DNA from: Bacteroidales bacterium
GTDB lineage: Bacteria; Bacteroidota; Bacteroidia; Bacteroidales; UBA1715
Assembly: GCA_017516865.1 (NCBI GenBank)
Contig: JAFXAU010000031.1
Location: 1-64,000, forward strand
Direction of reading: 5' to 3'
Length of the DNA: 64,000 nucleotides
Both the position numbers and the translations under genes were made by a program. The notes beneath the pieces are model-generated. The model was not told where the DNA came from. It saw only the letters and a list, made by a program, of their open reading frames with translations, and did not search any database. Below are positions 1-64,000 of the stretch, in pieces (within the stretch, counting starts at the first letter, position 1; every line of letters starts with the position of its first letter).

Positions 1-26
1 AAGTTCAAGACGGACTTGCTCCGCTA

Positions 27-132
27 AAAATCAACTGCGTTCCGCTAAAAGAGTTGAAGTGCCGCATCATTGTTTTATAAACTTTCACGTATTAAGGCAC
101 CAACTCTTTTCACACTGCACTCCGTTGATTTT
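27..132. repeat. imperfect long inverted repeat
   Basis: The arms at 27-63 and 96-132 are reverse complements over AAAATCAAC, AAAAGAGTTG and GTGCC blocks, separated by mismatched inner parts, with a loop of about 32 bases. It could form a long imperfect hairpin in RNA. Its function is unknown; it may be a degenerate mobile-repeat relic or the end of an upstream transcript. Confidence 0.6.
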
Positions 133-380
133 CTTGACGCTCCGCAACTCAGTCGAATGGTCGTGACACAAAACAATATGGTAATCAATAATTATCCCTA
201 TATTATAGTCTTTTAACGTTCGATGATGGTTCGACTCCACAGATGAGCGTTTAAAAAAACAGAGAATGGAGCGTAAAGAACTCTCGGCTTGGCGGCGTGG
301 GTTGTGTGTCGGCGCCATTTCGAGAGTTTAGCGGAATGAACTGTTTTTTAGCGAAGATGTGGCGTCGACGGCGGTTTTTG

Positions 381-410
381 TTACTTTTTGTCGCTGAAGA
401 CAAAAAGTAA
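381..410. promoter_or_regulatory. perfect 12-bp palindrome in promoter region
   Basis: TTACTTTTTGTC (381-392), a 6-base loop and GACAAAAAGTAA (399-410) form a perfect stem. It ends 11 bases before the -7 box at 422-429, so it covers the expected -33 region of the next gene. It is a candidate operator or a dispersed Bacteroidota repeat. There is no T-run directly after it, so I do not call it a terminator. Confidence 0.4.
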
Positions 411-421
411 AGAAAAAATCT

Positions 422-429
422 TATTTTTG
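422..429 (+). promoter_or_regulatory. -7 box TATTTTTG
   Basis: Matches the Bacteroidota TAnnTTTG consensus. It lies 15-21 bases before the TTG starts of the secreted protein gene. No clear TTTG -33 box is seen. Confidence 0.45.
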
Positions 430-449
430 AACTCCAAACATTTTTGATT

Positions 450-1316
450 TTGAAACTTTTTCGTTCCATACTACCCTTTCTGTTGCTATCCTTTGTAGCC
501 CAAGCCCAATCGCCTGTAAAGGACGGTGCCATTCGTGCCGAATTTTCGGTGAGCGATTCAACAAAAGTGTATTTTTCGCAAGGGAATCTGCAATATCAGG
601 CAAGCACGAACACGTGGCGGTTTGCGGAACACCAATGGGATTTTGTTGGTGATTCCGTAAAAGGAAACGTGTATGAAAAAGGCATAAAAAGCAACAATGC
701 AAAAATTTCTTCTACCTACGATGGTTGGATTGACTTGTTTGGTTGGGGAACGAGCAGCTACAACGGCAAGAATCCATATATGACAAGCACGGGTTATAGC
801 GACTACGGCGATGGTACAAACGACATTGCGGGAACGAACTACGATTGGGGCGTGTACAACAAGATTTACAACGGTGGAAACCAAGCGGGAATGTGGCGGA
901 CGCTTACATCTAGCGAATGGAACCATCTGATTTCTGGTCGTGCACAGGCAAACCGCTTGATGGGACAGGGAAAAGTAAACAATGTGAACGGCTTGATATT
1001 GTTGCCCGATAGTTGGGCGACGGAAACGCCGTCGTCGGTAAGGTTCACATACGACCCTGGCAATTATTCAACGAACGTGTATTCTCTTGACGAATGGGCG
1101 GTAATGCAGTCGTACGGTGCCGTGTTTCTTCCTGCAGCTGGCTACCGCTACAGGACATACGTGAACGATGTGGATTCCTACAGCTACCTGTGGTCGAGTT
1201 CAACTCTCGGCAACGATTACAACCAGATTCTAACCTTTAATAGTTACCACGTGGGCATGTATTTCTGCCAAAGCCACTTGGGACTCTCTGTCCGTCTTGT
1301 GCAGGATGTGAAATAA
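450..1316 (+). CDS. secreted FISUMP-like surface protein
   Basis: A 288-aa protein with a signal peptide (KLFRSILPFLLL followed by AQA), so it is exported. The body is rich in Trp, Tyr, Gly and Asn (WIDLFGWGTSSYNGKNPY near residues 95-110). It ends in a WSSS...SVRLVQDVK block resembling the C-terminus of the 'Fibrobacter succinogenes major paralogous domain' family and its C-type-lectin-like fold. Similar proteins are frequent and multicopy in Bacteroidales; their function is not established. There is no ATG: TTG at 450 gives a typical MK signal-peptide start, and TTG at 444 is the alternative. It is preceded by a palindrome and a -7 box, and seems monocistronic. Family assignment is by motif memory only. 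Confidence 0.75.
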   Translation: MKLFRSILPFLLLSFVAQAQSPVKDGAIRAEFSVSDSTKVYFSQGNLQYQASTNTWRFAEHQWDFVGDSVKGNVYEKGIKSNNAKISSTYDGWIDLFGWGTSSYNGKNPYMTSTGYSDYGDGTNDIAGTNYDWGVYNKIYNGGNQAGMWRTLTSSEWNHLISGRAQANRLMGQGKVNNVNGLILLPDSWATETPSSVRFTYDPGNYSTNVYSLDEWAVMQSYGAVFLPAAGYRYRTYVNDVDSYSYLWSSSTLGNDYNQILTFNSYHVGMYFCQSHLGLSVRLVQDVK

Positions 1317-1392
1317 TCAAATAAAATTAGTTCGCGCGAAGAATAAGACAATATGATGGCGTAAAAGCTCAAATATTTTTCATAAAATTGCT

Positions 1393-1400
1393 TACCTTTG
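1393..1400 (+). promoter_or_regulatory. -7 box TACCTTTG
   Basis: Perfect TAnnTTTG match 29 bases before ATG 1430. An upstream TTG at 1388 lies before this box, so it cannot be the start on this transcript. That argues for ATG 1430. Confidence 0.6.
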
Positions 1401-1429
1401 AATACCAAAAGTTTGAGAACAAAAAAATT

Positions 1430-2215
1430 ATGAAAAAACTATTAAAGACATTTTTAGGTATAGAAGAATTAAGCGATGTGAAATTTTTGAATGTTTTATT
1501 AGAAATCATCGCTTTGTATTTTCTCTATCGGTGTTCACTGGAATTTACCGCATTTTGCTACCCAACAGCATGGGCGGCCGTCGTCTTTCTGTATTGCATT
1601 GGTTTTTACCTCGCAACGTTCTTTTTCGATACGGCTAAAACACCTGTTTTCACAGGATTGTCATTCGGGTTGTTGTTTACCACATTCATCTATTTATTGA
1701 TTTTCCTTGGTGAGGAATCGGTATTGTTAATCTCACTGGGATTACCATTGGGTTTATTGGTATTTCACATACTGTCAAGAACAATTGTCAAAAGTTTCAG
1801 AAAAACAGGGAATATCACAAAATGCTGTTTCTTCATACCTATTGTTTTAGGGGTTGTCATTACGTTTATAGCAGGACAGGAATTCAAGAAATCGGCATCA
1901 GTAATAGCACAAACTCCTGTGGAGCAATACGAAAACCTACCCGACGATTTTATGACGGAACACATTGTTGGAATGCACTTCAAATACTACACCAAAACGT
2001 GTGTTTGGGACGGCTGGCGGCCACCCGTCCACGAGCCGCTATTGGTTATGGGCCTATGGATGAACAATATGTCGGACCCTTTGCAACTATCTTTGCGAGA
2101 GAGAGTTGAACTCTACGTAAAACTCTACCCCGACAAACCCTATAAAATAAAATGCAGTTGCGGTTCTGTATATACGGCTGATGATTTGTGGGACGGTTTG
2201 CCACCATCAAAGTAA
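1430..2215 (+). CDS. integral membrane protein of unknown function
   Basis: A 261-aa protein starting MKKLLKTFLGIEELSDVKF. About four hydrophobic segments lie in the first 160 residues (LEIIALYFLY, WAAVVFLYCIGFYLATF, FTTFIYLLIFL, CCFFIPIVLGVVITFIAG). They are followed by a soluble tail of about 100 residues with a CSCG motif near the C-terminus. I do not recognise the family. ATG 1430 is chosen because a promoter box lies at 1393-1400. It stands alone between the FISUMP-like gene and the polysaccharide operon. Confidence 0.7.
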   Translation: MKKLLKTFLGIEELSDVKFLNVLLEIIALYFLYRCSLEFTAFCYPTAWAAVVFLYCIGFYLATFFFDTAKTPVFTGLSFGLLFTTFIYLLIFLGEESVLLISLGLPLGLLVFHILSRTIVKSFRKTGNITKCCFFIPIVLGVVITFIAGQEFKKSASVIAQTPVEQYENLPDDFMTEHIVGMHFKYYTKTCVWDGWRPPVHEPLLVMGLWMNNMSDPLQLSLRERVELYVKLYPDKPYKIKCSCGSVYTADDLWDGLPPSK

Positions 2216-2351
2216 CAATGATTGAAAATTTTGTCTCTTTTCTTTCGACGGCGACGGCTTTCTATGATTACCTCTGTCGCTAAATACAGAATGTAAAAGA
2301 AATTTTAGTAACTTTTTCATAAAATAATAATGTACAACGGCTTAAAAATAT

Positions 2352-2359
2352 TATTTTTG
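2352..2359 (+). promoter_or_regulatory. -7 box TATTTTTG of polysaccharide export operon
   Basis: Perfect TAnnTTTG match 15 bases before ATG 2375. It makes the upstream in-frame ATG at 2330 unlikely as the start and predicts a very short leader. Confidence 0.55.
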
Positions 2360-2374
2360 TCAAAATTGTTGAGC

Positions 2375-3130
2375 ATGAGACGGGTACTAATTCTTTTGGG
2401 GTGTATGGCATGTTTATTCCTGACTTCGTGTAAAATGCTTCGCCCGACGGTAATGTTTAAGACAGACAAATCATTCAAATATACTGAATTTGCAGAAACA
2501 CCACGCGTGACGGTTCTTCAACCATTCGACCAACTCGACATCATTATGTCGACAAACAACGGCTATCTGCTTTTGGAAACTGAATCGACTGAAGGTAGAA
2601 ACTACTCATACAACAGACAATACAATTCCATTACGTATATGATTCGTCCCGACAGCATTGTAAAAATCCCGACTGTCGGCGAAATCAAATTAGGCGGAAT
2701 GACCAAAGATTCAGCCGAAGTCCTTTTGGAAACAGAATTGGCAAAATACTATCAAGCTCCGTTTGTTAAAATAACAATTACAAACCGAAACGTGATTTTA
2801 TTCTACGATGAAGGAACCTACGGACAAAAAATCGCCATTCCCGAAGGCGGACTCACACTGATGGAAGCCATTGCCGAAGCCGGTGGACTGTCGGAAAGCA
2901 GTAAATCATACAAAATCAAACTAATACGAGGAAACAATAAAAATCCCGAAGTATATAATTACAATATCCGAAATTTGGAAGACTTCAAAAAAGCCAACTT
3001 CATGCTCGAAGCAAACGATATTGTATACGTTGATTCCCGACCTCGCTATGCCACAAAATTTGTAAAAGAAATTTCGCCATATCTGACGTTATTGACATCT
3101 GTCATAATGGTTTACACAATATTTAAATAA
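2375..3130 (+). CDS. polysaccharide export lipoprotein (Wza/SLBB type)
   Basis: A 251-aa lipoprotein with lipobox LTSC and Cys19, followed by a poly-export domain (residues about 40-130; FDQLDIIMSTNN, GEIKLGGMTKDSAEVLLE) and an SLBB-like segment (IPEGGLTLMEAIAEAGGL). It ends in a hydrophobic helix (YLTLLTSVIMVYTIF) that probably crosses the outer membrane, as in Wza. Expected role: outer-membrane channel for capsular or exopolysaccharide export. It is the first gene of an operon, with the chain-length/kinase gene 7 bases downstream. Start ATG 2375 rather than 2330 is chosen because the promoter box lies between them and because the signal peptide then has normal length. Confidence 0.92.
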   Translation: MRRVLILLGCMACLFLTSCKMLRPTVMFKTDKSFKYTEFAETPRVTVLQPFDQLDIIMSTNNGYLLLETESTEGRNYSYNRQYNSITYMIRPDSIVKIPTVGEIKLGGMTKDSAEVLLETELAKYYQAPFVKITITNRNVILFYDEGTYGQKIAIPEGGLTLMEAIAEAGGLSESSKSYKIKLIRGNNKNPEVYNYNIRNLEDFKKANFMLEANDIVYVDSRPRYATKFVKEISPYLTLLTSVIMVYTIFK

Positions 3131-3137
3131 CACGTAA

Positions 3138-5564
3138 ATGGCAAAAACAAAAAAAATACCGGCATTCAACGATTCTTTTGATTTGACAAAACTTTGGATT
3201 GTCATTAAAAAGAATTTGTGGATTTATGCCCTCATCATCATAGCGACCATTGTAATTGCGAAATTATATATACGCTACACTATTCCAATTTACGAGACAT
3301 ATTCGGTTGTCCAAATCAACAACGAAGAACGCGACCAGCAAATCGTGGAATTTAATAATTCGTTCGGGCAATCGTCGCTGAACAATTTGATTGAACTTAT
3401 CCGCTCTTCGGAATTTCTCAAACGTACCATGCACCAGTTGAACCTTAACACCTGCTATTTTGCCGAAGGACGGTTCATTACGTCGGAATTGTACAAAAAA
3501 TCGCCATTTTTTGTCGAAATTGAAAATCCGCAGTCTCATTTCCAAAATAAAAAAATATATGTCGATTATTCAAGTTCAACAGATTTAGTCACAATTAGTT
3601 ACGAAATCGGTACCGACAATATTTATAGCACTCAAATAAAAAGAAACGAATGGACCGACATCAATGGCTGTAGAATTTACGTGAATATTATTTCAGGCGA
3701 TTCATTCGAGGCACAGAAATCGGCAAAATATTATTTCATCAACTACGATGAGAAAAACGCATTCCAGACTCAATTTGCAAATCTTGCTGTTTCTATTCTC
3801 AATTCTGACGCAAACACAATTCAAATAAAATACACCTGTAGCAACCCTGAAAAAGCATCAGAAATTGTAAACACAATCTGCGAGAACTTCCTCGCCTACA
3901 ACATAGAAAAGAAACAAGAACGTGCCGAAAAAATATTGACGTTCATCAACGAACAACTCGAAATTGTGTACGCCCAGCTCAACGAGTCTGAGCAACAATT
4001 GGAACAGTTCAAAAAAGACAATAAAATAACTGGCAACATTCTTGACAACAACACTCACTTGAAATCGTCGGCACAAGAATTAGAGAAATATCAAAATCAA
4101 ATCAGAACGCTTAATAGAGTCAACACACAAATTGCCAACGGCGAAGATTTCGACATTATGGGAGCCATATCAACCCTTTCGGGAACATCGTCGGAATCAA
4201 TGATTCTTAATTTTTTGAACGGAATACAGCAACTCCAAAAACAGAGAGAACAATTGTTGATGACTCTCACCCCCGACAATCATAAAATAAAGGTAATCGA
4301 CCAACAAATAGAAGAACAAAAGCAACATTTGGCCGACATAATCAACATTACCAACAGGAAAATCCAAAACGACATTCGTGCTCTCGAAAAACTTTCGCAG
4401 ACTAAGGAAAATACGTTCAACGAAACCGAATTGACGAAACTGAAACGTATTCACGACGTTCACCAGAATTTCTACAATCAACTTATTGAAAAACGTGCAG
4501 AATATCTTATTTCAAAAGCAGGCTACGTCACCAACAACCTGATTCTACAAAAATCTACCCCGCCGACAAGTCCGATTTCTCCAATCATTTCGTATATAAT
4601 TATGGTAAGCATCGTTACATGTCTTTTGCTCATCTTCATGCTTACTGTTATTAGATACCTGATGTTCAATCAAATAACATCAATCAACGACATTACACAA
4701 TTCACAAATGCTCCGATTTCGGGTGTTATTCCGATTTCAAATTCATCGGACAAAATCCACCGCTTTGTGGTTGAAAACAAAGCCGATTCGGTTATCACAG
4801 AATCGTTTAGAACACTTCGTTCAAATCTGGAATTCCTACAAAACGAAAATCCAGACAAACGAATTATTGCTGTCACTTCAACAATTTCTGGTGAAGGTAA
4901 AACGTTCATTGCCATAAATTTAGGTGGTGTCATCGCATTAAGCGGAAAGCGTGTTATCCTGCTTGATTTAGATTTACGTAAACCGAAGGTACACTTGTCG
5001 TTCAACGTACACAATTCTACAGGTATGAGTACAATTCTAATTGGGAAAGACAACTATAAAGATTGTATCATAAAAACCGATTTTGAAAACTTCGACTTCA
5101 TTTCGTCTGGTCCTACTCCACCGAACCCTGCGGAATTGGCAAACTCAAAGGCTTTCGACGAATTATTGGAAACCCTGAAACAGGAATACGACGTCATAAT
5201 CATTGACACGCCTCCTATCGGAATTGTAAGCGATGCTATTTTCAGTTTCCAACGTGCCGATTTGCCAATTTACGTTTCGCGTGCAAACTATTCAAAACGA
5301 ATTTTCATAAACAACATAAATTATTTGTATGAACAGAAAAGTATCAAAAATCTGTCTGTAATTTTGAACGGAGTATCTATTGTTTCGTCGAAATATGGCT
5401 ATGGATACAGCCGTTACGGATATGGCTATGGAGGCTATGGTTACGGCTACGGATTCGGTTACGGCTACTATTCATACGATCAAAAAGGTCAAAAAAAGAA
5501 ATCAATTTTTGGCATTTTCAAATCAAAGAAACATGAACACAGACACCATCATCACGACAAGTAA
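3138..5564 (+). CDS. polysaccharide chain-length/BY-type tyrosine kinase (Wzc-like)
   Basis: An 808-aa inner-membrane polysaccharide co-polymerase fused to a bacterial tyrosine kinase. It has a Wzz domain with TM helix 1 (about 31-48), a long periplasmic coiled-coil region (about 250-440), a GNVR-like segment (FYNQLIEKRAEYL), TM helix 2 (about 486-512) and a CpsD-like kinase. Kinase motifs are Walker A (SGEGKT, about 585-590), Walker A' (ILLDLDLRKP) and Walker B (VIIIDTPP, about 686-693). The C-terminus is unusual: from about residue 752 it is a YG-rich tail with 13 tyrosines in about 30 residues, then a basic stretch ending in a His-rich EHRHHHHDK. Tyr clusters are the known autophosphorylation site in this family; the glycine-interleaved form is notable. 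It overlaps the next gene by 32 bases. Confidence 0.95.
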   Translation: MAKTKKIPAFNDSFDLTKLWIVIKKNLWIYALIIIATIVIAKLYIRYTIPIYETYSVVQINNEERDQQIVEFNNSFGQSSLNNLIELIRSSEFLKRTMHQLNLNTCYFAEGRFITSELYKKSPFFVEIENPQSHFQNKKIYVDYSSSTDLVTISYEIGTDNIYSTQIKRNEWTDINGCRIYVNIISGDSFEAQKSAKYYFINYDEKNAFQTQFANLAVSILNSDANTIQIKYTCSNPEKASEIVNTICENFLAYNIEKKQERAEKILTFINEQLEIVYAQLNESEQQLEQFKKDNKITGNILDNNTHLKSSAQELEKYQNQIRTLNRVNTQIANGEDFDIMGAISTLSGTSSESMILNFLNGIQQLQKQREQLLMTLTPDNHKIKVIDQQIEEQKQHLADIINITNRKIQNDIRALEKLSQTKENTFNETELTKLKRIHDVHQNFYNQLIEKRAEYLISKAGYVTNNLILQKSTPPTSPISPIISYIIMVSIVTCLLLIFMLTVIRYLMFNQITSINDITQFTNAPISGVIPISNSSDKIHRFVVENKADSVITESFRTLRSNLEFLQNENPDKRIIAVTSTISGEGKTFIAINLGGVIALSGKRVILLDLDLRKPKVHLSFNVHNSTGMSTILIGKDNYKDCIIKTDFENFDFISSGPTPPNPAELANSKAFDELLETLKQEYDVIIIDTPPIGIVSDAIFSFQRADLPIYVSRANYSKRIFINNINYLYEQKSIKNLSVILNGVSIVSSKYGYGYSRYGYGYGGYGYGYGFGYGYYSYDQKGQKKKSIFGIFKSKKHEHRHHHHDK

Positions 5565-6621
5565 TTATTTGACGTTAATTGTTTTTTTTCTCGTCTTCTT
5601 TGGTATTAGTGCAGTAAGTTATTTCAGTCTGCTAAAGCGGGAAGAATTTAACTTTATGAAAAAGAAGAATGCCACGGGCGAACGATTCTCGTCGCAATCA
5701 AAACCAATATACGGCGGCACGGTCTTTTTCGGTTGCATTATCCTTGCGTTTGTGTACATCTTTCTGTTCTGCTCCAACGTTGACACAATGTCGACAACTA
5801 CACTGTTAATTTGTTGCGTTCTTGCGTTTGGAATGGGGTTTGTCGACGATTTGAACAACTTCTCGCCCATTTTCAAATTGGTCTTCCAAATTCTCTGTGC
5901 TTTGTTGTTTATTTTCTCGAACGACCACATTGCAACGTCCGACAATATTTTCCTCAATAGTTTGCTTACCATCGTCTGGGTGGTCGGCATAATGAACAGC
6001 ATTAACATGTTAGACAATATGGACGGCATCACATCGTCGGTTTCACTGATAATCGGGCTTGCACTGACAAGTCTTTCTCACAACAGCGACACCTTCATTT
6101 TGTTAGCACTATTGGCTTCATTATCGGCATTTCTTATATGGAACTGGAATCCGGCAAAAATGTACATGGGCGACAACGGTAGCCAGTTGCTTGGCGTACT
6201 GCTCTCCTATTTCAGCATTAAATACGTCTGGAATTCTGGAAATACAATCATAGGTGTTAACTACGAACAGATTATTTTCATTTCTCTGATGTTCCTCATT
6301 CCTATGACCGATACAATCACCGTCGCCATCAATCGTTTTATAGGCGGTCGTTCGCCTTTCGTCGGCGATAAATACCATACGACACACTGTTTGGTATATA
6401 AAGGATTTTCCATATCAAAAGCAGTCTTGCTATTAGACATTATAACTCTTATTGGAAGCGGACTTGCATGGTATTTTATCAAGTATGCGAATAGTACTAT
6501 TACAATTACAGAAGCCGCTATTCTCGCATCGTTCGCTACTTTTATTTTTTTATGGTTTTACTTTTTCAACCTAAGGGTTAGAAAAGAGCACAACTTACTT
6601 TACAAGAAGAACAATGAATAA
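5533..6621 (+). CDS. polyprenyl-phosphate glycosyl-1-phosphate transferase (MraY/WecA family)
   Basis: A 362-aa multi-pass membrane enzyme of the GT4/WecA superfamily, expected to transfer a sugar-1-phosphate from a UDP-sugar to undecaprenyl phosphate and so start a polysaccharide repeat unit. Visible motifs are GFVDDLNNFSP (about 100-110), NMLDNMDG (about 158-165, Mg-binding Asp residues), MGDNGSQLLG and the C-terminal loop GDKYHTTHCLVYKG (about 276-289). About ten hydrophobic helices are present. ATG 5533 is used; the longer frame upstream only reads the shadow of the YG tail of the preceding kinase. It overlaps the kinase by 32 bases and the next gene by 8. The sugar substrate cannot be told. 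Confidence 0.9.
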   Translation: MNTDTIITTSNYLTLIVFFLVFFGISAVSYFSLLKREEFNFMKKKNATGERFSSQSKPIYGGTVFFGCIILAFVYIFLFCSNVDTMSTTTLLICCVLAFGMGFVDDLNNFSPIFKLVFQILCALLFIFSNDHIATSDNIFLNSLLTIVWVVGIMNSINMLDNMDGITSSVSLIIGLALTSLSHNSDTFILLALLASLSAFLIWNWNPAKMYMGDNGSQLLGVLLSYFSIKYVWNSGNTIIGVNYEQIIFISLMFLIPMTDTITVAINRFIGGRSPFVGDKYHTTHCLVYKGFSISKAVLLLDIITLIGSGLAWYFIKYANSTITITEAAILASFATFIFLWFYFFNLRVRKEHNLLYKKNNE

Positions 6622-7537
6622 ACGATATATCTCATACATAGCCGTCATTCTCGGTATTATTTCGATTCTTATTTTCACAACTTCGGCAATAACGAGCGAC
6701 ACAAAGGAAACCGAGCAAAAAGACTCTTCTGTGTTTGTCGTTTCCCGACAGATTTACATACCTGAATCCGTAACACTTTTCGGCGAACGAGTTCCGTTGG
6801 AATATTTTGAAGTACGCGAAAGTCTGGAACGAGAACTTTTGGTTAATACCTTTTATCAATCCCAAACAACGCAGATTTTAAAATACAAGCACAGATATTT
6901 TCCTGCAATCGACAGCATACTTGCGGCAAACGACATTCCCGCCGATTTCAAATATCTTGCTGTAGCCGAAAGCGGTCTTCGAATCAACATCTCACCCAAA
7001 GGTGCGGCAGGTTTTTGGCAAATTATAGAATCGACTGCAAAACAATATGGAATTAAAGTAACCAACGAGATTGACCAACGCTATGATTTAGAGAAATCTA
7101 CAGAAGTTGCTTGTAAATATTTCAAAAACGCATACAAAAAATTCGGCAATTGGACTATGGCTGCCGCATCGTACAACCTTGGCATTGGAGGAACGGCAAA
7201 ACAAGCAGGTTATCAAGAGATTACATCGTTTTATGATTTGTACACAAATTCTGAAACAAGCCGTTACGTATTCCGAATCCTTGCCTTCAAACTCATACTC
7301 GAAAATCCTGAGCAATACGGATATATTGGCATTGAGCCCTATCCTACCATCAAACAAAAAGTTATCGTTGTAGATACTGCAATTTCAGATTTATCGGCAT
7401 TCGCCCGTAGTCAAGGTTCAAACTACAAAATGCTGAAATCTCTAAATCCGTGGCTTCGCGATAAATTCCTGCCAAATCCAGACAGCACTTCATACAAAAT
7501 CACGTTAATTGAAGAATCAGAGAGGAAAATAAAGTAA
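6614..7537 (+). CDS. membrane-anchored lytic transglycosylase (SLT, GH23)
   Basis: A 307-aa protein with an N-terminal hydrophobic anchor (ISYIAVILGIISILIF) and a goose-lysozyme-like SLT domain (about 90-230). AVAESGLR carries the predicted catalytic Glu119, followed by SPKGAAGFWQI and AASYNLGIGG, as in MltD-type enzymes that cleave peptidoglycan glycan strands to 1,6-anhydro ends. The C-terminal 60 residues (VVVDTAISDLSAFARSQG, LKSLNPWLRD) resemble a single degenerate LysM repeat. It overlaps the upstream transferase by 8 bases and the downstream uvrA by 1 (TAATG), so it is translationally coupled. It may open the wall for the export complex; that link is inferred from position. Confidence 0.93.
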   Translation: MNKRYISYIAVILGIISILIFTTSAITSDTKETEQKDSSVFVVSRQIYIPESVTLFGERVPLEYFEVRESLERELLVNTFYQSQTTQILKYKHRYFPAIDSILAANDIPADFKYLAVAESGLRINISPKGAAGFWQIIESTAKQYGIKVTNEIDQRYDLEKSTEVACKYFKNAYKKFGNWTMAAASYNLGIGGTAKQAGYQEITSFYDLYTNSETSRYVFRILAFKLILENPEQYGYIGIEPYPTIKQKVIVVDTAISDLSAFARSQGSNYKMLKSLNPWLRDKFLPNPDSTSYKITLIEESERKIK

Positions 7538-10362
7538 TGACAAAACAACCAACCGAAGAAACACTAATTATTGAAGGCGCAAGAGAACATAATCTCAAGA
7601 ATGTCAGCACTTTCATCCCGAGAAACTCTCTCACCGTCATCACCGGATTGAGCGGAAGCGGAAAGTCGTCACTTGCGTTCGATACGATTTATGCCGAAGG
7701 GCAACGACGCTACATAGAGACATTTTCGGCTTACGCCCGACAGTTCCTCGGTGCGTTGGAACGTCCTGATGTTGATAAAATTACAGGACTGAATCCCGTA
7801 ATTTCCATCGAACAAAAAACGGTAAACAAAAACCCTCGTTCTACAGTCGGAACAATTACCGAAATCTACGATTTTCTCCGTCTGCTTTATGCGAAAATCG
7901 GCGAAGCATACTCCTACGAAACGGGCGAAAAAATGGTCAAATACACGACCGAAAAAATCATAGAAATGATTTACGAAAAATTTCATGGAGAAAAAATATA
8001 CCTCCTTGCCCCTCTCATCAAAGGTCGAAAGGGACATTACATGGAACTTTTCGAACAATATCGACGGAAAGGTTACCTCTATGCCCGCATAGATAATTCA
8101 ATAGCCGAACTGACACCGGGTTTGAAATTAGACCGATACCGCAATCATACAATCGAATTGGTTGTCGACAAATTCAAAATCAGCGATAAAGAAGATTCAC
8201 GTATAAAACAATCCATAGAAACCGCCATGAAGCTTGGCAAAGGCGTTGTGATGGTTTTGAACATGGACACAAACGAGATTCGATTTTTCAGCCGAAAACT
8301 CATGTGCCCGACTACAGGATTATCGTACAACGACCCTGCTCCACACACATTCTCGTTTAATTCGCCACAAGGCGCTTGTCCGCATTGCGACGGTCTTGGC
8401 GTAGTTGACGAAATCGATATTGAAAAAATTATTCCCGACCAAAAATTATCAATAAAAAACGGTGCGATAAAACCACTTGGCAGTTATAGGAAAAACTTGA
8501 TTTTCTGCAAATTAGAAGCAGTCCTTGCAAAATTCGGACACAAAATCGAAACACCATTTGCGGAACTGTCTGACGAATGTAAACATGCCCTTTTAAACGG
8601 CTCGCAGGAAATGTTTTCGTTTGTTTCAAACCCAATTGGCGTTGATGCTAACTATTTCATGGGATTTGAAGGACTTGTAGCTCTGATTGAAAAACAAATG
8701 GAATTTCAAGATGACGACAAAAGAATAGATTATTACGTCAAAAAAAACGTCTGTCCCGTCTGCAATGGTCAGCGACTGAATAAGGAAGCGCTACATTTTA
8801 AAATTACAGGGCAAAACATTGCGGAAATTTCCAATCTGACAATTGAACGCTTTTACGAATGGATTTCCGACCTTCCGAAACACTTATCGGCACAACAAAA
8901 CAGAATTGGTAGCGAAATAATAAAAGAAGTGCAGACCCGTACAAAATTCCTGCTTGACGTAGGTCTCACCTACCTTTCGCTCAATAGAAGTTCGCAAACC
9001 CTTTCGGGAGGCGAAAGTCAGCGTATACGACTTGCCACACAAATTGGTTCGAAACTCGTCAACGTGCTGTATATTCTGGATGAACCGAGTATCGGTCTTC
9101 ATCAACGTGACAACGTAAAATTGATTGATTCTTTGAAAAAACTGCGAGATGCGGGAAATACCGTCATTGTTGTTGAACACGACGAAGAAATGATTCGTGC
9201 CGCCGATTATGTGATAGATTTCGGTCCCGGTGCTGGTCGAAAAGGCGGAGAAATTGTCGCATCGGGTTATATTGACGATTTTCTGAAACAAAATAGTCTA
9301 ACTATCGACTATCTGAACGGAACGAAAAAAATAGAGATTCCCATATCCCGTAGAGTCGGAAACGGAAAGACTCTTTCGTTGATTGGAGCCACAGGGAATA
9401 ATCTCAAGAATGTATCCGTGACATTTCCGCTTGGCACATTTATTTGCATTACGGGCGTCTCGGGAAGTGGAAAATCTACATTAATCAACCAGACGCTCCA
9501 TCCTATTCTAAACAGACATTTTTTCAGAGCAAAGGCAGAACCGCTACCGTACAAAGAAATTCAAGGACTCGAAAACATAAACAAAGTCATAGAAATTGAC
9601 CAGGCACCGCTCGGTCGAACTCCACGCTCAAATCCAGCGACGTACACCGACATTTTCAGTGAAATCAGAAAACTGTTCGAAGCATTGCCTGAAGCGAAAA
9701 TGCGAGGCTACAAAGCCGGACGTTTCTCGTTCAATGTAAAAGGTGGTCGATGCGAAGCTTGTAAAGGTGCCGGCGTAAAAGTCATTGAAATGAACTTTCT
9801 GCCCGACGTACTTGTCACATGCGAAGAATGTCACGGGAAACGCTACAACAGAGAGACGCAGGAGGTTCGCTACAAAGGAAAATCCATCAGCGACGTGCTC
9901 GACATGACTATCAATCAAGGTGTTGAATTTTTCGAGTCTATAAAGAGTTTGTACACCAAACTTAAAACCCTGCAAGACGTGGGACTTGGTTACCTGAAAT
10001 TGGGACAACCGTCAAACACACTTTCTGGCGGCGAAGCACAGCGAGTAAAATTAGCAGCCGAACTATCGAAAAAAGACACGGGAAACACGTTGTACATACT
10101 TGATGAGCCCACAACAGGACTACATTTTCACGATATAAACATATTGCTTGGCGTACTACAACGACTTGTAGACAAAGGAAATACGGTGATTGTCATTGAA
10201 CATAACCTCGACGTAATTAAAGTTGCTGACTACATTATCGACATCGGTCCCGACGGAGGTGAACATGGCGGACAAATTATTGCACAAGGGACTCCCGAAG
10301 AAATTGCAAAAAATTCAGAAAGTTTTACGGGACAGTTTCTTAAAGATTTGCTAAGAAATTGA
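7537..10362 (+). CDS. uvrA: excinuclease ABC subunit A
   Basis: The 941-aa UvrA protein, the damage-sensing ATPase of nucleotide excision repair that works with UvrB and UvrC. It has two ABC ATPase modules: Walker A GLSGSGKSSL (about 35-44) with signature LSGGESQRIRLA, and GVSGSGKSTL with LSGGEAQRVKLA. Zinc-binding Cys clusters are present (CPHCDGLG, CPVCNGQRL, CEACKGAG paired with CEECHGKRY). Length is normal. It overlaps the lytic transglycosylase stop by one base, so it looks like the last gene of the polysaccharide operon, an uncommon partner. Its 3' end overlaps the convergent sugar kinase by 23 bases. Confidence 0.98.
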   Translation: MTKQPTEETLIIEGAREHNLKNVSTFIPRNSLTVITGLSGSGKSSLAFDTIYAEGQRRYIETFSAYARQFLGALERPDVDKITGLNPVISIEQKTVNKNPRSTVGTITEIYDFLRLLYAKIGEAYSYETGEKMVKYTTEKIIEMIYEKFHGEKIYLLAPLIKGRKGHYMELFEQYRRKGYLYARIDNSIAELTPGLKLDRYRNHTIELVVDKFKISDKEDSRIKQSIETAMKLGKGVVMVLNMDTNEIRFFSRKLMCPTTGLSYNDPAPHTFSFNSPQGACPHCDGLGVVDEIDIEKIIPDQKLSIKNGAIKPLGSYRKNLIFCKLEAVLAKFGHKIETPFAELSDECKHALLNGSQEMFSFVSNPIGVDANYFMGFEGLVALIEKQMEFQDDDKRIDYYVKKNVCPVCNGQRLNKEALHFKITGQNIAEISNLTIERFYEWISDLPKHLSAQQNRIGSEIIKEVQTRTKFLLDVGLTYLSLNRSSQTLSGGESQRIRLATQIGSKLVNVLYILDEPSIGLHQRDNVKLIDSLKKLRDAGNTVIVVEHDEEMIRAADYVIDFGPGAGRKGGEIVASGYIDDFLKQNSLTIDYLNGTKKIEIPISRRVGNGKTLSLIGATGNNLKNVSVTFPLGTFICITGVSGSGKSTLINQTLHPILNRHFFRAKAEPLPYKEIQGLENINKVIEIDQAPLGRTPRSNPATYTDIFSEIRKLFEALPEAKMRGYKAGRFSFNVKGGRCEACKGAGVKVIEMNFLPDVLVTCEECHGKRYNRETQEVRYKGKSISDVLDMTINQGVEFFESIKSLYTKLKTLQDVGLGYLKLGQPSNTLSGGEAQRVKLAAELSKKDTGNTLYILDEPTTGLHFHDINILLGVLQRLVDKGNTVIVIEHNLDVIKVADYIIDIGPDGGEHGGQIIAQGTPEEIAKNSESFTGQFLKDLLRN

Positions 10363-11245
10363 CATCTATATAATTATCCATCGATTGACAGACATTTGCG
10401 GCACAGCGTATTGCAAACGGAATAGCCTTGTCCCAGAACTCCCGCTCTATCGTTGCAATGTTTGATTTAGAAATATAAGATTTCGACAAACAATGCAATA
10501 TGCCCGCATTAAACGTGTCGCCAGCCCCTATGGTACTAACAACTTGAATTTGAGGAACAGTATACGACAATGAATATGAATCTGTTACAACAACAACATC
10601 GTTTTTGTTTTGCGTATAAACCAACACTTTCACGTTGAATTTCTGCAATTCTGAAAAAACAATCTTCACGTTGTTAGTTCCGAACATTGCCACGGCATCT
10701 TCATCAGAAATATGCACAAGATCGGCAAAACCAAAATTTTCGTGTAAAAAAATATATTCCGTTGAATCTTTCGATAGTTTCTTACGCATGTTGGGGTCGT
10801 ACATAAGTAAAACACCCTGTTCCGTCGCATTCCGCAAAACATTTGCAACACTTTGACGTACGCGAGAATTCAAGGCAAAAGAAGATGAAAATAATACAAT
10901 ATCATTTTCTGCAAAAGAAAACTCTCCTATTGGCATCGGTTTATCGAATTCCTTATAGAAGGAATATTTTGCATCATTGTTTTCGTTCAAAAAAGCCAAA
11001 GCCAACGAGGTCTTTTTGTCTTCATATTGAACAACGTGCGAAGCATCCACGCCGTTGTCTGCAAGAAAACGCTTACACCAGTCGCCTAACTCATCAGTTC
11101 CTATCTCCGAAATAAAAGAAACCCTATTTCCGAGTCGCCCTAAACTCACAGACGTATTCAACGCCGAACCGCCAACCTTTGCTGCCTGCGGCTGCATATT
11201 CTTGAAAATCAAATCAATGACAGTTTCTCCTATTGTGTAAATCAT
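10340..11245 (-). CDS. PfkB-family carbohydrate kinase (probable fructokinase)
   Basis: A 301-aa ribokinase-fold sugar kinase. It has an N-terminal glycine-rich substrate motif (KVGGSALNTSVSLGRLG) and the PfkB signature with anion hole and catalytic Asp (STIGAGDTFNAGI). Fructokinase is the likeliest activity by overall look, but other sugars or nucleosides are possible. The start at 11245 (MIYTIGETVIDLIF) is chosen because a -7 box lies just upstream at 11259-11266 and the family starts there; a longer frame to 11305 crosses that box. It converges on and overlaps the uvrA end by 23 bases. Confidence 0.9.
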   Translation of the reverse strand: MIYTIGETVIDLIFKNMQPQAAKVGGSALNTSVSLGRLGNRVSFISEIGTDELGDWCKRFLADNGVDASHVVQYEDKKTSLALAFLNENNDAKYSFYKEFDKPMPIGEFSFAENDIVLFSSSFALNSRVRQSVANVLRNATEQGVLLMYDPNMRKKLSKDSTEYIFLHENFGFADLVHISDEDAVAMFGTNNVKIVFSELQKFNVKVLVYTQNKNDVVVVTDSYSLSYTVPQIQVVSTIGAGDTFNAGILHCLSKSYISKSNIATIEREFWDKAIPFAIRCAANVCQSMDNYIDVNFLANL

Positions 11246-11258
11246 TGCAATTTTTTTA

Positions 11259-11266
11259 CAAAAATA
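11259..11266 (-). promoter_or_regulatory. -7 box (CAAAAATA on plus strand)
   Basis: Reverse complement is TATTTTTG, a TAnnTTTG match 14 bases before the sugar kinase start. Confidence 0.5.
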
Positions 11267-11305
11267 AGAAAGCAGATCGAATTTCAATCTGCTTTCCCAT
11301 TTCAT

Positions 11306-11470
11306 TTAAGCGACAACCAAATCGCCATAATTGGCATTAGCCCATTTCCGTAGGATTTTTGCATCTTGGGGTGTTAAATAACCAAGACATTTCTTCAATT
11401 CTTTACGAAACAAGTCTGCATCAAAACTCATTTTCGTCAATATTTTCTTGCTATACTCTAACATACCCAT
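11306..11470 (-). CDS. 54-aa small protein, conserved-looking
   Basis: A short ORF of 54 codons reading MGMLEYSKKILTKMSFDADL at its start and ending ...ILRKWANANYGDLVVA. It is charged, probably helical, and has no signal peptide or TM. I recall similar short proteins beginning MLEYxKxIL+KVSFD in many Bacteroidota, usually unannotated; function unknown. M1 at 11470 or M3 at 11464 may be the start. It lies 60 bases upstream of the sugar kinase, on the same strand. A weak -7-like TACATTTA lies about 20 bases upstream of its start. Confidence 0.65.
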   Translation of the reverse strand: MGMLEYSKKILTKMSFDADLFRKELKKCLGYLTPQDAKILRKWANANYGDLVVA

Positions 11471-11551
11471 AATAAAAAATTTCGTTCATAAATGTACAAT
11501 ATCAACACCCCCTTTGTCAAGAATCTTGCCAAAAATTTTATGAACAAAAAT

Positions 11552-11574
11552 TATTTTTGTGCGACTACGTAGTC
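11552..11574 (+). promoter_or_regulatory. -7 box followed by 12-bp palindrome
   Basis: TATTTTTG (11552-11559) matches TAnnTTTG and is followed 3 bases later by the perfect palindrome GACTACGTAGTC (11563-11574), which would straddle the transcription start. It could be a distal regulated promoter for the DUF389 gene, or a relic of a repeat element. Confidence 0.35.
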
Positions 11575-11643
11575 TGGGACACAACACATATACCCTCATA
11601 ACTAATAACCCATAATTCATAACCCACAACTCATAATTCTTTT

Positions 11644-11651
11644 TATATTTG
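11644..11651 (+). promoter_or_regulatory. -7 box TATATTTG
   Basis: Perfect TAnnTTTG match 22 bases before ATG 11674 of the DUF389 gene. An AT-rich CATAATTC-type tandem repeat (about 11598-11640) precedes it. Confidence 0.55.
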
Positions 11652-11673
11652 CCTAATAAATTTAAACAAAACT

Positions 11674-13023
11674 ATGGCAAAACCGAATTTTTCGAAAATT
11701 ACAGAGTCTCTGCAACATCTCATCAATATAAAACATGACTGCGACGCAGAAGCAACAATCAACAATATTTCGGAAAGTTCCGAATTCAAAGGTCTGAATG
11801 TCTGGATTCTCGTATTTGCCATATTCCTCGCCTCAATCGGCCTCAACGTAAACTCCACGGCTGTGATTATCGGAGCCATGCTCGTGTCGCCGCTCATGGG
11901 ACCAATCATGGGAATCGGTCTCGCAATAGGCATCTCCGACTTGAAACTGCTAAAAAAATCGCTGAAGAACTTGTTGGTGATGACGCTCATAAGTCTTTTG
12001 GTTTCATCACTTTACTTCTTTGTAACTCCGTTAAGCGACGCCCAGTCAGAACTTTTGGCACGAACACGCCCGACAATTTTCGACGTACTCATTGCATCGT
12101 TCGGTGGTTTTGCCGGCATTGTGGCTTCGTCACGCAAACAGGAAAAAACCACGGTGGTTTCGGGTGTGGCAATCGCCACGGCCTTGATGCCTCCACTCTG
12201 CACGGCAGGTTATGGTCTCGGAACGGGACAAATCAATTACTTTTTAGGTGCATTCTACTTGTTTTTCATAAACTCGTTCTTCATTGCTCTCGCCACATTC
12301 TTAATCATAAAATATCTTGAATTTCCCGAAAAGGAATACATAGACGAAAACCGTAGAAAAAAAGTTCGGAGAACCATCACGGTATTCTCACTCATCGTCA
12401 TTATTCCCAGCGTGTTCATGGCACTCAATGTAATAAAAGAAACCGCTTTCAACAGTGCGTCAATCAAATACATAAGCGATTTGGAACAAAGCGAACGCCT
12501 GAGCGATGTACAAATCATAAAAAGTTCCAGAAACTACGAAAACAAAAAAATAGAATTGGCTTTTGTGGGAAAAACCCTGACAGACGAGCAAAAACAATAT
12601 CTTCAACAACATTTAATTGAATGTGGATTAGACGATGTTTCTCTCAACATTAAACAATCGGGAACGGAATCTTTTGACTTAAATCATCAATCGGAACTCA
12701 TTCAAAATCTGTTAGATAAGAAAGATTTGGAACTCACTCGGAGCGATTCAATAATCAATACGTTGCAAAAGGAGATAACCATGCTCCAAGACAACAACAA
12801 AATCAATATGTCGCAACTTGCTACGGAAATACAAGCCCTCTACCCCGACATTCAAAAGTTCGAATTTGGCGAAACCGAACAATACAATTTACAAAATAAC
12901 TCAACGCAAAAATATCCTACAATAACACTGCACTGGAACAACGGGAAACAGTCCGACGCCAAGTTCAACAAATGGCTCAAGGCACGTTTGAACGACACGA
13001 CGCTCATAATAAAAAACGAATAA
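11674..13023 (+). CDS. DUF389 family membrane protein
   Basis: A 449-aa protein. The first 45 residues are soluble, then about six TM helices (45-260) include the conserved glycine/proline-rich NSTAVIIGAMLVSPLMGPIMG and VSGVAIATALMPPLCTAGYGL blocks that define DUF389. The C-terminal part (about 270-449) is a soluble, coiled-coil-prone tail longer than in minimal members. Function is unknown; a transport or ion-related role has been guessed for the family. A close -7 box at 11644-11651 suggests it is transcribed alone, and a WYL regulator follows 128 bases later with its own promoter. Confidence 0.88.
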   Translation: MAKPNFSKITESLQHLINIKHDCDAEATINNISESSEFKGLNVWILVFAIFLASIGLNVNSTAVIIGAMLVSPLMGPIMGIGLAIGISDLKLLKKSLKNLLVMTLISLLVSSLYFFVTPLSDAQSELLARTRPTIFDVLIASFGGFAGIVASSRKQEKTTVVSGVAIATALMPPLCTAGYGLGTGQINYFLGAFYLFFINSFFIALATFLIIKYLEFPEKEYIDENRRKKVRRTITVFSLIVIIPSVFMALNVIKETAFNSASIKYISDLEQSERLSDVQIIKSSRNYENKKIELAFVGKTLTDEQKQYLQQHLIECGLDDVSLNIKQSGTESFDLNHQSELIQNLLDKKDLELTRSDSIINTLQKEITMLQDNNKINMSQLATEIQALYPDIQKFEFGETEQYNLQNNSTQKYPTITLHWNNGKQSDAKFNKWLKARLNDTTLIIKNE

Positions 13024-13095
13024 TTGCAAAAATCTTGCACTCAATAATTTAGTGCATTGAGACGCTTCGTTGTCAAGAAATTCCATTGCATTTAT

Positions 13096-13126
13096 TTTGC
13101 ATTTCTCTATTTTTGCAGTATATTTG
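13096..13126 (+). promoter_or_regulatory. complete Bacteroidota promoter (TTTG-N19-TATATTTG)
   Basis: TTTG at 13096-13099, a 19-base spacer and TATATTTG at 13119-13126 match both boxes of the primary sigma factor promoter. The gene start ATG 13152 lies 25 bases downstream. Confidence 0.7.
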
Positions 13127-13151
13127 CACTATAATCAAAACACGTTTTGCT

Positions 13152-14171
13152 ATGCCTGCATACAAATCAAAAAACTTTCGTTTTAGAATCATAGACGAAT
13201 GTCTTAAAGACACGTCACGCACATGGACATTGGACAATCTTATTGAAGAAGTGTCACGGAAACTTTCCGACGAATTCAACGTAGAAAAAGTGAGCCGTCG
13301 TTCAATCCAATACGACATTGCCCTCATGCGTGAGAAACAGCCTGTCGGCTACAATGCTCCAATCGTGTGCATAAACGGAAATTACTCATATTCCGACCCG
13401 GAATTTTCCATTCAAAACATGCAGCTGAGCAAACCCGACATCGACAATCTTACGGAAGTCATCAACACGCTGAAGCAATACAAGCAATATTCCCACCTTG
13501 GCGACATTTCGAAACTGATAGAGAAAATTGAAGCTATCATCGCGATAAATCCAACGCCAAATTCTCAAATTGCCTCGTTTGAATCGAGCCAAAAACTTCA
13601 AAAAGGCGTTCCTTGGCTTAAACAGATTGTGGAAGCAGTTGCAGGCAAACACGTGATAGAACTTTCAATCCGCAAAAAAAACGACGAAATTATACAAAAA
13701 GTCCTTCATCCATATTTTCTGAAAGAATATAATAATGAATGGTATTTGTTCGGTCTCGAAGATCCGTCGGCACAGTTGATTTCCGTCCATGTGTGCGACA
13801 TTGCGGCCATTTCGCCACAAATCATCACCTTCATCGAAAATGAGACATATACAATAGATAATTACTTCAATTACTTAATCGGAACAACGCCAGGCGAAAG
13901 CGCCAAACCTGTCAATGTAAGCCTCAAAGCAAACGCAGCAATCGTTTCCGACATAAAAAGACACCCGTTCCACCCGTCGCAAGTCGTAAACGACATGGGC
14001 GAAGACGGTGCAATAATTGACATGAAAGTGATTGTAAACCAAGACCTTGCTGAACGGATTTTAAGTTATGGCTCAAAAATTAAAGTAGAAGCACCCGACA
14101 AATTACGGAAATCTATACTTAACGAACTCAAATCTGCCTACGAAGCATACTTCCAACTGTCACTGTTTTAG
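13152..14171 (+). CDS. WYL-domain transcriptional regulator
   Basis: A 339-aa cytoplasmic regulator. The N-terminal 70 residues look like a winged-helix/HTH segment (TWTLDNLIEEVSRKL, VSRRSIQYDIALMRE). The central WYL domain carries EWYLFGLE (Trp-Tyr-Leu at about 197-199), and a C-terminal WCX-like extension (about 260-339) follows. WYL proteins bind nucleic acid or nucleotide ligands and regulate stress, DNA damage or defence genes. No defence genes are adjacent here, so the target is unknown. ATG 13152 is chosen because a complete promoter ends at 13126; the upstream TTG at 13086 precedes the promoter. Confidence 0.9.
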   Translation: MPAYKSKNFRFRIIDECLKDTSRTWTLDNLIEEVSRKLSDEFNVEKVSRRSIQYDIALMREKQPVGYNAPIVCINGNYSYSDPEFSIQNMQLSKPDIDNLTEVINTLKQYKQYSHLGDISKLIEKIEAIIAINPTPNSQIASFESSQKLQKGVPWLKQIVEAVAGKHVIELSIRKKNDEIIQKVLHPYFLKEYNNEWYLFGLEDPSAQLISVHVCDIAAISPQIITFIENETYTIDNYFNYLIGTTPGESAKPVNVSLKANAAIVSDIKRHPFHPSQVVNDMGEDGAIIDMKVIVNQDLAERILSYGSKIKVEAPDKLRKSILNELKSAYEAYFQLSLF

Positions 14172-14230
14172 AGAATTAAAAATTATGAATTGCACATTGT
14201 GCATTGTGCATTGTGAATTGTGAATTATTT
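14172..14230. repeat. tandem CATTGTG-type intergenic repeat
   Basis: Short direct repeats (GCACATTGTGCATTGTGCATTGTG) fill the gap before dnaG. The same kind of unit recurs at about 39890, 43050 and 43705. Confidence 0.55.
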
Positions 14231-16279
14231 ATGATTCCTCAGGATACAAAAGAACGAATATATAGTCTAACCCGCATTGACGAGGTTGTTTCGGATTTTG
14301 TTTCCTTAAAAAAAGCCGGTGCAAATTACAAAGGTTGCTGTCCGTTTCACGACGAAAAAACTCCGTCGTTCGTTGTCTCTCCCGCAAAAGGAATATACAA
14401 ATGTTTCGGATGTGGGAAATCAGGCAACGCCGTCGGATTCATCATGGAAATAGAAAAATGTTCTTTTGTCGACGCTCTTAAATATTTAGGAAGAAAATAT
14501 CATGTCGACATTGTAGAAACGGAACTCACCGAAGAAGAAAAGCAGCGACGCGACATTCGCGAAAGCCTACAGGTGATAAATCAATATGCAGCCGAATTCT
14601 TTGAAAAAAGCATGTGGGAAACCGACGAAGGAAAATCTATAGGTTTGTCCTATTTTGTAGAACGAGGATTTACTGAGGAAACCATACGGAAATTCCGCCT
14701 TGGCTTTAGTCCGACGAAAAAAACGGCTTTTGCCGAAGATGCAGAGAAAAAAGGTTATAAGACCGAATATCTTCAGAAAGTCGGACTAATTTCGGTGGGC
14801 GACAATTACAAAATCGACCGCTTTCATGGACGAGTTATGTTCCCCATCATGTCGGTTTCGGGCAATGTGATTGGATTCGGCGGACGCGTGATGACACCAG
14901 CCAACGAACATGTGCAAGGCGGTGCGAAATACGTCAATTCTCCCGAATCGGAAGTTTACAATAAAAGTAAGACGCTCTATGGAATTTCGTTTGCCAAAAG
15001 TGAAATTTCAAAAAAAGACGAATGCATTTTAGTGGAAGGCTACACCGACGTGATTTCCATGCATCAGGCAGGAATCACCAACGTGGTTGCTTCATCGGGT
15101 ACGTCGCTGACAAACGACCAAATCGACCTGTTAAGCCGATTCACTAAAAATGTCGTCATTATTTACGACGGCGACAATGCCGGCATAAAAGCTGCGACAC
15201 GCGGAATCGACATGATTCTCGAAAAAGACCTGAACGTGAGAGTACTTCTTCTACCCGACGGCGACGATCCAGATTCATTTGCACGGAAACACACCTCAGA
15301 AGAAATCGCACAATATATAGAAACAAACAAAGTCGATTTTCTCACTTTCAAAACCAGACTTGCGGCAAAGGAAACCGAAAACGACCCGATAAATCGTGCA
15401 CGTTTCATCAACGACATTGCTGCCACAATAGCAAAAATTCCCGATCAAATCAAACGGGCCGTTTTCATTCAACAATGTGGCAAAATCCTGAATATCAGCG
15501 AACAAGCATTTACCGACCAAATCAATAAAATCAATCGTCAATATAGCGTCCGTCCAAATAAAGAACAGGCGTCACAAACAGTTACACCCAAAGTCGAACA
15601 AATAAAAAATGAACAAATTGACAAACTTCTTGCAAGCGAAAAAGAACTTACAAAATTACTTGTGAAATATGGGCAAAACGATGTTTTGATTGACGACAGC
15701 GATATTTTCTACGAAATAAAAAAACATTTTTGGCTGATTGCGGAAAAGAACAAAATCGAACAAAAAGACATAGACGAAAATCGAAAAACAAAAGAAATCA
15801 ACAAACTCTCCTACCCTGAGAAAAACTCTTTGTTTCAGGGAAAGTTACAAGATTACATATACAATCAAACAACGCAAAATATTGTCACTGGTAGCGAAAT
15901 ATCTCTCATTCCTGTAAACGAGACTGAAAATCAAATTTATACGGAATATTATGCACATTTAAACGAAAAAGGCGACAAAATCACCGATTACCTCCGCGAT
16001 TTCGTCAATGCCGAACGCGTTGCCGACATTCTTAGCGACAACAACAGCCTCGACTTAAAATATTGGAAAAAACGAGACATCAATACCGACGAAAATTCGC
16101 TTAACGAAGTCATTGGAAATTACGCAAAAGAAACGCTTATAGAATACGCCAAGCGAAGAATTGAAGCATTACGGGAAAATCTCTGTAAAAATTTCGACCC
16201 TGCAACTATCAATATTCTAACGACTTACAATATTTGCATCACGTTACTTTCAAAACAATCGCACCATATTAGTCGATAA
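14231..16279 (+). CDS. dnaG: DNA primase
   Basis: A 682-aa primase that makes RNA primers at the replication fork. It has a CHC2 zinc finger (CCPFHDEKTPSF and YKCFGCGKSGNAV, about 35-70), a DnaG catalytic core with Toprim (CILVEGYTDVISMHQ, SSGTSLTNDQ, VIIYDGDNAGIKAA) and a C-terminal helicase-binding region of about 230 residues, rich in Lys/Glu/Asn and less conserved. ATG 14231 (MIPQDTKERIYSL) is chosen over the longer frame, which reads through the CATTGTG repeat. It is the usual size for Bacteroidota. Confidence 0.97.
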   Translation: MIPQDTKERIYSLTRIDEVVSDFVSLKKAGANYKGCCPFHDEKTPSFVVSPAKGIYKCFGCGKSGNAVGFIMEIEKCSFVDALKYLGRKYHVDIVETELTEEEKQRRDIRESLQVINQYAAEFFEKSMWETDEGKSIGLSYFVERGFTEETIRKFRLGFSPTKKTAFAEDAEKKGYKTEYLQKVGLISVGDNYKIDRFHGRVMFPIMSVSGNVIGFGGRVMTPANEHVQGGAKYVNSPESEVYNKSKTLYGISFAKSEISKKDECILVEGYTDVISMHQAGITNVVASSGTSLTNDQIDLLSRFTKNVVIIYDGDNAGIKAATRGIDMILEKDLNVRVLLLPDGDDPDSFARKHTSEEIAQYIETNKVDFLTFKTRLAAKETENDPINRARFINDIAATIAKIPDQIKRAVFIQQCGKILNISEQAFTDQINKINRQYSVRPNKEQASQTVTPKVEQIKNEQIDKLLASEKELTKLLVKYGQNDVLIDDSDIFYEIKKHFWLIAEKNKIEQKDIDENRKTKEINKLSYPEKNSLFQGKLQDYIYNQTTQNIVTGSEISLIPVNETENQIYTEYYAHLNEKGDKITDYLRDFVNAERVADILSDNNSLDLKYWKKRDINTDENSLNEVIGNYAKETLIEYAKRRIEALRENLCKNFDPATINILTTYNICITLLSKQSHHISR

Positions 16280-16294
16280 TTCAGAAAAAAAGCC

Positions 16295-16302
16295 TATCTT
16301 TA
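16295..16302 (+). promoter_or_regulatory. near-consensus -7 box TATCTTTA
   Basis: One mismatch to TAnnTTTG, 21 bases before ATG 16324. ATG 16306 lies only 3 bases after it, so 16324 is favoured as the glycosyltransferase start. Confidence 0.35.
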
Positions 16303-16323
16303 CCTATGGCTTATTTTCGAGAA

Positions 16324-17475
16324 ATGACGAAAATCTTACGCATACTAAACAGGTTCAATGTCGGCGGACCGACGTACAATGTTGCGTACCTGACAAAATA
16401 TTTGTCGGACGAATACACAACTGTATTGATTGGCGGAGAACGAGAGGAATCCGAAGCAAGTTCCGAGTACATTCTCAAAGAACTTGACATTCCCTACACC
16501 ATAGTGCCCGACATGAAAAGAAGCATTAGTCTCAAAAACGACATAAAAGCATTACGGGAGATTATTTCCATAATCAAAAAAGAAAAACCCGACATTGTGC
16601 ACACACATGCCTCCAAAGCAGGTATGTTAGGACGTTTGGCTGCGAAAATATGTGGAGTTCCCTACATTTTCCACACGTTCCACGGCCACGTTTTCCATTC
16701 CTATTTTGGAAAAAAGAAAACAAGCTTTTTTATCCATTTGGAACGACTGCTGGCACGGTGGTCAACCGCAATTATCGCCATTAGTGACATACAAAAACAC
16801 GAATTAGGCGACATCTACAAAATTTGTCCGCCCGAAAAAATACAAGTCGTTCCGTTAGGCTTTGATTTACATAAATTTACAGAACAAACTGACGAAAAAC
16901 GTAAACAATTCCGTACACAATATAATTTGCAGGACGATGAAATTGCCATTGGAATTGTCGGCAGACTTGCTCCCGTTAAAAACCACGAAATGTTCATTGA
17001 TGCAATTTGTAATTGCCAGAAACAAACTTCGAAAAAAATCCGTGCTTTTATCATTGGCGACGGAGAATTGGCGGAACAGCTGCAAACGTATTGCAAAAAT
17101 ACTAATACAGAACAAATTATCACATTTACATCGTGGATAAAAGATATAGACGTTGCATACGCCGGACTTGACATAGTAGCCCTTACGTCTTTCAACGAAG
17201 GTACGCCTGTGAGCATAATTGAAGCGCAAGCGGCAGGAAAACCCGTGGTTTCCACCAACGTTGGCGGAATAAGCGATATTGTTCAAGAAGACGAAACTGC
17301 CCTATTGTCGGAAATCGACACGGAAAAATTCACCGAAAAACTGACACGTTTGATTAACGACGACGACCTGCGAGAAAAAATGAGCGAAAAAAGCAGACAA
17401 TTCTCCGATTCCAAATTCAGTTACGTAAGACTGTGCACAGACATGGAAAATGTATACAAAAAATTTATGAAATAA
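16324..17475 (+). CDS. GT4-family glycosyltransferase
   Basis: A 383-aa GT-B fold glycosyltransferase that transfers a sugar from a nucleotide-sugar donor to a lipid or glycan acceptor at the inner face of the membrane. The N-terminal half starts LRILNRFNVGGPTYN and contains HTHASKAGMLGRLAA and FHGHVF. The donor-binding half contains GIVGRLAPVKNHE, IIGDGE and the E-x7-E-like block FNEGTPVSIIEAQAAGKPVV. Acceptor and sugar are unknown. It is not next to a sugar-biosynthesis cluster but may serve the surface polysaccharide. A bidirectional terminator follows. Confidence 0.92.
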   Translation: MTKILRILNRFNVGGPTYNVAYLTKYLSDEYTTVLIGGEREESEASSEYILKELDIPYTIVPDMKRSISLKNDIKALREIISIIKKEKPDIVHTHASKAGMLGRLAAKICGVPYIFHTFHGHVFHSYFGKKKTSFFIHLERLLARWSTAIIAISDIQKHELGDIYKICPPEKIQVVPLGFDLHKFTEQTDEKRKQFRTQYNLQDDEIAIGIVGRLAPVKNHEMFIDAICNCQKQTSKKIRAFIIGDGELAEQLQTYCKNTNTEQIITFTSWIKDIDVAYAGLDIVALTSFNEGTPVSIIEAQAAGKPVVSTNVGGISDIVQEDETALLSEIDTEKFTEKLTRLINDDDLREKMSEKSRQFSDSKFSYVRLCTDMENVYKKFMK

Positions 17476-17476
17476 A

Positions 17477-17502
17477 AAAGGGAGAACATTCGTCCTCCCT
17501 TT
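17477..17502. terminator. bidirectional terminator between glycosyltransferase and eno
   Basis: AAAGGGAG (17477-17484), a 10-base loop and CTCCCTTT (17495-17502), with A-rich sequence on the left and T-rich on the right, sit between two convergent genes. Confidence 0.75.
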
Positions 17503-17527
17503 CTCGTATTAACATTCAAATAGTAAA

Positions 17528-18856
<1,329 letters not shown>

Positions 18857-18879
18857 TTATTTGTTTATTCTTAATTCCA

Positions 18880-18887
18880 CAAAAGTA
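18880..18887 (-). promoter_or_regulatory. -7 box of eno (CAAAAGTA on plus strand)
   Basis: Reverse complement TACTTTTG matches TAnnTTTG, 38 bases before the eno start. Confidence 0.5.
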
Positions 18888-18929
18888 TAAAAAATTAAAA
18901 TATGGCAACGATGAAAAGGAAAAAATTTA

Positions 18930-19005
18930 AGAGTTATGAATGATTGGTTTTATACGTTATGAGTTTCCATGAATTCATAATTCATAAATTATAAACCATA
19001 AATCA
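18930..19005. repeat. AT-rich TTATGAA/TTCATAA repeat tract
   Basis: Repeated TTATGA and TTCATAATTCATAA units, of the type scattered between genes in this window. No ORF was found. Confidence 0.4.
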
Positions 19006-19218
19006 TAGTCTTTTCTTGATTTCTTTCAACAAATATTCCAATCCGTTGAGCTTGATTTCGTACATCAATGCTAGCCTCTCGCCTAATTTTCCTTTTGGAA
19101 ACCCTTTTTCATGATACCATGCCAAATACGGTTCGGGCAAATCGCACAAAATCTGTCCTTTATAGCGTCCATACGGCATTTCCATCGTCACAAGCTCCAG
19201 TAATATTTCTTTTTCCAT
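19003..19218 (-). CDS. DUF3820 family small protein
   Basis: A 71-aa protein with the DUF3820 pattern: MPYGRYKGQILCDLPEPYLAWY followed by a charged C-terminal helix (KLGERLALMYEIKLNGLEYLL). The family is small, cytoplasmic and of unknown role, and is sometimes linked by name to virulence or quorum-sensing regulation. A -7 box at 19235-19242 lies inside a longer possible frame (to 19269), so the start is placed at MEKEILLELV, 19218. It is divergent from the lipoprotein gene at 19301. Confidence 0.82.
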   Translation of the reverse strand: MEKEILLELVTMEMPYGRYKGQILCDLPEPYLAWYHEKGFPKGKLGERLALMYEIKLNGLEYLLKEIKKRL

Positions 19219-19234
19219 ACCAATAATAATTGTA

Positions 19235-19242
19235 CAAACATA
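19235..19242 (-). promoter_or_regulatory. -7 box of DUF3820 gene (CAAACATA on plus strand)
   Basis: Reverse complement TATGTTTG matches TAnnTTTG, 17 bases before start 19218. It forms a divergent promoter pair with 19265-19272. Confidence 0.55.
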
Positions 19243-19264
19243 CACAACTTCCCGAAACAATTCA

Positions 19265-19272
19265 TACATTTG
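19265..19272 (+). promoter_or_regulatory. -7 box TACATTTG of lipoprotein gene
   Basis: Perfect TAnnTTTG match 28 bases before ATG 19301. Confidence 0.55.
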
Positions 19273-19300
19273 TCCATGTCAAAACTAAAACTATAACAAA

Positions 19301-19693
19301 ATGAAAAAACATTTTTTACCCACACTGCTATTCGTCTCTTCGTTATTTTTATTCAATGCGTGCGAAGACGACATTGAAATCATTACCGACGAAGCAACCA
19401 ACATTACAAACTACACAGCAAACGTGACCTGCAGAGTAAAAGGCGACGTCTCGCTTGACGATAGCGAATGTGGCGTATTGTACTCGCCCAATAAAGGCGA
19501 CGTCATGTCAGGAGCAGGATTCGAAGCACACGCAACTTCAAAAGACGGAAACACATTCTCTTCGGCATTGTATTTTACGACTACAGAAGATATAGCAGCT
19601 CCAGGTACGAAATATTTCTATTGCGGATATGTCTTGTACCATAATAATTATTACTACGGCAATATCAGGAGCTTACGCACTGCGGCAAAATAG
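19301..19693 (+). CDS. small surface lipoprotein, unknown function
   Basis: A 130-aa lipoprotein with signal peptide MKKHFLPTLLFVSSLFLF and lipobox FNAC (Cys21). The Cys is followed by acidic EDD, resembling the lipoprotein export signal that sends Bacteroidota lipoproteins to the cell surface. The mature part (ATNITNYTANVTCRVKGDV, GVLYSP, GTKYFYCGYV) looks like a single fibronectin-III-like beta-sandwich, as in many Bacteroidales surface lipoproteins. Function not known. It has its own promoter, divergent from the DUF3820 gene. Confidence 0.78.
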   Translation: MKKHFLPTLLFVSSLFLFNACEDDIEIITDEATNITNYTANVTCRVKGDVSLDDSECGVLYSPNKGDVMSGAGFEAHATSKDGNTFSSALYFTTTEDIAAPGTKYFYCGYVLYHNNYYYGNIRSLRTAAK

Positions 19694-19760
19694 ATTCTGC
19701 TAAAATACATTCGTTATCAAAATTTTTCGTATATTGCGATAAAATTTTAAAAGTATAAAA

Positions 19761-19892
19761 ATGGAAAAGGAAAACAACAATCAACAAAGTGGTGCGACAA
19801 GCACGACAAAAAACGCATTTAATTTATTCGCAGGCCTCTTTAAATGGTTTAAGAAACTTAATCAACGAAAAGAAGCAAGCGAAAAGAAATAA
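19761..19892 (+). CDS. 43-aa amphipathic small protein
   Basis: An ORF of 43 codons starting at an ATG: a polar Asn/Gln-rich N-terminus (MEKENNNQQSG), a central amphipathic stretch (AFNLFAGLFKWFKKLNQ) and a lysine-rich end (EASEKK). There is no signal peptide. The central helix looks membrane-associating. A strong terminator starts 5 bases after the stop, so the transcript ends with this gene. I do not recognise it. Reality of the gene is supported by the clean terminator spacing and the A-rich start region; no close -7 match is visible upstream. Confidence 0.5.
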   Translation: MEKENNNQQSGATSTTKNAFNLFAGLFKWFKKLNQRKEASEKK

Positions 19893-19897
19893 CAACC

Positions 19898-19926
19898 AAA
19901 AAGGCAACTCTAACGGTTGCCTTTTT
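19898..19926 (+). terminator. strong intrinsic terminator
   Basis: AAAAAGGCAAC (19898-19908), 7-base loop, GTTGCCTTTTT (19916-19926). It serves the 43-aa ORF and, read backwards, also the convergent lipoprotein at 19949. Confidence 0.9.
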
Positions 19927-19948
19927 CGTTTTCGGTTACACCCCTATT

Positions 19949-20383
19949 TTATTGTTTCAATTTACCCAAACGTGCAGTAACTTTTACTGTCGTCGTCGAA
20001 TAAATATCCGTTCCAAGAAGCGGTGCCTTTTTGTGTTTCTCAACTTGTGGATACACAACTACGTCGTAACCCGGATGTTCTTTCATCAACGTATACATAG
20101 CATAACTTGCAGCCTTGTCGACCATAAGATTGCCAATTACAGGAATTGACGCAACATTTACAGCATCAGCCGTTCCCTTTTCCTGAACGCCAAACAAACG
20201 AGTCCAATCAACACCGAAAATCTTAGTAATTTCAGCCTCGGCTGTAAATTGTTCCGACAATTCAAAATCTGCCGAAGTCAACTCTACTCTCACATTCGGC
20301 TCTCTCATCGAATGCGTGTACACGTTGCAACTTGTAAAAATCATACTTGCAGCCACAACAAGAAGTAATGTAATTTTTTTCAT
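19949..20383 (-). CDS. putative lipoprotein, unknown function
   Basis: A 144-aa lipoprotein with signal MKKITLLLVVAASMIF and lipobox FTSC (Cys19). The mature region (RVELTSADFELSEQFTAEAE, GVDWTRLFG, NLMVDKAASYAMYTLMKEHPGYDVVVYPQ) resembles a Bacteroidota family of short outer-membrane lipoproteins with no known role. There is no acidic surface-export signal after Cys, so it may face the periplasm. A -7 box is at 20448-20455, giving a leader of about 60 bases. Confidence 0.75.
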   Translation of the reverse strand: MKKITLLLVVAASMIFTSCNVYTHSMREPNVRVELTSADFELSEQFTAEAEITKIFGVDWTRLFGVQEKGTADAVNVASIPVIGNLMVDKAASYAMYTLMKEHPGYDVVVYPQVEKHKKAPLLGTDIYSTTTVKVTARLGKLKQ

Positions 20384-20447
20384 TATTAATTTGTTTTTAT
20401 TCCCTACTCACTCAAAGGCTTTTCGGACACTCCTCTTTAATTGAATA

Positions 20448-20455
20448 CAAATATA
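20448..20455 (-). promoter_or_regulatory. -7 box (CAAATATA on plus strand)
   Basis: Reverse complement TATATTTG matches TAnnTTTG; upstream of the lipoprotein at 19949-20383. Confidence 0.5.
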
Positions 20456-20565
20456 TCATATTTTTTAAAACATTACAACCAAAATGAGTTCTTAATTTTT
20501 AACATCTATTTCCTAGCACCTTTCCCACATTTTTTGTAATATTGTACAATTAAAAATTTAAACGT

Positions 20566-22719
20566 ATGGCTCGAAAAAACGAACAATATAGAAAATCATC
20601 GGCTTCGGAAATATCGTCCGACATATTGGCTATTTTTAGAAAATCACCTAAGAAACCGCTCAACTGCAAACAAGTTGCAACACAGTTGGGAATCAACAAC
20701 AAAGAGGGTTTGGCATTAACGGAAAAACATCTTGCAACATTGGTACAGAGAGGTGAATTACAGGAATGCCAAAAAGGAAAATACCGACTCAAAAATCAAA
20801 TGGGAACCATCACTGGTCACATTGATATGACACCCTACGGGACGGCTTACGTTGTAAGTCCACAACTCGAAGAAGACGTTTTTATCGCTTCGCCTAACTT
20901 AAACCATGCGTTGAATAACGATTTGGTGAAAGTTTCACTCTTTGCCCCTCACGGCAGACGCTCGCGTTTGGAAGGCGAAGTGGTTGAAATTATTGAAGAA
21001 GGACGACGTGAATTTGTCGGCATAATCGAACGAAATTCAAAATATGCGTTTGTGATTGTTGACAAACGATACATTCCATACGACATTTTTGTGGCAAACG
21101 ACGATGCAATGGATGCAAAGAACGGGCAAAAGGTTGTGGTTCAAATAGTTGAATGGCCTAAAAAAGCAAAAAATCCTATCGGGAAGGTTGTGAAAGTACT
21201 GGGAGACGTTGGCAACAACGAAACTGAAATGCACGCAATTCTCGAAGAATTCGACCTACCGTATCATTTTACAAAAGAACTCGAAGACGAGGCAAACGCC
21301 CTGCCCGACGAGATTCCAGCCGCAGAAATCAAGAGCCGCCGCGATTTCCGCGACGTAACCACGTTCACCATCGACCCCGCCGACGCAAAGGATTTTGACG
21401 ACGCACTGTCGATTGAGTTTTTGGAAGACGAAACATACCGAATCGGTGTGCATATTGCCGACGTAACATATTATGTCCGTCCCGGCTCAAAATTGGAAGA
21501 AGAAGCCCAAAAACGCGCCACTTCGGTCTATTTGGTTGACCGCGTGGTTCCTATGCTGCCCGAAAAACTGTCGAACAACGTCTGCTCGCTCCGACCAAAC
21601 GAGGACAAACTGACATTCTCCGCCGTGTTCATTATGGACAAGGAAGCAAACGTGCTGAAAGAATGGTTTGGAAGAACCCTAATTCGCTCTAACAGAAGAT
21701 TTTCATACGAAGAAGCACAGCAAGTAATTGAAACACACGAAGGTGATTTGGTGCAGGAAATCACCACGATGGACACTTTGGCAAAAATCCTTCGTGCGAA
21801 ACGTTACGAAAAAGGCGCCATCTCGTTTGACCGCAAGGAAGTCAAATTCAAGCTCGACAAGGACGGACGACCTAAAGGCGTGTATTTCAAGGAATCGAAA
21901 GATGCGAACAAACTTATTGAGGAATTTATGCTGCTTGCCAACAAAAAAGTGGCTGAATACGTGGGAAAACGCTCTTCAGCACCGACGTTCGTCTATCGTG
22001 TGCACGACAAGCCAGACGATATGAAGTTGCGTGATTTCTCGAACTTTTTGAAGAAATTCGGATATAAAATCAATACTTCGGGAGGCGTAAACACTTCGAA
22101 ATCAATCAATAAATTGCTTACCAACTTAAAAGGTAAAACCGAGTGCGACATTTTCGCAGGATTAGCTGTACGTTCTATGGCAAAGGCTATCTATACGACT
22201 GAAAATATTGGTCACTACGGATTAGCATTTGATTTCTACTGTCATTTCACCTCGCCTATCCGCCGTTACCCCGATATGATGGTTCACCGTCTGCTCGACC
22301 GTTATTTGAAAAAGAAACCGAGCGTTTCGCAAGAAGAATTCGAAGAATACTGCAAACATTCGTCTTCGCGCGAGCAATTGGCGGCAAATGCCGAGCGTGC
22401 TTCAATCAAATACAAGCAAGTTGAGTGGATGAAAGACCACGTGGGTGAAATATTTGAAGGAACAATCACCAGCATCACCGAATGGGGATTCTACGTGGAA
22501 TTGGACGGCAATTTGTGCGAAGGAATGGTGTCGCTCCGCGATTTGAACGATGACATGTATTCGTTCGACGAGCGAAATTACTGTCTGCGAGGACGTTACA
22601 CTGGCAACGAATACACGTTGGGCGACCGCGTGACCATAAAAATTGCACGCGCCGACTTAATCAAACGCCAATTGGATTACATTTTAATTACAGACGAAAC
22701 AGAAAATAATAAAGAATAA
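20566..22719 (+). CDS. rnr: ribonuclease R
   Basis: A 717-aa RNase II/R-family 3'-5' exoribonuclease that degrades structured RNA. It has an N-terminal winged-helix segment (about 20-70), cold-shock domains (about 75-230), the RNB catalytic domain with TIDPADAKDFDDALSIE (metal-binding Asp cluster about 270-285) and HFTSPIRRYPDMMVHR, and a C-terminal S1 domain (GEIFEGTITSITEWGFYVEL). RNase R together with SmpB (encoded at 43.8 kb) is known to take part in trans-translation. No clear -7 match upstream; it appears monocistronic. Confidence 0.97.
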   Translation: MARKNEQYRKSSASEISSDILAIFRKSPKKPLNCKQVATQLGINNKEGLALTEKHLATLVQRGELQECQKGKYRLKNQMGTITGHIDMTPYGTAYVVSPQLEEDVFIASPNLNHALNNDLVKVSLFAPHGRRSRLEGEVVEIIEEGRREFVGIIERNSKYAFVIVDKRYIPYDIFVANDDAMDAKNGQKVVVQIVEWPKKAKNPIGKVVKVLGDVGNNETEMHAILEEFDLPYHFTKELEDEANALPDEIPAAEIKSRRDFRDVTTFTIDPADAKDFDDALSIEFLEDETYRIGVHIADVTYYVRPGSKLEEEAQKRATSVYLVDRVVPMLPEKLSNNVCSLRPNEDKLTFSAVFIMDKEANVLKEWFGRTLIRSNRRFSYEEAQQVIETHEGDLVQEITTMDTLAKILRAKRYEKGAISFDRKEVKFKLDKDGRPKGVYFKESKDANKLIEEFMLLANKKVAEYVGKRSSAPTFVYRVHDKPDDMKLRDFSNFLKKFGYKINTSGGVNTSKSINKLLTNLKGKTECDIFAGLAVRSMAKAIYTTENIGHYGLAFDFYCHFTSPIRRYPDMMVHRLLDRYLKKKPSVSQEEFEEYCKHSSSREQLAANAERASIKYKQVEWMKDHVGEIFEGTITSITEWGFYVELDGNLCEGMVSLRDLNDDMYSFDERNYCLRGRYTGNEYTLGDRVTIKIARADLIKRQLDYILITDETENNKE

Positions 22720-22792
22720 TGTACAAGATAGTTTTGTTAAAATTCTGTTAGACAAAATCCCCTATTCCTGTTTTTCGTTACAGAATATTTTT

Positions 22793-22815
22793 TAATTTTG
22801 GAAGATTTAATTTTG
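22793..22815 (+). promoter_or_regulatory. two -7-like boxes before the hexomutase
   Basis: TAATTTTG occurs at 22793-22800 and again at 22808-22815, both matching TAnnTTTG, 17-32 bases before ATG 22832. Confidence 0.4.
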
Positions 22816-22831
22816 AAACAATATAAATACA

Positions 22832-24640
22832 ATGGATCAAGAAATACTAAACAAAGCAAAACAGTGGCTCACTGGTAATTACGACGAAAAAACTAAGAAA
22901 GAAATTCAGTATTTAATCGACAACAACGACCCCGAGTTGGAAAACGCGTTCTATCAGAACCTTGAGTTCGGAACGGGCGGTTTGCGTGGCGTGATTGGCG
23001 TTGGAACCAACAAAATGAACATCTACACGGTGGGAATGGCTACGCAGGGATTCGCAAACTATATTAAAAAGGCGTTTCCTAACGAAAAGGAAATCAAGGT
23101 TGCCGTTATCCACGACTGCCGTATCCGCAGCCGTTTGTTCGCCGAAACTACGGCAAACATTTTTGCGGCTAACGGATTCAAAGTATATCTTTCGAAAGAA
23201 CTTCGCCCGACTCCTGAATTGTCGTTCGCTATCCGCCATCTTGGCTGTCAAGCCGGTGTGAACATCACAGCATCGCACAACCCTGCAAAATATAACGGTT
23301 ACAAAGCTTACTGGAACGACGGTTGCCAGTTGGTTCCTCCTCACGATACGAATGTAATCGACGAAGTGAACAAAATCGCTTCTATCGACGATGTGAAATG
23401 GAAAGGCAACGAACAAAACATCATTCTTTGGGACGAACTTATCGACCGTCCATACATCGACGCAATCAAGAGTTTGTCAATCAACGGCGACATTATTAAG
23501 AAACAAAAAGATTTGAAGATTGTCTATACTCCTATCCACGGAACAGGCATAAAATTGGTTCCACGCGTGTTGCAGGAACTTGGTTTCGAAAACGTGAACG
23601 TGGTTGAGGAACAGGCAGTTGTTTCGGGTGAATTTCCGTCGCTTCGCAAACCGGGCGTAGGCGAAATCAAGGAAGAAGATTTCGTAACAGAAAAAGACTG
23701 GTTGAACAAGATTCACGAGGTTACTGGCTCTCCTAACCCAGAAAAGGAATCGGCTATGAAACTCGCCATAGAAAAAGGCAAGGCAATGAACGCCGACATT
23801 ATTATGGCAACCGACCCCGACGGCGACCGCGTGGGAATCGTTGTGAAAAATTCCGAAGGTAACTACGTGATAATGAACGGAAACCAGACGGCTACCATTC
23901 TTACACAATATTTATTGTCGGCTTGGCAAAAGGCAGGGAAACTGAAAGGCAAGGAGTTTGTCGTAAAAACTATCGTAACGACAGAATTGATTACCGAAAT
24001 GTGTAAGAAATACGGCGTTGAAATGTTCGACGTGCTGACTGGCTTCAAATACATAGGTGAAAAAATCCGTCTGTTGGAAGGCAAAAAACAATACATCGGC
24101 GGTGGCGAGGAAAGCTACGGTTACTTGGCTGGCGACTTCGTTCGCGACAAAGACGCCGTGATAGCTTGTTCACTTGTTGCCGAAGCTGCCGCTGTTGCAA
24201 AGAACGAAGGCAAGAGTTTGTACGACGTGTTGGTTGACACATACGTAGAATACGGTATGTACAAAGAATCGCTCTGCTCTATCGAAAAAGAAGGAAAAGC
24301 CGGCAAGGAAGCCATCAAGGCAATGATGGACAATTTCCGTGCAAATCCTCCTAAAGAATTAAACGGTTCGCCTGTTGCTTACATTAAAGACTACGGTCAA
24401 TCAATCACAACGGATTGCAAGACCGGCAAGACCGAAAAAATCGACCTTCCTAAGTCAAACGTGCTTCAATTCTTTGCGGAAGACGGCTCGAAAGTTACTG
24501 CCCGTCCTTCGGGAACAGAACCGCTCATCAAGTTCTATTTCGGCGTGAAGACGAAAATCAACAGCAAGGCAGAATTGAAACAAGCCGACGAAGAACTGAA
24601 CAAGAAAATCGAAGGTTTGAAAAAATCATTAGGAATTTAA
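22832..24640 (+). CDS. phospho-sugar mutase (phosphoglucomutase/phosphomannomutase)
   Basis: A 602-aa alpha-D-phosphohexomutase of the long PGM2-like group, interconverting hexose-1- and hexose-6-phosphates via a phosphoserine. It has the active-site loop TASHNPAKYNGYK with Ser148, metal loop DPDGDRVG (Asp328, Asp330, Asp332), sugar-binding loop GGEESYGYL (about 423-431) and phosphate loop RPSGTEPLIKF (about 559-569). It supplies sugar-1-phosphates for nucleotide sugars and links to the polysaccharide genes. A palindromic repeat separates it from pta; the two may be read together. Confidence 0.95.
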   Translation: MDQEILNKAKQWLTGNYDEKTKKEIQYLIDNNDPELENAFYQNLEFGTGGLRGVIGVGTNKMNIYTVGMATQGFANYIKKAFPNEKEIKVAVIHDCRIRSRLFAETTANIFAANGFKVYLSKELRPTPELSFAIRHLGCQAGVNITASHNPAKYNGYKAYWNDGCQLVPPHDTNVIDEVNKIASIDDVKWKGNEQNIILWDELIDRPYIDAIKSLSINGDIIKKQKDLKIVYTPIHGTGIKLVPRVLQELGFENVNVVEEQAVVSGEFPSLRKPGVGEIKEEDFVTEKDWLNKIHEVTGSPNPEKESAMKLAIEKGKAMNADIIMATDPDGDRVGIVVKNSEGNYVIMNGNQTATILTQYLLSAWQKAGKLKGKEFVVKTIVTTELITEMCKKYGVEMFDVLTGFKYIGEKIRLLEGKKQYIGGGEESYGYLAGDFVRDKDAVIACSLVAEAAAVAKNEGKSLYDVLVDTYVEYGMYKESLCSIEKEGKAGKEAIKAMMDNFRANPPKELNGSPVAYIKDYGQSITTDCKTGKTEKIDLPKSNVLQFFAEDGSKVTARPSGTEPLIKFYFGVKTKINSKAELKQADEELNKKIEGLKKSLGI

Positions 24641-24648
24641 CATTTTAT

Positions 24649-24677
24649 GTAGAGACGCCACAATGTGACGTCTCTAC
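24649..24677. repeat. palindrome GTAGAGACG...CGTCTCTAC
   Basis: Arms GTAGAGACG (24649-24657) and CGTCTCTAC (24669-24677) enclose a further CACA/TGTG pairing, nearly a full palindrome. It is the first of three related elements within 1.2 kb. It may act as a transcription attenuator or mRNA-stabilising hairpin between the hexomutase and pta genes. Confidence 0.75.
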
Positions 24678-24698
24678 GTGTTTTAAAACAATATAATT

Positions 24699-25709
24699 AT
24701 GGATTTCGTAAAATATTTCAAAGAAAAGGCTAAATCAGACATTCAAAGAATTGTCTTGGCCGAAGGTACGGAGGAACGTACGTTGAAAGCTGCCGACATT
24801 GTGTTGGGCGAAGGTTTTGCAGATTTAATCATCTTGTCGAAACCTGAATTTATCAAAAAATTCGCCGCCGACAACAATCTCCAAAACTTGTGCAAGGCTA
24901 CGGTCATCGACCCAGAAAACAATCCCAAGGCGGAAGAATACGCAAATCTTATTTACGAACTCCGCAAGAAAAAGGGTATGGACTTGGAAACAGCCCGCAA
25001 TCTTGTGAAGAATCCGCTTTACTTGGCTTCGGCAATGATTAAGGCCGGCGATGCCGACGGCGAAGTTGCCGGTGCGGAAAATTCCACGGGTAACGTGCTC
25101 CGCCCTGCTTTGCAGCTGATAAAAACTATGCCTGGCATTTCTGTGGTTTCGGGTGCATTCATTATTATATTGAAAGATACCGAATTTGGCGAAAACGGCG
25201 TATTCTTGTTCGCCGACTGTGCTGTTACTCCTGTTCCAGATGAAAAACAATTGGCTGAAATAGCCGTTACAAGTGCAAAGTCAGCAAAAGACTTGCTTGG
25301 AATGGATGCCCGCATTGCAATGTTGAGCTTCTCGTCACACGGAAGTGCAAGCCACGAAGTGGTTGACAAAGTGAGCAACGCGACAAAAATTGCAAAAGAA
25401 ATGAATCCTGCCCTCGTTATCGACGGAGAATTGCAGTTCGATGCTGCCGTTGTTCCAAACGTGGCAGCTAAAAAAGCTCCCGACAGCGTTTTACAAGGTA
25501 AGGCTAACGTGTTGATTTTCCCTAACCTTGAAGCAGGAAACATCGCATACAAAATGGCTCAACGGTTCGGTCACGCCGAAGCATACGGACCTATCCTTCA
25601 AGGTATGGCCGCTCCAGTGAACGACCTTTCACGCGGTTGCTACGTTTCCGACATTGTGAACGTAATCGCAATTACAGCCACACAAGCAATAGGAAGAAAA
25701 AATAATTAA
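24699..25709 (+). CDS. pta: phosphate acetyltransferase
   Basis: A 336-aa short-form phosphotransacetylase, converting acetyl-CoA and phosphate to acetyl phosphate. With acetate kinase (not in this window) it gives ATP by acetate fermentation. PTA_PTB domain motifs are AEGTEERTLKAADIV, DGEVAGAENSTGNVLRPALQ, ADCAVTPVPD, MLSFSSHGSASH, IDGELQFDAA and NVLIFPNLEAGNIAYK. There is no N-terminal DRTGG regulatory domain. It is flanked on both sides by GTAGAGAC palindromes. Confidence 0.96.
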   Translation: MDFVKYFKEKAKSDIQRIVLAEGTEERTLKAADIVLGEGFADLIILSKPEFIKKFAADNNLQNLCKATVIDPENNPKAEEYANLIYELRKKKGMDLETARNLVKNPLYLASAMIKAGDADGEVAGAENSTGNVLRPALQLIKTMPGISVVSGAFIIILKDTEFGENGVFLFADCAVTPVPDEKQLAEIAVTSAKSAKDLLGMDARIAMLSFSSHGSASHEVVDKVSNATKIAKEMNPALVIDGELQFDAAVVPNVAAKKAPDSVLQGKANVLIFPNLEAGNIAYKMAQRFGHAEAYGPILQGMAAPVNDLSRGCYVSDIVNVIAITATQAIGRKNN

Positions 25710-25714
25710 ATTCA

Positions 25715-25735
25715 GTAGAGACACATCGTCTCTAC
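25715..25735. repeat. palindrome GTAGAGAC-acatc-GTCTCTAC
   Basis: Perfect 8-base arms (25715-25722, 25728-25735), directly after pta. Same family as the element at 24649. Confidence 0.7.
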
Positions 25736-25758
25736 ACTCAAAAATATTAAATTCCAAA

Positions 25759-25796
25759 CAGAGACGCGCAATTGAGGCACGTCTCTGCTTTTTTTG
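25759..25796 (+). terminator. CAGAGACG/CGTCTCTG hairpin with T-run
   Basis: Arms CAGAGACG (25759-25766) and CGTCTCTG (25780-25787) are followed by CTTTTTTT. This third copy of the repeat family looks like the functional terminator of the hexomutase-pta unit. Confidence 0.75.
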
Positions 25797-25843
25797 TCCA
25801 CAATAATTCTAAATTTCCTTATCTTTACTTCAAAAAAAATAGT

Positions 25844-27574
25844 ATGAAACTTTCATTTTCTCAAATCAAACAATCGCTGAACGCATTGGTGGTGCGTTTT
25901 CCAGCCACATTCATTTTCTCTGTTCTCATGCTTGGCGTATGCTATTGGCTTACGATAAAGTGTTCCGGTAATGAACTCAATAGCTGCGAATTACAGAAAG
26001 GATTTATCACCTATTTCTTTGGAATGGGAATGTGCATTTCGCTGTTTTTTGAATTGTGGAAGGAAGAAGTCGAAAACAAAAAACGTGCGTGGATTCTGTA
26101 TGCCGTGGCGATTGTCGTCGCCGCAATCGATGCATTTTATTTATATCACACCGTTTCGGCAGAGAGTACAAGTAAATCCTTCGACTCTATTTTCATAGCA
26201 CGACTTGCCGTGTTTGTAGCCATAATGTGCGGTGCGGTCTGCGTGTCGTTTCTGAAAAACAAGAACGACGTGCGATTGTGGAATTTCAGTTGGCGAACCT
26301 GCGGCGCTGTGATCATATCTCTGACGATTTCGGGCATACTTGTGGGAGCTTTGGCATTGCTGATATTTGGCATCGATGAATTGTTTTCAGCCAACATTTC
26401 GCCTATGTGGTATTTACGCTCTTTGCTGCCGTTTATGGTGCTTCTCCCCGTCTGTCTGTTTCTCATTCGCATTCCAAACGAAAACAAGCACGACGATAAC
26501 CTATATGGCTCAAAATTCTACACTGGCGTAACCCGCTATTTGTTCATTCCGCTCACACTCTGCTATTTAGCTGTGATGTACGCATATTTGTTCAAAATTC
26601 TGATTTCGTGGGAACTGCCCAAAGGGACGGTTTCGTGGATGGTTTCGGTGATGATGTACGGAATGATTATCGTTGAAGTTCTACTCTATCCTGCTGTGCA
26701 ACAAGGCGTTAAATCGTTCGAGTGCAAAATGGCGAAACTCTTTCCGTGGCTTATGTTGCCGTTGCTCGTGCTTATGTCGGTGGCAATACTCCGCAGAGTG
26801 AGCGACTACGGAATCACCACGAACCGACTGTACATCTTGCTCGAAACCTTCTGGTTCTTTGTGGTTTGCGTTTATTTGATAGTGAACAAAAACAAACGAA
26901 TCCTATGGATTCCGCTCACATTCTGCTTGTTGTTCCTGCTTTCGTCGGCACAACCTATGAACTTCTGCAAACTGCCCAAACACATCATGTCGGCATCTGT
27001 TTCAAAAATCATTGAAAAACACGCTCCCGATTCGCTTCCTATGAATAGAGAAACGTTCGACGAATGGTTTACCACACTTCCTGCCAACGACAAAAAGAAA
27101 CTATCTGGCGAAATGTATTATTTGGAACGCGAATATGGCAAGAAATCAACTGATCAGTGGGTTTCATTTCCAATGGCCTATAATTATTACAACGAAGAAA
27201 CCGACGATATTAACCGTGTTCCTGGCGTAGCAGAAAATCGTGAATCGATTTACTTCTCCTACGATGATTCGGCATTGACCGTTCCACAAGGATACACAAA
27301 GGTGCAATATATAACCAAAATTAAATACACGTACGACAACGACAAATATAAAATGGACTCAAAGCACCGTTTTCTGTTTAAACATACAGAACGTGACATA
27401 CTGATAGATACAGCAGAACTGCGGGCAAAAAATGGTGAACAATTGATTCTCCAAACATCCGACCCGAACTACATATTCATTCCAACAAGATTAAATATTA
27501 TCCGTTTTGATGCGACGTCAGAAAAATTCTATCCTGAATCTATCAACGTGAACGGGTATTTCTTTGGGAAATAA
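25844..27574 (+). CDS. DUF4153 family membrane protein
   Basis: A 576-aa inner-membrane protein. The first about 400 residues contain some ten to twelve hydrophobic helices (FPATFIFSVLMLGVCYWL, IVEVLLYPAVQQGVKSFE and similar), typical of DUF4153. The C-terminal about 170 residues are soluble (LPMNRETFDEWFTTLP onward) and probably extracytoplasmic. Function is unknown. ATG 25844 is chosen because the longer frame from 25772 starts inside the terminator hairpin. A near-consensus TATCTTTA lies at 25820-25827. Confidence 0.82.
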   Translation: MKLSFSQIKQSLNALVVRFPATFIFSVLMLGVCYWLTIKCSGNELNSCELQKGFITYFFGMGMCISLFFELWKEEVENKKRAWILYAVAIVVAAIDAFYLYHTVSAESTSKSFDSIFIARLAVFVAIMCGAVCVSFLKNKNDVRLWNFSWRTCGAVIISLTISGILVGALALLIFGIDELFSANISPMWYLRSLLPFMVLLPVCLFLIRIPNENKHDDNLYGSKFYTGVTRYLFIPLTLCYLAVMYAYLFKILISWELPKGTVSWMVSVMMYGMIIVEVLLYPAVQQGVKSFECKMAKLFPWLMLPLLVLMSVAILRRVSDYGITTNRLYILLETFWFFVVCVYLIVNKNKRILWIPLTFCLLFLLSSAQPMNFCKLPKHIMSASVSKIIEKHAPDSLPMNRETFDEWFTTLPANDKKKLSGEMYYLEREYGKKSTDQWVSFPMAYNYYNEETDDINRVPGVAENRESIYFSYDDSALTVPQGYTKVQYITKIKYTYDNDKYKMDSKHRFLFKHTERDILIDTAELRAKNGEQLILQTSDPNYIFIPTRLNIIRFDATSEKFYPESINVNGYFFGK

Positions 27575-27645
27575 AACCATCGAATAAATCATAACTTGTG
27601 AATAAGTTTACCCGCGAAATCTCGTTGAGGCTTGTTGCTTTTTGT

Positions 27646-27653
27646 TACTTTTG
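27646..27653 (+). promoter_or_regulatory. -7 box TACTTTTG of peptidase operon
   Basis: Perfect TAnnTTTG match 25 bases before ATG 27679; a TTG lies 18 bases further upstream (27625-27627). Confidence 0.5.
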
Positions 27654-27678
27654 AATTGTGATTGTTTAATTCATTACG

Positions 27679-28917
27679 ATGATACAATTCGAAGAATTTG
27701 AGCTTAAAAACGGGCTTCGTTTTATTGTCAACATTGATAAAACCACACCGTTTGTCGCTGTTAATACTCTCTACAATGTCGGTTCGAGGGACGAAAATCC
27801 CGAACAGACGGGATTTGCCCATCTGTTTGAGCATCTGATGTTTGGTGGCTCGAAACATATTCCGTCGTTCGATACGCCATTGCAAAAAGTCGGCGGAGAA
27901 AACAATGCGTTCACTACAACCGATATTACAAATTATTATATTACAATACCTGCGAACAATCTCGAAACAGCATTTTGGCTCGAATCGGACAGAATGTTGG
28001 AATTGGCATTTTCGCAGAAAAGTTTAGATGTTCAGAAAAGCGTTGTGTGTGAAGAATTTAAGCAGCGTTATCTAAACCGTCCCTACGGAGATTTATGGTT
28101 ACTTGCACGGCCACTTGCATACAAGGCTCACCCCTATCAGTGGGCGACAATCGGAAAGGAACTCAGTCACATAGAAAATGCCACCATGCAGGATGTCAAA
28201 TCGTTCTTTTTCAGTCACTACGCCCCGAATAATGCAATTATTTCCATTTCAGGAAACGTTTCTTTGCGGACGGTGAAACATTTGGCAAAAAAATGGTTCG
28301 GCGACATACCCCGACGCAACATTGCCCCGAGAAATATTCCACAGGAACCCGAACAGACTGAAAAACGTACACTTACAATTGAGCGCAACGTACCTGCATC
28401 GTGTATATTTAAGGCATTCCACATGTGCGGTCAGACAAATCCAGACTTCTATGCCACCGACCTAATCTCCGACATTCTTTCCAACGGAAAATCGGCACGA
28501 TTGTACCAAAATTTAGTGGAAAAACAGAAGCTTTTCAGCGAGATTCACGCCTATATCACTGGCGAAATCGACCCAGGACTATTCATCATAACAGGAAACC
28601 TAAATCCCTCTGTATCAATCGAAACTGCCGAAAAAGCAATCTATTCGGAAATACAGAAAATCAAGGAAGGTTTTGTATTTGACTACGAACTGCAAAAGGT
28701 GAAAAACAAATTTGAAAGTTCGACAATTCTCGATGAAATCGACGTGCTTTCAAAGGCAAAATCCCTTGCCTATTATGCAAATTTAGGCGATGTGAATCTT
28801 GCCAACAATCGTCTAAAAAATTATGCAGAAGTGTCGCTTATTGATGTTAAGCGCGTGTCGGACAAGTTATTTGACGAGAAAAACGACTCCACCGTCTATT
28901 ATTTAGCAAAACAGTAA
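27679..28917 (+). CDS. M16 family zinc metallopeptidase, catalytic subunit
   Basis: A 412-aa pitrilysin/insulinase-family peptidase half with the inverted zinc motif HLFEH (His48, Glu51, His52), and a downstream zinc-ligand region VVCEEFKQRYLNRPYGDLW (about 119-137). The C-terminal M16_C half is present (SCIFKAFHMCG, LISDILSNGKSARLYQNL). There is no signal peptide, so it is probably cytoplasmic. The next gene, 2 bases downstream, encodes the paired non-catalytic half; together they should form a heterodimeric clamshell peptidase for small peptides. Confidence 0.94.
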   Translation: MIQFEEFELKNGLRFIVNIDKTTPFVAVNTLYNVGSRDENPEQTGFAHLFEHLMFGGSKHIPSFDTPLQKVGGENNAFTTTDITNYYITIPANNLETAFWLESDRMLELAFSQKSLDVQKSVVCEEFKQRYLNRPYGDLWLLARPLAYKAHPYQWATIGKELSHIENATMQDVKSFFFSHYAPNNAIISISGNVSLRTVKHLAKKWFGDIPRRNIAPRNIPQEPEQTEKRTLTIERNVPASCIFKAFHMCGQTNPDFYATDLISDILSNGKSARLYQNLVEKQKLFSEIHAYITGEIDPGLFIITGNLNPSVSIETAEKAIYSEIQKIKEGFVFDYELQKVKNKFESSTILDEIDVLSKAKSLAYYANLGDVNLANNRLKNYAEVSLIDVKRVSDKLFDEKNDSTVYYLAKQ

Positions 28918-28919
28918 CT

Positions 28920-30206
28920 ATGCGAAAACTACGAAGAAATAAGGAACCTGACTACAAATTGCTAAAAAAGCTGTCTATTCTGAAACCCGACGTGATTCAC
29001 ACCCCAACGGGCTTTCCTATTTATCTGTTGCCAGTTCAAGACCAAGAAATCGTGAAAATCGATTTTGTTTTCAATGCCGGCGATTACTATGCATCACAGG
29101 CATTGACTTCATTATCAACTCTTTCCATGCTTCAGGAAGGTTCCCTGACGCAGAATGGAGAAGAAATTGCCGAACGCCTCGATTTTCTCGGTTCATTCAT
29201 TTCGTGCAGCAGCACAAAAGATAAGGCCGTGGTGAGTCTGTGCAGTCTCGAAAAACATTTGGCTGAATCGGTGAAAATCGTCACCGATTTCATACTCAAT
29301 CCTTCGTTTCCCGAAGAAAATTTCGCCACTCACCTTTCAAAACGAAAAGAACGTTATAAAATTGATATAGAACGAGTTGAAGTACTATCGCAGAAGAAAC
29401 TCGCACAAGTTTTATTTGGAAGTGAACATCCATACGGTCGCTCTTGTCGCATTGAAGATTTTTCGTCCATTACACGAAACGACCTCATTCAATTCCACGC
29501 AGACAACTACATAGCTGAAAATCTGAAAATTGTACTCTGTGGAAATCTTAAATCAAACGAGGTAAAAAACATCATCAAATATTTATCGACACTTCCAATA
29601 AAGACATCAAATAAACAACGTAACAACAAAGATTATCAAATAATTAGCGACGTTGAACATAAACATTTCATTGCAAAAGACAATGCAGTTCAAGCGTCAA
29701 TCAACATTGGAAAAATTATGGTGAACCGTACCCACAAGGATTATGTACCGCTTCAGGTACTCAACACCGTGCTGGGCGGTTATTTTGGCTCACGCCTGAT
29801 GACCAGCGTACGCGAAGATAAAGGCTACACCTACGGCATTGGTTCAGGTATTATTTCATACGAAAACAGCGGCTATTTCATCATTACGACACGCGTCGGG
29901 AAAGACGTCGTACAACCTGCTTTGGAAGCAATATATCACGAAATAAATCGTTTACGTACAGAAACAATTTCCAAAGAAGAGTTGGATATGGTAAAAACAT
30001 ATATGCTTTCGACACTCGTACGCAATTTTGACGGTGCATTGGCTACCAGCGAAATGCTACGAAACACTTTTGATTACAATATAGATTTTTACAAATATTA
30101 CCAACAATTTTGGTCCCGTATAAAAAAGGTACAAGCGAAAGAATTACAACAACTTGCAAACGATTATCTCAACGAAAACTCAATGTATGAAATTGTTGTC
30201 GGATAA
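28920..30206 (+). CDS. M16 family peptidase-like protein, non-catalytic subunit
   Basis: A 428-aa M16 homologue. The region that should hold HxxEH reads LQEGSLTQNGEEIAERLDFLG, so zinc ligands are missing. The arginine/tyrosine substrate-binding segment typical of the non-catalytic partner is visible (NTVLGGYFGSRLMTSVREDKG followed by TYGIGSG). It pairs with the catalytic subunit, with a 2-base gap. Its 3' end overlaps the next gene start by 20 bases. Confidence 0.92.
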   Translation: MRKLRRNKEPDYKLLKKLSILKPDVIHTPTGFPIYLLPVQDQEIVKIDFVFNAGDYYASQALTSLSTLSMLQEGSLTQNGEEIAERLDFLGSFISCSSTKDKAVVSLCSLEKHLAESVKIVTDFILNPSFPEENFATHLSKRKERYKIDIERVEVLSQKKLAQVLFGSEHPYGRSCRIEDFSSITRNDLIQFHADNYIAENLKIVLCGNLKSNEVKNIIKYLSTLPIKTSNKQRNNKDYQIISDVEHKHFIAKDNAVQASINIGKIMVNRTHKDYVPLQVLNTVLGGYFGSRLMTSVREDKGYTYGIGSGIISYENSGYFIITTRVGKDVVQPALEAIYHEINRLRTETISKEELDMVKTYMLSTLVRNFDGALATSEMLRNTFDYNIDFYKYYQQFWSRIKKVQAKELQQLANDYLNENSMYEIVVG

Positions 30207-31719
30207 CATACAAAAACACATCACTTCGGCATTTTTGTGCCTGACAGCCCTATTTTGTCTCGCATTGGATTGTAATGCCGACGACATTGACCCGACCGAC
30301 ATTTCGTATGTTTCCGTGAATCCCTACACTAACGAAGTCACCGTAAGTTGGTACAAAAGTGAATCGGCAAACATTAAATTTGCCCGAATACTGTACATTT
30401 ACGAGAAAACCACATTGGTCAAGGGTAAAGGTTTTGCCGACATTTTGGGCAACGAGGATAATTCGTATGTATTTACCACTGATACGATAGCCCTTTTTTC
30501 GTTTGAAGCCGACGAGGTTCCGTTGTCGCTTGCAGTTGACGCATATTCCGAAAACGGCACAAATAGCACGTCGCTTCGCGAGTACCACACCACAATGGTT
30601 GCTTCGGCAAAGACGACCTCCTGTCCAACGAAGATAAAAATCTCATGGACACACTATTATGGTTACGAAATCACCGTCGATAAATATGAAATCATTGAAT
30701 CAAGTAACGGCACGGAAACCGTTGTAAAAGAATGCAATGCGAATGAAAACAGTTGTCTGATTGATTTAAACGAAACACAAGACAGAAGTTTCTTTGTCCG
30801 CGCCACTTTCAACGACTGCCGAGGTAAAAAACAAATATCAACATCGTGCATGTGCGAGGTTTCGCAAAAAGCACCGAAACTACCTCAGTATCTGTCAATT
30901 GAAAACATAACTATTGAACAAAACGACGATGTTTCTTTGACGTGCAAATGCGATGTTTCCGCCGATTTTCGCACCTACATTGTTTACAAATCTGAATGTG
31001 ACGCAAATCATTTTACTCCAATTGATACATTCAATCTCTCCTCTTCGAGTTCAGAAGTGTTCAAATTAACTGATACAAAGGCACATAAACAAGACACTAT
31101 TCTTTTTTACAAAATAGTTGCAATAGACAATTGCAGTAATGCTATTTTTGAGTCAAGAATGGTACAAACACCCAAAATCAACATTCAGAAAGTTGACGAA
31201 ACGACCAACATAATAGAATGGGACAAAAACGCTGAAAACGTTGTCAGATACAAGATTTGGCGGTCTATAAATGGAGAAAAGGAAGAATGTATCGACTCGG
31301 TTGAAAACAATGTTTCCGTCTATATTGACAATATTGACGAAGCACAGAAAAATGTCGTTTCAATTTGTTATAGAGTCGAAATAATTTTGGAAAATGGGCT
31401 GTCTTCGTTTTCTAACAGTTCTTGTTTAAATAAAGACTATAAAATACTGATTCCTAACGCTTTCAATCCGAGCAGTTCAATTTTGGAAAATACCGTTTTC
31501 AAGCCGAAATATGCCTTTATAGATGGTGAATATTCCATGAAAATTTTCGACAGATTCGGTACGTGCGTATTCACCAGCGACGACATTGACAACGGTTGGG
31601 ACGGGAAAATAAGAGGCAACAACGCCCCTACAGGAATGTATCATTATAAAATCGAAATAATTTTACCTAACGGTACTGAAATAGAGCGACATGGAGCGGT
31701 TCAGTTAATATATAAGTAA
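30187..31719 (+). CDS. T9SS-secreted protein with type B (CHU_C) sorting domain
   Basis: A 510-aa secreted protein: N-terminal signal region (ITSAFLCLTALFCLALDCNA), then four or five beta-sandwich segments with fibronectin-III-like spacing and several Cys. The last about 85 residues form a gliding-motility/CHU_C C-terminal domain (IPNAFNPSSS, YSMKIFDRFGTCVF, GWDGKIRGNNAPTGMYHYKI). This domain targets proteins through the type IX secretion system and attaches them to the surface or releases them. ATG 30187 overlaps the M16 stop by 20 bases, so it is coupled to the peptidase operon. Binding target unknown. Confidence 0.9.
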   Translation: MKLLSDNIQKHITSAFLCLTALFCLALDCNADDIDPTDISYVSVNPYTNEVTVSWYKSESANIKFARILYIYEKTTLVKGKGFADILGNEDNSYVFTTDTIALFSFEADEVPLSLAVDAYSENGTNSTSLREYHTTMVASAKTTSCPTKIKISWTHYYGYEITVDKYEIIESSNGTETVVKECNANENSCLIDLNETQDRSFFVRATFNDCRGKKQISTSCMCEVSQKAPKLPQYLSIENITIEQNDDVSLTCKCDVSADFRTYIVYKSECDANHFTPIDTFNLSSSSSEVFKLTDTKAHKQDTILFYKIVAIDNCSNAIFESRMVQTPKINIQKVDETTNIIEWDKNAENVVRYKIWRSINGEKEECIDSVENNVSVYIDNIDEAQKNVVSICYRVEIILENGLSSFSNSSCLNKDYKILIPNAFNPSSSILENTVFKPKYAFIDGEYSMKIFDRFGTCVFTSDDIDNGWDGKIRGNNAPTGMYHYKIEIILPNGTEIERHGAVQLIYK

Positions 31720-31724
31720 ATCAG

Positions 31725-31757
31725 TTTGCATTGTTTGTAAAAAATTTCGTACCTTTG
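31725..31757 (+). promoter_or_regulatory. promoter of RSH gene (TTTG-N21-TACCTTTG)
   Basis: TTTG at 31725-31728 and TACCTTTG at 31750-31757 match both boxes; ATG 31777 follows after a leader of about a dozen bases. Confidence 0.65.
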
Positions 31758-31776
31758 AAGTGTTAAAAATGTAAAA

Positions 31777-33972
31777 ATGGCAGAATTTTCTCAAGAGGAA
31801 AAAGACAATATACAGAAGCAATTTGACGAATTGTTACGATTGTCGCCAAAATGTCACAAAAATGAAGAAACACTTGCTCTTGTAAAGAAAGCGTTTTCTG
31901 TGGCAAACGAGGCACACTACGGCACCAGACGTCGTTCTGGAGAACCATACATTCTTCACCCTATCGCCGTTGCCAGAATTGTTTCCGACGAAATCGGACT
32001 TGGTTCTAAATCAGTGATTTCCGCATTGTTGCACGATGTTGTAGAAGACACCGACATCACGCTCGAAGACATCAATAACATGTTTGGACCAAAAATCGCA
32101 CAAATTGTCGATGGCCTGACGAAAATCCGCGGCGTGTTGAAAAACAAGGAAGGACAAGCCGAAAACTTCAAAAAAATCGTGTTCACCTTGTCCGAAGACG
32201 TGCGAGTGATTATTATAAAACTCGCCGACCGACTCCACAACATGAGAACGCTTGATTCCATGCCCCCTGAGAAACAAAAACGGATTGCAGAAGAAACCAA
32301 TACTTTATTTGTGCCGTTGGCCCACAGAATGGGGTTCTACAATATCAAAATGGAATTGGAGGATTTGTGTCTCAAATACCTCAATCCTACTGTATATTTC
32401 GACATTCTGCACCAATTGAAAGGCAGCGAAAAGAAACGCATTCATTATCTGAACCGTTTCTGTATTCCAATTATGATGACATTGGAACAGCACAACATCA
32501 ATTACACAATCACAAGTCGCTCAAAATCAATATCTTCCATTTGGGCAAAAATGCAAAAAAAGAACATCACGTTCGACAATGTTTATGACGTTTTTGCCGT
32601 AAGAATCATATTACAGGACATTCCTTTGGAAGAAGAGAAAGCCATGTGTTGGAGGGTATATTCCTATATTACAGACAAATACACACCGAATCCAGAACGA
32701 CTTCGCGATTGGATTTCAACTCCGAAAGACAATGGTTACGAAGCTCTGCACACAACCGTGATGGGTCCAGACGGAACGTGGGTTGAAGTACAGATTCGTA
32801 CACAACGAATGGACGAAATTGCCGAACAGGGCTACGCCGCACACTGGAAATACAAGAATGTTGATGGTTTTGAACAAAGTCAGCTCGAAGTTTGGATGAA
32901 ACGTGTACGTTCGTCGTTGATGAATCCCGACGAAGATGCTTTGAAGTTTTTAGACGACTTCAAATTAAACCTCTACTCGACTGATTTATTTGCATTTACA
33001 CCGAAAGGAGAAATGCACCGTTTCCCAGTCGGAGCAACCGCATTGGATTTTGCATACGAAATTCACTCCGAAATTGGCCATCATGCCATTGGAGCAAGAA
33101 TAAACAAACAAAAAGTTGTCGCACTCGACTACAAACTACAAAGTGGCGACCAGGTAGAGATACTTACGTCAGAATCGCAGAAGCCACAGAAAGATTGGGT
33201 GAAAATCATTTCAACAGTAAAGGCCAACAACGCTCTCCAACAAGCATTTAAATACGAGAAAAAACGCAATATAATGCGTGGTCAACAGATTCTTTCCGAA
33301 ACCTTGGAAGAAAAAGAATTGCCACAAACGCCTACTGTGCTCGACAAACTTGTTCAAGGATATGGTCTTGTCGACAAAAATGAACTGTATGAAAAACTCG
33401 GTGCCGACGAACTTGATAAAGGGAAAATAGTAGAATACGCAACAAATAAACGAAAAAGCAAGAAAATTCAATGGTGGAGCTTCTTGCCAACAATTTCTGA
33501 CAAAAAAGAAGAAACAGAAGATGACAAAGACGTAAAAGTCATCTACCATTCAACAAAATACACAATTGCAGACTGTTGCCACCCTATTCCCGGGGACCAA
33601 GTAATTGGTTTTAAAACAGATACAGGCTACGAAATTCACAAAAACAATTGTCCTATAGCAATTGAACGCCAACAAAAAGAAGTGGCACAAAAAATTAAGT
33701 GGATTAGTCGTCAGGAACAGGTTTTCCTAACATCAATCCAATTGAAAGGAAAAGACAGAATCGGCATATTACACGAAATTACTGGCGTAATCACAAACCA
33801 GTTGAATGTGAATATTCGAACGGTACACACAGAAACTATGGAAAAAGAATTTACCGCATATTTTGACATGTATATTCACGACAGTCAGCAACTTAACACA
33901 ATTATGATGAAATTGCAAAAAATAAAGGGAATTCTCAAAGTAGAAAGAGTCGAACAAAGGAATTGGAGATAA
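31777..33972 (+). CDS. RelA/SpoT family (p)ppGpp synthetase/hydrolase
   Basis: A 731-aa long RSH enzyme of the stringent response. It has an HD hydrolase domain with HDVVEDTDIT (His86, Asp87; intact HDxxED, so hydrolysis is expected), a synthetase domain (DVFAVRIIL, GYEALHTTVMGPDG, EVQIRTQRMDEIAEQGYAAHW), TGS (LFAFTPKGEMHRFPVGATALDFAY, about 405-430) and a C-terminal ACT domain (about 655-731). A zinc-finger-like CCHPIPGDQVIGF segment lies around 600. It is probably bifunctional. It sits directly upstream of purA, whose product is a known direct ppGpp target in other bacteria. Confidence 0.96.
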   Translation: MAEFSQEEKDNIQKQFDELLRLSPKCHKNEETLALVKKAFSVANEAHYGTRRRSGEPYILHPIAVARIVSDEIGLGSKSVISALLHDVVEDTDITLEDINNMFGPKIAQIVDGLTKIRGVLKNKEGQAENFKKIVFTLSEDVRVIIIKLADRLHNMRTLDSMPPEKQKRIAEETNTLFVPLAHRMGFYNIKMELEDLCLKYLNPTVYFDILHQLKGSEKKRIHYLNRFCIPIMMTLEQHNINYTITSRSKSISSIWAKMQKKNITFDNVYDVFAVRIILQDIPLEEEKAMCWRVYSYITDKYTPNPERLRDWISTPKDNGYEALHTTVMGPDGTWVEVQIRTQRMDEIAEQGYAAHWKYKNVDGFEQSQLEVWMKRVRSSLMNPDEDALKFLDDFKLNLYSTDLFAFTPKGEMHRFPVGATALDFAYEIHSEIGHHAIGARINKQKVVALDYKLQSGDQVEILTSESQKPQKDWVKIISTVKANNALQQAFKYEKKRNIMRGQQILSETLEEKELPQTPTVLDKLVQGYGLVDKNELYEKLGADELDKGKIVEYATNKRKSKKIQWWSFLPTISDKKEETEDDKDVKVIYHSTKYTIADCCHPIPGDQVIGFKTDTGYEIHKNNCPIAIERQQKEVAQKIKWISRQEQVFLTSIQLKGKDRIGILHEITGVITNQLNVNIRTVHTETMEKEFTAYFDMYIHDSQQLNTIMMKLQKIKGILKVERVEQRNWR

Positions 33973-34056
33973 AACATTGATAATCAAATTATTACGATAT
34001 ATTAAATAAATTCATTAAAATACTTCAATAAAGATAGAGCGAAAGCAAAAATTGAC

Positions 34057-34064
34057 TATATTTA
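34057..34064 (+). promoter_or_regulatory. near-consensus -7 box TATATTTA of purA
   Basis: One mismatch to TAnnTTTG; 34 bases before ATG 34099. Confidence 0.4.
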
Positions 34065-34098
34065 CAAGGTTTTTGAAATTATAAATAATACAAATAGA

Positions 34099-35373
34099 AT
34101 GAATACAAAATGTAATGGTAAGTCGGCCGACGTATTGTTGGGACTACAATGGGGCGACGAAGGGAAAGGTAAAATCGTAGATGTTTTAACACCGAAATAT
34201 GACATTATCGCACGTTTTCAAGGTGGTCCGAATGCTGGTCACACCTTGGTTTTCAATAATGTAAAACACGTGCTCCACACAATTCCGTCGGGAGTTTTTC
34301 GTCCGAATGCTATCAACATTATAGGAAACGGCGTGGTGATTGACCCGTTTATTTTCAAAGAAGAGGTTGACAAACTTGCGGAACAAGGAATTGATGTGAA
34401 GAAAACACTCATCATTTCTACCCGTGCACATATCATTCTTCCGTCGCACAAAGCGTTGGACGAAGCATACGAAAATTCTAAAGGTGCGAACAAAATCGGT
34501 TCTACGAAAAAAGGTATCGGTCCTACATACACCGACAAAATTGCACGAACGGGCTTGCGTGTGGGCGATTTGCTCAACAATTTTGAAGAGAAATACAATC
34601 AATGCAAACAGACACATTTGAACATTCTCAAGAATTACGAATACACATTCGACATTGATGCATACGAAAAAGAATGGTTCGAAGGCATAAAACTGATTCA
34701 ATCTCTCCAAATCGAGGATACGGAATTTTATGTAAACAAAGCTCTTAATTCCGGAAAAACAATGTTGTGCGAAGGAGCTCAAGGAACATTGCTGGATATA
34801 GAATTCGGCTCATATCCTTTCGTAACTTCTTCGAACACAATAACCGCCGGAGCGTGCACAGGACTTGGACTTGCACCAAGTAAGATAGGCGAAGTGTTCG
34901 GTATCTTCAAAGCATACTGCACTCGTGTCGGCAGTGGTCCGTTCCCTACCGAATTATTTGACGAAACAGGCGAAACGCTCCGTCAAAACGGTGGCGAATT
35001 TGGTGCAACGACAGGTCGTGCCCGTCGTTGTGGCTGGTTGGATTTGGTTGCGTTGAAATATGCCATTATGTTGAACGGCGTTACGCAATTGTTTATGATG
35101 AAAATCGACGTGATGAACAACTTCGACACGATAAAAGTTTGTACTGCATATAAATATAAAGGCAAAGTAATAGACTATTTGCCAAACGATTTGGAAAACG
35201 CAAAACCAATCTACACGGAATTCAAAGGTTGGAAACAAGAATTGACGACAACGAATTTTGCAGATTTGCCAAAAGAAATCAAGGACTATATTGAATTTAT
35301 AGAAAAAGAGACAGGAGTTCCTGTAAAAATCGTTTCAGTAGGTCCCGACAGAAACAAAACAATTTTTAGATAA
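34099..35373 (+). CDS. purA: adenylosuccinate synthetase
   Basis: A 424-aa GTP-dependent enzyme joining IMP and aspartate in AMP synthesis. Motifs: the N-terminal P-loop-like GLQWGDEGKGKIVD, GGPNAGHT, KGIGPTYTDK, EGAQGTLLDIEFGSYPFVTSSN and the C-terminal GTP-binding TTGRARRCGWLD. Length is normal. It appears to begin a transcription unit continuing into rseC (9-base gap) and rnfBCD. Confidence 0.98.
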   Translation: MNTKCNGKSADVLLGLQWGDEGKGKIVDVLTPKYDIIARFQGGPNAGHTLVFNNVKHVLHTIPSGVFRPNAINIIGNGVVIDPFIFKEEVDKLAEQGIDVKKTLIISTRAHIILPSHKALDEAYENSKGANKIGSTKKGIGPTYTDKIARTGLRVGDLLNNFEEKYNQCKQTHLNILKNYEYTFDIDAYEKEWFEGIKLIQSLQIEDTEFYVNKALNSGKTMLCEGAQGTLLDIEFGSYPFVTSSNTITAGACTGLGLAPSKIGEVFGIFKAYCTRVGSGPFPTELFDETGETLRQNGGEFGATTGRARRCGWLDLVALKYAIMLNGVTQLFMMKIDVMNNFDTIKVCTAYKYKGKVIDYLPNDLENAKPIYTEFKGWKQELTTTNFADLPKEIKDYIEFIEKETGVPVKIVSVGPDRNKTIFR

Positions 35374-35382
35374 GATGAAACC

Positions 35383-35793
35383 ATGAACTGCTCCGTCACA
35401 CACAAAGGTATCGTCAAATCAGTCGCTGACGATATGATTACCGTAGCAATTGCTACGGAATCGGCGTGTGGAGATTGTCATGCAAAAAACATCTGTGGTT
35501 TCATTGAAATATCGGAAAAAGTAGTACACGTTCAAAACAACAACTACAAAAACATAAACATCGGCGATGAAGTCCATGTATCAATGGATTCTTCGTTAGG
35601 AACACAAGCGGTGGTATGGGCATACATACTGCCGCTTGTTATTCTTGTCGCTACCCTATTCATCGGTCTGCAATTTTCTAACGAATTGATAGCCACGGCG
35701 ATAGCACTCACATTTGTTGTTTGCTATTATGTGGTTTTATATAAAAAGAATAACCTGTTGGAACGAAAATTCTCGTTCTCGCTAATACAATAA
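35383..35793 (+). CDS. rseC: RseC/MucC-family membrane protein
   Basis: A 136-aa protein. The N-terminal soluble part has a Cys cluster (ACGDCHAKNICG, about 27-38) that could bind a metal or Fe-S centre, then two TM helices (WAYILPLVILVATLFIGL, ATAIALTFVVCYYVVL). RseC-like proteins frequently accompany rnf genes and are linked to SoxR reduction in E. coli. It is 4 bases upstream of rnfB, so a role in Rnf maturation or function is likely by context. Confidence 0.88.
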   Translation: MNCSVTHKGIVKSVADDMITVAIATESACGDCHAKNICGFIEISEKVVHVQNNNYKNINIGDEVHVSMDSSLGTQAVVWAYILPLVILVATLFIGLQFSNELIATAIALTFVVCYYVVLYKKNNLLERKFSFSLIQ

Positions 35794-35797
35794 CAAT

Positions 35798-36640
35798 ATG
35801 ACGATAGTACATTCCATATTACTTCTCTGCATAATCGGCGTAATAGCAGGTTTTGCATTGTATTTCGTCGCAAAGAAATTTAAGACGGATGAAAATCCCC
35901 TCTATGGCGAAGTAGAATCGATGTTGCCCGGAGCAAACTGCGGTGGTTGCGGATTTCCCGGCTGCAAGAAATTTGCACAGATGCTTGTCGATTCCCCATC
36001 GCTCGAAGGATTGAATTGTACAGCAGGAGGTTCGGAGACAATGAACAAAATCGGTGAATTTCTTGGCAAATCGGTTCAAAAAGCCGAAATGCGTGTCGCC
36101 GTGGTAAAATGCAAGGGCTCGTGCGACAAACGACCGAAGACAATCAATTTTGAGGGAATTTCATCGTGTGCCTTTGCGGCAAGCCAAATTTCGAGCGACA
36201 CGGGCTGCTCATTCGGCTGTATCGGTTTGGGCGACTGCGAAAGAGCGTGTCAGTTTGGCGGAATCAAAATCAATCCGGAAACGAAACTGCCAGAATTTGA
36301 TTCTAAAATATGTACTGCCTGCGGTCAATGTGCTGAAGTTTGTCCACGCCATATAATTGAACTACGCAAGACGAACAAAAAAGATATGAAAATCTACGTC
36401 GGCTGTTCCAACAAAGACAAAGGTGCCGTTGCCCGTAAAGCATGTACCGCCGCCTGCATAGGTTGTGGGAAATGTGCGAAAGTCTGTGCAAACGAGGCAA
36501 TTACCGTCACGGATTTCTTGGCATACATCGACCCTGAAAAGTGTAAACTCTGTAGGAAATGTGTTGAAGAATGTCCTACAGGTGCGATTATAGAAACAAA
36601 CTTTCCTCCTCGAAAGAAGAAAGAAGAAACAACAAACTAA
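35798..36640 (+). CDS. rnfB: Rnf complex subunit RnfB
   Basis: A 280-aa ferredoxin-like subunit that passes electrons from reduced ferredoxin into the Rnf complex. It has an N-terminal TM anchor (SILLLCIIGVIAGFALYFVAK), a four-Cys [4Fe-4S] domain (GANCGGCGFPGCKKF and LNCTAGG), then further Cys clusters (CTACGQCAEVCP, CIGCGKCAKVC, CKLCRKCVEECP) giving several more [4Fe-4S] centres. Twelve bases separate it from rnfC. Confidence 0.97.
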   Translation: MTIVHSILLLCIIGVIAGFALYFVAKKFKTDENPLYGEVESMLPGANCGGCGFPGCKKFAQMLVDSPSLEGLNCTAGGSETMNKIGEFLGKSVQKAEMRVAVVKCKGSCDKRPKTINFEGISSCAFAASQISSDTGCSFGCIGLGDCERACQFGGIKINPETKLPEFDSKICTACGQCAEVCPRHIIELRKTNKKDMKIYVGCSNKDKGAVARKACTAACIGCGKCAKVCANEAITVTDFLAYIDPEKCKLCRKCVEECPTGAIIETNFPPRKKKEETTN

Positions 36641-36652
36641 ATCTTTTTGCGT

Positions 36653-38011
36653 ATGAAAACCTTCCATATTGGTGGTATCCACCCGAAAGAAAACAAACTG
36701 TCAAAAGGTAAAAAGATTGAGATTGCTCCTCTCCCACAGGTTGTAACAATACCTATGGCGCAACATATCGGCAAGCCGGCAAATCCCATAGTGGCTGTTG
36801 GCGACACGGTAAAAGTAGGAACAAAAATCGGCGAAAGCAGCGGATTTGTTTCTGCCAACATTTTTTCTTCGGTTTCTGGAACGGTTGAAAAGATTGATTT
36901 TTTCCCAAATATCGCCGGATTCAAGCAACAGATGATTGTCATCAAAAGCGACGGAACCGACACGTGGGAAGATACTATTGACCGTACCGACACGATTGTG
37001 AACAATATGGATTTCACCGCCGACGAGATTAAGGCAAAAATCACCGAAGCAGGCATTGTGGGAATGGGCGGTGCCACATTTCCCCTTGGAGTGAAACTAT
37101 CACCTCCTCCGGGCATCGTAATCGACACACTTCTGATAAACGGTGCGGAATGCGAGCCGTATCTTACCGCCGACCACGCTCTTATGCTTGAGAAAGCCGA
37201 AGAAATCTGCATCGGCGTTGAATTGTTGAAAAAAGTACTGAACGTTTCCACTGCAAAAATCGGCATTGAAAACAACAAACCCGACGCAATAGAAAATATG
37301 ACCAAAACCGCTGCAAAATTCAGCGGAATTGAAGTTGTGCCCCTTAAAGTGAAATATCCGCAAGGAAGCGAAAAACACCTTATTCAGGCATTGACAGGTC
37401 GCGAAGTTCCGTCGGGACAACTCCCAAGTTCAATTGGATGCGTGGTAAGCAACATTGCCACGACGTTTGCCGTTTACGAAGCCGTTGAGAAAAACAAGCC
37501 GTTGTTTGAACGCGTTGTGACTGTTACAGGCACGGCTTTGCAAAATCCGTCGAATTTATTGGTACGTATGGGAACAAGCACTGCCGACGTGCTTGCCGCT
37601 GTTGGCGGTATGCCCGAAAATACGGCAAAAGTCATTTCGGGCGGACCAATGATGGGTAAAGCCATTCAAAACCTCGACGTACCTATTATGAAAGGTTCTT
37701 CGGGCGTTTTGTGCATGACCGAGGAAGAAGCACATCGCCACAAAGAAAGCAACTGCATTCGTTGCGGACGTTGCGTTGACGCTTGTCCAATGGGTCTGGA
37801 GCCATATTTGTTCTATGCGTTGTCGAAAAGGAAAATGCTTACAGAACTGAACGAACACAACATCCGCGACTGTTTTGAATGCGGTTCATGCTCGTTCTCC
37901 TGCCCTGCCCACAAGCCATTGCTCGACTATATCCGCTTGGGCAAGGCAAACGTGATGCAGATGATTAAAAAACAAGAAGCAGAAAAAGCTCAACAACAAG
38001 AAAAGAAATAA
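36653..38011 (+). CDS. rnfC: Rnf complex subunit RnfC
   Basis: A 452-aa peripheral subunit expected to bind NADH and FMN and two [4Fe-4S] clusters. It has an N-terminal barrel-sandwich region, a Rossmann-type NADH/FMN domain (GIVGMGGATFPLGVKL, INGAECEPYLTADHALM), SLBB, and C-terminal clusters CIRCGRCVDACP and CFECGSCSFSCP. ATG 36653 is preferred to TTG 36647. The C-terminus is a short Gln/Lys-rich tail. Confidence 0.97.
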   Translation: MKTFHIGGIHPKENKLSKGKKIEIAPLPQVVTIPMAQHIGKPANPIVAVGDTVKVGTKIGESSGFVSANIFSSVSGTVEKIDFFPNIAGFKQQMIVIKSDGTDTWEDTIDRTDTIVNNMDFTADEIKAKITEAGIVGMGGATFPLGVKLSPPPGIVIDTLLINGAECEPYLTADHALMLEKAEEICIGVELLKKVLNVSTAKIGIENNKPDAIENMTKTAAKFSGIEVVPLKVKYPQGSEKHLIQALTGREVPSGQLPSSIGCVVSNIATTFAVYEAVEKNKPLFERVVTVTGTALQNPSNLLVRMGTSTADVLAAVGGMPENTAKVISGGPMMGKAIQNLDVPIMKGSSGVLCMTEEEAHRHKESNCIRCGRCVDACPMGLEPYLFYALSKRKMLTELNEHNIRDCFECGSCSFSCPAHKPLLDYIRLGKANVMQMIKKQEAEKAQQQEKK

Positions 38012-38029
38012 CTTTAAAGATTTAGAGAT

Positions 38030-38998
38030 ATGTTAACAGTTTCTCCATCTCCACATTATCAAACAGACACAAACACACGGAAATTGATGTGCAATGTGTT
38101 GATAGCACTCATTCCCGCCTTTGTATTTTCCATAGTCGTATTTGGCGTATCTGCCTTGATTTCAATGCTCACGGCAGTTATTTCCTGTGTGTTCTTTGAA
38201 TTTGCCATCAGCAAATGGCTGTTCAAAGACGAAGAATATTCCATAAAAGATTGTTCGGCAATAATCACGGGCGTGCTGCTTTCGTTCAACCTACCCAACA
38301 CATTGCCATTGTGGATGGTCGTTATAGGAAGTTTGGTCGCTATCGGTATTGCAAAAATGTCGTTCGGCGGTTTGGGCTGCAACATTTTCAACCCTGCATT
38401 GGTCGGCCGTGTATTTTTGTTGGTTTCGTTCCCTGCCGACATGACCACGTGGTCGAAAGTGCAAGATTACGGGACAATTGACGGCACGACAGGTGCCACT
38501 CCGCTTGGTTTGATAAAAGAAAGCATTATGAGTGGCAAAACATTGTCGCAGATTGACTTACCATCTTTGCAAGATATGTTTCTTGGCAACATAGGCGGTA
38601 GTTTCGGTGAAATTTCCGTCATAGCCCTTGTAATCGGAGGAATTTACCTGCTCTGCACAAGAACAATTACGTGGCACATTCCTGTGAGTGTGTTGGGTTC
38701 AATGTTCATCTTATCGGGCATTATGTTCGTCGTAAATCCCGAATTGAATGCAAACCCACTGATACACATTTGTTCGGGAGGAGCAATGCTCGGTGCAATT
38801 TTTATGGCGACCGACTATTCAACATCACCAATGACAAGTCTGGGCAAAATCATTTTTGGAATTGGTATCGGTGTGATTACCATTATCATAAGAAAATTTG
38901 GTGCATATCCGGAAGGAATGTCGTTCGCAATATTGATTATGAACGCACTCGTTCCACTAATCAATAAAATAAAACCACATCGTTACGGAGGGGAATAG
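38030..38998 (+). CDS. rnfD: Rnf complex subunit RnfD
   Basis: A 322-aa membrane subunit, NqrB/RnfD family, with about eight to ten TM helices. The covalent FMN site motif is GTTGATPL, with Thr157 the predicted attachment residue. The end (KIKPHRYGGE) looks intact. The next rnf gene should be rnfG, but a convergent gene stops 10 bases downstream and rnfG only begins at 41810, so the operon is interrupted here. Confidence 0.97.
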   Translation: MLTVSPSPHYQTDTNTRKLMCNVLIALIPAFVFSIVVFGVSALISMLTAVISCVFFEFAISKWLFKDEEYSIKDCSAIITGVLLSFNLPNTLPLWMVVIGSLVAIGIAKMSFGGLGCNIFNPALVGRVFLLVSFPADMTTWSKVQDYGTIDGTTGATPLGLIKESIMSGKTLSQIDLPSLQDMFLGNIGGSFGEISVIALVIGGIYLLCTRTITWHIPVSVLGSMFILSGIMFVVNPELNANPLIHICSGGAMLGAIFMATDYSTSPMTSLGKIIFGIGIGVITIIIRKFGAYPEGMSFAILIMNALVPLINKIKPHRYGGE

Positions 38999-39008
38999 TC
39001 CCCAAACG

Positions 39009-39812
39009 TCAATCCTTCAAAATCTTCTTGCTTTCAATATTTTGAAGAACGTACATTTGTTGAATGGCTATTTTGTTGAGTTTTAATAACCGTTCGCTTT
39101 GGGGCATATTTTCGTTGATAAATACGGAATTAAGGTTTTCCATGTTTGAAAGACAAATCAATTGGTTTATCGTAGCGTAATCACGCATATTGCCCTTTGC
39201 CTCAGGATTTGCCAGTCGCCAATCTTGTGCCGTCATGCCAAACAATGCCATGTTCAGTACATCGGCCTCCGAAGCGTAAATCTTATTAATCATGTCTTTT
39301 GTAAGTTCAGGCGGAACAAGATTCTGTTTGATTGCATCGGTGTGGATATGATAGTTGATTTTTGAAAGTTCACGCTTTGCCGACCACCCTAATTTTTCTT
39401 GTTCAACGGCTTTTAAGCGTTGAAATTCTTTGACCATGTAAATTTTGAACTCTGGGCTTATCCACATTGCAAATTCAAAAGCTATGTCTTTATGGGCATA
39501 CGTTCCGCCATAACGCCCTGCCTTTGCCATAATTGAGATTGCTTTTGTTTGTGCCACAAAGTCTCCTACGCTGATTTTGAAACTATTCAAACCTGCTTGA
39601 CTTTTAATTGTGGCGAATTCGCCATAATTAAAATGAGGATTATATACTTTCTCCCAAATACCTATGTATTCAAGCGTATTTCGATTTCGAAGCCAATCTG
39701 TTACGAAGAAGTCTCCATCTTTTGCTTTTATCATATCCGTTAAGCAGAGATAATCTTCTTGATTTACAGCTGTCAAACGGATTTCCGTGTTTTGTACCAT
39801 AATTTTTGCCAT
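39009..39812 (-). CDS. KilA-N domain protein
   Basis: A 267-aa protein with an N-terminal KilA-N domain (about 8-110; YLCLTDMIKAKDGDFF, DWLRNRNTLEYIGIWE, KAGRYGGTYAHKDIAFEFAMW), a DNA-binding fold of phage antirepressors and nucleoid-associated viral proteins. The C-terminal half is helical (SAKRELSKINYHIHTD, DMINKIYASEADVLNMALFG, YATINQLICLSNMENLN). No nuclease motif is seen. It is transcribed against the rnf genes and ends 10 bases from the rnfD stop. A -7 box lies at 39842-39849. Phage-derived and probably horizontally acquired; its role here is unknown. Confidence 0.9.
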   Translation of the reverse strand: MAKIMVQNTEIRLTAVNQEDYLCLTDMIKAKDGDFFVTDWLRNRNTLEYIGIWEKVYNPHFNYGEFATIKSQAGLNSFKISVGDFVAQTKAISIMAKAGRYGGTYAHKDIAFEFAMWISPEFKIYMVKEFQRLKAVEQEKLGWSAKRELSKINYHIHTDAIKQNLVPPELTKDMINKIYASEADVLNMALFGMTAQDWRLANPEAKGNMRDYATINQLICLSNMENLNSVFINENMPQSERLLKLNKIAIQQMYVLQNIESKKILKD

Positions 39813-39841
39813 ATTTTTGACTGTTTATGTGTTTTACAGGG

Positions 39842-39849
39842 CAAAGATA
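39842..39849 (-). promoter_or_regulatory. -7 box of KilA-N gene (CAAAGATA on plus strand)
   Basis: Reverse complement TATCTTTG matches TAnnTTTG, 29 bases before the KilA-N start. Confidence 0.5.
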
Positions 39850-39957
39850 ACAATACTTTTTAAATAAAGAACACCCTCACGAGCCCCTATTAATTGTGCA
39901 TTGTGCATCAAACAAACAGATTCCTTGCTTTGAATGTACTAACCATTGATTGTGTGG

Positions 39958-40104
39958 ACAGATGCCTCACTACGTTCGGCATGACGACGCCATTGGGAAG
40001 AGGAAAAACGAAAAGGGAAAAATGCGGAGCATTTTTCCCTTTTCTTTCCTTTTATCACCCTAAGCCCCGTCATCTCGAACGGAGCGTAGCGAAGTGAGAG
40101 ACAT
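39958..40104. repeat. inverted pair of CTCACTTCGTTCG-type repeats
   Basis: A copy at about 39959-39987 (AGATGCCTCACTACGTTCGG then CATGACG) and an inverted copy at about 40070-40104 (CGTCATCTCGAACGGAGCG then AAGTGAGAGACAT) flank a strong hairpin. Similar units are widespread in Bacteroidota intergenic DNA. A third, degenerate copy is at about 47787-47816. Confidence 0.6.
40011..40043. terminator. 15-bp perfect hairpin
   Basis: AAAAGGGAAAAATGC (40011-40025), a 3-base loop and GCATTTTTCCCTTTT (40029-40043). It ends the LRR gene transcript on the minus strand and isolates the KilA-N gene. Confidence 0.75.
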
Positions 40105-40106
40105 CA

Positions 40107-41012
40107 TTACCGAACAACAACCTTCACCGTTTCCCCTTCTGCAACCACAAAATACACCCCTGCCTTGAGGTTTGCATTTGCGATTTTCTGACCTGAAATT
40201 GTTACCACAAATGCTGGTGCTTCGCCGTTCAGAAAGATTTGGTTGTTGGAGATAGTTATTTCCGCATTAGTAGAAACCTCGGGAATAGCCGTAGTACCAC
40301 ACATGATATGTTTGAACGAACCCCAACAAGTGTGTGTTTCGTATGCTTCTCGGCTCTCGCAAGGAATATACAGATAGCCATTGTAATTGTCGAAAGAATT
40401 TGAATATGCCTTTGGCGGTGTAGTTGCCAAACACGTTACATTTATTAGATTGGGACAATCTTCAAAAGCTTGTTCCTCAAGCTCTGTAATACTGCTAGAA
40501 ATAGTTATTGAAGTTAAAGAAGTACTCTGAATCCAATCAATAAACGTAACACTACGAGGAAATATTATTGAAGTTAATGTATTATCCCCAATATGTCCAA
40601 CATATGTAACTGTTTCTGGTATAGTTATTGAAGTTATACCTCCTTCGCCATCATTTTTTCCACCAATATCCCAAATTTCAGTCACAGTATATGTTTTTCC
40701 ATTGTATGTGACAGTTGCAGGTATATCACATTTGCCACCAAGAGTATTTTTTACATAAGAAATCCATGCATCTTTAGTTAAAAATTCTCCACCAGACATA
40801 ACAGCAACACAGTTTTCTGGCAAATTCCAATCCTTTTTACTATTTCCTGTAATGAATGTAAGATAGCCTAAATCAAAATATTCGTAGCCATCATAATCTA
40901 TCGATAATTCACCTAGATAATCTTCATATGACCATCTGCTATAGCCTTCATACTTGGCCCACACGCTACTTGCTACAAATAGAGTGAGGAAAAATGTAAT
41001 TAACTTTTTCAT
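40107..41012 (-). CDS. secreted BspA-type leucine-rich-repeat protein with T9SS tail
   Basis: A 301-aa protein: signal peptide MKKLITFFLTLFVASSVWA, an N-terminal domain of about 85 residues, then BspA-like LRRs (ITSITIPETVTYVG, LTSIIFPRSVTFID, LTSITISSSITELEEQAFEDC) and a loop region CLATTPPKAYSNSF. The last about 45 residues are a Por-secretion/type A sorting domain (AFVVTISGQKIANANLKAGVYFV). It is predicted to be secreted by T9SS and anchored on the surface, perhaps as an adhesin. It is 7 bases downstream of the 87-aa gene, so co-transcribed with it, inside the block that splits rnf. Confidence 0.88.
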   Translation of the reverse strand: MKKLITFFLTLFVASSVWAKYEGYSRWSYEDYLGELSIDYDGYEYFDLGYLTFITGNSKKDWNLPENCVAVMSGGEFLTKDAWISYVKNTLGGKCDIPATVTYNGKTYTVTEIWDIGGKNDGEGGITSITIPETVTYVGHIGDNTLTSIIFPRSVTFIDWIQSTSLTSITISSSITELEEQAFEDCPNLINVTCLATTPPKAYSNSFDNYNGYLYIPCESREAYETHTCWGSFKHIMCGTTAIPEVSTNAEITISNNQIFLNGEAPAFVVTISGQKIANANLKAGVYFVVAEGETVKVVVR

Positions 41013-41019
41013 ACTGTTA

Positions 41020-41283
41020 CTATTTTAAAATTGTATTACTTTGAATTAACGTACTTATTGGATTAAAATTCCTTTCCCCAGAATTTTCAAGCCCTAATTG
41101 TTTTTTTACTTGCTTCCCAATATTTTGATTAACTTTATTCAAACCTTCTTGCTCAACAAGTTCAAGATATTTCTTCATCAAGGTTCTATCATTCTGTATC
41201 ATTAAGAAAATTGAATCTGTAATTGAATTAGGGTCTTTATACCTATTCAATACTTCTGCCACAAATGTTTCTAATTTCTCCAT
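41020..41283 (-). CDS. 87-aa conserved-looking cytoplasmic protein
   Basis: An 87-aa all-helical protein with no signal or TM: METKLE-like start (MEKLETFVAEVLNRYKDPN), then SITDSIFLMIQNDRTLMKKY, a Lys/Gln-rich middle and ISTLIQSNTILK at the end. I recall near-identical short proteins in many Bacteroidota, annotated as hypothetical, but cannot name a function. It lies 15 bases after the 65-codon frame at 41299-41496 and 7 bases before the LRR protein gene on the minus strand. The high apparent conservation suggests a real protein and perhaps a shared mobile context. Confidence 0.75.
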   Translation of the reverse strand: MEKLETFVAEVLNRYKDPNSITDSIFLMIQNDRTLMKKYLELVEQEGLNKVNQNIGKQVKKQLGLENSGERNFNPISTLIQSNTILK

Positions 41284-41298
41284 TTTATTTAACTTTTT

Positions 41299-41496
41299 TT
41301 ATTTTCTCCACCTACTTCTTGTTAACCGACTTTCGGAAGCGTCGGAGTACCTCAAAATCTGTTCACATACGCACATAAAAAAAGCGTGGTACTTTGTTTT
41401 TTTCGTTATCTTCGGATTCTTGAGGTTCTCGACTACCTTGGTTAACCAAATCAAACAGAACAAAGTCCACGCAAACTGCGTGAACGTCCCTATCAT
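41299..41496 (-). CDS. 65-codon ORF overlapping a structured element, doubtful
   Basis: The frame reads MIGTFTQFAWTLFCLIWLTKVV and ends in a basic SRLTRSRWRK. It has one possible TM helix near the N-terminus. The DNA below it is rich in palindromes and an inverted repeat (41384-41482), so the frame may be fortuitous over an RNA or DNA structure. Alternatively it is the first gene of the operon with the 87-aa and LRR genes. No -7 box was found upstream of it. Confidence 0.3.
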   Translation of the reverse strand: MIGTFTQFAWTLFCLIWLTKVVENLKNPKITKKTKYHAFFMCVCEQILRYSDASESRLTRSRWRK

Positions 41497-41510
41497 AATC
41501 TTGGTTAACC
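41321..41510. repeat. structured element with three GTTAACC boxes and nested palindromes
   Basis: GCGTGGTACTTTGTT (41384-41398) pairs with AACAAAGTCCACGC (41459-41472) across 60 bases. Inside lies the perfect palindrome TTGGTTAACCAA (41438-41449), and next to it CACGC-AAACT-GCGTG (41468-41482). GTTAACC occurs at 41321-41327, 41441-41447 and 41504-41510. This looks like a folded RNA leader or the end of a mobile element; no match to a named family is claimed. Confidence 0.55.
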
Positions 41511-41809
41511 GTTAGAGATTCAAAAATGAAATTGTCGAGATTTCAAAAGAATCCAAGATTCAACTAAAAACGCTTCAATTATATATTGTGCTTACTATTT
41601 CTACTGCTTCATAGGCAAAAGGATTAAAATTTTCACTAATTCGTTTTTACAAAGATAGAAAAATTACCTGATTTCGTTCCTATTGTAACGAAAACAAATT
41701 TTACGGTGATTGGAAATCAATATCAAAAAACCACCCCGGTCTCGATTCAACGATACAAGAAAATTGCTTATATTTGTAAACAAAATAGACAGAAATTAAA
41801 AACGTCGAT
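41497..41809. other. gene-free stretch upstream of rnfG
   Basis: No ORF is supported. It holds the last GTTAACC box, a small TTTCGTT/AACGAAA hairpin near 41675-41696 and the rnfG -7 box at 41769-41776. Confidence 0.5.
41769..41776 (+). promoter_or_regulatory. -7 box TATATTTG of rnfGEA
   Basis: Perfect TAnnTTTG match 33 bases before ATG 41810. It gives the separated second half of the rnf operon its own promoter. Confidence 0.6.
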
Positions 41810-42436
41810 ATGGCACAAAAAATAGAATCTTCACTCAAAAATATGGTTATCTCGCTATTGGTGATAACCTTGGTTGCAGGACTTTCGTTGGGATTTGTGC
41901 AGCAAGTCACCAAGGAACCGATAGCAAATTCCAAGCAACAGAAACAAATTGAGGCCATTTCAGCCGTTGTTCCCGAATTCAACAACAATCCGTTGGAACG
42001 ACCTCTTCCTCAACCTGTTTTTATTGACGAAGTTAAGGAATGCACAGTTTATACTGCAATAAAAGACTCGGTAGTTGTGGGTTACGCCATTTTGGCGACT
42101 TCGTCGGGATTTGGCGGCGACGTGGAGCTGATGGTAGGTTTCACTCCCGACGGCAAAATCTACAACACATCGGTGGTTTCGCACCAAGAAACGCCCGGGT
42201 TGGGCGACAAAATGACGACGGAAAAATTCCGCTCGCAATTCATTGGCTTCGACAACAAAACACAAAAAGCAAGGGTGAAAAAAGACGGCGGCGACGTTGA
42301 CGCACTTACGGCAGCAACCATCAGTTCCCGTGCATTCTGCTCCGCTATAAATAAGGCATATCGGGCATTTTGCGTTGTTACGAAAGACGAATCAGGCCAT
42401 GACGCAGAATCAGGTGCCACAAAACATAATAATTAA
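41810..42436 (+). CDS. rnfG: Rnf complex subunit RnfG
   Basis: A 208-aa subunit with an N-terminal TM helix (MVISLLVITLVAGLSLGFV) and an extracytoplasmic FMN-binding domain. The covalent FMN motif DALTAATISS has Thr170 as predicted attachment residue; it differs slightly from the usual SGATxTS wording. It starts the second rnf block, separated from rnfD by about 2.8 kb, with its own -7 box. rnfE follows 19 bases later. Confidence 0.95.
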   Translation: MAQKIESSLKNMVISLLVITLVAGLSLGFVQQVTKEPIANSKQQKQIEAISAVVPEFNNNPLERPLPQPVFIDEVKECTVYTAIKDSVVVGYAILATSSGFGGDVELMVGFTPDGKIYNTSVVSHQETPGLGDKMTTEKFRSQFIGFDNKTQKARVKKDGGDVDALTAATISSRAFCSAINKAYRAFCVVTKDESGHDAESGATKHNN

Positions 42437-42455
42437 GAATTAAAAATTAAGAATT

Positions 42456-43046
42456 ATGGCTGACATAAAAAATCTTACACGCGGAATTATAAAGGAGAAC
42501 CCGATATTTGTTCTCCTGCTGGGTATGTGTCCTACCCTTGGCGTGACGACATCAGGCACAAATGGTTTGGGAATGGGTTTGGCCACGATGTTTGTGCTGG
42601 TTCTTTCAAACTGTTTTATATCCGTATTGAAAAATGTGATTCCCGATAAAGTCAGAATTCCTGCGTTTATCGTCATAATCGCTTCGTTTGTGACTATTGT
42701 CCAACTTCTTATGGAGGCCTACGTGCCGTTCTTGTACGAGCAATTAGGTCTGTACATTCCATTGATTGTGGTAAACTGCATCATTCTCGGTCGTGCCGAG
42801 GCATTTGCGTCAAAAAACGGTTTGGTCGATTCGTTGTTCGACGGTATTGGAATGGGACTCGGATTCACTTTGGCGCTTACGCTGTTAGGTCTCATTCGAG
42901 AACTGCTCGGTGCAGGAACGGTGTTTGGATTTAACTTATTCAGTATCATCGGTGTACAAGAACCAAAAATGATGTTGGTGTTCATATTGCCTCCGGGTGC
43001 GTTTTTGGTATTGGCGTATTTGATTGCAGTAATTCGGAAACAATGA
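42456..43046 (+). CDS. rnfE: Rnf complex subunit RnfE
   Basis: A 196-aa integral membrane subunit, Rnf/Nqr DE family, with six TM helices. Typical blocks are [26 protein letters not shown], near-symmetric with RnfA, and [20 protein letters not shown]. The conserved Cys in GMCP and VNC belongs to the membrane Fe-S centre shared with RnfA. Followed by a tandem repeat before rnfA. Confidence 0.96.
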
Positions 43047-43103
43047 TAATGCATAATTCACAATGCACAATGCACAATTTGTAATTCTTAAATTAAAAAA
43101 ACT
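43047..43103. repeat. tandem CACAATGCA repeat between rnfE and rnfA
   Basis: AATTCACAATGCACAATGCACAAT-type tandem units, the reverse complement of the repeat before dnaG. They do not seem to stop transcription. Confidence 0.55.
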
Positions 43104-43700
43104 ATGGCTTACGTTTTAATCATCATATCGGCAGTATTCGTCAACAACATCGTGTTGAGTCAATTTTTGGGAATTTGTCCGTTTTTGGGCGTTTCCAAAC
43201 GAGTGAACACCGCACTGGGAATGTCGGGCGCGGTAATGTTTGTAATGGTGCTTGCCACATTAGTGACGTACCTTTTGAACCAATACGTGCTTGTTCCGCT
43301 TGAACTTGAGTTTTTGCAGACAATCAGTTTCATATTGATTATTGCATCGTTGGTGCAAATGGTCGAAATCGTGCTAAAGAAGGTTTCTCATTCCTTATAC
43401 GAAGCGCTTGGCGTGTTTTTGCCGCTTATCACGACAAACTGCTGTGTGCTCGGTGTGTCGATTATGGCGTTGGATTTGCCAAGCAAGTTCAATTTTGTAG
43501 AAGCTAATTCATTGGGACTGGCTGTCGTATTCGCTTTGGCAAACTCCTTGGCATTTGGACTTGCTTTGGTGCTTTTTGCTGGCATACGCGAACAACTGGA
43601 AATAACCGAAACGCCAAGAAAACTACAAGGCACCCCTATCTCGCTTATCTCGGCAGGATTGCTGGCATTGGCGTTTATGGGATTTTCGGGACTGGTGTAA
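43104..43700 (+). CDS. rnfA: Rnf complex subunit RnfA
   Basis: A 198-aa integral membrane subunit with six TM helices, inverted topology relative to RnfE. Motifs: NNIVLSQFLGICPFLGVSKRV with the Fe-S Cys in GICP, and LITTNCCVLGVSIM. It completes the six core subunits (B, C, D, G, E, A), so the complex should be functional despite the split locus. Confidence 0.96.
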   Translation: MAYVLIIISAVFVNNIVLSQFLGICPFLGVSKRVNTALGMSGAVMFVMVLATLVTYLLNQYVLVPLELEFLQTISFILIIASLVQMVEIVLKKVSHSLYEALGVFLPLITTNCCVLGVSIMALDLPSKFNFVEANSLGLAVVFALANSLAFGLALVLFAGIREQLEITETPRKLQGTPISLISAGLLALAFMGFSGLV

Positions 43701-43758
43701 GAACAATGCGTAATGTGTAATGCGCAATGCTCAATGAATAATAAAAAAGTAATTTAAA

Positions 43759-44214
43759 GTGGCCGACAACAAAATATACATAAAAAACAAAAAGGCATCG
43801 TTTGAGTACGAGACCATTCAGACATATACGGCGGGAATCGTCCTTACAGGTACGGAAATCAAGTCAATCCGTGACGGCAAGGCGAACGTGACCGAGGCAT
43901 TTTGCTATTTTCACAATAATGAACTGTGGTGCAAAGGAATGCACATTTCGGAATATTCCTTCGGTAGTTACAACAACCATGTCCCCGACCGCGAACGGAA
44001 ACTATTGCTTAACCGCCGCGAACTCAACAAAATGGAAGAGAAACTGAAAGACAAAGGAATAACAGTCATTGTGTTGAGTATGTACATCACCCAGCGTGGA
44101 TTGGCAAAAGTTGACATAGCCCTCGCCCGAGGCAAAAAGCAATTCGACAAACGCGAAGACATAAAGGAACGCGACGCAAAACGCGATATGGACAGGGCAA
44201 AACGGAGATTTTAA
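43759..44214 (+). CDS. smpB: SsrA-binding protein
   Basis: A 151-aa RNA-binding protein of trans-translation that delivers tmRNA to stalled ribosomes. Motifs: [32 protein letters not shown] and the basic C-terminal tail ([25 protein letters not shown]). The start is GTG at 43759, the only start matching the family N-terminus. A CAATGCG-type tandem repeat lies between rnfA and smpB. Confidence 0.97.
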
Positions 44215-44301
44215 GATAGTTTCAAGTTAATAATTGTTCATAACTAAAGCTGCACGAACATCCCATTTCCCACAATTTATCGGAAATTTGGACGTTTTTA
44301 C

Positions 44302-45309
44302 ATGGCAATGATTGAAGCAATACGAAATATTAGATTTTTTTCATACGAGAACCCTGAATATTTTTGGCTGCTCCTGCTATTGGTGCCGATAATTGCGTGG
44401 TATATTTGGAAACACACGAACCTGTTTGCACACGTGAACACGCCAACGTTACAGGATTTAGAAGGCATTCCTTCGTCGCCAAAGAAATATCTGATACATA
44501 TTCCATTTGCATTGCGTCTGCTTGCGTTGGCATTCGCAATAGTTGCGCTCGCCCGCCCCGTTTCCGTCGATACCTATTCTGACTCAACAACTTACGGAGT
44601 AGATATTGTTCTTTCGATGGACGTTTCGTCGAGTATGCTTGCTATGGACCTGAAACCCAACAGAATAGAAGCATCGAAAGATGTGGCGGCAAATTTCATA
44701 AACAACCGCCCGTACGACCGCATGGGACTGGTGGTGTTCGCCTCGGAATGTTTTACGCAATGTCCGCTCACTACCGACCACGTGACCTTGCTCAACCAAC
44801 TCAACGAACTTGAATGCGGAATGATTAACGACGGTACTGCAATCGGCATGGGACTCGCCCTCGCCGTTGGCAGACTGAAAGACAGCAAGGCAATCAGCAA
44901 AGTAATCGTGCTCTTGACCGATGGCGACAACAACAGTGGCGACATTGATCCGATAACCGCAGCCGAACTTGCCGTTAAATTCGGCATACGCGTCTATACC
45001 ATTGGCGTGGGACGCAAAGGCGATGTACCCTATCCTACGCCATACGGAACGCAAATGGTTCAAAACAGTTTCAACGAAGCACCGCTCATGAAAATTTCCA
45101 AAATGACTAACGGTCAATACTTTAGAGCAACAAACAAAAATGAACTAACCAAAATCTACAACACAATCGATTCGCTTGAAAAGACCAAAATCGAAGATTA
45201 TAAATTCACCCAGAAAAAAGAAGAATTTATGCCATTCGCCTTGCTTGCAATCCTTATGCTCGCACTTGAATTTATATTGTCTCACACTATTTGTAAACGA
45301 TTCCCGTAA
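44302..45309 (+). CDS. batA: VWA-domain membrane protein, BatA type
   Basis: A 335-aa protein with N-terminal TM helices (FWLLLLLVPIIAWYIW, LRLLALAFAIVALARP), a von Willebrand A domain with MIDAS DVSSSM (DxSxS, about 109-114), and a C-terminal TM (FALLAILMLALEFIL). Bat (Bacteroides aerotolerance) proteins occur in a MoxR-linked operon in Bacteroidota. Here only batA and batB are present; moxR, DUF58, batC and batD are absent from the window. TAATG overlap with batB. Confidence 0.88.
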   Translation: MAMIEAIRNIRFFSYENPEYFWLLLLLVPIIAWYIWKHTNLFAHVNTPTLQDLEGIPSSPKKYLIHIPFALRLLALAFAIVALARPVSVDTYSDSTTYGVDIVLSMDVSSSMLAMDLKPNRIEASKDVAANFINNRPYDRMGLVVFASECFTQCPLTTDHVTLLNQLNELECGMINDGTAIGMGLALAVGRLKDSKAISKVIVLLTDGDNNSGDIDPITAAELAVKFGIRVYTIGVGRKGDVPYPTPYGTQMVQNSFNEAPLMKISKMTNGQYFRATNKNELTKIYNTIDSLEKTKIEDYKFTQKKEEFMPFALLAILMLALEFILSHTICKRFP

Positions 45310-46343
45310 TGAACGAAAGTAATTTCAGATTTGCATATCCCGACCACTTGTACGCCTTGATTGGCGTTGGTGTCTGCATTGTCGTTTACGTGCTGTATAG
45401 AATTATCGAACAAAGAAAACTCAAACAACTAGCCGACAAAGAGTTACTATCTATTATTGTACCCGATTATTCTGCATTCCGAAAACATCTAAAATTCGTG
45501 CTGTTCACCCTTGCCGCCGTGTTTTTCATCATTGCGTGGGCTCAGCCACAATATGGCGTTAAGAAACAAAATGTTAAGAAAAAAGGCGTGGAAATAGCCA
45601 TTGCACTTGATGTTTCAAACAGTATGCTTGCAGAAGACATAAAACCGAACCGTATTGAAAAAGCAAAATTTTCTATTCAGAGAATCATTAACAAATTGGA
45701 ACAGAATAAAATAAGCATAATCACCTTTGCCGGCGAGGCATACATTCAACTGCCAATGACAACCGACGTGGGTGCGTCGAAATTGTTCCTGCAAAACATC
45801 AGCACCAGCAGCATCGAAAAACAAGGAACTGCCATTGGAGCAGCAATTTCAAAGTGTATGCGTTCATTTTCCGGCAACGACAAAGTGGCTAAGACCATCA
45901 TCGTCATAAGCGACGGAGAAAACCACGAAGACGATGCCGTGGGAATAGCCCAGCAGGCACGGGAAAAAGGCATCTGTGTCCACACCGTGGGCATGGGAAC
46001 AACCAATGGCGTGCCGATTCCAATTAAAAACCAATATGGTCAGACCAACTTTTTGATGGACAGAAACGGCAGTCCCGTGACGACGAAACTCAACGAACAA
46101 ATGTTACAAGAAATTGCGGCTGCCGGCGGCGGTGTATATTCACGCGAAGACTTCTCTCCCATTATCAAAGCCCTCGACGATATGGAAAAATCCGACTTCG
46201 AGGCACAGGAATTCAACGTGTATAATGAACGATTTCAAGTATTCTTAATACTTGGATTAGTTTGTTTACTGCTCGAATTCTGTATTTTAGACCGAAAAAA
46301 CAAATGGTTGAAGAAAATCGACGTGTTTAAAATCAAAATATAA
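45309..46343 (+). CDS. batB: VWA-domain membrane protein, BatB type
   Basis: A 344-aa partner of batA, with two N-terminal TM segments (LYALIGVGVCIVVYVLYRI, LFTLAAVFFIIAWAQP), VWA with MIDAS DVSNSMLAEDIKPNRIEK, FAGEAYIQLPMT, SDGENHEDD, and a C-terminal TM (VFLILGLVCLLLEFCIL). It overlaps batA by one base. The usual following TPR/BatC and BatD genes are missing; a minus-strand gene follows. Confidence 0.88.
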   Translation: MNESNFRFAYPDHLYALIGVGVCIVVYVLYRIIEQRKLKQLADKELLSIIVPDYSAFRKHLKFVLFTLAAVFFIIAWAQPQYGVKKQNVKKKGVEIAIALDVSNSMLAEDIKPNRIEKAKFSIQRIINKLEQNKISIITFAGEAYIQLPMTTDVGASKLFLQNISTSSIEKQGTAIGAAISKCMRSFSGNDKVAKTIIVISDGENHEDDAVGIAQQAREKGICVHTVGMGTTNGVPIPIKNQYGQTNFLMDRNGSPVTTKLNEQMLQEIAAAGGGVYSREDFSPIIKALDDMEKSDFEAQEFNVYNERFQVFLILGLVCLLLEFCILDRKNKWLKKIDVFKIKI

Positions 46344-46427
46344 CTTTCCCCAGACTTCGCTCCAATAGAACCCGCCGCCCCATAAAAGGGCAGGCTCCGT
46401 CGTTGTGTATTTATTCGATGGTATTCT

Positions 46428-47039
46428 TTACTTCTTACAAGTTGGTTCCCAGATAGTTGCAGGAACTTCTATGCCAGACTGTTTGAGCGTTGCTACGCAG
46501 AGTTCTTGCTTAGAAATTTGTAATTTCTGAGTCACTATCTCAAATCGTTGAGATAGAATAGCAAACGTCTGAGTTAAATCGACTTTCCACCCCGTGGATT
46601 CTTTTACAAACCTATGTTGAACCGTAGAACTTTTAACCGTAGCGTAGGCAGTATCTCCCTGTATAGTGATTGTTTCTAAAGGTAGTGCCGCTCCGGTCAT
46701 TCCCTCTTGCAATGCGTTGAGCAAAAGGTCTTTACCCGTGTTCATTCCGCAGAGAAGCGACGCATCGGTCCGTGCCCTGATAGTGAGTGTCATAAATATA
46801 TCAACAGCAGGCATGGCGGCAAGAGTAGTAGAATCGGCAGTCTTGCAAAGACCTAAAAGTTTTGAATAACACTCAACCGACGATGTGGTCAAACAACGCA
46901 CGGCTTCTTCGGCGTCGTGTTTCGAAGCTGCTTTATCGTATGCGGCATACACAGTCTTAATTGCTTTAATATCTTCCTTTTGCGCAAGAACGCTCGCGCC
47001 AACTGATATACAAATGATGAGGGAAAGGATTTTTTTCAT
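46428..47039 (-). CDS. secreted/periplasmic protein of unknown function
   Basis: A 203-aa protein with signal peptide MKKILSLIICISVGASVLAQ. The mature part starts with a helix (KAIKTVYAAYDKAASKHDAEE) and a beta-rich stretch (TITIQGDTAYATVKSSTVQHRFVKESTGWKVDL) like an NTF2/SnoaL-type fold. No catalytic residues recognised. It is 18 bases downstream of the nitroreductase gene, so likely co-transcribed with it. Confidence 0.68.
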   Translation of the reverse strand: MKKILSLIICISVGASVLAQKEDIKAIKTVYAAYDKAASKHDAEEAVRCLTTSSVECYSKLLGLCKTADSTTLAAMPAVDIFMTLTIRARTDASLLCGMNTGKDLLLNALQEGMTGAALPLETITIQGDTAYATVKSSTVQHRFVKESTGWKVDLTQTFAILSQRFEIVTQKLQISKQELCVATLKQSGIEVPATIWEPTCKK

Positions 47040-47057
47040 AACATTTAGATTTTATAA

Positions 47058-47672
47058 TTAAAAGAACGTCACCACCTCGTCGAACGGACGGTGTGTGGGT
47101 TGTTTGGGCTCGCCGTCACGGTACCCTAACGCTATTACAGCCATAACGGTTTCGTTCGATGGAATACCGAACAATTTGCACAACGCCTCGGAGTCGCGCA
47201 TGCCCATTATAAGTGTGTCAAATCCCATTGCACGTGCCTTCATAATCAAATAGCAATTGCTCAAGCCGTTGTCGTATGCACCCCAACCTTCGCCAATTTC
47301 GTTGAGCGGTTCACCATCGAAAAATCCCGACTTTCCTTTTTCAAACGTGGAAACAATCAACACAGGAGCATGTTCGATGCGTGATTTATTGCGTCCCACA
47401 AGGTTCTGCACAGCTTCGACTTTTTCCTTACTCATAGCCACATAGTATTTCGTCGGCTGCTGATTTGCCCACGACGGAGCTTCCTGAACTGCGGTGAGAA
47501 GTTCGCGCACTTCGGCTTCCGAAATTGTTTTTGTGGAATCGTAACTACGTATGCTTCTGCGCGATGCAAGCACGTCGTCGAACGAAGGAGAAGAAGACGT
47601 TTGTGTTGAATTATTACAACCTGTAATCATAAGGGCAATCAATGCCACACTAAAAAGAATATTTTTGCTCAT
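47058..47672 (-). CDS. nitroreductase-family lipoprotein
   Basis: A 204-aa protein with signal peptide and lipobox ITGC (Cys19), then a nitroreductase domain (VLASRRSIRSYDS, EAPSWANQQPTKYYV, GWGAYDNGLSNCYLIMKARAMGFDT, VMAVIALGYRDGEPK). Nitroreductases are normally cytoplasmic FMN enzymes; the lipoprotein signal suggests an extracytoplasmic, membrane-tethered form. A -7 box lies at 47695-47702. Substrate unknown. Confidence 0.88.
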   Translation of the reverse strand: MSKNILFSVALIALMITGCNNSTQTSSSPSFDDVLASRRSIRSYDSTKTISEAEVRELLTAVQEAPSWANQQPTKYYVAMSKEKVEAVQNLVGRNKSRIEHAPVLIVSTFEKGKSGFFDGEPLNEIGEGWGAYDNGLSNCYLIMKARAMGFDTLIMGMRDSEALCKLFGIPSNETVMAVIALGYRDGEPKQPTHRPFDEVVTFF

Positions 47673-47694
47673 AGTACATTAATTTTTGTAGATG

Positions 47695-47702
47695 CAAATA
47701 TA
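47695..47702 (-). promoter_or_regulatory. -7 box of nitroreductase gene (CAAATATA on plus strand)
   Basis: Reverse complement TATATTTG matches TAnnTTTG, 22 bases before the start. Confidence 0.55.
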
Positions 47703-47786
47703 GTGATTATTTAAACTCAATACACACCTACAAAATCAGTAAAATGCTTCCATTCCATCGATGTTTTCAAATGACAAGGATAGATT

Positions 47787-47816
47787 TCACGCCTCGCTTT
47801 GCTCGGCATACGACGC
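47787..47816. repeat. degenerate CTCGCTTTGCTCGGCAT repeat
   Basis: AGATTTCACGCCTCGCTTTG followed by CTCGGCATACGACGC resembles the units at 39959 and 40070. Intergenic between nitroreductase and nhaD. Confidence 0.4.
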
Positions 47817-47854
47817 ACCTTGAGACATCTAATCATTGAGCATTGTACATTTAA

Positions 47855-47878
47855 AAAGGCCGCCTTACGGCAGCCTTT
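47855..47878 (-). terminator. terminator of nhaD
   Basis: AAAGGC and GCC arms (47855-47864) pair with GGC and GCCTTT (47869-47878) with two bulged bases; on the minus strand it is followed by a T-run (AAAAA at 47853-47857 on plus). Confidence 0.6.
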
Positions 47879-47914
47879 GAATTACAATGTAGTATAACAT
47901 CGTGACAAATTCTA

Positions 47915-49201
47915 CTACAATCCCAAGTAAATACAAAGCACACCCAAAAAATAGCCAATTACAGCCAACCAGCTGATGTGTTTCAAATACCAGATGAAAT
48001 CGATTTTTTCCAATCCCATTGCGGCAACACCAGCAGCAGAACCTATAATGAGTATGGAACCACCCGTTCCTGCACAATAGGCAAGCATTGACCAAAACGT
48101 ACCATCAACGGCAAATTCAGATATACTTGGATCAATAGCATACATGCCCATTGTAGCGGCAACCAACGGAACATTGTCGATGATTGACGAAAGCAGTCCG
48201 ATAACACTATCAATTACAAAGATATTTCCATTTGTCACATCTCGGAGCCATTCCGACATTTTTCCCAATTGACCTGTCGCCCCTAAGGCGCCAACTGCAG
48301 TAAGGATTCCAAGAAAGAAAAAAATCGTTGAAGTATCAACGTGTTTCAGACACTGAGCAACAGAAAGACGCTCCCTCTTTTCGTCTTGGGAATGGGATAA
48401 TTGTATATGGCTGAGCAGCCAGATTATTCCTAAACTCAGCAGCATTCCCATAAATGGTGGCAAATGTGTGAACGTTTTGAAAACAGGTACAAACAGCAAA
48501 AGAGACACGCCCAAAATTAAATATCCTCTTTGCTCAGCTACCGAAGTGTGAATTTCTTTGTTGCAATTACTTTCAGGACGTACAAGTTCACCTTTGAGTG
48601 TGAAGGAAAACACTACTAACGGTACTATAAGCGAAATCAGGCTTGGTATAAAAACACACTTGATTATGTTCAAGGCGGTGATTTGACCTCCAATCCATAA
48701 CATAATTGTTGTAACATCGCCAATTGGCGACCACGCCCCACCTGCGTTTGCGGCAATAACCACAATACTTGCAAATGTCCACCGTGTTTCCTTATCATTA
48801 ATGAGTTTTCGAAGCAATGATAAGATTACAATTGTAGTGGTAAGATTGTCAAGCACTGCCGACATAAAAAATGTAAGAATACCGATAAGCCACATCAAAT
48901 TCACCTTCTTTGTCGCATTGATTTTGTCGGTTATGACTTTAAAACCATCGTGACAGTCAACAATTTCGACAATCGTCATTGCCGCAAAAAGGAAAAACAA
49001 TGTTTGTGCCGTTTCCGCCAAATTCTCATTGAGTGACGCAACAACGTCATTGATGTCGTTTTCTCCGAAAACGATGAAAATAGTCCACGTAAGCACGCCA
49101 ATCAATAAGGCAATTGCCGCCTTGTCGAGTTTCAACGGATGTTCTAAGGCTATACAAAGATAGCCAAGAACAAAAACAATGATTATTGCATTTGAATACA
49201 T
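47915..49201 (-). CDS. nhaD: NhaD-type Na+/H+ antiporter
   Basis: A 428-aa integral membrane protein of the ion transporter superfamily with about eleven TM helices. NhaD-type features are FFLFAAMTIVEIVDCHDGF, MSAVLDNLTTTIVILSLLRKL, ANAGGAWSPIGDVTTIMLW and SSIIDNVPLVAATMGMY. It exports Na+ in exchange for H+, plausibly working with the Rnf pump if Rnf moves Na+ here. The start at 49201 (MYSNAIIIVFVLG) is chosen; the longer frame to 49225 overlaps the preceding gene. The upstream 154-aa gene is adjacent on the same strand. Confidence 0.92.
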   Translation of the reverse strand: MYSNAIIIVFVLGYLCIALEHPLKLDKAAIALLIGVLTWTIFIVFGENDINDVVASLNENLAETAQTLFFLFAAMTIVEIVDCHDGFKVITDKINATKKVNLMWLIGILTFFMSAVLDNLTTTIVILSLLRKLINDKETRWTFASIVVIAANAGGAWSPIGDVTTIMLWIGGQITALNIIKCVFIPSLISLIVPLVVFSFTLKGELVRPESNCNKEIHTSVAEQRGYLILGVSLLLFVPVFKTFTHLPPFMGMLLSLGIIWLLSHIQLSHSQDEKRERLSVAQCLKHVDTSTIFFFLGILTAVGALGATGQLGKMSEWLRDVTNGNIFVIDSVIGLLSSIIDNVPLVAATMGMYAIDPSISEFAVDGTFWSMLAYCAGTGGSILIIGSAAGVAAMGLEKIDFIWYLKHISWLAVIGYFLGVLCIYLGL

Positions 49202-49212
49202 ATCCTTACATA

Positions 49213-49677
49213 TTAATTCATGCAATCATTACAAAGTTTTTTCCATCGTTCCGCTGATTGCAGTTCTCCGTTCAACGTGAAACCGTCGGTGTCGGCATTG
49301 TAGAAAACAAGGTTGATGTTTTCTTTCCCCTTCGTTTTCGGGGTAAACACAAGTTCAACCATTTCGACCGAAGTGCTGGCAGAGCCGAGAGAACTGCTTG
49401 TGATGACACGACAGGAGGAATACTCCGTCAAGTCGATGATTTGCGTTTCGCAAGCTACGTCTTCTTGATGAATGAAGTAACATTTTTTGTCGATTTTGTC
49501 AATAGCTATCAAATGACCATTCCAATGTTCTTGGTTCGATATGATTGCCGATTTTGTCATTTCTGAAAATTCTTTTCTAATAACTGCATTTTTTTTGTTG
49601 TTCTTGTAGTTCAACAGCACGATGGGCAATACAATGGCAGCTATGAGGATTATTCCTATTAAATATGTTGTGTTCAT
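49213..49677 (-). CDS. membrane-anchored protein of unknown function
   Basis: A 154-aa protein with one N-terminal TM (YLIGIILIAAIVLPIVLL) and a soluble domain (KSAIISNQEHWNGHLIAID, CYFIHQEDVACETQIIDLTEYSS, VELVFTPKTKGKENINLVFYNAD). Similar proteins occur scattered in Bacteroidota without known function. Its stop lies 11 bases before the nhaD start, suggesting an operon and a possible link to ion homeostasis by context only. Confidence 0.7.
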   Translation of the reverse strand: MNTTYLIGIILIAAIVLPIVLLNYKNNKKNAVIRKEFSEMTKSAIISNQEHWNGHLIAIDKIDKKCYFIHQEDVACETQIIDLTEYSSCRVITSSSLGSASTSVEMVELVFTPKTKGKENINLVFYNADTDGFTLNGELQSAERWKKLCNDCMN

Positions 49678-49788
49678 TTTTTTATTTTTTGATAAAACTA
49701 TAATGGGTTATAAATAAACAATCTAACATAGCCGTTTTAGAAACAGTTATGTCGTTTTTTGTTTTGAAAGATAGGTTGTAAATACTAC

Positions 49789-50148
49789 TTACAAGAAATA
49801 GTTAAAGGGATAAATAATATCGGTGTTTGAGAAAATCCGAATGTTTTGTTGTCGTATAGGATGACAGAAATATGCATATTCTGCTGGCTTAACTTGAATT
49901 TCTGCTAATCGGAATGAATAATTGTCGTCATGTATCTTTTTTACGGGAGATTTGCAAATATTTATAAGCGAGGCAATTGTGTTTGAGGGGAGTTTCTGAC
50001 TTCCGATTTGCATTTCAACATAGTCGATATATGCTTTTTCGGATGAATAAGTCCGTTCGGTAACGATACAGTCATTACCAAACATCACCATAATGGTAAT
50101 GTAGAAACACGCCGCTAATACGGCTCCAATTGAATGTAATTGTTTCAT
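49789..50148 (-). CDS. small exported or membrane protein, unknown
   Basis: A 119-aa protein with one hydrophobic segment at the N-terminus (SIGAVLAACFYITIMVMFG) followed by a short soluble domain (YIDYVEMQIGSQKLPSNTIASLI). I do not recognise the family. A -7 box at 50178-50185 supports its being a real gene. Confidence 0.6.
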   Translation of the reverse strand: MKQLHSIGAVLAACFYITIMVMFGNDCIVTERTYSSEKAYIDYVEMQIGSQKLPSNTIASLINICKSPVKKIHDDNYSFRLAEIQVKPAEYAYFCHPIRQQNIRIFSNTDIIYPFNYFL

Positions 50149-50177
50149 TATACCAGAATCTCCGTTTCAAGACTTGA

Positions 50178-50185
50178 CAAACTTA
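50178..50185 (-). promoter_or_regulatory. -7 box (CAAACTTA on plus strand)
   Basis: Reverse complement TAAGTTTG matches TAnnTTTG, 29 bases before the 119-aa gene start. Confidence 0.45.
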
Positions 50186-50282
50186 CAAAGAATTTTATTC
50201 CCTTGTAGCAAGAGCATTTATAAAAAATCATATTTGTCCTGTAAATCCCCATAAATGGCGATTTACTCAAATTATTCCAAAA

Positions 50283-50290
50283 TACTTTTG
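50283..50290 (+). promoter_or_regulatory. -7 box TACTTTTG before a gene relic
   Basis: Perfect TAnnTTTG match 26 bases before an ATG at 50317 that begins a broken signal-peptide frame. Confidence 0.4.
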
Positions 50291-50316
50291 TGGTAGAATT
50301 TTAATACAAAACAACA

Positions 50317-50470
50317 ATGAAATTCAGTGTTGGTAACACTACTTGGAGTAATGCTTTGCTTATTCTGTATTATTACCGGCGAAGCACAAAGTGTTTTTTC
50401 TCGGCTAATGATGATTAATTCAAAAAAAAGAAGCCGTACCAATCGGTACGGCTCCCACTCTATTCTATAA
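50317..50470 (+). pseudogene. relic of a secreted-protein gene (signal peptide only, frameshifted)
   Basis: ATG AAA TTC at 50317-50325 is followed by one extra A (50326), then GTG at 50327 opens a frame reading VLVTLLGVMLCLFCIITGEAQS, a textbook signal peptide. Joining the two by removing the A gives MKFVLVTLLG..., so a single-base insertion seems to have broken it. The frame then runs into the fba terminator and stops at 50468-50470 with no domain. A -7 box lies upstream. Alternatively GTG 50327 begins a real 47-aa secreted peptide. Evidence is pattern only. Confidence 0.4.
50432..50453 (-). terminator. fba terminator
   Basis: AGCCGTACC (50432-50440), loop AATC, GGTACGGCT (50445-50453), perfect 9-bp stem. 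On the minus strand a T-run (A8 at 50422-50429 on plus) follows. Confidence 0.88.
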
Positions 50471-50477
50471 GAAATTC

Positions 50478-51476
50478 TTATTCAGCTTTTCCGTTAGAAC
50501 CAAGTACGTTCACGATTTTGTGAGTGTACATTTTCTTCATATTGTCACGTGCTGGACCAAGATATTTACGTGGGTCGAATTCTCCCGGTTTTTCAGCAAA
50601 TGTCTTACGGATAGCAGCAGTCATAGCCAAACGGCTGTCGGAGTCGATATTGATTTTGCAAACTGCCGACTTAGCTGCCTTACGCAATTGTTCTTCTGGA
50701 ATACCAACTGCATCAGGAAGTTTACCTCCGTATTTGTTGATTGTGTCAACTTCGTCTTGTGGAACTGAAGAAGAACCGTGAAGCACGATAGGGAAACCAG
50801 GAAGTTTCTTTTCGATTTCAGCCAAAACGTCGAATGCCAATGGAGGAGGAACTAATTTACCTTCTGCATTACGAGTACATTGTTCCGGTTTGAATTTGTA
50901 TGCACCGTGAGAAGTACCGATAGAGATTGCCAATGAATCGCAACCTGTTTTTGTAACGAAGTCGATAACCTCTTCTGGTTTTGTGTAGTGTGATTCCTCA
51001 GCTTGAACTTCGTCTTCAACACCGGCCAAAACGCCAAGTTCGCCTTCTACAGTAACATCATATTTGTGAGCGTATTCAACAACTTTCTTTGTCAATGCCA
51101 CGTTTTCGTCGTATGGAAGAGATGAACCGTCTATCATTACAGAAGAGAAGCCCATGTCAACACAGCTCTTGCAAAGTTCGAAAGAATCACCGTGGTCAAG
51201 GTGAAGAACGATTTGTGGACGTTCCCAACCCAATTCTTTTGCATACGCAACAGCACCTTCAGCCATGTAGCGAAGCAATGTTTGGTTAGCATACTGACGT
51301 GCACCTTTTGAAACTTGAAGGATAACTGGAGATTTTTGTTCAGCACAAGCCATGATGATAGCTTGAAGTTGCTCCATGTTGTTGAAGTTGAATGCAGGAA
51401 TTGCATAACCTCCGTTGATTGCTTTTGCGAACATTTCTTTTGTGTTCACCAAGCCAAGATCTTTGTAACTAATCAT
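50478..51476 (-). CDS. fba: class II fructose-bisphosphate aldolase
   Basis: A 332-aa zinc-dependent aldolase of glycolysis/gluconeogenesis. Motifs: AIPAFNFNNMEQLQAI, catalytic/metal region IVLHLDHGDSFELCKSCVDMGF, SSVMIDGSSLPYDENV, ISIGTSHGAYKF, and FPIVLHGSSSVPQDEVDTI. Length suits the subtype common in anaerobic Bacteroidota. It is preceded by a stretch with a REP-like hairpin and followed by a clean terminator, so it is monocistronic. Confidence 0.97.
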   Translation of the reverse strand: MISYKDLGLVNTKEMFAKAINGGYAIPAFNFNNMEQLQAIIMACAEQKSPVILQVSKGARQYANQTLLRYMAEGAVAYAKELGWERPQIVLHLDHGDSFELCKSCVDMGFSSVMIDGSSLPYDENVALTKKVVEYAHKYDVTVEGELGVLAGVEDEVQAEESHYTKPEEVIDFVTKTGCDSLAISIGTSHGAYKFKPEQCTRNAEGKLVPPPLAFDVLAEIEKKLPGFPIVLHGSSSVPQDEVDTINKYGGKLPDAVGIPEEQLRKAAKSAVCKINIDSDSRLAMTAAIRKTFAEKPGEFDPRKYLGPARDNMKKMYTHKIVNVLGSNGKAE

Positions 51477-51696
51477 TTTTTATACGTTAAAATTGTTAAA
51501 CAAATCAGTCAACCTTTCGGTTTTTATTTTCGTGTGCTAAAGTACGAAAAAAAAATATACAAAGAATGGATTACACAATTTTTCTCCATCTCACTTTTTA
51601 TAACCCATTGTGCATTATTATTAAAAACAAAAATTAATCACAAAATATCCCCTCTTTTCTGTTACTTTCTGTCAGCATCAATAGAAAAACCTTGTT

Positions 51697-51719
51697 CGGC
51701 TGGATTTGCAATCCAGCCG
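51697..51719. repeat. REP-like palindrome CGGCTGGATT-tgc-AATCCAGCCG
   Basis: A perfect 10-bp stem with a 3-base loop, embedded in CTTGTTCGG...CGCTGCGAGCA. It resembles Bacteroidota REP elements linked to REP-associated tyrosine transposases, though none is in the window. Confidence 0.65.
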
Positions 51720-51845
51720 CTGCGAGCATAAGTTTTTTAAAATCCTCTGTTACTGTCTGTCTAAGATGACAGATATAGCAAATCTATTTTGTTCCATTTC
51801 TTTTTTATTTTAATCACTTGTTTTAAACAAACGATTAAATTTTTG

Positions 51846-51853
51846 TATATTTG
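51846..51853 (+). promoter_or_regulatory. -7 box TATATTTG of TetR gene
   Basis: Perfect TAnnTTTG match 15 bases before ATG 51869, implying a leader of under 10 bases. Confidence 0.6.
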
Positions 51854-51868
51854 CAAAAAAAATAAACA

Positions 51869-52462
51869 ATGAGCAATTCATTCGCTGAACAGAAAATTAA
51901 AGATGCGGCACGAAAGGTGTTTCAAGCCAAAGGATACGATGCGGCACGGACAAGGGACATTGCCGAAGAAGCGGGCGTAAACCTTGCTCTTATCAATTAT
52001 TATTATAGAAGCAAGGAATCTTTGTTTGAGGAAATTATGGGTGATTCCATCCTGTCGTTCCGAAACGCGATTATTGGTATAACAAACGATTCTAACACGT
52101 CGGTCAGACAAAAAATTGAAACTCTCACGAGCAACTATTTTTCAATTTTTATGCAAGAACCTGATTTACCGATATTTATATTTCTTGAAACGCAAAAAAA
52201 TCCCGATTTTATTCTTCAAAAACTGAATCCGAGCAACATAATCAAGAATAGTTTTTTCGAAAAACAGATGAAAGATTTAGGAAAAACGTCTCAAGATGTT
52301 GATCAAATTTTCATAAATCTTATGTCGCTCATAGTGTTTCCGTTTATCGGGAATGTGATTATAAAAAATGTCTGCAAAGTTGATTACGACGGCTATGTGG
52401 CACTTTTGAATCATAGAAAAAAGGAAATTCCCAATTGGATATATGCAATGTTCAATCTTTAA
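51869..52462 (+). CDS. TetR/AcrR-family transcriptional regulator
   Basis: A 197-aa regulator with an N-terminal TetR HTH (KIKDAARKVFQAKGYDAART, RDIAEEAGVNLALINYYYRSKESLFEEI, about 10-57) and a helical ligand-binding half. TetR proteins usually repress nearby genes. It lies 48 bases upstream of the dehydratase activase, same strand; the activase has its own -7 box, so regulation of that gene by this protein is plausible but unproven. Confidence 0.92.
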   Translation: MSNSFAEQKIKDAARKVFQAKGYDAARTRDIAEEAGVNLALINYYYRSKESLFEEIMGDSILSFRNAIIGITNDSNTSVRQKIETLTSNYFSIFMQEPDLPIFIFLETQKNPDFILQKLNPSNIIKNSFFEKQMKDLGKTSQDVDQIFINLMSLIVFPFIGNVIIKNVCKVDYDGYVALLNHRKKEIPNWIYAMFNL

Positions 52463-52495
52463 TACTCAACCGCAATCAGTTTGTAAAACAATTAT

Positions 52496-52503
52496 TACCT
52501 TTG
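52496..52503 (+). promoter_or_regulatory. -7 box TACCTTTG, likely leaderless transcript
   Basis: Perfect TAnnTTTG match. It ends 7 bases before ATG 52511, so the transcription start should fall on or next to the start codon. Confidence 0.55.
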
Positions 52504-52510
52504 CACCGAT

Positions 52511-55500
52511 ATGAATACAGAGAAATTACATTTAGGAATTGATATAGGATCAACCACTGCAAAAGCAGTAGTGACACGTTCTGGAGAGATTGTTTACACT
52601 TCGTATCAGCGACATAATACGAAGATAAAAGAAAGTGTTCTCGACATTTTACAACAAATTAAAAATAAATTCCCAAAAGCGAAGCAAATAAAGATTTGTC
52701 TGACTGGTAGTGCCGCAATGGGTATCGCCGAACAGAAATCGTTGCCGTTTGTGCAGGAAGTTATTGCTGCTTCGGAAGTCATACAGAAAAATTATAAAAA
52801 CGTCCGCACGCTTGTGGATATTGGCGGAGAGGATGCAAAAATCATTTTCTACGAAGAAGGTAAGTCGCCCGACATTCGTATGAACGGAAGTTGTGCCGGC
52901 GGTACAGGTGCGTTTATCGACCAAATAGCAACTTTGCTGAACGTGGAAACGCACGATTTGAACAAGTTGGCAGAAGAGTCAACTCAAATTTACACGATTG
53001 CTTCTCGCTGTGGCGTGTTTGCAAAAACCGACGTTCAAAATCTAATTGCTCGCAAAGTTCCCGTAAGCGATATTGCGGCTTCGTGTTTTCACGCTGTCGC
53101 ACTGCAAGTCATCAACGCTCTTTCGCGTGGAATCGACATAAAACCGAATGTACTGTTCATTGGAGGTCCGCTTACCTATATTCCCGCTTTACAGAAAATG
53201 TTGCGCAATTTGATTGGATGCACGGAAGAAAATGCGTTTTCTCCCGAAAACAGCCAATTGTTTCCTGCATGGGGAGCCGCTCTTGCTGCGGAATCCGAAG
53301 AAAAGGAATACGACATTCAAACTTTGTACAACGAAATATCAAACATTTCAAACGTTTCCGTCAAAAACCGTCTGGAACCGTTGTTTATTGACGAAGAAGA
53401 CTTCAACGGATGGAATGAATATCGTCGCATAGTTCAAATCCCCGAATCGAAAATTGAAGAAGGGCAAGATTCTATCGACGTGTTTTTAGGAATCGACAGC
53501 GGTTCTACAACAACCAAAGTCGTCTTGCTTGACAAAGACGGCAAATTGATTGCTTCACACTACGACACGAACAAAGGTAATCCGATTCTTGCTGTCAATA
53601 CTGGTCTGGAAGCATGTTGTGCCGATTTGAAGTGCAAGACAATCAATGTGCTTCGTTCTGCCGTGACTGGCTATGGCGAAGACCTTATTCGTGCTGCATT
53701 CAATATGGATGATGGCATTGTGGAGACAATTGCGCATACGACGGCGGCACAAAAAATAGAACCTGAGGTGTCGTTCATTCTTGACATTGGTGGTCAGGAT
53801 ATGAAGGCGATTTTTATAAAAAATGGCAAGATTCAGAATGTGGAAATCAACGAGGCGTGTTCGTCGGGATGCGGTTCGTTCATACAAAACTTTGCCCAGA
53901 CGTTGAACCACACGGCCGAATCGTTCGGTAAACTGGCTTGTACGGCTCCGAAACCTTGCGATTTGGGCTCTCGCTGTACGGTATTTATGAACTCGCAGGT
54001 GAAACAAGCGCTCCGCGAAGGCGCCGAGACATCGGAAATTGCCGCAGGACTTGCGTATTCGGTCATAAAAAATGCGTTGTTCAAAGTTTTGCAAATCAAG
54101 AATATGAACGTTCTTGGCGAGAAAATTCTCGTGCAGGGCGGTACGTTCAAAAACCCGTCGATTTTCAGGGCAATGGAAAAACTCACGGGAAAGACGATAT
54201 ACAGTTCCAACAAACCGGAACTGATGGGCGCTTTGGGTGCCGCATATTATGCACAGACGCGTTATGATAACGAACAGTGTCAGTCAATTTTCATCGGTTA
54301 CGACAACCGGCAGGAAGCTTTGTCATACACGACACGACAAATCAACTGCCGTGGATGTTCCAACAGTTGCTTGGTGACGAAATTCACGTTTAGCAACAAG
54401 GCGATTCACTATTCGGGAAACAAGTGCGAGAAAATATTCACATCGAAGGGAAACACTGCTGAACGAGGCGAAAATCTGTATGAATTTAAATACGATTTGT
54501 TGTTCAACCGTGATATGAATGCCCTCAACGATGTGAAAAACATTAAAATTGGCGTTCCCCGCATTTTGGGAATGTATGCGAATTTTCCGTTTTGGAACAC
54601 GTTGTTCACACATTCTGGGTTGGACGTGGTTTTGTCGGACGAATCAACGACAAAAACCTACGAGAAGGGTCAGGGAACTATTATGGCAGACAATATCTGC
54701 TTCCCTGCGAAAATTGCTCACGGTCATATCTTCAACTTGGTTGACAAGGGAGTTGACAGAATTTTCTATCCTCTTGCCATTTATGAGGAAAATGAATTTA
54801 AAGAATCAAAGAACAGTTACAACTGTCCTGTAGTTTCGAGTTATGCCGAAGTTCTCGACAGTGCCATTCCGCTCGAAAAGCGCAACAATATTCCGTTCGA
54901 CAAGCCTGTCATCACGTTCCGCGATGACAAATTGCTACGCAAAAGTTGTTGGGCGTACATAAAACAATTCGGCGTAAAGCCCCGTACGTTCGAAAATGCG
55001 TTCGACGAAGCTCTCCGTGAACAAAAACGGTATCGCGAGCAATATAAAAAGAAAGGGTTCCGCATTATGGAGCGTGCTAAACAAGAAGGTCGTCCAATCA
55101 TAATGTTGGCGGCTCGACCGTATCACACCGACCATTTGGTACACCAAAAAACGTCGCAAATTCTTTCCGAACTTGGTGCGAGCGTCGTCACCGAGGAAAT
55201 TGTCACAAATATTCAGGGACTTTCGTTGAAAGATTATCTTCACGTGGCACAATGGACGTATCCTAACAGAATTATGCGTGCCGCCCAATGGGTTATTAAT
55301 AATGACGATTACGATGTTCATTTCGTTCAGATGAACTCGTTTGGCTGCGGTCCCGACAGTTTCCTTTCCGACGAGATAAAGGAATTTTTTGAGCAAGCGA
55401 AAAAATCGTACACGTTTATCCGTGTTGACGAAATTAACAGCACGGGCTCAATGCGCCTTCGTCTGCGTTCGCTCATAGAGACAATTCGTTTGGGTGGCGG

Positions 55501-56788
55501 TCGTGACGGCGTAATGGGTTCGAAGATCATCAAAAAAACTCCGCCGTTCAAGGAAGAAGACAAAAAACGGAAAATTCTCGCTCCGTTCTTTACGAAGTTT
55601 GCTTCGCCGCTCATTCCGTCAATTTTCGAATGTCTTGGCTACGAAATGGAGACTCTGCCTGTTTCCGACAAGGAATCTGTCAACGTGGGTCTTACGTACT
55701 CCAACAATGAAATTTGTTTTCCCGCCACACTCGTTATCGGCGACATTATAAAAGCCCTTAAATCAGGAAAATACGACCTCGACAAGACAGCGGTCATAAT
55801 GACGCAGACGGGCGGTCAATGTCGTGCGTCGAACTATATTGCTCTCATTCGCAAGGCGATTTTGAACAGCGGAATCGACAATGTTCCCGTGGTTTCGTTC
55901 GCAACTGGCGGTTCGCAGGACAACGAGCAGCCTGGTTTTGAACTTGCATGGACAAAAGTTGTGAAACTAATTCTTGCCGACGCGTTGTTTGCCGACGTGT
56001 TGTCGCGTATGCACTATGCGACGATAGTTCGAGAAAAGGTGAAAGGCGGAACTGAGAAACTAACGCAGTCATATCTTGAAAATGCGGCGGAACTTTCGCG
56101 TCACAATGACCACGTGGGCGTGCTGAAACTGCTGAAACGAGCCGTGGAAGATTACAACAAAATGGCCGAAGACAATTGCCCTCGTCCGCAAATAGGAATT
56201 GTAGGTGAAATTTACCTGAAATACAACCCGTATGCGAATATGCACGTTGCCGACTGGCTTATTTCGCAAGGCATAGAGCCACGTTTCCCCGATTTGATGG
56301 ATTTCTTCACACAAGAATTTATCAACCTGAAAGTCAATACGAAACACAATTTACGTACGACAAGTTTGGGAACCAAAATTTTCGCAGATTATCTGAAACT
56401 TCGTTACGACAGGTTTGAAAAGAAAGTTGAGGCAATAGCGTCGAAATTCAAGTATTATCGACCGAAACATACGATTGATATGGAGGCGAAAAATGCAGAA
56501 CAAGTGTTGAGTTTGGTGAACCAGTTTGGCGAAGGTTGGCTCATTCCTGCCGAAATAGTGAGTTTCTCACAAGAAGGCGTGAACAACGTGGTGAGTTTGC
56601 AACCGTTCGGCTGCATTGCAAACCATATCATTTCGAAGGGTATTGAAAAGAAAATCAAGACGTTATATCCACAAACAAATCTTTTGTTCCTCGATTTCGA
56701 TGGAAACACGAGCGAGGTGAACGTGTATAACCGTTTGCATTTCTTAGCACAAAACGCAAAAACCGAATTTGAAAAGAATCAAAAATAA
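52511..56788 (+). CDS. fused 2-hydroxyacyl-CoA dehydratase activase (BadF/BcrA + DUF2229)
   Basis: A 1425-aa protein with two ASKHA ATPase modules in tandem: LGIDIGSTTAKAVV (about 8-21) with NGSCAGGTGAFIDQ (Cys128), and FLGIDSGSTTTKVVLL (about 325-340) with EACSSGCGSFIQN (Cys450). Then comes a Cys-rich link (NCRGCSNSCLV), a DUF2229 domain (about 680-900) and an HgdB-like region to the end. Such activases use ATP and a [4Fe-4S] cluster to inject an electron into 2-hydroxyacyl-CoA dehydratase. No separate dehydratase subunit is in the window. Large fused forms are common in anaerobes, but their substrate is unknown. A TetR gene lies just upstream. Confidence 0.92.
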   Translation: MNTEKLHLGIDIGSTTAKAVVTRSGEIVYTSYQRHNTKIKESVLDILQQIKNKFPKAKQIKICLTGSAAMGIAEQKSLPFVQEVIAASEVIQKNYKNVRTLVDIGGEDAKIIFYEEGKSPDIRMNGSCAGGTGAFIDQIATLLNVETHDLNKLAEESTQIYTIASRCGVFAKTDVQNLIARKVPVSDIAASCFHAVALQVINALSRGIDIKPNVLFIGGPLTYIPALQKMLRNLIGCTEENAFSPENSQLFPAWGAALAAESEEKEYDIQTLYNEISNISNVSVKNRLEPLFIDEEDFNGWNEYRRIVQIPESKIEEGQDSIDVFLGIDSGSTTTKVVLLDKDGKLIASHYDTNKGNPILAVNTGLEACCADLKCKTINVLRSAVTGYGEDLIRAAFNMDDGIVETIAHTTAAQKIEPEVSFILDIGGQDMKAIFIKNGKIQNVEINEACSSGCGSFIQNFAQTLNHTAESFGKLACTAPKPCDLGSRCTVFMNSQVKQALREGAETSEIAAGLAYSVIKNALFKVLQIKNMNVLGEKILVQGGTFKNPSIFRAMEKLTGKTIYSSNKPELMGALGAAYYAQTRYDNEQCQSIFIGYDNRQEALSYTTRQINCRGCSNSCLVTKFTFSNKAIHYSGNKCEKIFTSKGNTAERGENLYEFKYDLLFNRDMNALNDVKNIKIGVPRILGMYANFPFWNTLFTHSGLDVVLSDESTTKTYEKGQGTIMADNICFPAKIAHGHIFNLVDKGVDRIFYPLAIYEENEFKESKNSYNCPVVSSYAEVLDSAIPLEKRNNIPFDKPVITFRDDKLLRKSCWAYIKQFGVKPRTFENAFDEALREQKRYREQYKKKGFRIMERAKQEGRPIIMLAARPYHTDHLVHQKTSQILSELGASVVTEEIVTNIQGLSLKDYLHVAQWTYPNRIMRAAQWVINNDDYDVHFVQMNSFGCGPDSFLSDEIKEFFEQAKKSYTFIRVDEINSTGSMRLRLRSLIETIRLGGGRDGVMGSKIIKKTPPFKEEDKKRKILAPFFTKFASPLIPSIFECLGYEMETLPVSDKESVNVGLTYSNNEICFPATLVIGDIIKALKSGKYDLDKTAVIMTQTGGQCRASNYIALIRKAILNSGIDNVPVVSFATGGSQDNEQPGFELAWTKVVKLILADALFADVLSRMHYATIVREKVKGGTEKLTQSYLENAAELSRHNDHVGVLKLLKRAVEDYNKMAEDNCPRPQIGIVGEIYLKYNPYANMHVADWLISQGIEPRFPDLMDFFTQEFINLKVNTKHNLRTTSLGTKIFADYLKLRYDRFEKKVEAIASKFKYYRPKHTIDMEAKNAEQVLSLVNQFGEGWLIPAEIVSFSQEGVNNVVSLQPFGCIANHIISKGIEKKIKTLYPQTNLLFLDFDGNTSEVNVYNRLHFLAQNAKTEFEKNQK

Positions 56789-56812
56789 TTAGATTTTCAT
56801 TCACAATGATTT

Positions 56813-56840
56813 GTATGGACGTGGCACGCCACGTTCATAC
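56813..56840. repeat. palindrome GTATGGACGTGGC/GCCACGTTCATAC
   Basis: 13-base arms (56813-56825, 56828-56840) with one mismatch and a 2-base centre, lying between the convergent activase and DHH genes. It may serve as bidirectional terminator or be a REP-type element. Confidence 0.6.
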
Positions 56841-56866
56841 GGTTTCAGCACACGAAAAAAGAAAAA

Positions 56867-57895
56867 TTATTTTTCCAACTTGTCCTTGTATTTTTCCAAG
56901 CCATTTTTGAAAACCTCAATGGCTTCGGTCAATGTGCCGAAATGTTTTCCGCCAGCGGCGTTGAAGTGTCCTCCACCATTAAAAAATTCCGTGGCAAACG
57001 AACTGGCAGGAAATTTCCCCTTTGAACGAAGCGAAACTTTCACAGGCCCTTTTTCGTATTCAGTGAACAACGCCACAAATTTCAAATCTTTCATACACAG
57101 CGGCATATTTACAAAACCTTCGGAATCGCCTAACTGGAAATGAAAATCTTTTTTATCCTGATTGGTTATCATCATATATCCAGCATGATATTCAGGTAGA
57201 TAAACGAAATTATCCTTCATTATTTTTGATTGAAGACGAAAACGGTCGTAACTATACACATTGTTTATTTTATCGTGGATAAACATCTTGTTCACTCCCA
57301 TTCCGACCAATTTGCCCATCACATTATACACTTCGGAATAATTCGACGAATAATCCAATCGCCCCGTATCGGTCATAATACCTGTATACAACGACTCGGC
57401 AACGTGTTTGTTGATATATTTTTCGTAACCGCAGGCAACCAGCACATGGTACAGCAGTTCACAAGTGGAACTTGCCTCGGGAAACGAAACGGCAGCATCG
57501 GCATTTATCTGCAAGTTTATGTGATGGTCGACAACAATGCTCTTCTTCCCTGCCTGTTCAAACAACGGCTGTAAATCCTCTGTCCGCGACAAATCATTTA
57601 TGTCAAGACAAATCAACAAATCCATCTCGTTTATATATTTCCGAATTGGTTTCGGATGTCTGTCAAGCGTCAAAATATCATCAACACCATGCATCCATTT
57701 GAAAAACTGCGGATAATCGTTCGGCAACAAAATTTTTACGGTCTTACCCATTTGTCGCAGGACCTCCGCCAAAGCCGTCGACGAACCAATTGCATCACCG
57801 TCGGAGTTATAATGTGTTGTGATTGCGACAGTTGTATTTTCTGCCACTAACTTTTTGATACATTCTATCGTTTGTTTTTCAAAAGTAAAATTCAT
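56867..57895 (-). CDS. DHH-family phosphoesterase (NrnA-like)
   Basis: A 342-aa DHH/DHHA1 protein of the NrnA type, which cleaves nano-RNA, pAp and in some cases cyclic dinucleotide products. Motifs: AITTHYNSDGDAIGSSTAL (metal-binding), LICLDIND, VVDHHINLQ (DHH), TGIMTDTGRLDYS and the C-terminal DHHA1 GGGHFNAAGG. It is the last gene of the yidC operon, 6 bases after the FKBP gene. Confidence 0.93.
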   Translation of the reverse strand: MNFTFEKQTIECIKKLVAENTTVAITTHYNSDGDAIGSSTALAEVLRQMGKTVKILLPNDYPQFFKWMHGVDDILTLDRHPKPIRKYINEMDLLICLDINDLSRTEDLQPLFEQAGKKSIVVDHHINLQINADAAVSFPEASSTCELLYHVLVACGYEKYINKHVAESLYTGIMTDTGRLDYSSNYSEVYNVMGKLVGMGVNKMFIHDKINNVYSYDRFRLQSKIMKDNFVYLPEYHAGYMMITNQDKKDFHFQLGDSEGFVNMPLCMKDLKFVALFTEYEKGPVKVSLRSKGKFPASSFATEFFNGGGHFNAAGGKHFGTLTEAIEVFKNGLEKYKDKLEK

Positions 57896-57901
57896 AGTAT
57901 T

Positions 57902-58765
57902 CTATTCGCTAACTTTCTGTAATTCAACATCAAACACAACTGGAGTGTACGGAGCGACGGAACCGTCGGATGTACCATATTCTCCCCATGCATAATCGCT
58001 CCGCAACACGACTCTGGCACGTTCTCCACACTTCATAGTTTTCAATGTAAGTTCAATTCCGTCAATAACTTGCATTTTATTCCCAAACACAAAATCGATT
58101 TTTGTCGCTTCACTTATTTTTTCATCGTTCAGCAAATATCCCTGAAGCAAAACTGTCACCTGATTGCCCATTTCTGGCGATTTGCCCGTCCCCTGTTTTA
58201 ATACACATTTATAAATGTCTGACCGAAGATGGACAAACTTTTCCTTATGAGACTTGAGATATTGCTGAATCAAAAAATCTTCATACTCGCGTTTTGCCTG
58301 TTGTTGCAACGCAAGTTCCTGTCTATAATCATAATACGCAGCGCTGTCAAGTACAGCAGAAACCAAAACGTTCATTCTCAGTTCCGGAAAATTTTTCAAA
58401 CTGTCAAACTCTTGCGGGAAAAGGCCGTCGTAACAAAAATTTTCTTTGTCAACAATGAACGACAGGCTATCGCCCGAATGTACCTCAAGCAACAAAAGCG
58501 ACAAATCCGTTTTTTCCCGTTTTCCAACCTCCACCTCATATTCTGCCTGAAACAATGCAGAATCGGAATCAACATTGCCAAAAGCGATATTTGCCGTCAC
58601 AACATCGCCAGAATGCGCCTTCTGATACGTATCGGAAAAAGCGAGCAGTTTATAATAATATTTATACTTCTTATTGTACGAGTAGCCGTCGTACTTGCCA
58701 CCGGAGCACGCAGAAACAATAATACACGACAATAATCCTATACAAAATTTTATCGAATTTTTCAT
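57902..58765 (-). CDS. FKBP-type peptidyl-prolyl isomerase lipoprotein
   Basis: A 287-aa lipoprotein (lipobox VSAC, Cys20). The first about 170 mature residues are a coiled/helical domain; the C-terminal 100 are an FKBP fold (VLKQGTGKSPEMGNQVTVLLQGYL, FVFGNKMQVIDGIELTLKTMKCGERARVVL, SDYAWGEYG). Probably catalyses proline isomerisation during periplasmic folding. Position after yidC suggests a role with newly inserted or secreted proteins. Confidence 0.9.
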   Translation of the reverse strand: MKNSIKFCIGLLSCIIVSACSGGKYDGYSYNKKYKYYYKLLAFSDTYQKAHSGDVVTANIAFGNVDSDSALFQAEYEVEVGKREKTDLSLLLLEVHSGDSLSFIVDKENFCYDGLFPQEFDSLKNFPELRMNVLVSAVLDSAAYYDYRQELALQQQAKREYEDFLIQQYLKSHKEKFVHLRSDIYKCVLKQGTGKSPEMGNQVTVLLQGYLLNDEKISEATKIDFVFGNKMQVIDGIELTLKTMKCGERARVVLRSDYAWGEYGTSDGSVAPYTPVVFDVELQKVSE

Positions 58766-58794
58766 TGTTTCATTCCAGTCTGTCGGCAGGAAAT

Positions 58795-60660
58795 CTATTT
58801 ACGTAGATTTTTCTGCTGTTCTTTCGCCATCTGTTCCAGACGTTTCTGAAAGTTTGATTTTGTCTTTTTCGGTGCCTTCGCCTTGTTCGCCTCCATTTTT
58901 TTCAGAACTTTTTCATCGTTCACAAATTGGCGGATAAGCACTGTCTGCAACATGGTAATGACGTTTGCCAATAAATAATAATAACTCAATCCTGCTGAAT
59001 AATCGTTGAACCAGAATATCATCATAATAGACATAATCCACATCATGACATTCATGTTAGGCATACCCGGAGTCTGTACCGGAGCAGTGTTTGCGGTATT
59101 TATCTTGTTCACCACTATCATCGATGCCGCCATCAACAACGTGAACAAACTTATGTGATTTCCATAGATTGACGAAATAATTGGAATGTGAGTTGTCCAT
59201 TCAAAAATTGAATCATACGTAGACAAATCGTCCGCCCACAAGAAACTTTCCTGACGAAGTTCTATCGAAGCCGGGAAGAATCGGAACATTGCCACGAGTA
59301 TCGGGAATTGTATCAACAACGGAAGACAGCCGCCCATAGGATTGATTCCGACTTTTTTGTACAAATCCATCGTTGCCGTCTGTTTTTTCATCGCATCGGC
59401 CGGATCGGGATATTTTGCATTTATTTCTTCCACGTATGGTTTAATGACGCGCATTCTTGCTGTTGACAAGTATGATTTAAACGTCAACGGGAATAAAATC
59501 AACTTCAAAATTATTGTCATCAGCAAAATGACCAATCCCATATTTTCTATAAAACCACGTAACCAATTGAAAATAGGCACAATTGCATATTTTGTAATGA
59601 ATCCAAACCAGCCAAGGTCAAGAATATCTTCAAGTTCAACTTCCTGTGATTTCAAGACAGGCAAATGATTAGGACCGAAGAAGAAACTTAAATCTGTCGA
59701 TTCCGCCTTCGGTAAAAACAGATTTGCGGTAAATTCCTTCATGGTCGTATCAGAATTTGTCAGCACCTTCGAATAAACGTCTCCTCCACGTTCAAATCTG
59801 TCGTCGGCAATCAAAGCCGCCGAGAAGAAATGTTGTTTAAAGCAAACCCATTTAACTTGTCCCGACAATTTTTCTTTTTCGTCGTCTTTCGAGCGAGGAT
59901 TCAGCGTTTCAGAATCGTCTTCGAAATATTTCCAGACAATCGTAGTATTTATAGATTCCGAGTTTTTCGATTTTTCCAATACATTTAGAGTGGAATTCCA
60001 TAATAAATTGAATCGAGATTCACGAATATATTTATCCATACCTACCGTTTTGATATTCAAAGACAAACGATATGAATTTTGAGGAAGGACATAGGTATAT
60101 TCAATATATGAAAACTCATTTACAGAAAGTCGATATGAAATTTTTTGACTTGAGTCAGCCGTAGATTGCACAACTCCGTCAGTCGTAAAATACATTTCGT
60201 CAGTCGAACGCCCTATTTCACTCAGTAGCAGCCCGAAATGCGTGCTGTCGCCAGCAAGCAAATACAGAGGCGTCTGTTTATGCGTCAAATAATCTTTTAC
60301 AAGCACTCGGTACGGCTTACCGCCTTTGTTGCTCATTTCAATTGAAATAAGATTATTTTCCAACGTGGAAAATTCCTGTGTACCTTGTGCTGACTTGTAG
60401 AAACTGCCATATTCACGAATCAAATTTTCTTCTGGCACAACACCCGTAGAATCAACATTTTCCAATTCTTTTTTGAGCATTTCTGCTGCCACGATAGAAT
60501 CCTGCTGACGTTGAAGTTCTTTTTGTATTTCTACATTCCGTAAAGAATCTAAATATTGTGCCCGACGTTGTAAATCTTCTTCCGACGGACGAGTGAAAAA
60601 ATAATAGCCCACCATGAGCAGGCAAATAAGCACGGTTCCAATAACTGTATTTTTATCCAT
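58795..60660 (-). CDS. yidC: membrane protein insertase YidC
   Basis: A 621-aa YidC/Oxa1 insertase: an N-terminal TM (IGTVLICLLMVGYYFF), a large periplasmic domain (about 30-345) and five core TM helices including NWLRGFIENMGLVILLMTIILKLILFPLTF, MGGCLPLLIQFPILVAMFRFF and the terminal helices around SLFTLLMAASMIVV. The C-terminus is basic (KAKAPKKTKSNFQKRL), typical for ribosome contact. It is preceded on the same strand by a lipoprotein gene. Confidence 0.97.
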   Translation of the reverse strand: MDKNTVIGTVLICLLMVGYYFFTRPSEEDLQRRAQYLDSLRNVEIQKELQRQQDSIVAAEMLKKELENVDSTGVVPEENLIREYGSFYKSAQGTQEFSTLENNLISIEMSNKGGKPYRVLVKDYLTHKQTPLYLLAGDSTHFGLLLSEIGRSTDEMYFTTDGVVQSTADSSQKISYRLSVNEFSYIEYTYVLPQNSYRLSLNIKTVGMDKYIRESRFNLLWNSTLNVLEKSKNSESINTTIVWKYFEDDSETLNPRSKDDEKEKLSGQVKWVCFKQHFFSAALIADDRFERGGDVYSKVLTNSDTTMKEFTANLFLPKAESTDLSFFFGPNHLPVLKSQEVELEDILDLGWFGFITKYAIVPIFNWLRGFIENMGLVILLMTIILKLILFPLTFKSYLSTARMRVIKPYVEEINAKYPDPADAMKKQTATMDLYKKVGINPMGGCLPLLIQFPILVAMFRFFPASIELRQESFLWADDLSTYDSIFEWTTHIPIISSIYGNHISLFTLLMAASMIVVNKINTANTAPVQTPGMPNMNVMMWIMSIMMIFWFNDYSAGLSYYYLLANVITMLQTVLIRQFVNDEKVLKKMEANKAKAPKKTKSNFQKRLEQMAKEQQKNLRK

Positions 60661-60673
60661 GAAATTTTTCTAT

Positions 60674-61537
60674 CTAATTTACTTTAATAATTTGCGTACG
60701 AACTTTTTCTATTTCTATTTCCAAATCATGAACGTCTTTTTCCGACAACAATCTGTCGCCAAAGTCTGAATAAACCTTGTTAATCGCATTCAAACTCTGC
60801 AACAATTCAGTCACAAACACATTGTCGCCTTCGTCCAACAACTCAACTGCCTCAATGACCTGTGACAAATAGTCTTTTTGTTCCAATATTTTTGTGACAA
60901 TCTTCGATTTAAGAGACGTTGACTGAATACGTTTGAACAATGTTGTCGTTATGTACATATTTTCCACCCAACTACCAACAATTACCAACGACGACAACAT
61001 GAATTGCTCCTCGTTCTTCAGCATTCGGCGTGCATTGTCGTACACACCAAATATAACGGTAATCAAAGAATCATTGCTTTCGACATTCGACTGATATTCT
61101 CTCACAGCATCTTGGTCAAATGCCATTGCTACGCCAATCTGGTCTGCAATCTGCTTCGATGCGACAACATATTTCATAGAGAACTGCGACTGCGAAAAAT
61201 GTATCAAATAATTCAGTTCCGCACCATACACACCCATGTTCACAGCACGCGTACGACTCGTATTGTAATATTTTGCATTTTCCGGAGAATTAAGCAAAGT
61301 TTCATCAAACAACGACTTGTCCGTTTCTGCCAATAGACCAATCATTTCGTCAGAAAGTACCAGTTTATCAATCAGATAATCCAAACGGTCGGGCATGCCA
61401 ATTCGAATCAAATCATCTCCAAGCACAACATTTTCGTATTCCGATTCATTTATTTCCGGCATACTGTTTTTGTTACTATTGCACCCGAACAGAGCAATTA
61501 GAATGACAAGACAATATGTTATTCGTTTACATATCAT
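60674..61537 (-). CDS. conserved lipoprotein, unknown function
   Basis: A 287-aa lipoprotein (MICKRITYCLVILIALFGC, Cys19). The mature protein is almost all helical and acidic with no recognised domain (GMPDRLDYLIDKLVLSDEMIGLLAE, AELNYLIHFSQSQFSMKYVVAS). It lies 13 bases upstream of yidC and starts in the TAATG overlap with the DUF349 gene, so all are co-transcribed. Likely specific to Bacteroidota; a role in envelope biogenesis is only inferred from its neighbours. Confidence 0.8.
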   Translation of the reverse strand: MICKRITYCLVILIALFGCNSNKNSMPEINESEYENVVLGDDLIRIGMPDRLDYLIDKLVLSDEMIGLLAETDKSLFDETLLNSPENAKYYNTSRTRAVNMGVYGAELNYLIHFSQSQFSMKYVVASKQIADQIGVAMAFDQDAVREYQSNVESNDSLITVIFGVYDNARRMLKNEEQFMLSSLVIVGSWVENMYITTTLFKRIQSTSLKSKIVTKILEQKDYLSQVIEAVELLDEGDNVFVTELLQSLNAINKVYSDFGDRLLSEKDVHDLEIEIEKVRTQIIKVN

Positions 61538-63333
61538 TATTCTTGCAATATCTTATTAATTATCTTTAACTTCTTTTCCAACTGAACGACCTCGTCTTTA
61601 CTCTTTTGTATGTTCTTTTCGACCGAGGCAATCAAACGTGACGCATCGGACGATTTGCTGAAAAATCCGATATTGTTTTCCAACGACAAAATCTCGGTCT
61701 TCACCGACGACAATTTATTTTTAATTCGTTTTGCCTCAAGCATAACCTTTTCTCTGCCGTTTTTCTCAGCCATCAACGACGACATTTTAATATTGAATGC
61801 CATGTCGCTGAAAGAACCTTTTTCAACGTTCATTTTTCCCATCAATTGAGAAACAGCATCGTTGAAGCGTTTTTGTAAATCAGCTTTTGAAGCAGACGGG
61901 ACCTGAATTTTCGACCATTCATCCTGTACGGCGGTAATTGCTTTCAAGGCATCTTCTTTTACGTCTGTTGAAATATCCGAAACTTTTGCTATAAGCGCTT
62001 CCTTCAACGAGATATTTTCATTCAAAACGGCTTCCTGACCAGCTTCGTAGGCTTTTTTCGCTTCAAAGAACGCATTGCAGGCACCAGAAAAACGATTCCA
62101 CAATTTTTGTGAATCCTTAAAGCCCGAACTACCAATTTGTTTCCAAGCCTTCTGCAATTCAATAAAATCATTTGTTGCATCTTTCCAGTCTGTTCTTGTC
62201 TGCATTGCCTCGGCTTTTTCGCACAATGCAATCTTTTGTTTTTTATTATCGTTCTCCACCCCGTGAACCTCGTTCATAAACGCCTTTCGGGCAGAAAAGA
62301 ACACATCGCAGGCGGCAGTATATCTTTCGTATATTTGATTATTTTGTTTTTGCGGAGCGAATCCAATTGTTTTCCACTCTTTTTGAATTTCTTGAATCTT
62401 GGTTGTCAACGAATTCCATTGTTTCAACGTCAAGGATTCAAGATTTGCATTGATAGATTCTATTTTTTCACAAAGTGCCGATTTCTTTTCAAAATTTTCG
62501 GTTTCCTGTTGTTTTCGTTGAACGAAATAATCCTGATGTGCTTTATTGACAGCCGTTGTTGCCGTTTTAAAACGTTCCCAAAGTTGCTCTTTGAACTCTT
62601 CTTTTACAGGACCAATTTTCTTCCATTCTTCGTGCAATGCCTGTAATTCGTTGAATGCCGGAATTATTTGTTTTGCACCGACCAATTTTTCAGCAGCCTC
62701 GCACAATGCTACTTTTGCTTCGTAATTTTTCTTTTGGTCCAAATCGCGAAGTTCCCGGTCTATCTTAACATAGTCGTAGAACTTTGCAACTTGTAAATGA
62801 TATTTTTCCCAGATTGTCTTTTCTTCCTGTGCTGGAGCTTCTCCCGTGTTTTTCCACTCTTCCTGCAAGGCACGAAATTCTGCAAACGTTTTATTCATTG
62901 ACTCCGGAGCCTGCGTCAATTGTTCTATACGTTCTATAATACGTTGTTTTGCTTCCAAGTTTTTCTTTTGCTCCTTTTCCCTTTGTGCCACAATGACAGA
63001 ACGCAATTCCTTCACACGACCATAAACATCTTTCAACTCGTTCTCTTTCGATTCATAAGAAAATCCATCCAGCGTTCCGTGTTCCGACATATATGCACGA
63101 CGTGCCTCGTCGAACTCCTGTTTTTGTTTTTTATAAAACAGCGAACGAATTTCTTCAATCTCTTTTCTATGAGATTCTACCAAATCTTTCGTACAAAACG
63201 CATCCATGGCTTTTATCAACTCCTCCAATGAATAGGAATGATAATCAACCGACTGAATTCCGCCATTTTCCTGTTCTTGCGATTCAGGATCAGCGTTCAT
63301 AGATGCCTCATTTTCAAGTTCTTCCAATGTCAT
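61537..63333 (-). CDS. DUF349 repeat protein
   Basis: A 598-aa cytoplasmic protein with about five DUF349 repeats, each with a pattern such as LxxLQEEWKNTGEAP, LHEEWKKIGPVKEEF, QKEWKTIGFAP, LQKAWKQIGSSG, then a coiled-coil C-terminus. Function is unknown; the repeats form helical bundles. It is the first gene of the operon ending at the DHH phosphoesterase. Its stop overlaps the next start (TAATG). Confidence 0.93.
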   Translation of the reverse strand: MTLEELENEASMNADPESQEQENGGIQSVDYHSYSLEELIKAMDAFCTKDLVESHRKEIEEIRSLFYKKQKQEFDEARRAYMSEHGTLDGFSYESKENELKDVYGRVKELRSVIVAQREKEQKKNLEAKQRIIERIEQLTQAPESMNKTFAEFRALQEEWKNTGEAPAQEEKTIWEKYHLQVAKFYDYVKIDRELRDLDQKKNYEAKVALCEAAEKLVGAKQIIPAFNELQALHEEWKKIGPVKEEFKEQLWERFKTATTAVNKAHQDYFVQRKQQETENFEKKSALCEKIESINANLESLTLKQWNSLTTKIQEIQKEWKTIGFAPQKQNNQIYERYTAACDVFFSARKAFMNEVHGVENDNKKQKIALCEKAEAMQTRTDWKDATNDFIELQKAWKQIGSSGFKDSQKLWNRFSGACNAFFEAKKAYEAGQEAVLNENISLKEALIAKVSDISTDVKEDALKAITAVQDEWSKIQVPSASKADLQKRFNDAVSQLMGKMNVEKGSFSDMAFNIKMSSLMAEKNGREKVMLEAKRIKNKLSSVKTEILSLENNIGFFSKSSDASRLIASVEKNIQKSKDEVVQLEKKLKIINKILQE

Positions 63334-63414
63334 AACTTTAGAAAAGAATTTTTAGCAATTTACAAAATATGTGACTTCGTCCCCACCAAATGCAAATTAT
63401 CTTGCGAAAATATA

Positions 63415-63422
63415 TATTTTTG
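63415..63422 (+). promoter_or_regulatory. -7 box TATTTTTG of trmD
   Basis: Matches TAnnTTTG, 43 bases before ATG 63466, in the divergent gap with the DUF349 gene. Confidence 0.5.
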
Positions 63423-63465
63423 CAAGACGGAAAAAGTAAAAATGCTTATTTTTTGAAAAATATCT

Positions 63466-64000
63466 ATGCGAATTGACATTATAACGGCCGTACCACAAGT
63501 TATTGAAAGTCCTTTGGAGACTTCCATATTAAAACGTGCAAAGGAAAAAGGCATTGTTGAAATAGTTGTCCACGACCTTCACGACTACTCTTCCGATACG
63601 AAACATCATCACGTCGACGACTACCAGTTTGGCGGAGGAGCGGGAATGGTACTCCAAATCGAACCTATACATAAATGTATATCAAAATTGACTTCTGAAC
63701 GGAAATACGACGAAATCATCTATATGAGTCCCGACGGTGAACAATTCACCCAAAAAACAGCAAACCAGCTTTCGCTTTTGGAAAATATAATAATTCTTTG
63801 TGGCCATTACAAAGGTATCGACCAGCGTGTCCGCGACCATCTCATCACACGCGAGATTTCCATTGGCGATTTCGTCATCACAGGAGGAGAACTCGCCGCC
63901 GCAGTAGTTACCGACAGTGTGGTCCGAATTTTACCAGGAGCCATGGGCGACTTGGCATCGGCATTGGACGACTCGTTTCAAGACAATCTGCTTGCTGCTC
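63466..64000 (+). CDS. trmD: tRNA (guanine-N1)-methyltransferase, 3' truncated by window edge
   Basis: 178 codons of TrmD before the window ends. It methylates G37 of tRNAs and prevents frameshifting. SPOUT knot motifs are [27 protein letters not shown] and the AdoMet-binding [17 protein letters not shown] 63466 ([20 protein letters not shown]) matches the family N-terminus. About 45 residues should remain beyond the window. It is divergent from the DUF349 gene. Confidence 0.96.

Follow-up and report, generated by a model that had tools for sequence, protein, structure and literature searches.

Within the window, which term denotes here the whole 64,000-nucleotide stretch of DNA that we analysed, an 87-aa gene whose protein has no Pfam match at E ≤ 0.01 lies on the minus strand, followed by a second gene and preceded by a region rich in palindromes (Table 1). 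The original prediction had pointed, between 41299 and 41510, to an inverted repeat, a perfect palindrome, a short hairpin, and three GTTAACC boxes; and all of these are indeed present: the repeat (41384-41398 with 41459-41472) comprises 14 pairs plus one bulged base, the palindrome TTGGTTAACCAA occupies 41438-41449 and the CACGC/GCGTG hairpin 41468-41482, and the boxes are found at 41321, 41440, and 41503. GTTAACC taken alone occurs at chance level across the window (7 found vs. 7.01 expected), and two of the three boxes are the strands of helix C. The palindromes are the helices of one large minus-strand RNA, the leader of the 87-aa gene. The extent first proposed encloses those features, but the RNA itself runs on the minus strand from ~41640 and is one of many copies.

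The 3' end of the RNA, AAGAAGTAGG, is located 27 nt upstream from the ATG of the 87-aa gene. At the other end the transcript would start near 41640-41645, as judged from the position of the predicted -7 box, for which we saw by eye no clear -33 TTG in the window copy. The minus strand of 41305-41650 folds at -87.2 kcal/mol, compared to -72.8 (sd 5.1) for shuffled sequences (z -2.83), only 1 of 100 dinucleotide shuffles being as stable; and the fold of this single sequence already contains P2 and the helices A, B, C, and D. The AUG that follows the U7 run opens a 25-codon frame (41299-41376, minus strand; MCVCEQ...) that stops 15 nt short of the start codon of the 87-aa gene, while in the genome G004 the corresponding frame continues into the first gene.

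A 65-aa ORF over the palindromes had been considered doubtful, a judgement that the homologues bear out: of 94 homologues, 6 keep the matching frame open over the 40 codons upstream from the U-run AUG, while 8 and 9 keep open the two alternative frames, and we conclude that the ORF is no gene because its frame is no more open than those two. In addition, the lengths of the cores modulo 3 are evenly spread (62/59/52), and we discarded a coding sequence.

Table 1. Features of the leader RNA and its surroundings (window coordinates)
Feature	Position	Strand	Basis or remark
Predicted promoter -7 box, TATCTTTG, TAnnTTTG type	41650..41657	-	Sequence; motif class enriched upstream of homologues
Whole leader RNA, about 330 nt	41311..41643	-	Ends at AAGAAGTAGG; homology and fold
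P2 5' strand, AAAAAGCG in most homologues, TTGAAGCG here	41571..41578	-	Pairs with CGCTTTTT; 96.9% of cells paired in alignment A2
Helix A 5' strand, sequence variable	41543..41557	-	Complementary to 41413-41423; 98.2% paired, 7 of 8 pairs double-changed
Helix B 5' strand, CTCGAC	41534..41539	-	Partner 41428-41433; 99.6% paired
Helix C 5' strand, a GTTAACC box	41500..41511	-	Partner 41436-41450; duplex energy test
Hairpin D, CACGC-loop-GCGTG	41468..41482	-	95.0% paired
D3' strand, right arm of the inverted repeat	41459..41472	-	Partner: hairpin D or E
Helix C 3' strand, with the TTGGTTAACCAA palindrome	41436..41450	-	Sequence, duplex energy, fold
Conserved AGGTA-GTCGAG-AACCT	41423..41438	-	B 3' strand between AGGT and ACCT; small hairpin possible in second fold
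Helix A 3' strand	41413..41423	-	Covariation
E strand, AACAAAGTACCACGC, left arm of the inverted repeat	41384..41398	-	Partner: D3', or P2 5' and F 3' for parts of it
U7 run, directly 3' of E, then AUG	41377..41383	-	Sequence
F 3' strand, GAGGTACT	41346..41353	-	Pairs with AGTACC of E; 6-mer permutation test
3' hairpin CCGAC...GTCGG	41326..41345	-	Fold and sequence
87-aa gene, first after the RNA, exchangeable	41020..41283	-	ORF
301-aa BspA-type LRR protein, second cargo gene	40107..41012	-	PF13306, E = 2.1e-7; signal-like N-terminus by eye
rnfD-rnfG insertion	38998..41810		Loci L085, L086, L087 filled; L088, L089, L090 empty

Distribution of the RNA

The nucleotide search suggested by the original prediction did find other copies: BLASTN recovered two more in the own genome (E below 1e-7), and copies in 6 of 7 genomes of the genus and 18 of 295 of the order, the own genome counted. 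With a covariance model, R1, built from an alignment of 33 copies, the core was detected in at least 150 of 393 genomes of the order, belonging to at least 90 of 207 genera (E ≤ 0.01, own genome counted), which figures are lower bounds since the best six candidates per genome were scored. At E ≤ 1e-4, again with the own genome counted, the core was present in 60 of 295 genomes of the class Bacteroidia and in 29 of 296 of the phylum, two of the latter being outside the class and weak. A deep R1 search of 15 chosen genomes yielded 3 to 26 matches in each, with 14 in the own genome, and an exact-pattern scan of the named genomes gave at least 119 stretches. Most of the named hosts are MAGs; among the matches listed, Bacteroidales MAGs prevail, many from the gut of ruminants or horses. 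Some matches are situated a few hundred bases from a contig end (e.g., G022:C497:302-477, G180:C120:233-403, and G076:C564:172-344) and look as if they were beside repeats that break the assembly.

Membership in a known RNA family was rejected: neither the window nor 16 loci taken beyond the order reached the gathering threshold of any Rfam 15 family, and at E ≤ 10 there were only four matches, all far below threshold, that with the best E-value being to 6A RNA (18.7 of 41.2 bits). Neither tRNA nor tmRNA was found in the window. We also set aside a phage or plasmid element, as viral contigs contained no match to one exact pattern, plasmids none to two single-sequence queries, and phages none to one; which queries could miss divergent copies because they were an exact pattern or single sequences and not covariance searches. 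In the literature, the passages covered of PMC2864571, PMC9723704, and PMC8040213 contain no description of the leader RNA, and PMC11109978 and PMC8632094 contain none of the Bacteroidetes motif names looked for. A fragment of the RNA may figure in a published catalogue. The leader RNA would thus appear to form a family absent from Rfam, for which we found no description in the literature covered.

Promoter, following genes, and exchange of cargo

The consensus of the Bacteroidota-type promoter is TTG-N17-21-TAnnTTTG. In the 250-nt stretches upstream from the 154 cores for which so much sequence was available, this consensus matched 65 times, compared to the 1.7 expected from base shuffles, and the -7 boxes peaked 70-90 nt upstream from the core. 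The short -7 box alone occurred 140 times in sense and 54 in antisense, about 24 being expected from base shuffles.

On the downstream side, 154 of 173 unique cores were followed within 160 nt by the start of a same-strand ORF of 60 or more aa, the remaining 19 having no usable downstream gene; the divergent side had such an ORF in 35 of 173 cases, and random points in 541 of 1000. A MITE or a transposon end, which would be free in its orientation, was discarded on this sense-to-divergent comparison. According to a simple hydrophobicity rule, 123 of those 154 ORFs start like a signal peptide; the same rule selected 3 of 35 ORFs on the divergent side, 66 of 541 at random points, and 208 of 761 further ORFs belonging to the named loci, or 188 of 605 when the background consisted of ORFs of 100 or more aa. 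The genes after the RNA would therefore encode mostly exported or envelope proteins.

For the assignment to families, 27 of the 154 proteins were removed by hand (near-duplicates, fragments, long proteins, and four more). Among the 127 left, Pfam returned mainly families seen once and no dominant one, BspA-type LRR (LRR_5; 7 proteins), the T9SS sorting domain (4), and PEGA (4) being among the most frequent, so that a single conserved protein partner was rejected. PADLOC, for its part, returned 32 families, and, because each of the 25 listed occurs in a single protein, defence is not the theme and a leader of defence genes was likewise dismissed. Unlike the members of most riboswitch regulons, these genes have no pathway evidently in common. 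A SusC-like frame, as read from the translation, lies roughly 200-270 nt downstream from the RNA in three loci beyond the order (L274-L276); and in those three, together with L285 and L288, a divergent XRE-type gene, recognized by eye, is located upstream from the RNA.

The link to the 87-aa gene that the original prediction had envisaged is not supported: the RNA heads many unrelated genes, and in G004, where the RNA end and the second gene are those of the window, a different gene occupies the place between them.

Several RNA copies of the own genome are followed directly by an XRE-like protein of ~70 aa, a name based on likeness by eye and on weak Pfam HTH_3 matches in relatives, two of which fall narrowly short of the threshold of 23 bits (22.2 and 21.2) while a third has no HTH_3 match. 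A search of 60 genomes with one such protein yielded 28 loci, in 19 of which the RNA precedes the gene, in the same orientation, by at most 100 nt; in the own genome it does so in 9 of 11. Of the 9 loci without the RNA directly upstream, one had it 1 kb upstream. In some copies (L331, L346, and L350) the gene starts at the very AUG that adjoins the U run; the genes next after the XRE-like gene often look, by eye, exported or lipoprotein-like.

The window copy is part of an insertion between rnfD and rnfG. Three of the seven genomes of the genus have 3-6 nt between these two genes; in the other four the gap is filled by the RNA (one copy armless), differing cargo, and, at the far end of the insertion, either a HigBA-like pair (by eye) or a KilA-N gene (PF04383). 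Between the window and G004 the homology extends up to the RNA end, is lost over the first gene, and returns at the second gene; elsewhere, several breaks occur just after U7-AUGUGC, while either the start or the C-terminal end of the second gene is shared between loci whose remainder differs. As read from these comparisons, the alternation of shared and differing segments is that of a mosaic recombination, with breakpoints that are not at a single base. Among the ORFs read around the window's insertion we saw no integrase or transposase. Other RNA loci of the genus (L091-L095 and L098) adjoin, by eye, zeta-toxin-like, MNT/HEPN-like, PIN-like, and RhuM-like genes. The suggestion that the palindromes mark the end of a mobile element stays unproven, with cassette exchange beside the RNA and the insertion between rnfD and rnfG in its favour, and with the absence of a transposase or integrase among the ORFs read there and the fixed orientation of the RNA to its gene against it.

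Pairing and alternative folds

RNAalifold, applied to a MAFFT alignment of 33 copies, predicted 24 consensus pairs, of which 18 have changes on both sides; the loci L052 and L063 were left out of these first alignments, and L055, an unrelated match, was dropped throughout. Over 109 model-aligned matches, the four modelled helices paired in 97.3% of the cells vs. 86.1% in shuffles, with double changes in 21 of 31 pairs and 395 double-changed cells vs. 98.0 in shuffles; furthermore, sliding the partners by 1-3 columns reduced the pairing to 39-54%. When all column pairs were submitted to a G-test, those of helices A and B ranked at the top (104 of the 109 rows, in an alignment fitted to the model structure, as are both A2 and A4). 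The 5 lowest-scoring rows, two of which are antisense matches, were excluded from that test and from the counts on P2 and the AGGTA region, and were kept in those on the four helices, D3'-E, and AGGU/ACCU.

Two helices were assessed by permuting the partners. Helix C, which is outside the model, had a matched duplex energy of -10.95 kcal/mol compared to -5.02 after permutation (n = 153, with 20 of 173 cores not parsed); of two control pairs for which no pairing was expected, one reached z -8.4 and the other -0.8, from the former of which values we conclude that relatedness inflates permutation tests of this kind. Helix F, formed by E with the strand downstream from U7, had perfect 6-mers in 55 of 160 cores (13 of 173 not parsed), while 200 permutations gave a mean of 15.0 and a maximum of 23. 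As to the strand, G-U cells outnumbered A-C cells by 254 to 26, or by 163 to 25 once one mostly U-G pair was removed, and therefore the gene-sense strand is the one that folds.

Both of the characters first surmised for this DNA thus gain support, the structured RNA strongly, from double-changed pairs in excess of the shuffles, and the regulatory leader from position, promoter motif, and sense-strand bias: a conserved structure on the sense strand, close to a start codon and behind a promoter motif, would be that of a cis-regulatory leader.

The D3' strand has two possible partners, D5' inside the nested arm, or E; and D3'-E, which in the window is a 14-bp helix abutting the U7 run, crosses helices A, B, and C. 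Judging from the lengths, the stretch that joins A3' to E seems in several copies to be too short for the two folds to exist together. Within the exported subclass, 92.4% of the cells of D3'-E are paired vs. 91.1% in shuffles, which figure is largely due to near-constant bases; a stronger indication is given by 13 double-changed cells vs. 4.1, reached by 0 of 500 shuffles, while 49 of 500 reached the number of further pair types. In the XRE subclass, for which 18 of 19 loci were parsed, D3'-E extends up to 26 pairs, with a matched duplex energy of -23.2 vs. -16.9 after permutation (0 of 500), and of -13.4 vs. -9.8 without the constant ends (0 of 500, n = 18). The helices of that subclass are paired in 90.4% of the cells, with 143 double-changed cells vs. 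40.3, in a count that includes five weak or antisense matches; P2 is poorly kept there (74.9%). The small AGGU/ACCU hairpin is weakly supported, since 93.2% still pair when slid by one.

Up to U7, the window transcript folds at -66.6 kcal/mol with the arm and at -54.8 when D3'-E is forced; the arm being 11.8 kcal/mol better, the second fold would need kinetics or a factor. The terminator-like helix has, moreover, a long loop of about 60 nt. A clean deletion has removed the A-D arm in its entirety from the copy of the genome G003 (L085, 6990-7190), in which P2 (with one altered base), E, U7, and F are kept. In terms of sequence evolution, the two folds, which exclude each other, both have support; and the RNA would have the makings of an attenuator—two exclusive conserved helices, one of them terminator-like and followed by a U run—most strongly in the XRE subclass.

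Interpretation and comparison with known systems

We propose, with a probability of roughly 0.6, that the element is a cis-acting leader RNA that controls the following genes by switching between two folds in the manner of an attenuator. In fold 1, P2 (A5GCG with CGCU5) would close the nested arm of A, B, C, and D, in which state D3' and the U7 run would be held. In fold 2 the arm would open, D3'-E would form a terminator-like helix directly before U7, and AGGU/ACCU would build a small hairpin in the loop; if the RNA polymerase read through, E would then pair with the downstream F. The choice of fold might be made by a signal that conserved residues near helix B recognize, and the genes under control would be mostly those of exported or envelope proteins, in part along with a small XRE-like protein. 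At the level of sequence comparison, this reading is backed by the conservation of the structure, by its strand, position, and promoter motif, and by the evolutionary support that both folds have; from these we infer the switching inside the cell, the stop of transcription by fold 2, and a ligand or a protein as the decider.

Somewhat unlikely, though the most serious competitor, is a control of translation, in which P2 would mask the bases before the AUG after U7 and the fold would decide on the entry of the ribosome. That AUG is found within 1 nt of the U run in 129 of 234 cores, and XRE-like genes do start at it (L331, L346, and L350); but the exported subclass has its likely starts mostly further downstream, the AUG after the U run opens a short frame (median 12 codons), and P2 is weakest precisely in the subclass whose gene begins there. 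An improbable alternative would be a trans-acting small RNA ending at U7, with the gene behind it being only partly its read-through product: a promoter motif in front and a helix with U7 behind do give the look of a complete small-RNA gene, against which stand the short distance and fixed orientation to a start codon (154/173 vs. 35/173), the need of helix F for bases beyond U7, and the start codon that in the XRE subclass can directly follow the U run.

We hold it quite improbable that the element serves mobile cassettes as a place of recombination or insertion, acting either as folded DNA in the manner of attC or as a transposase guide RNA. The differing cargo behind a conserved upstream flank would agree with such a site, as would the frequent breaks of homology just after U7-AUGUGC and at the RNA 3' end, the rnfD-rnfG gap, which contains an insertion in 4 of 7 species and none in the other 3, and the recombinase or IS genes among the cargo (L219; L044 and L119, IS3-like by eye). 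Nevertheless, no integrase or transposase was read in the window's insertion, the exact-pattern and single-sequence queries gave no viral, plasmid, or phage match, the G-U bias favours one strand, the gene orientation is constant, and the shared segments take in the signal peptide of the second gene and its C-terminal end, which is what ordinary homologous recombination would produce. Highly improbable, finally, is a function as DNA only, with the inverted repeats as operators for the XRE regulators: XRE-like genes adjoin the element and palindromes such as TTGGTTAACCAA are there, but helices A and C vary and yet stay complementary over 50 nt or more with many G-U pairs, and a complementarity kept despite sequence change is therefore not conservation of the operator type.

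Beyond the switching leader RNA itself, we would advance as a tentative conjecture, one that we would not yet back at even odds, a widespread riboswitch-like class of the Bacteroidia that places an open-ended and fast-exchanging set of exported proteins under one signal, with the RNA as the hinge of the swaps and the XRE-like protein as its partner in one form. The leader RNA, large, strongly covarying, and carried by more than a third of the order's sampled genomes, would rank among the more abundant uncharacterised RNA classes of the Bacteroidia and would offer a handle on which surface proteins these bacteria display. The aptamer-like core makes the search for its signal directly testable, and the armless copy of G003 would serve as a natural, ready-made variant without the A-D arm.

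Weinberg et al. (2010; PMC2864571) report structured RNA candidates confined to Bacteroidetes, the Bacteroidales-1 RNA among other motifs. Those motifs that bear Rfam numbers, to which our comparison extends, have no match to the window or to the 16 other loci. With riboswitches and transcription attenuators the RNA shares its position as a leader, two exclusive folds with evolutionary support, one helix followed by a U run, and conserved residues in internal loops between variable helices; in contrast to them, it is without an Rfam 15 match in the loci scanned, occurs in unusually many copies per genome, and precedes genes unrelated by pathway. Riboswitches and attenuators are leaders in which a terminator and an antiterminator exchange. 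The c-di-GMP riboswitches occur in many copies per genome ahead of genes for surface and secreted proteins, in both of which aspects they are alike to the leader RNA, whereas in the scanned loci every Rfam family, theirs among them, stayed below threshold. In integrons, attI and attC represent a constant folded element beside exchangeable genes; and, although the leader RNA differs in standing on the 5' side with its own promoter, in the absence of an integrase among what was read in the window's insertion, and in its scattered breakpoints, it likewise constitutes a constant folded element beside genes that are exchanged.
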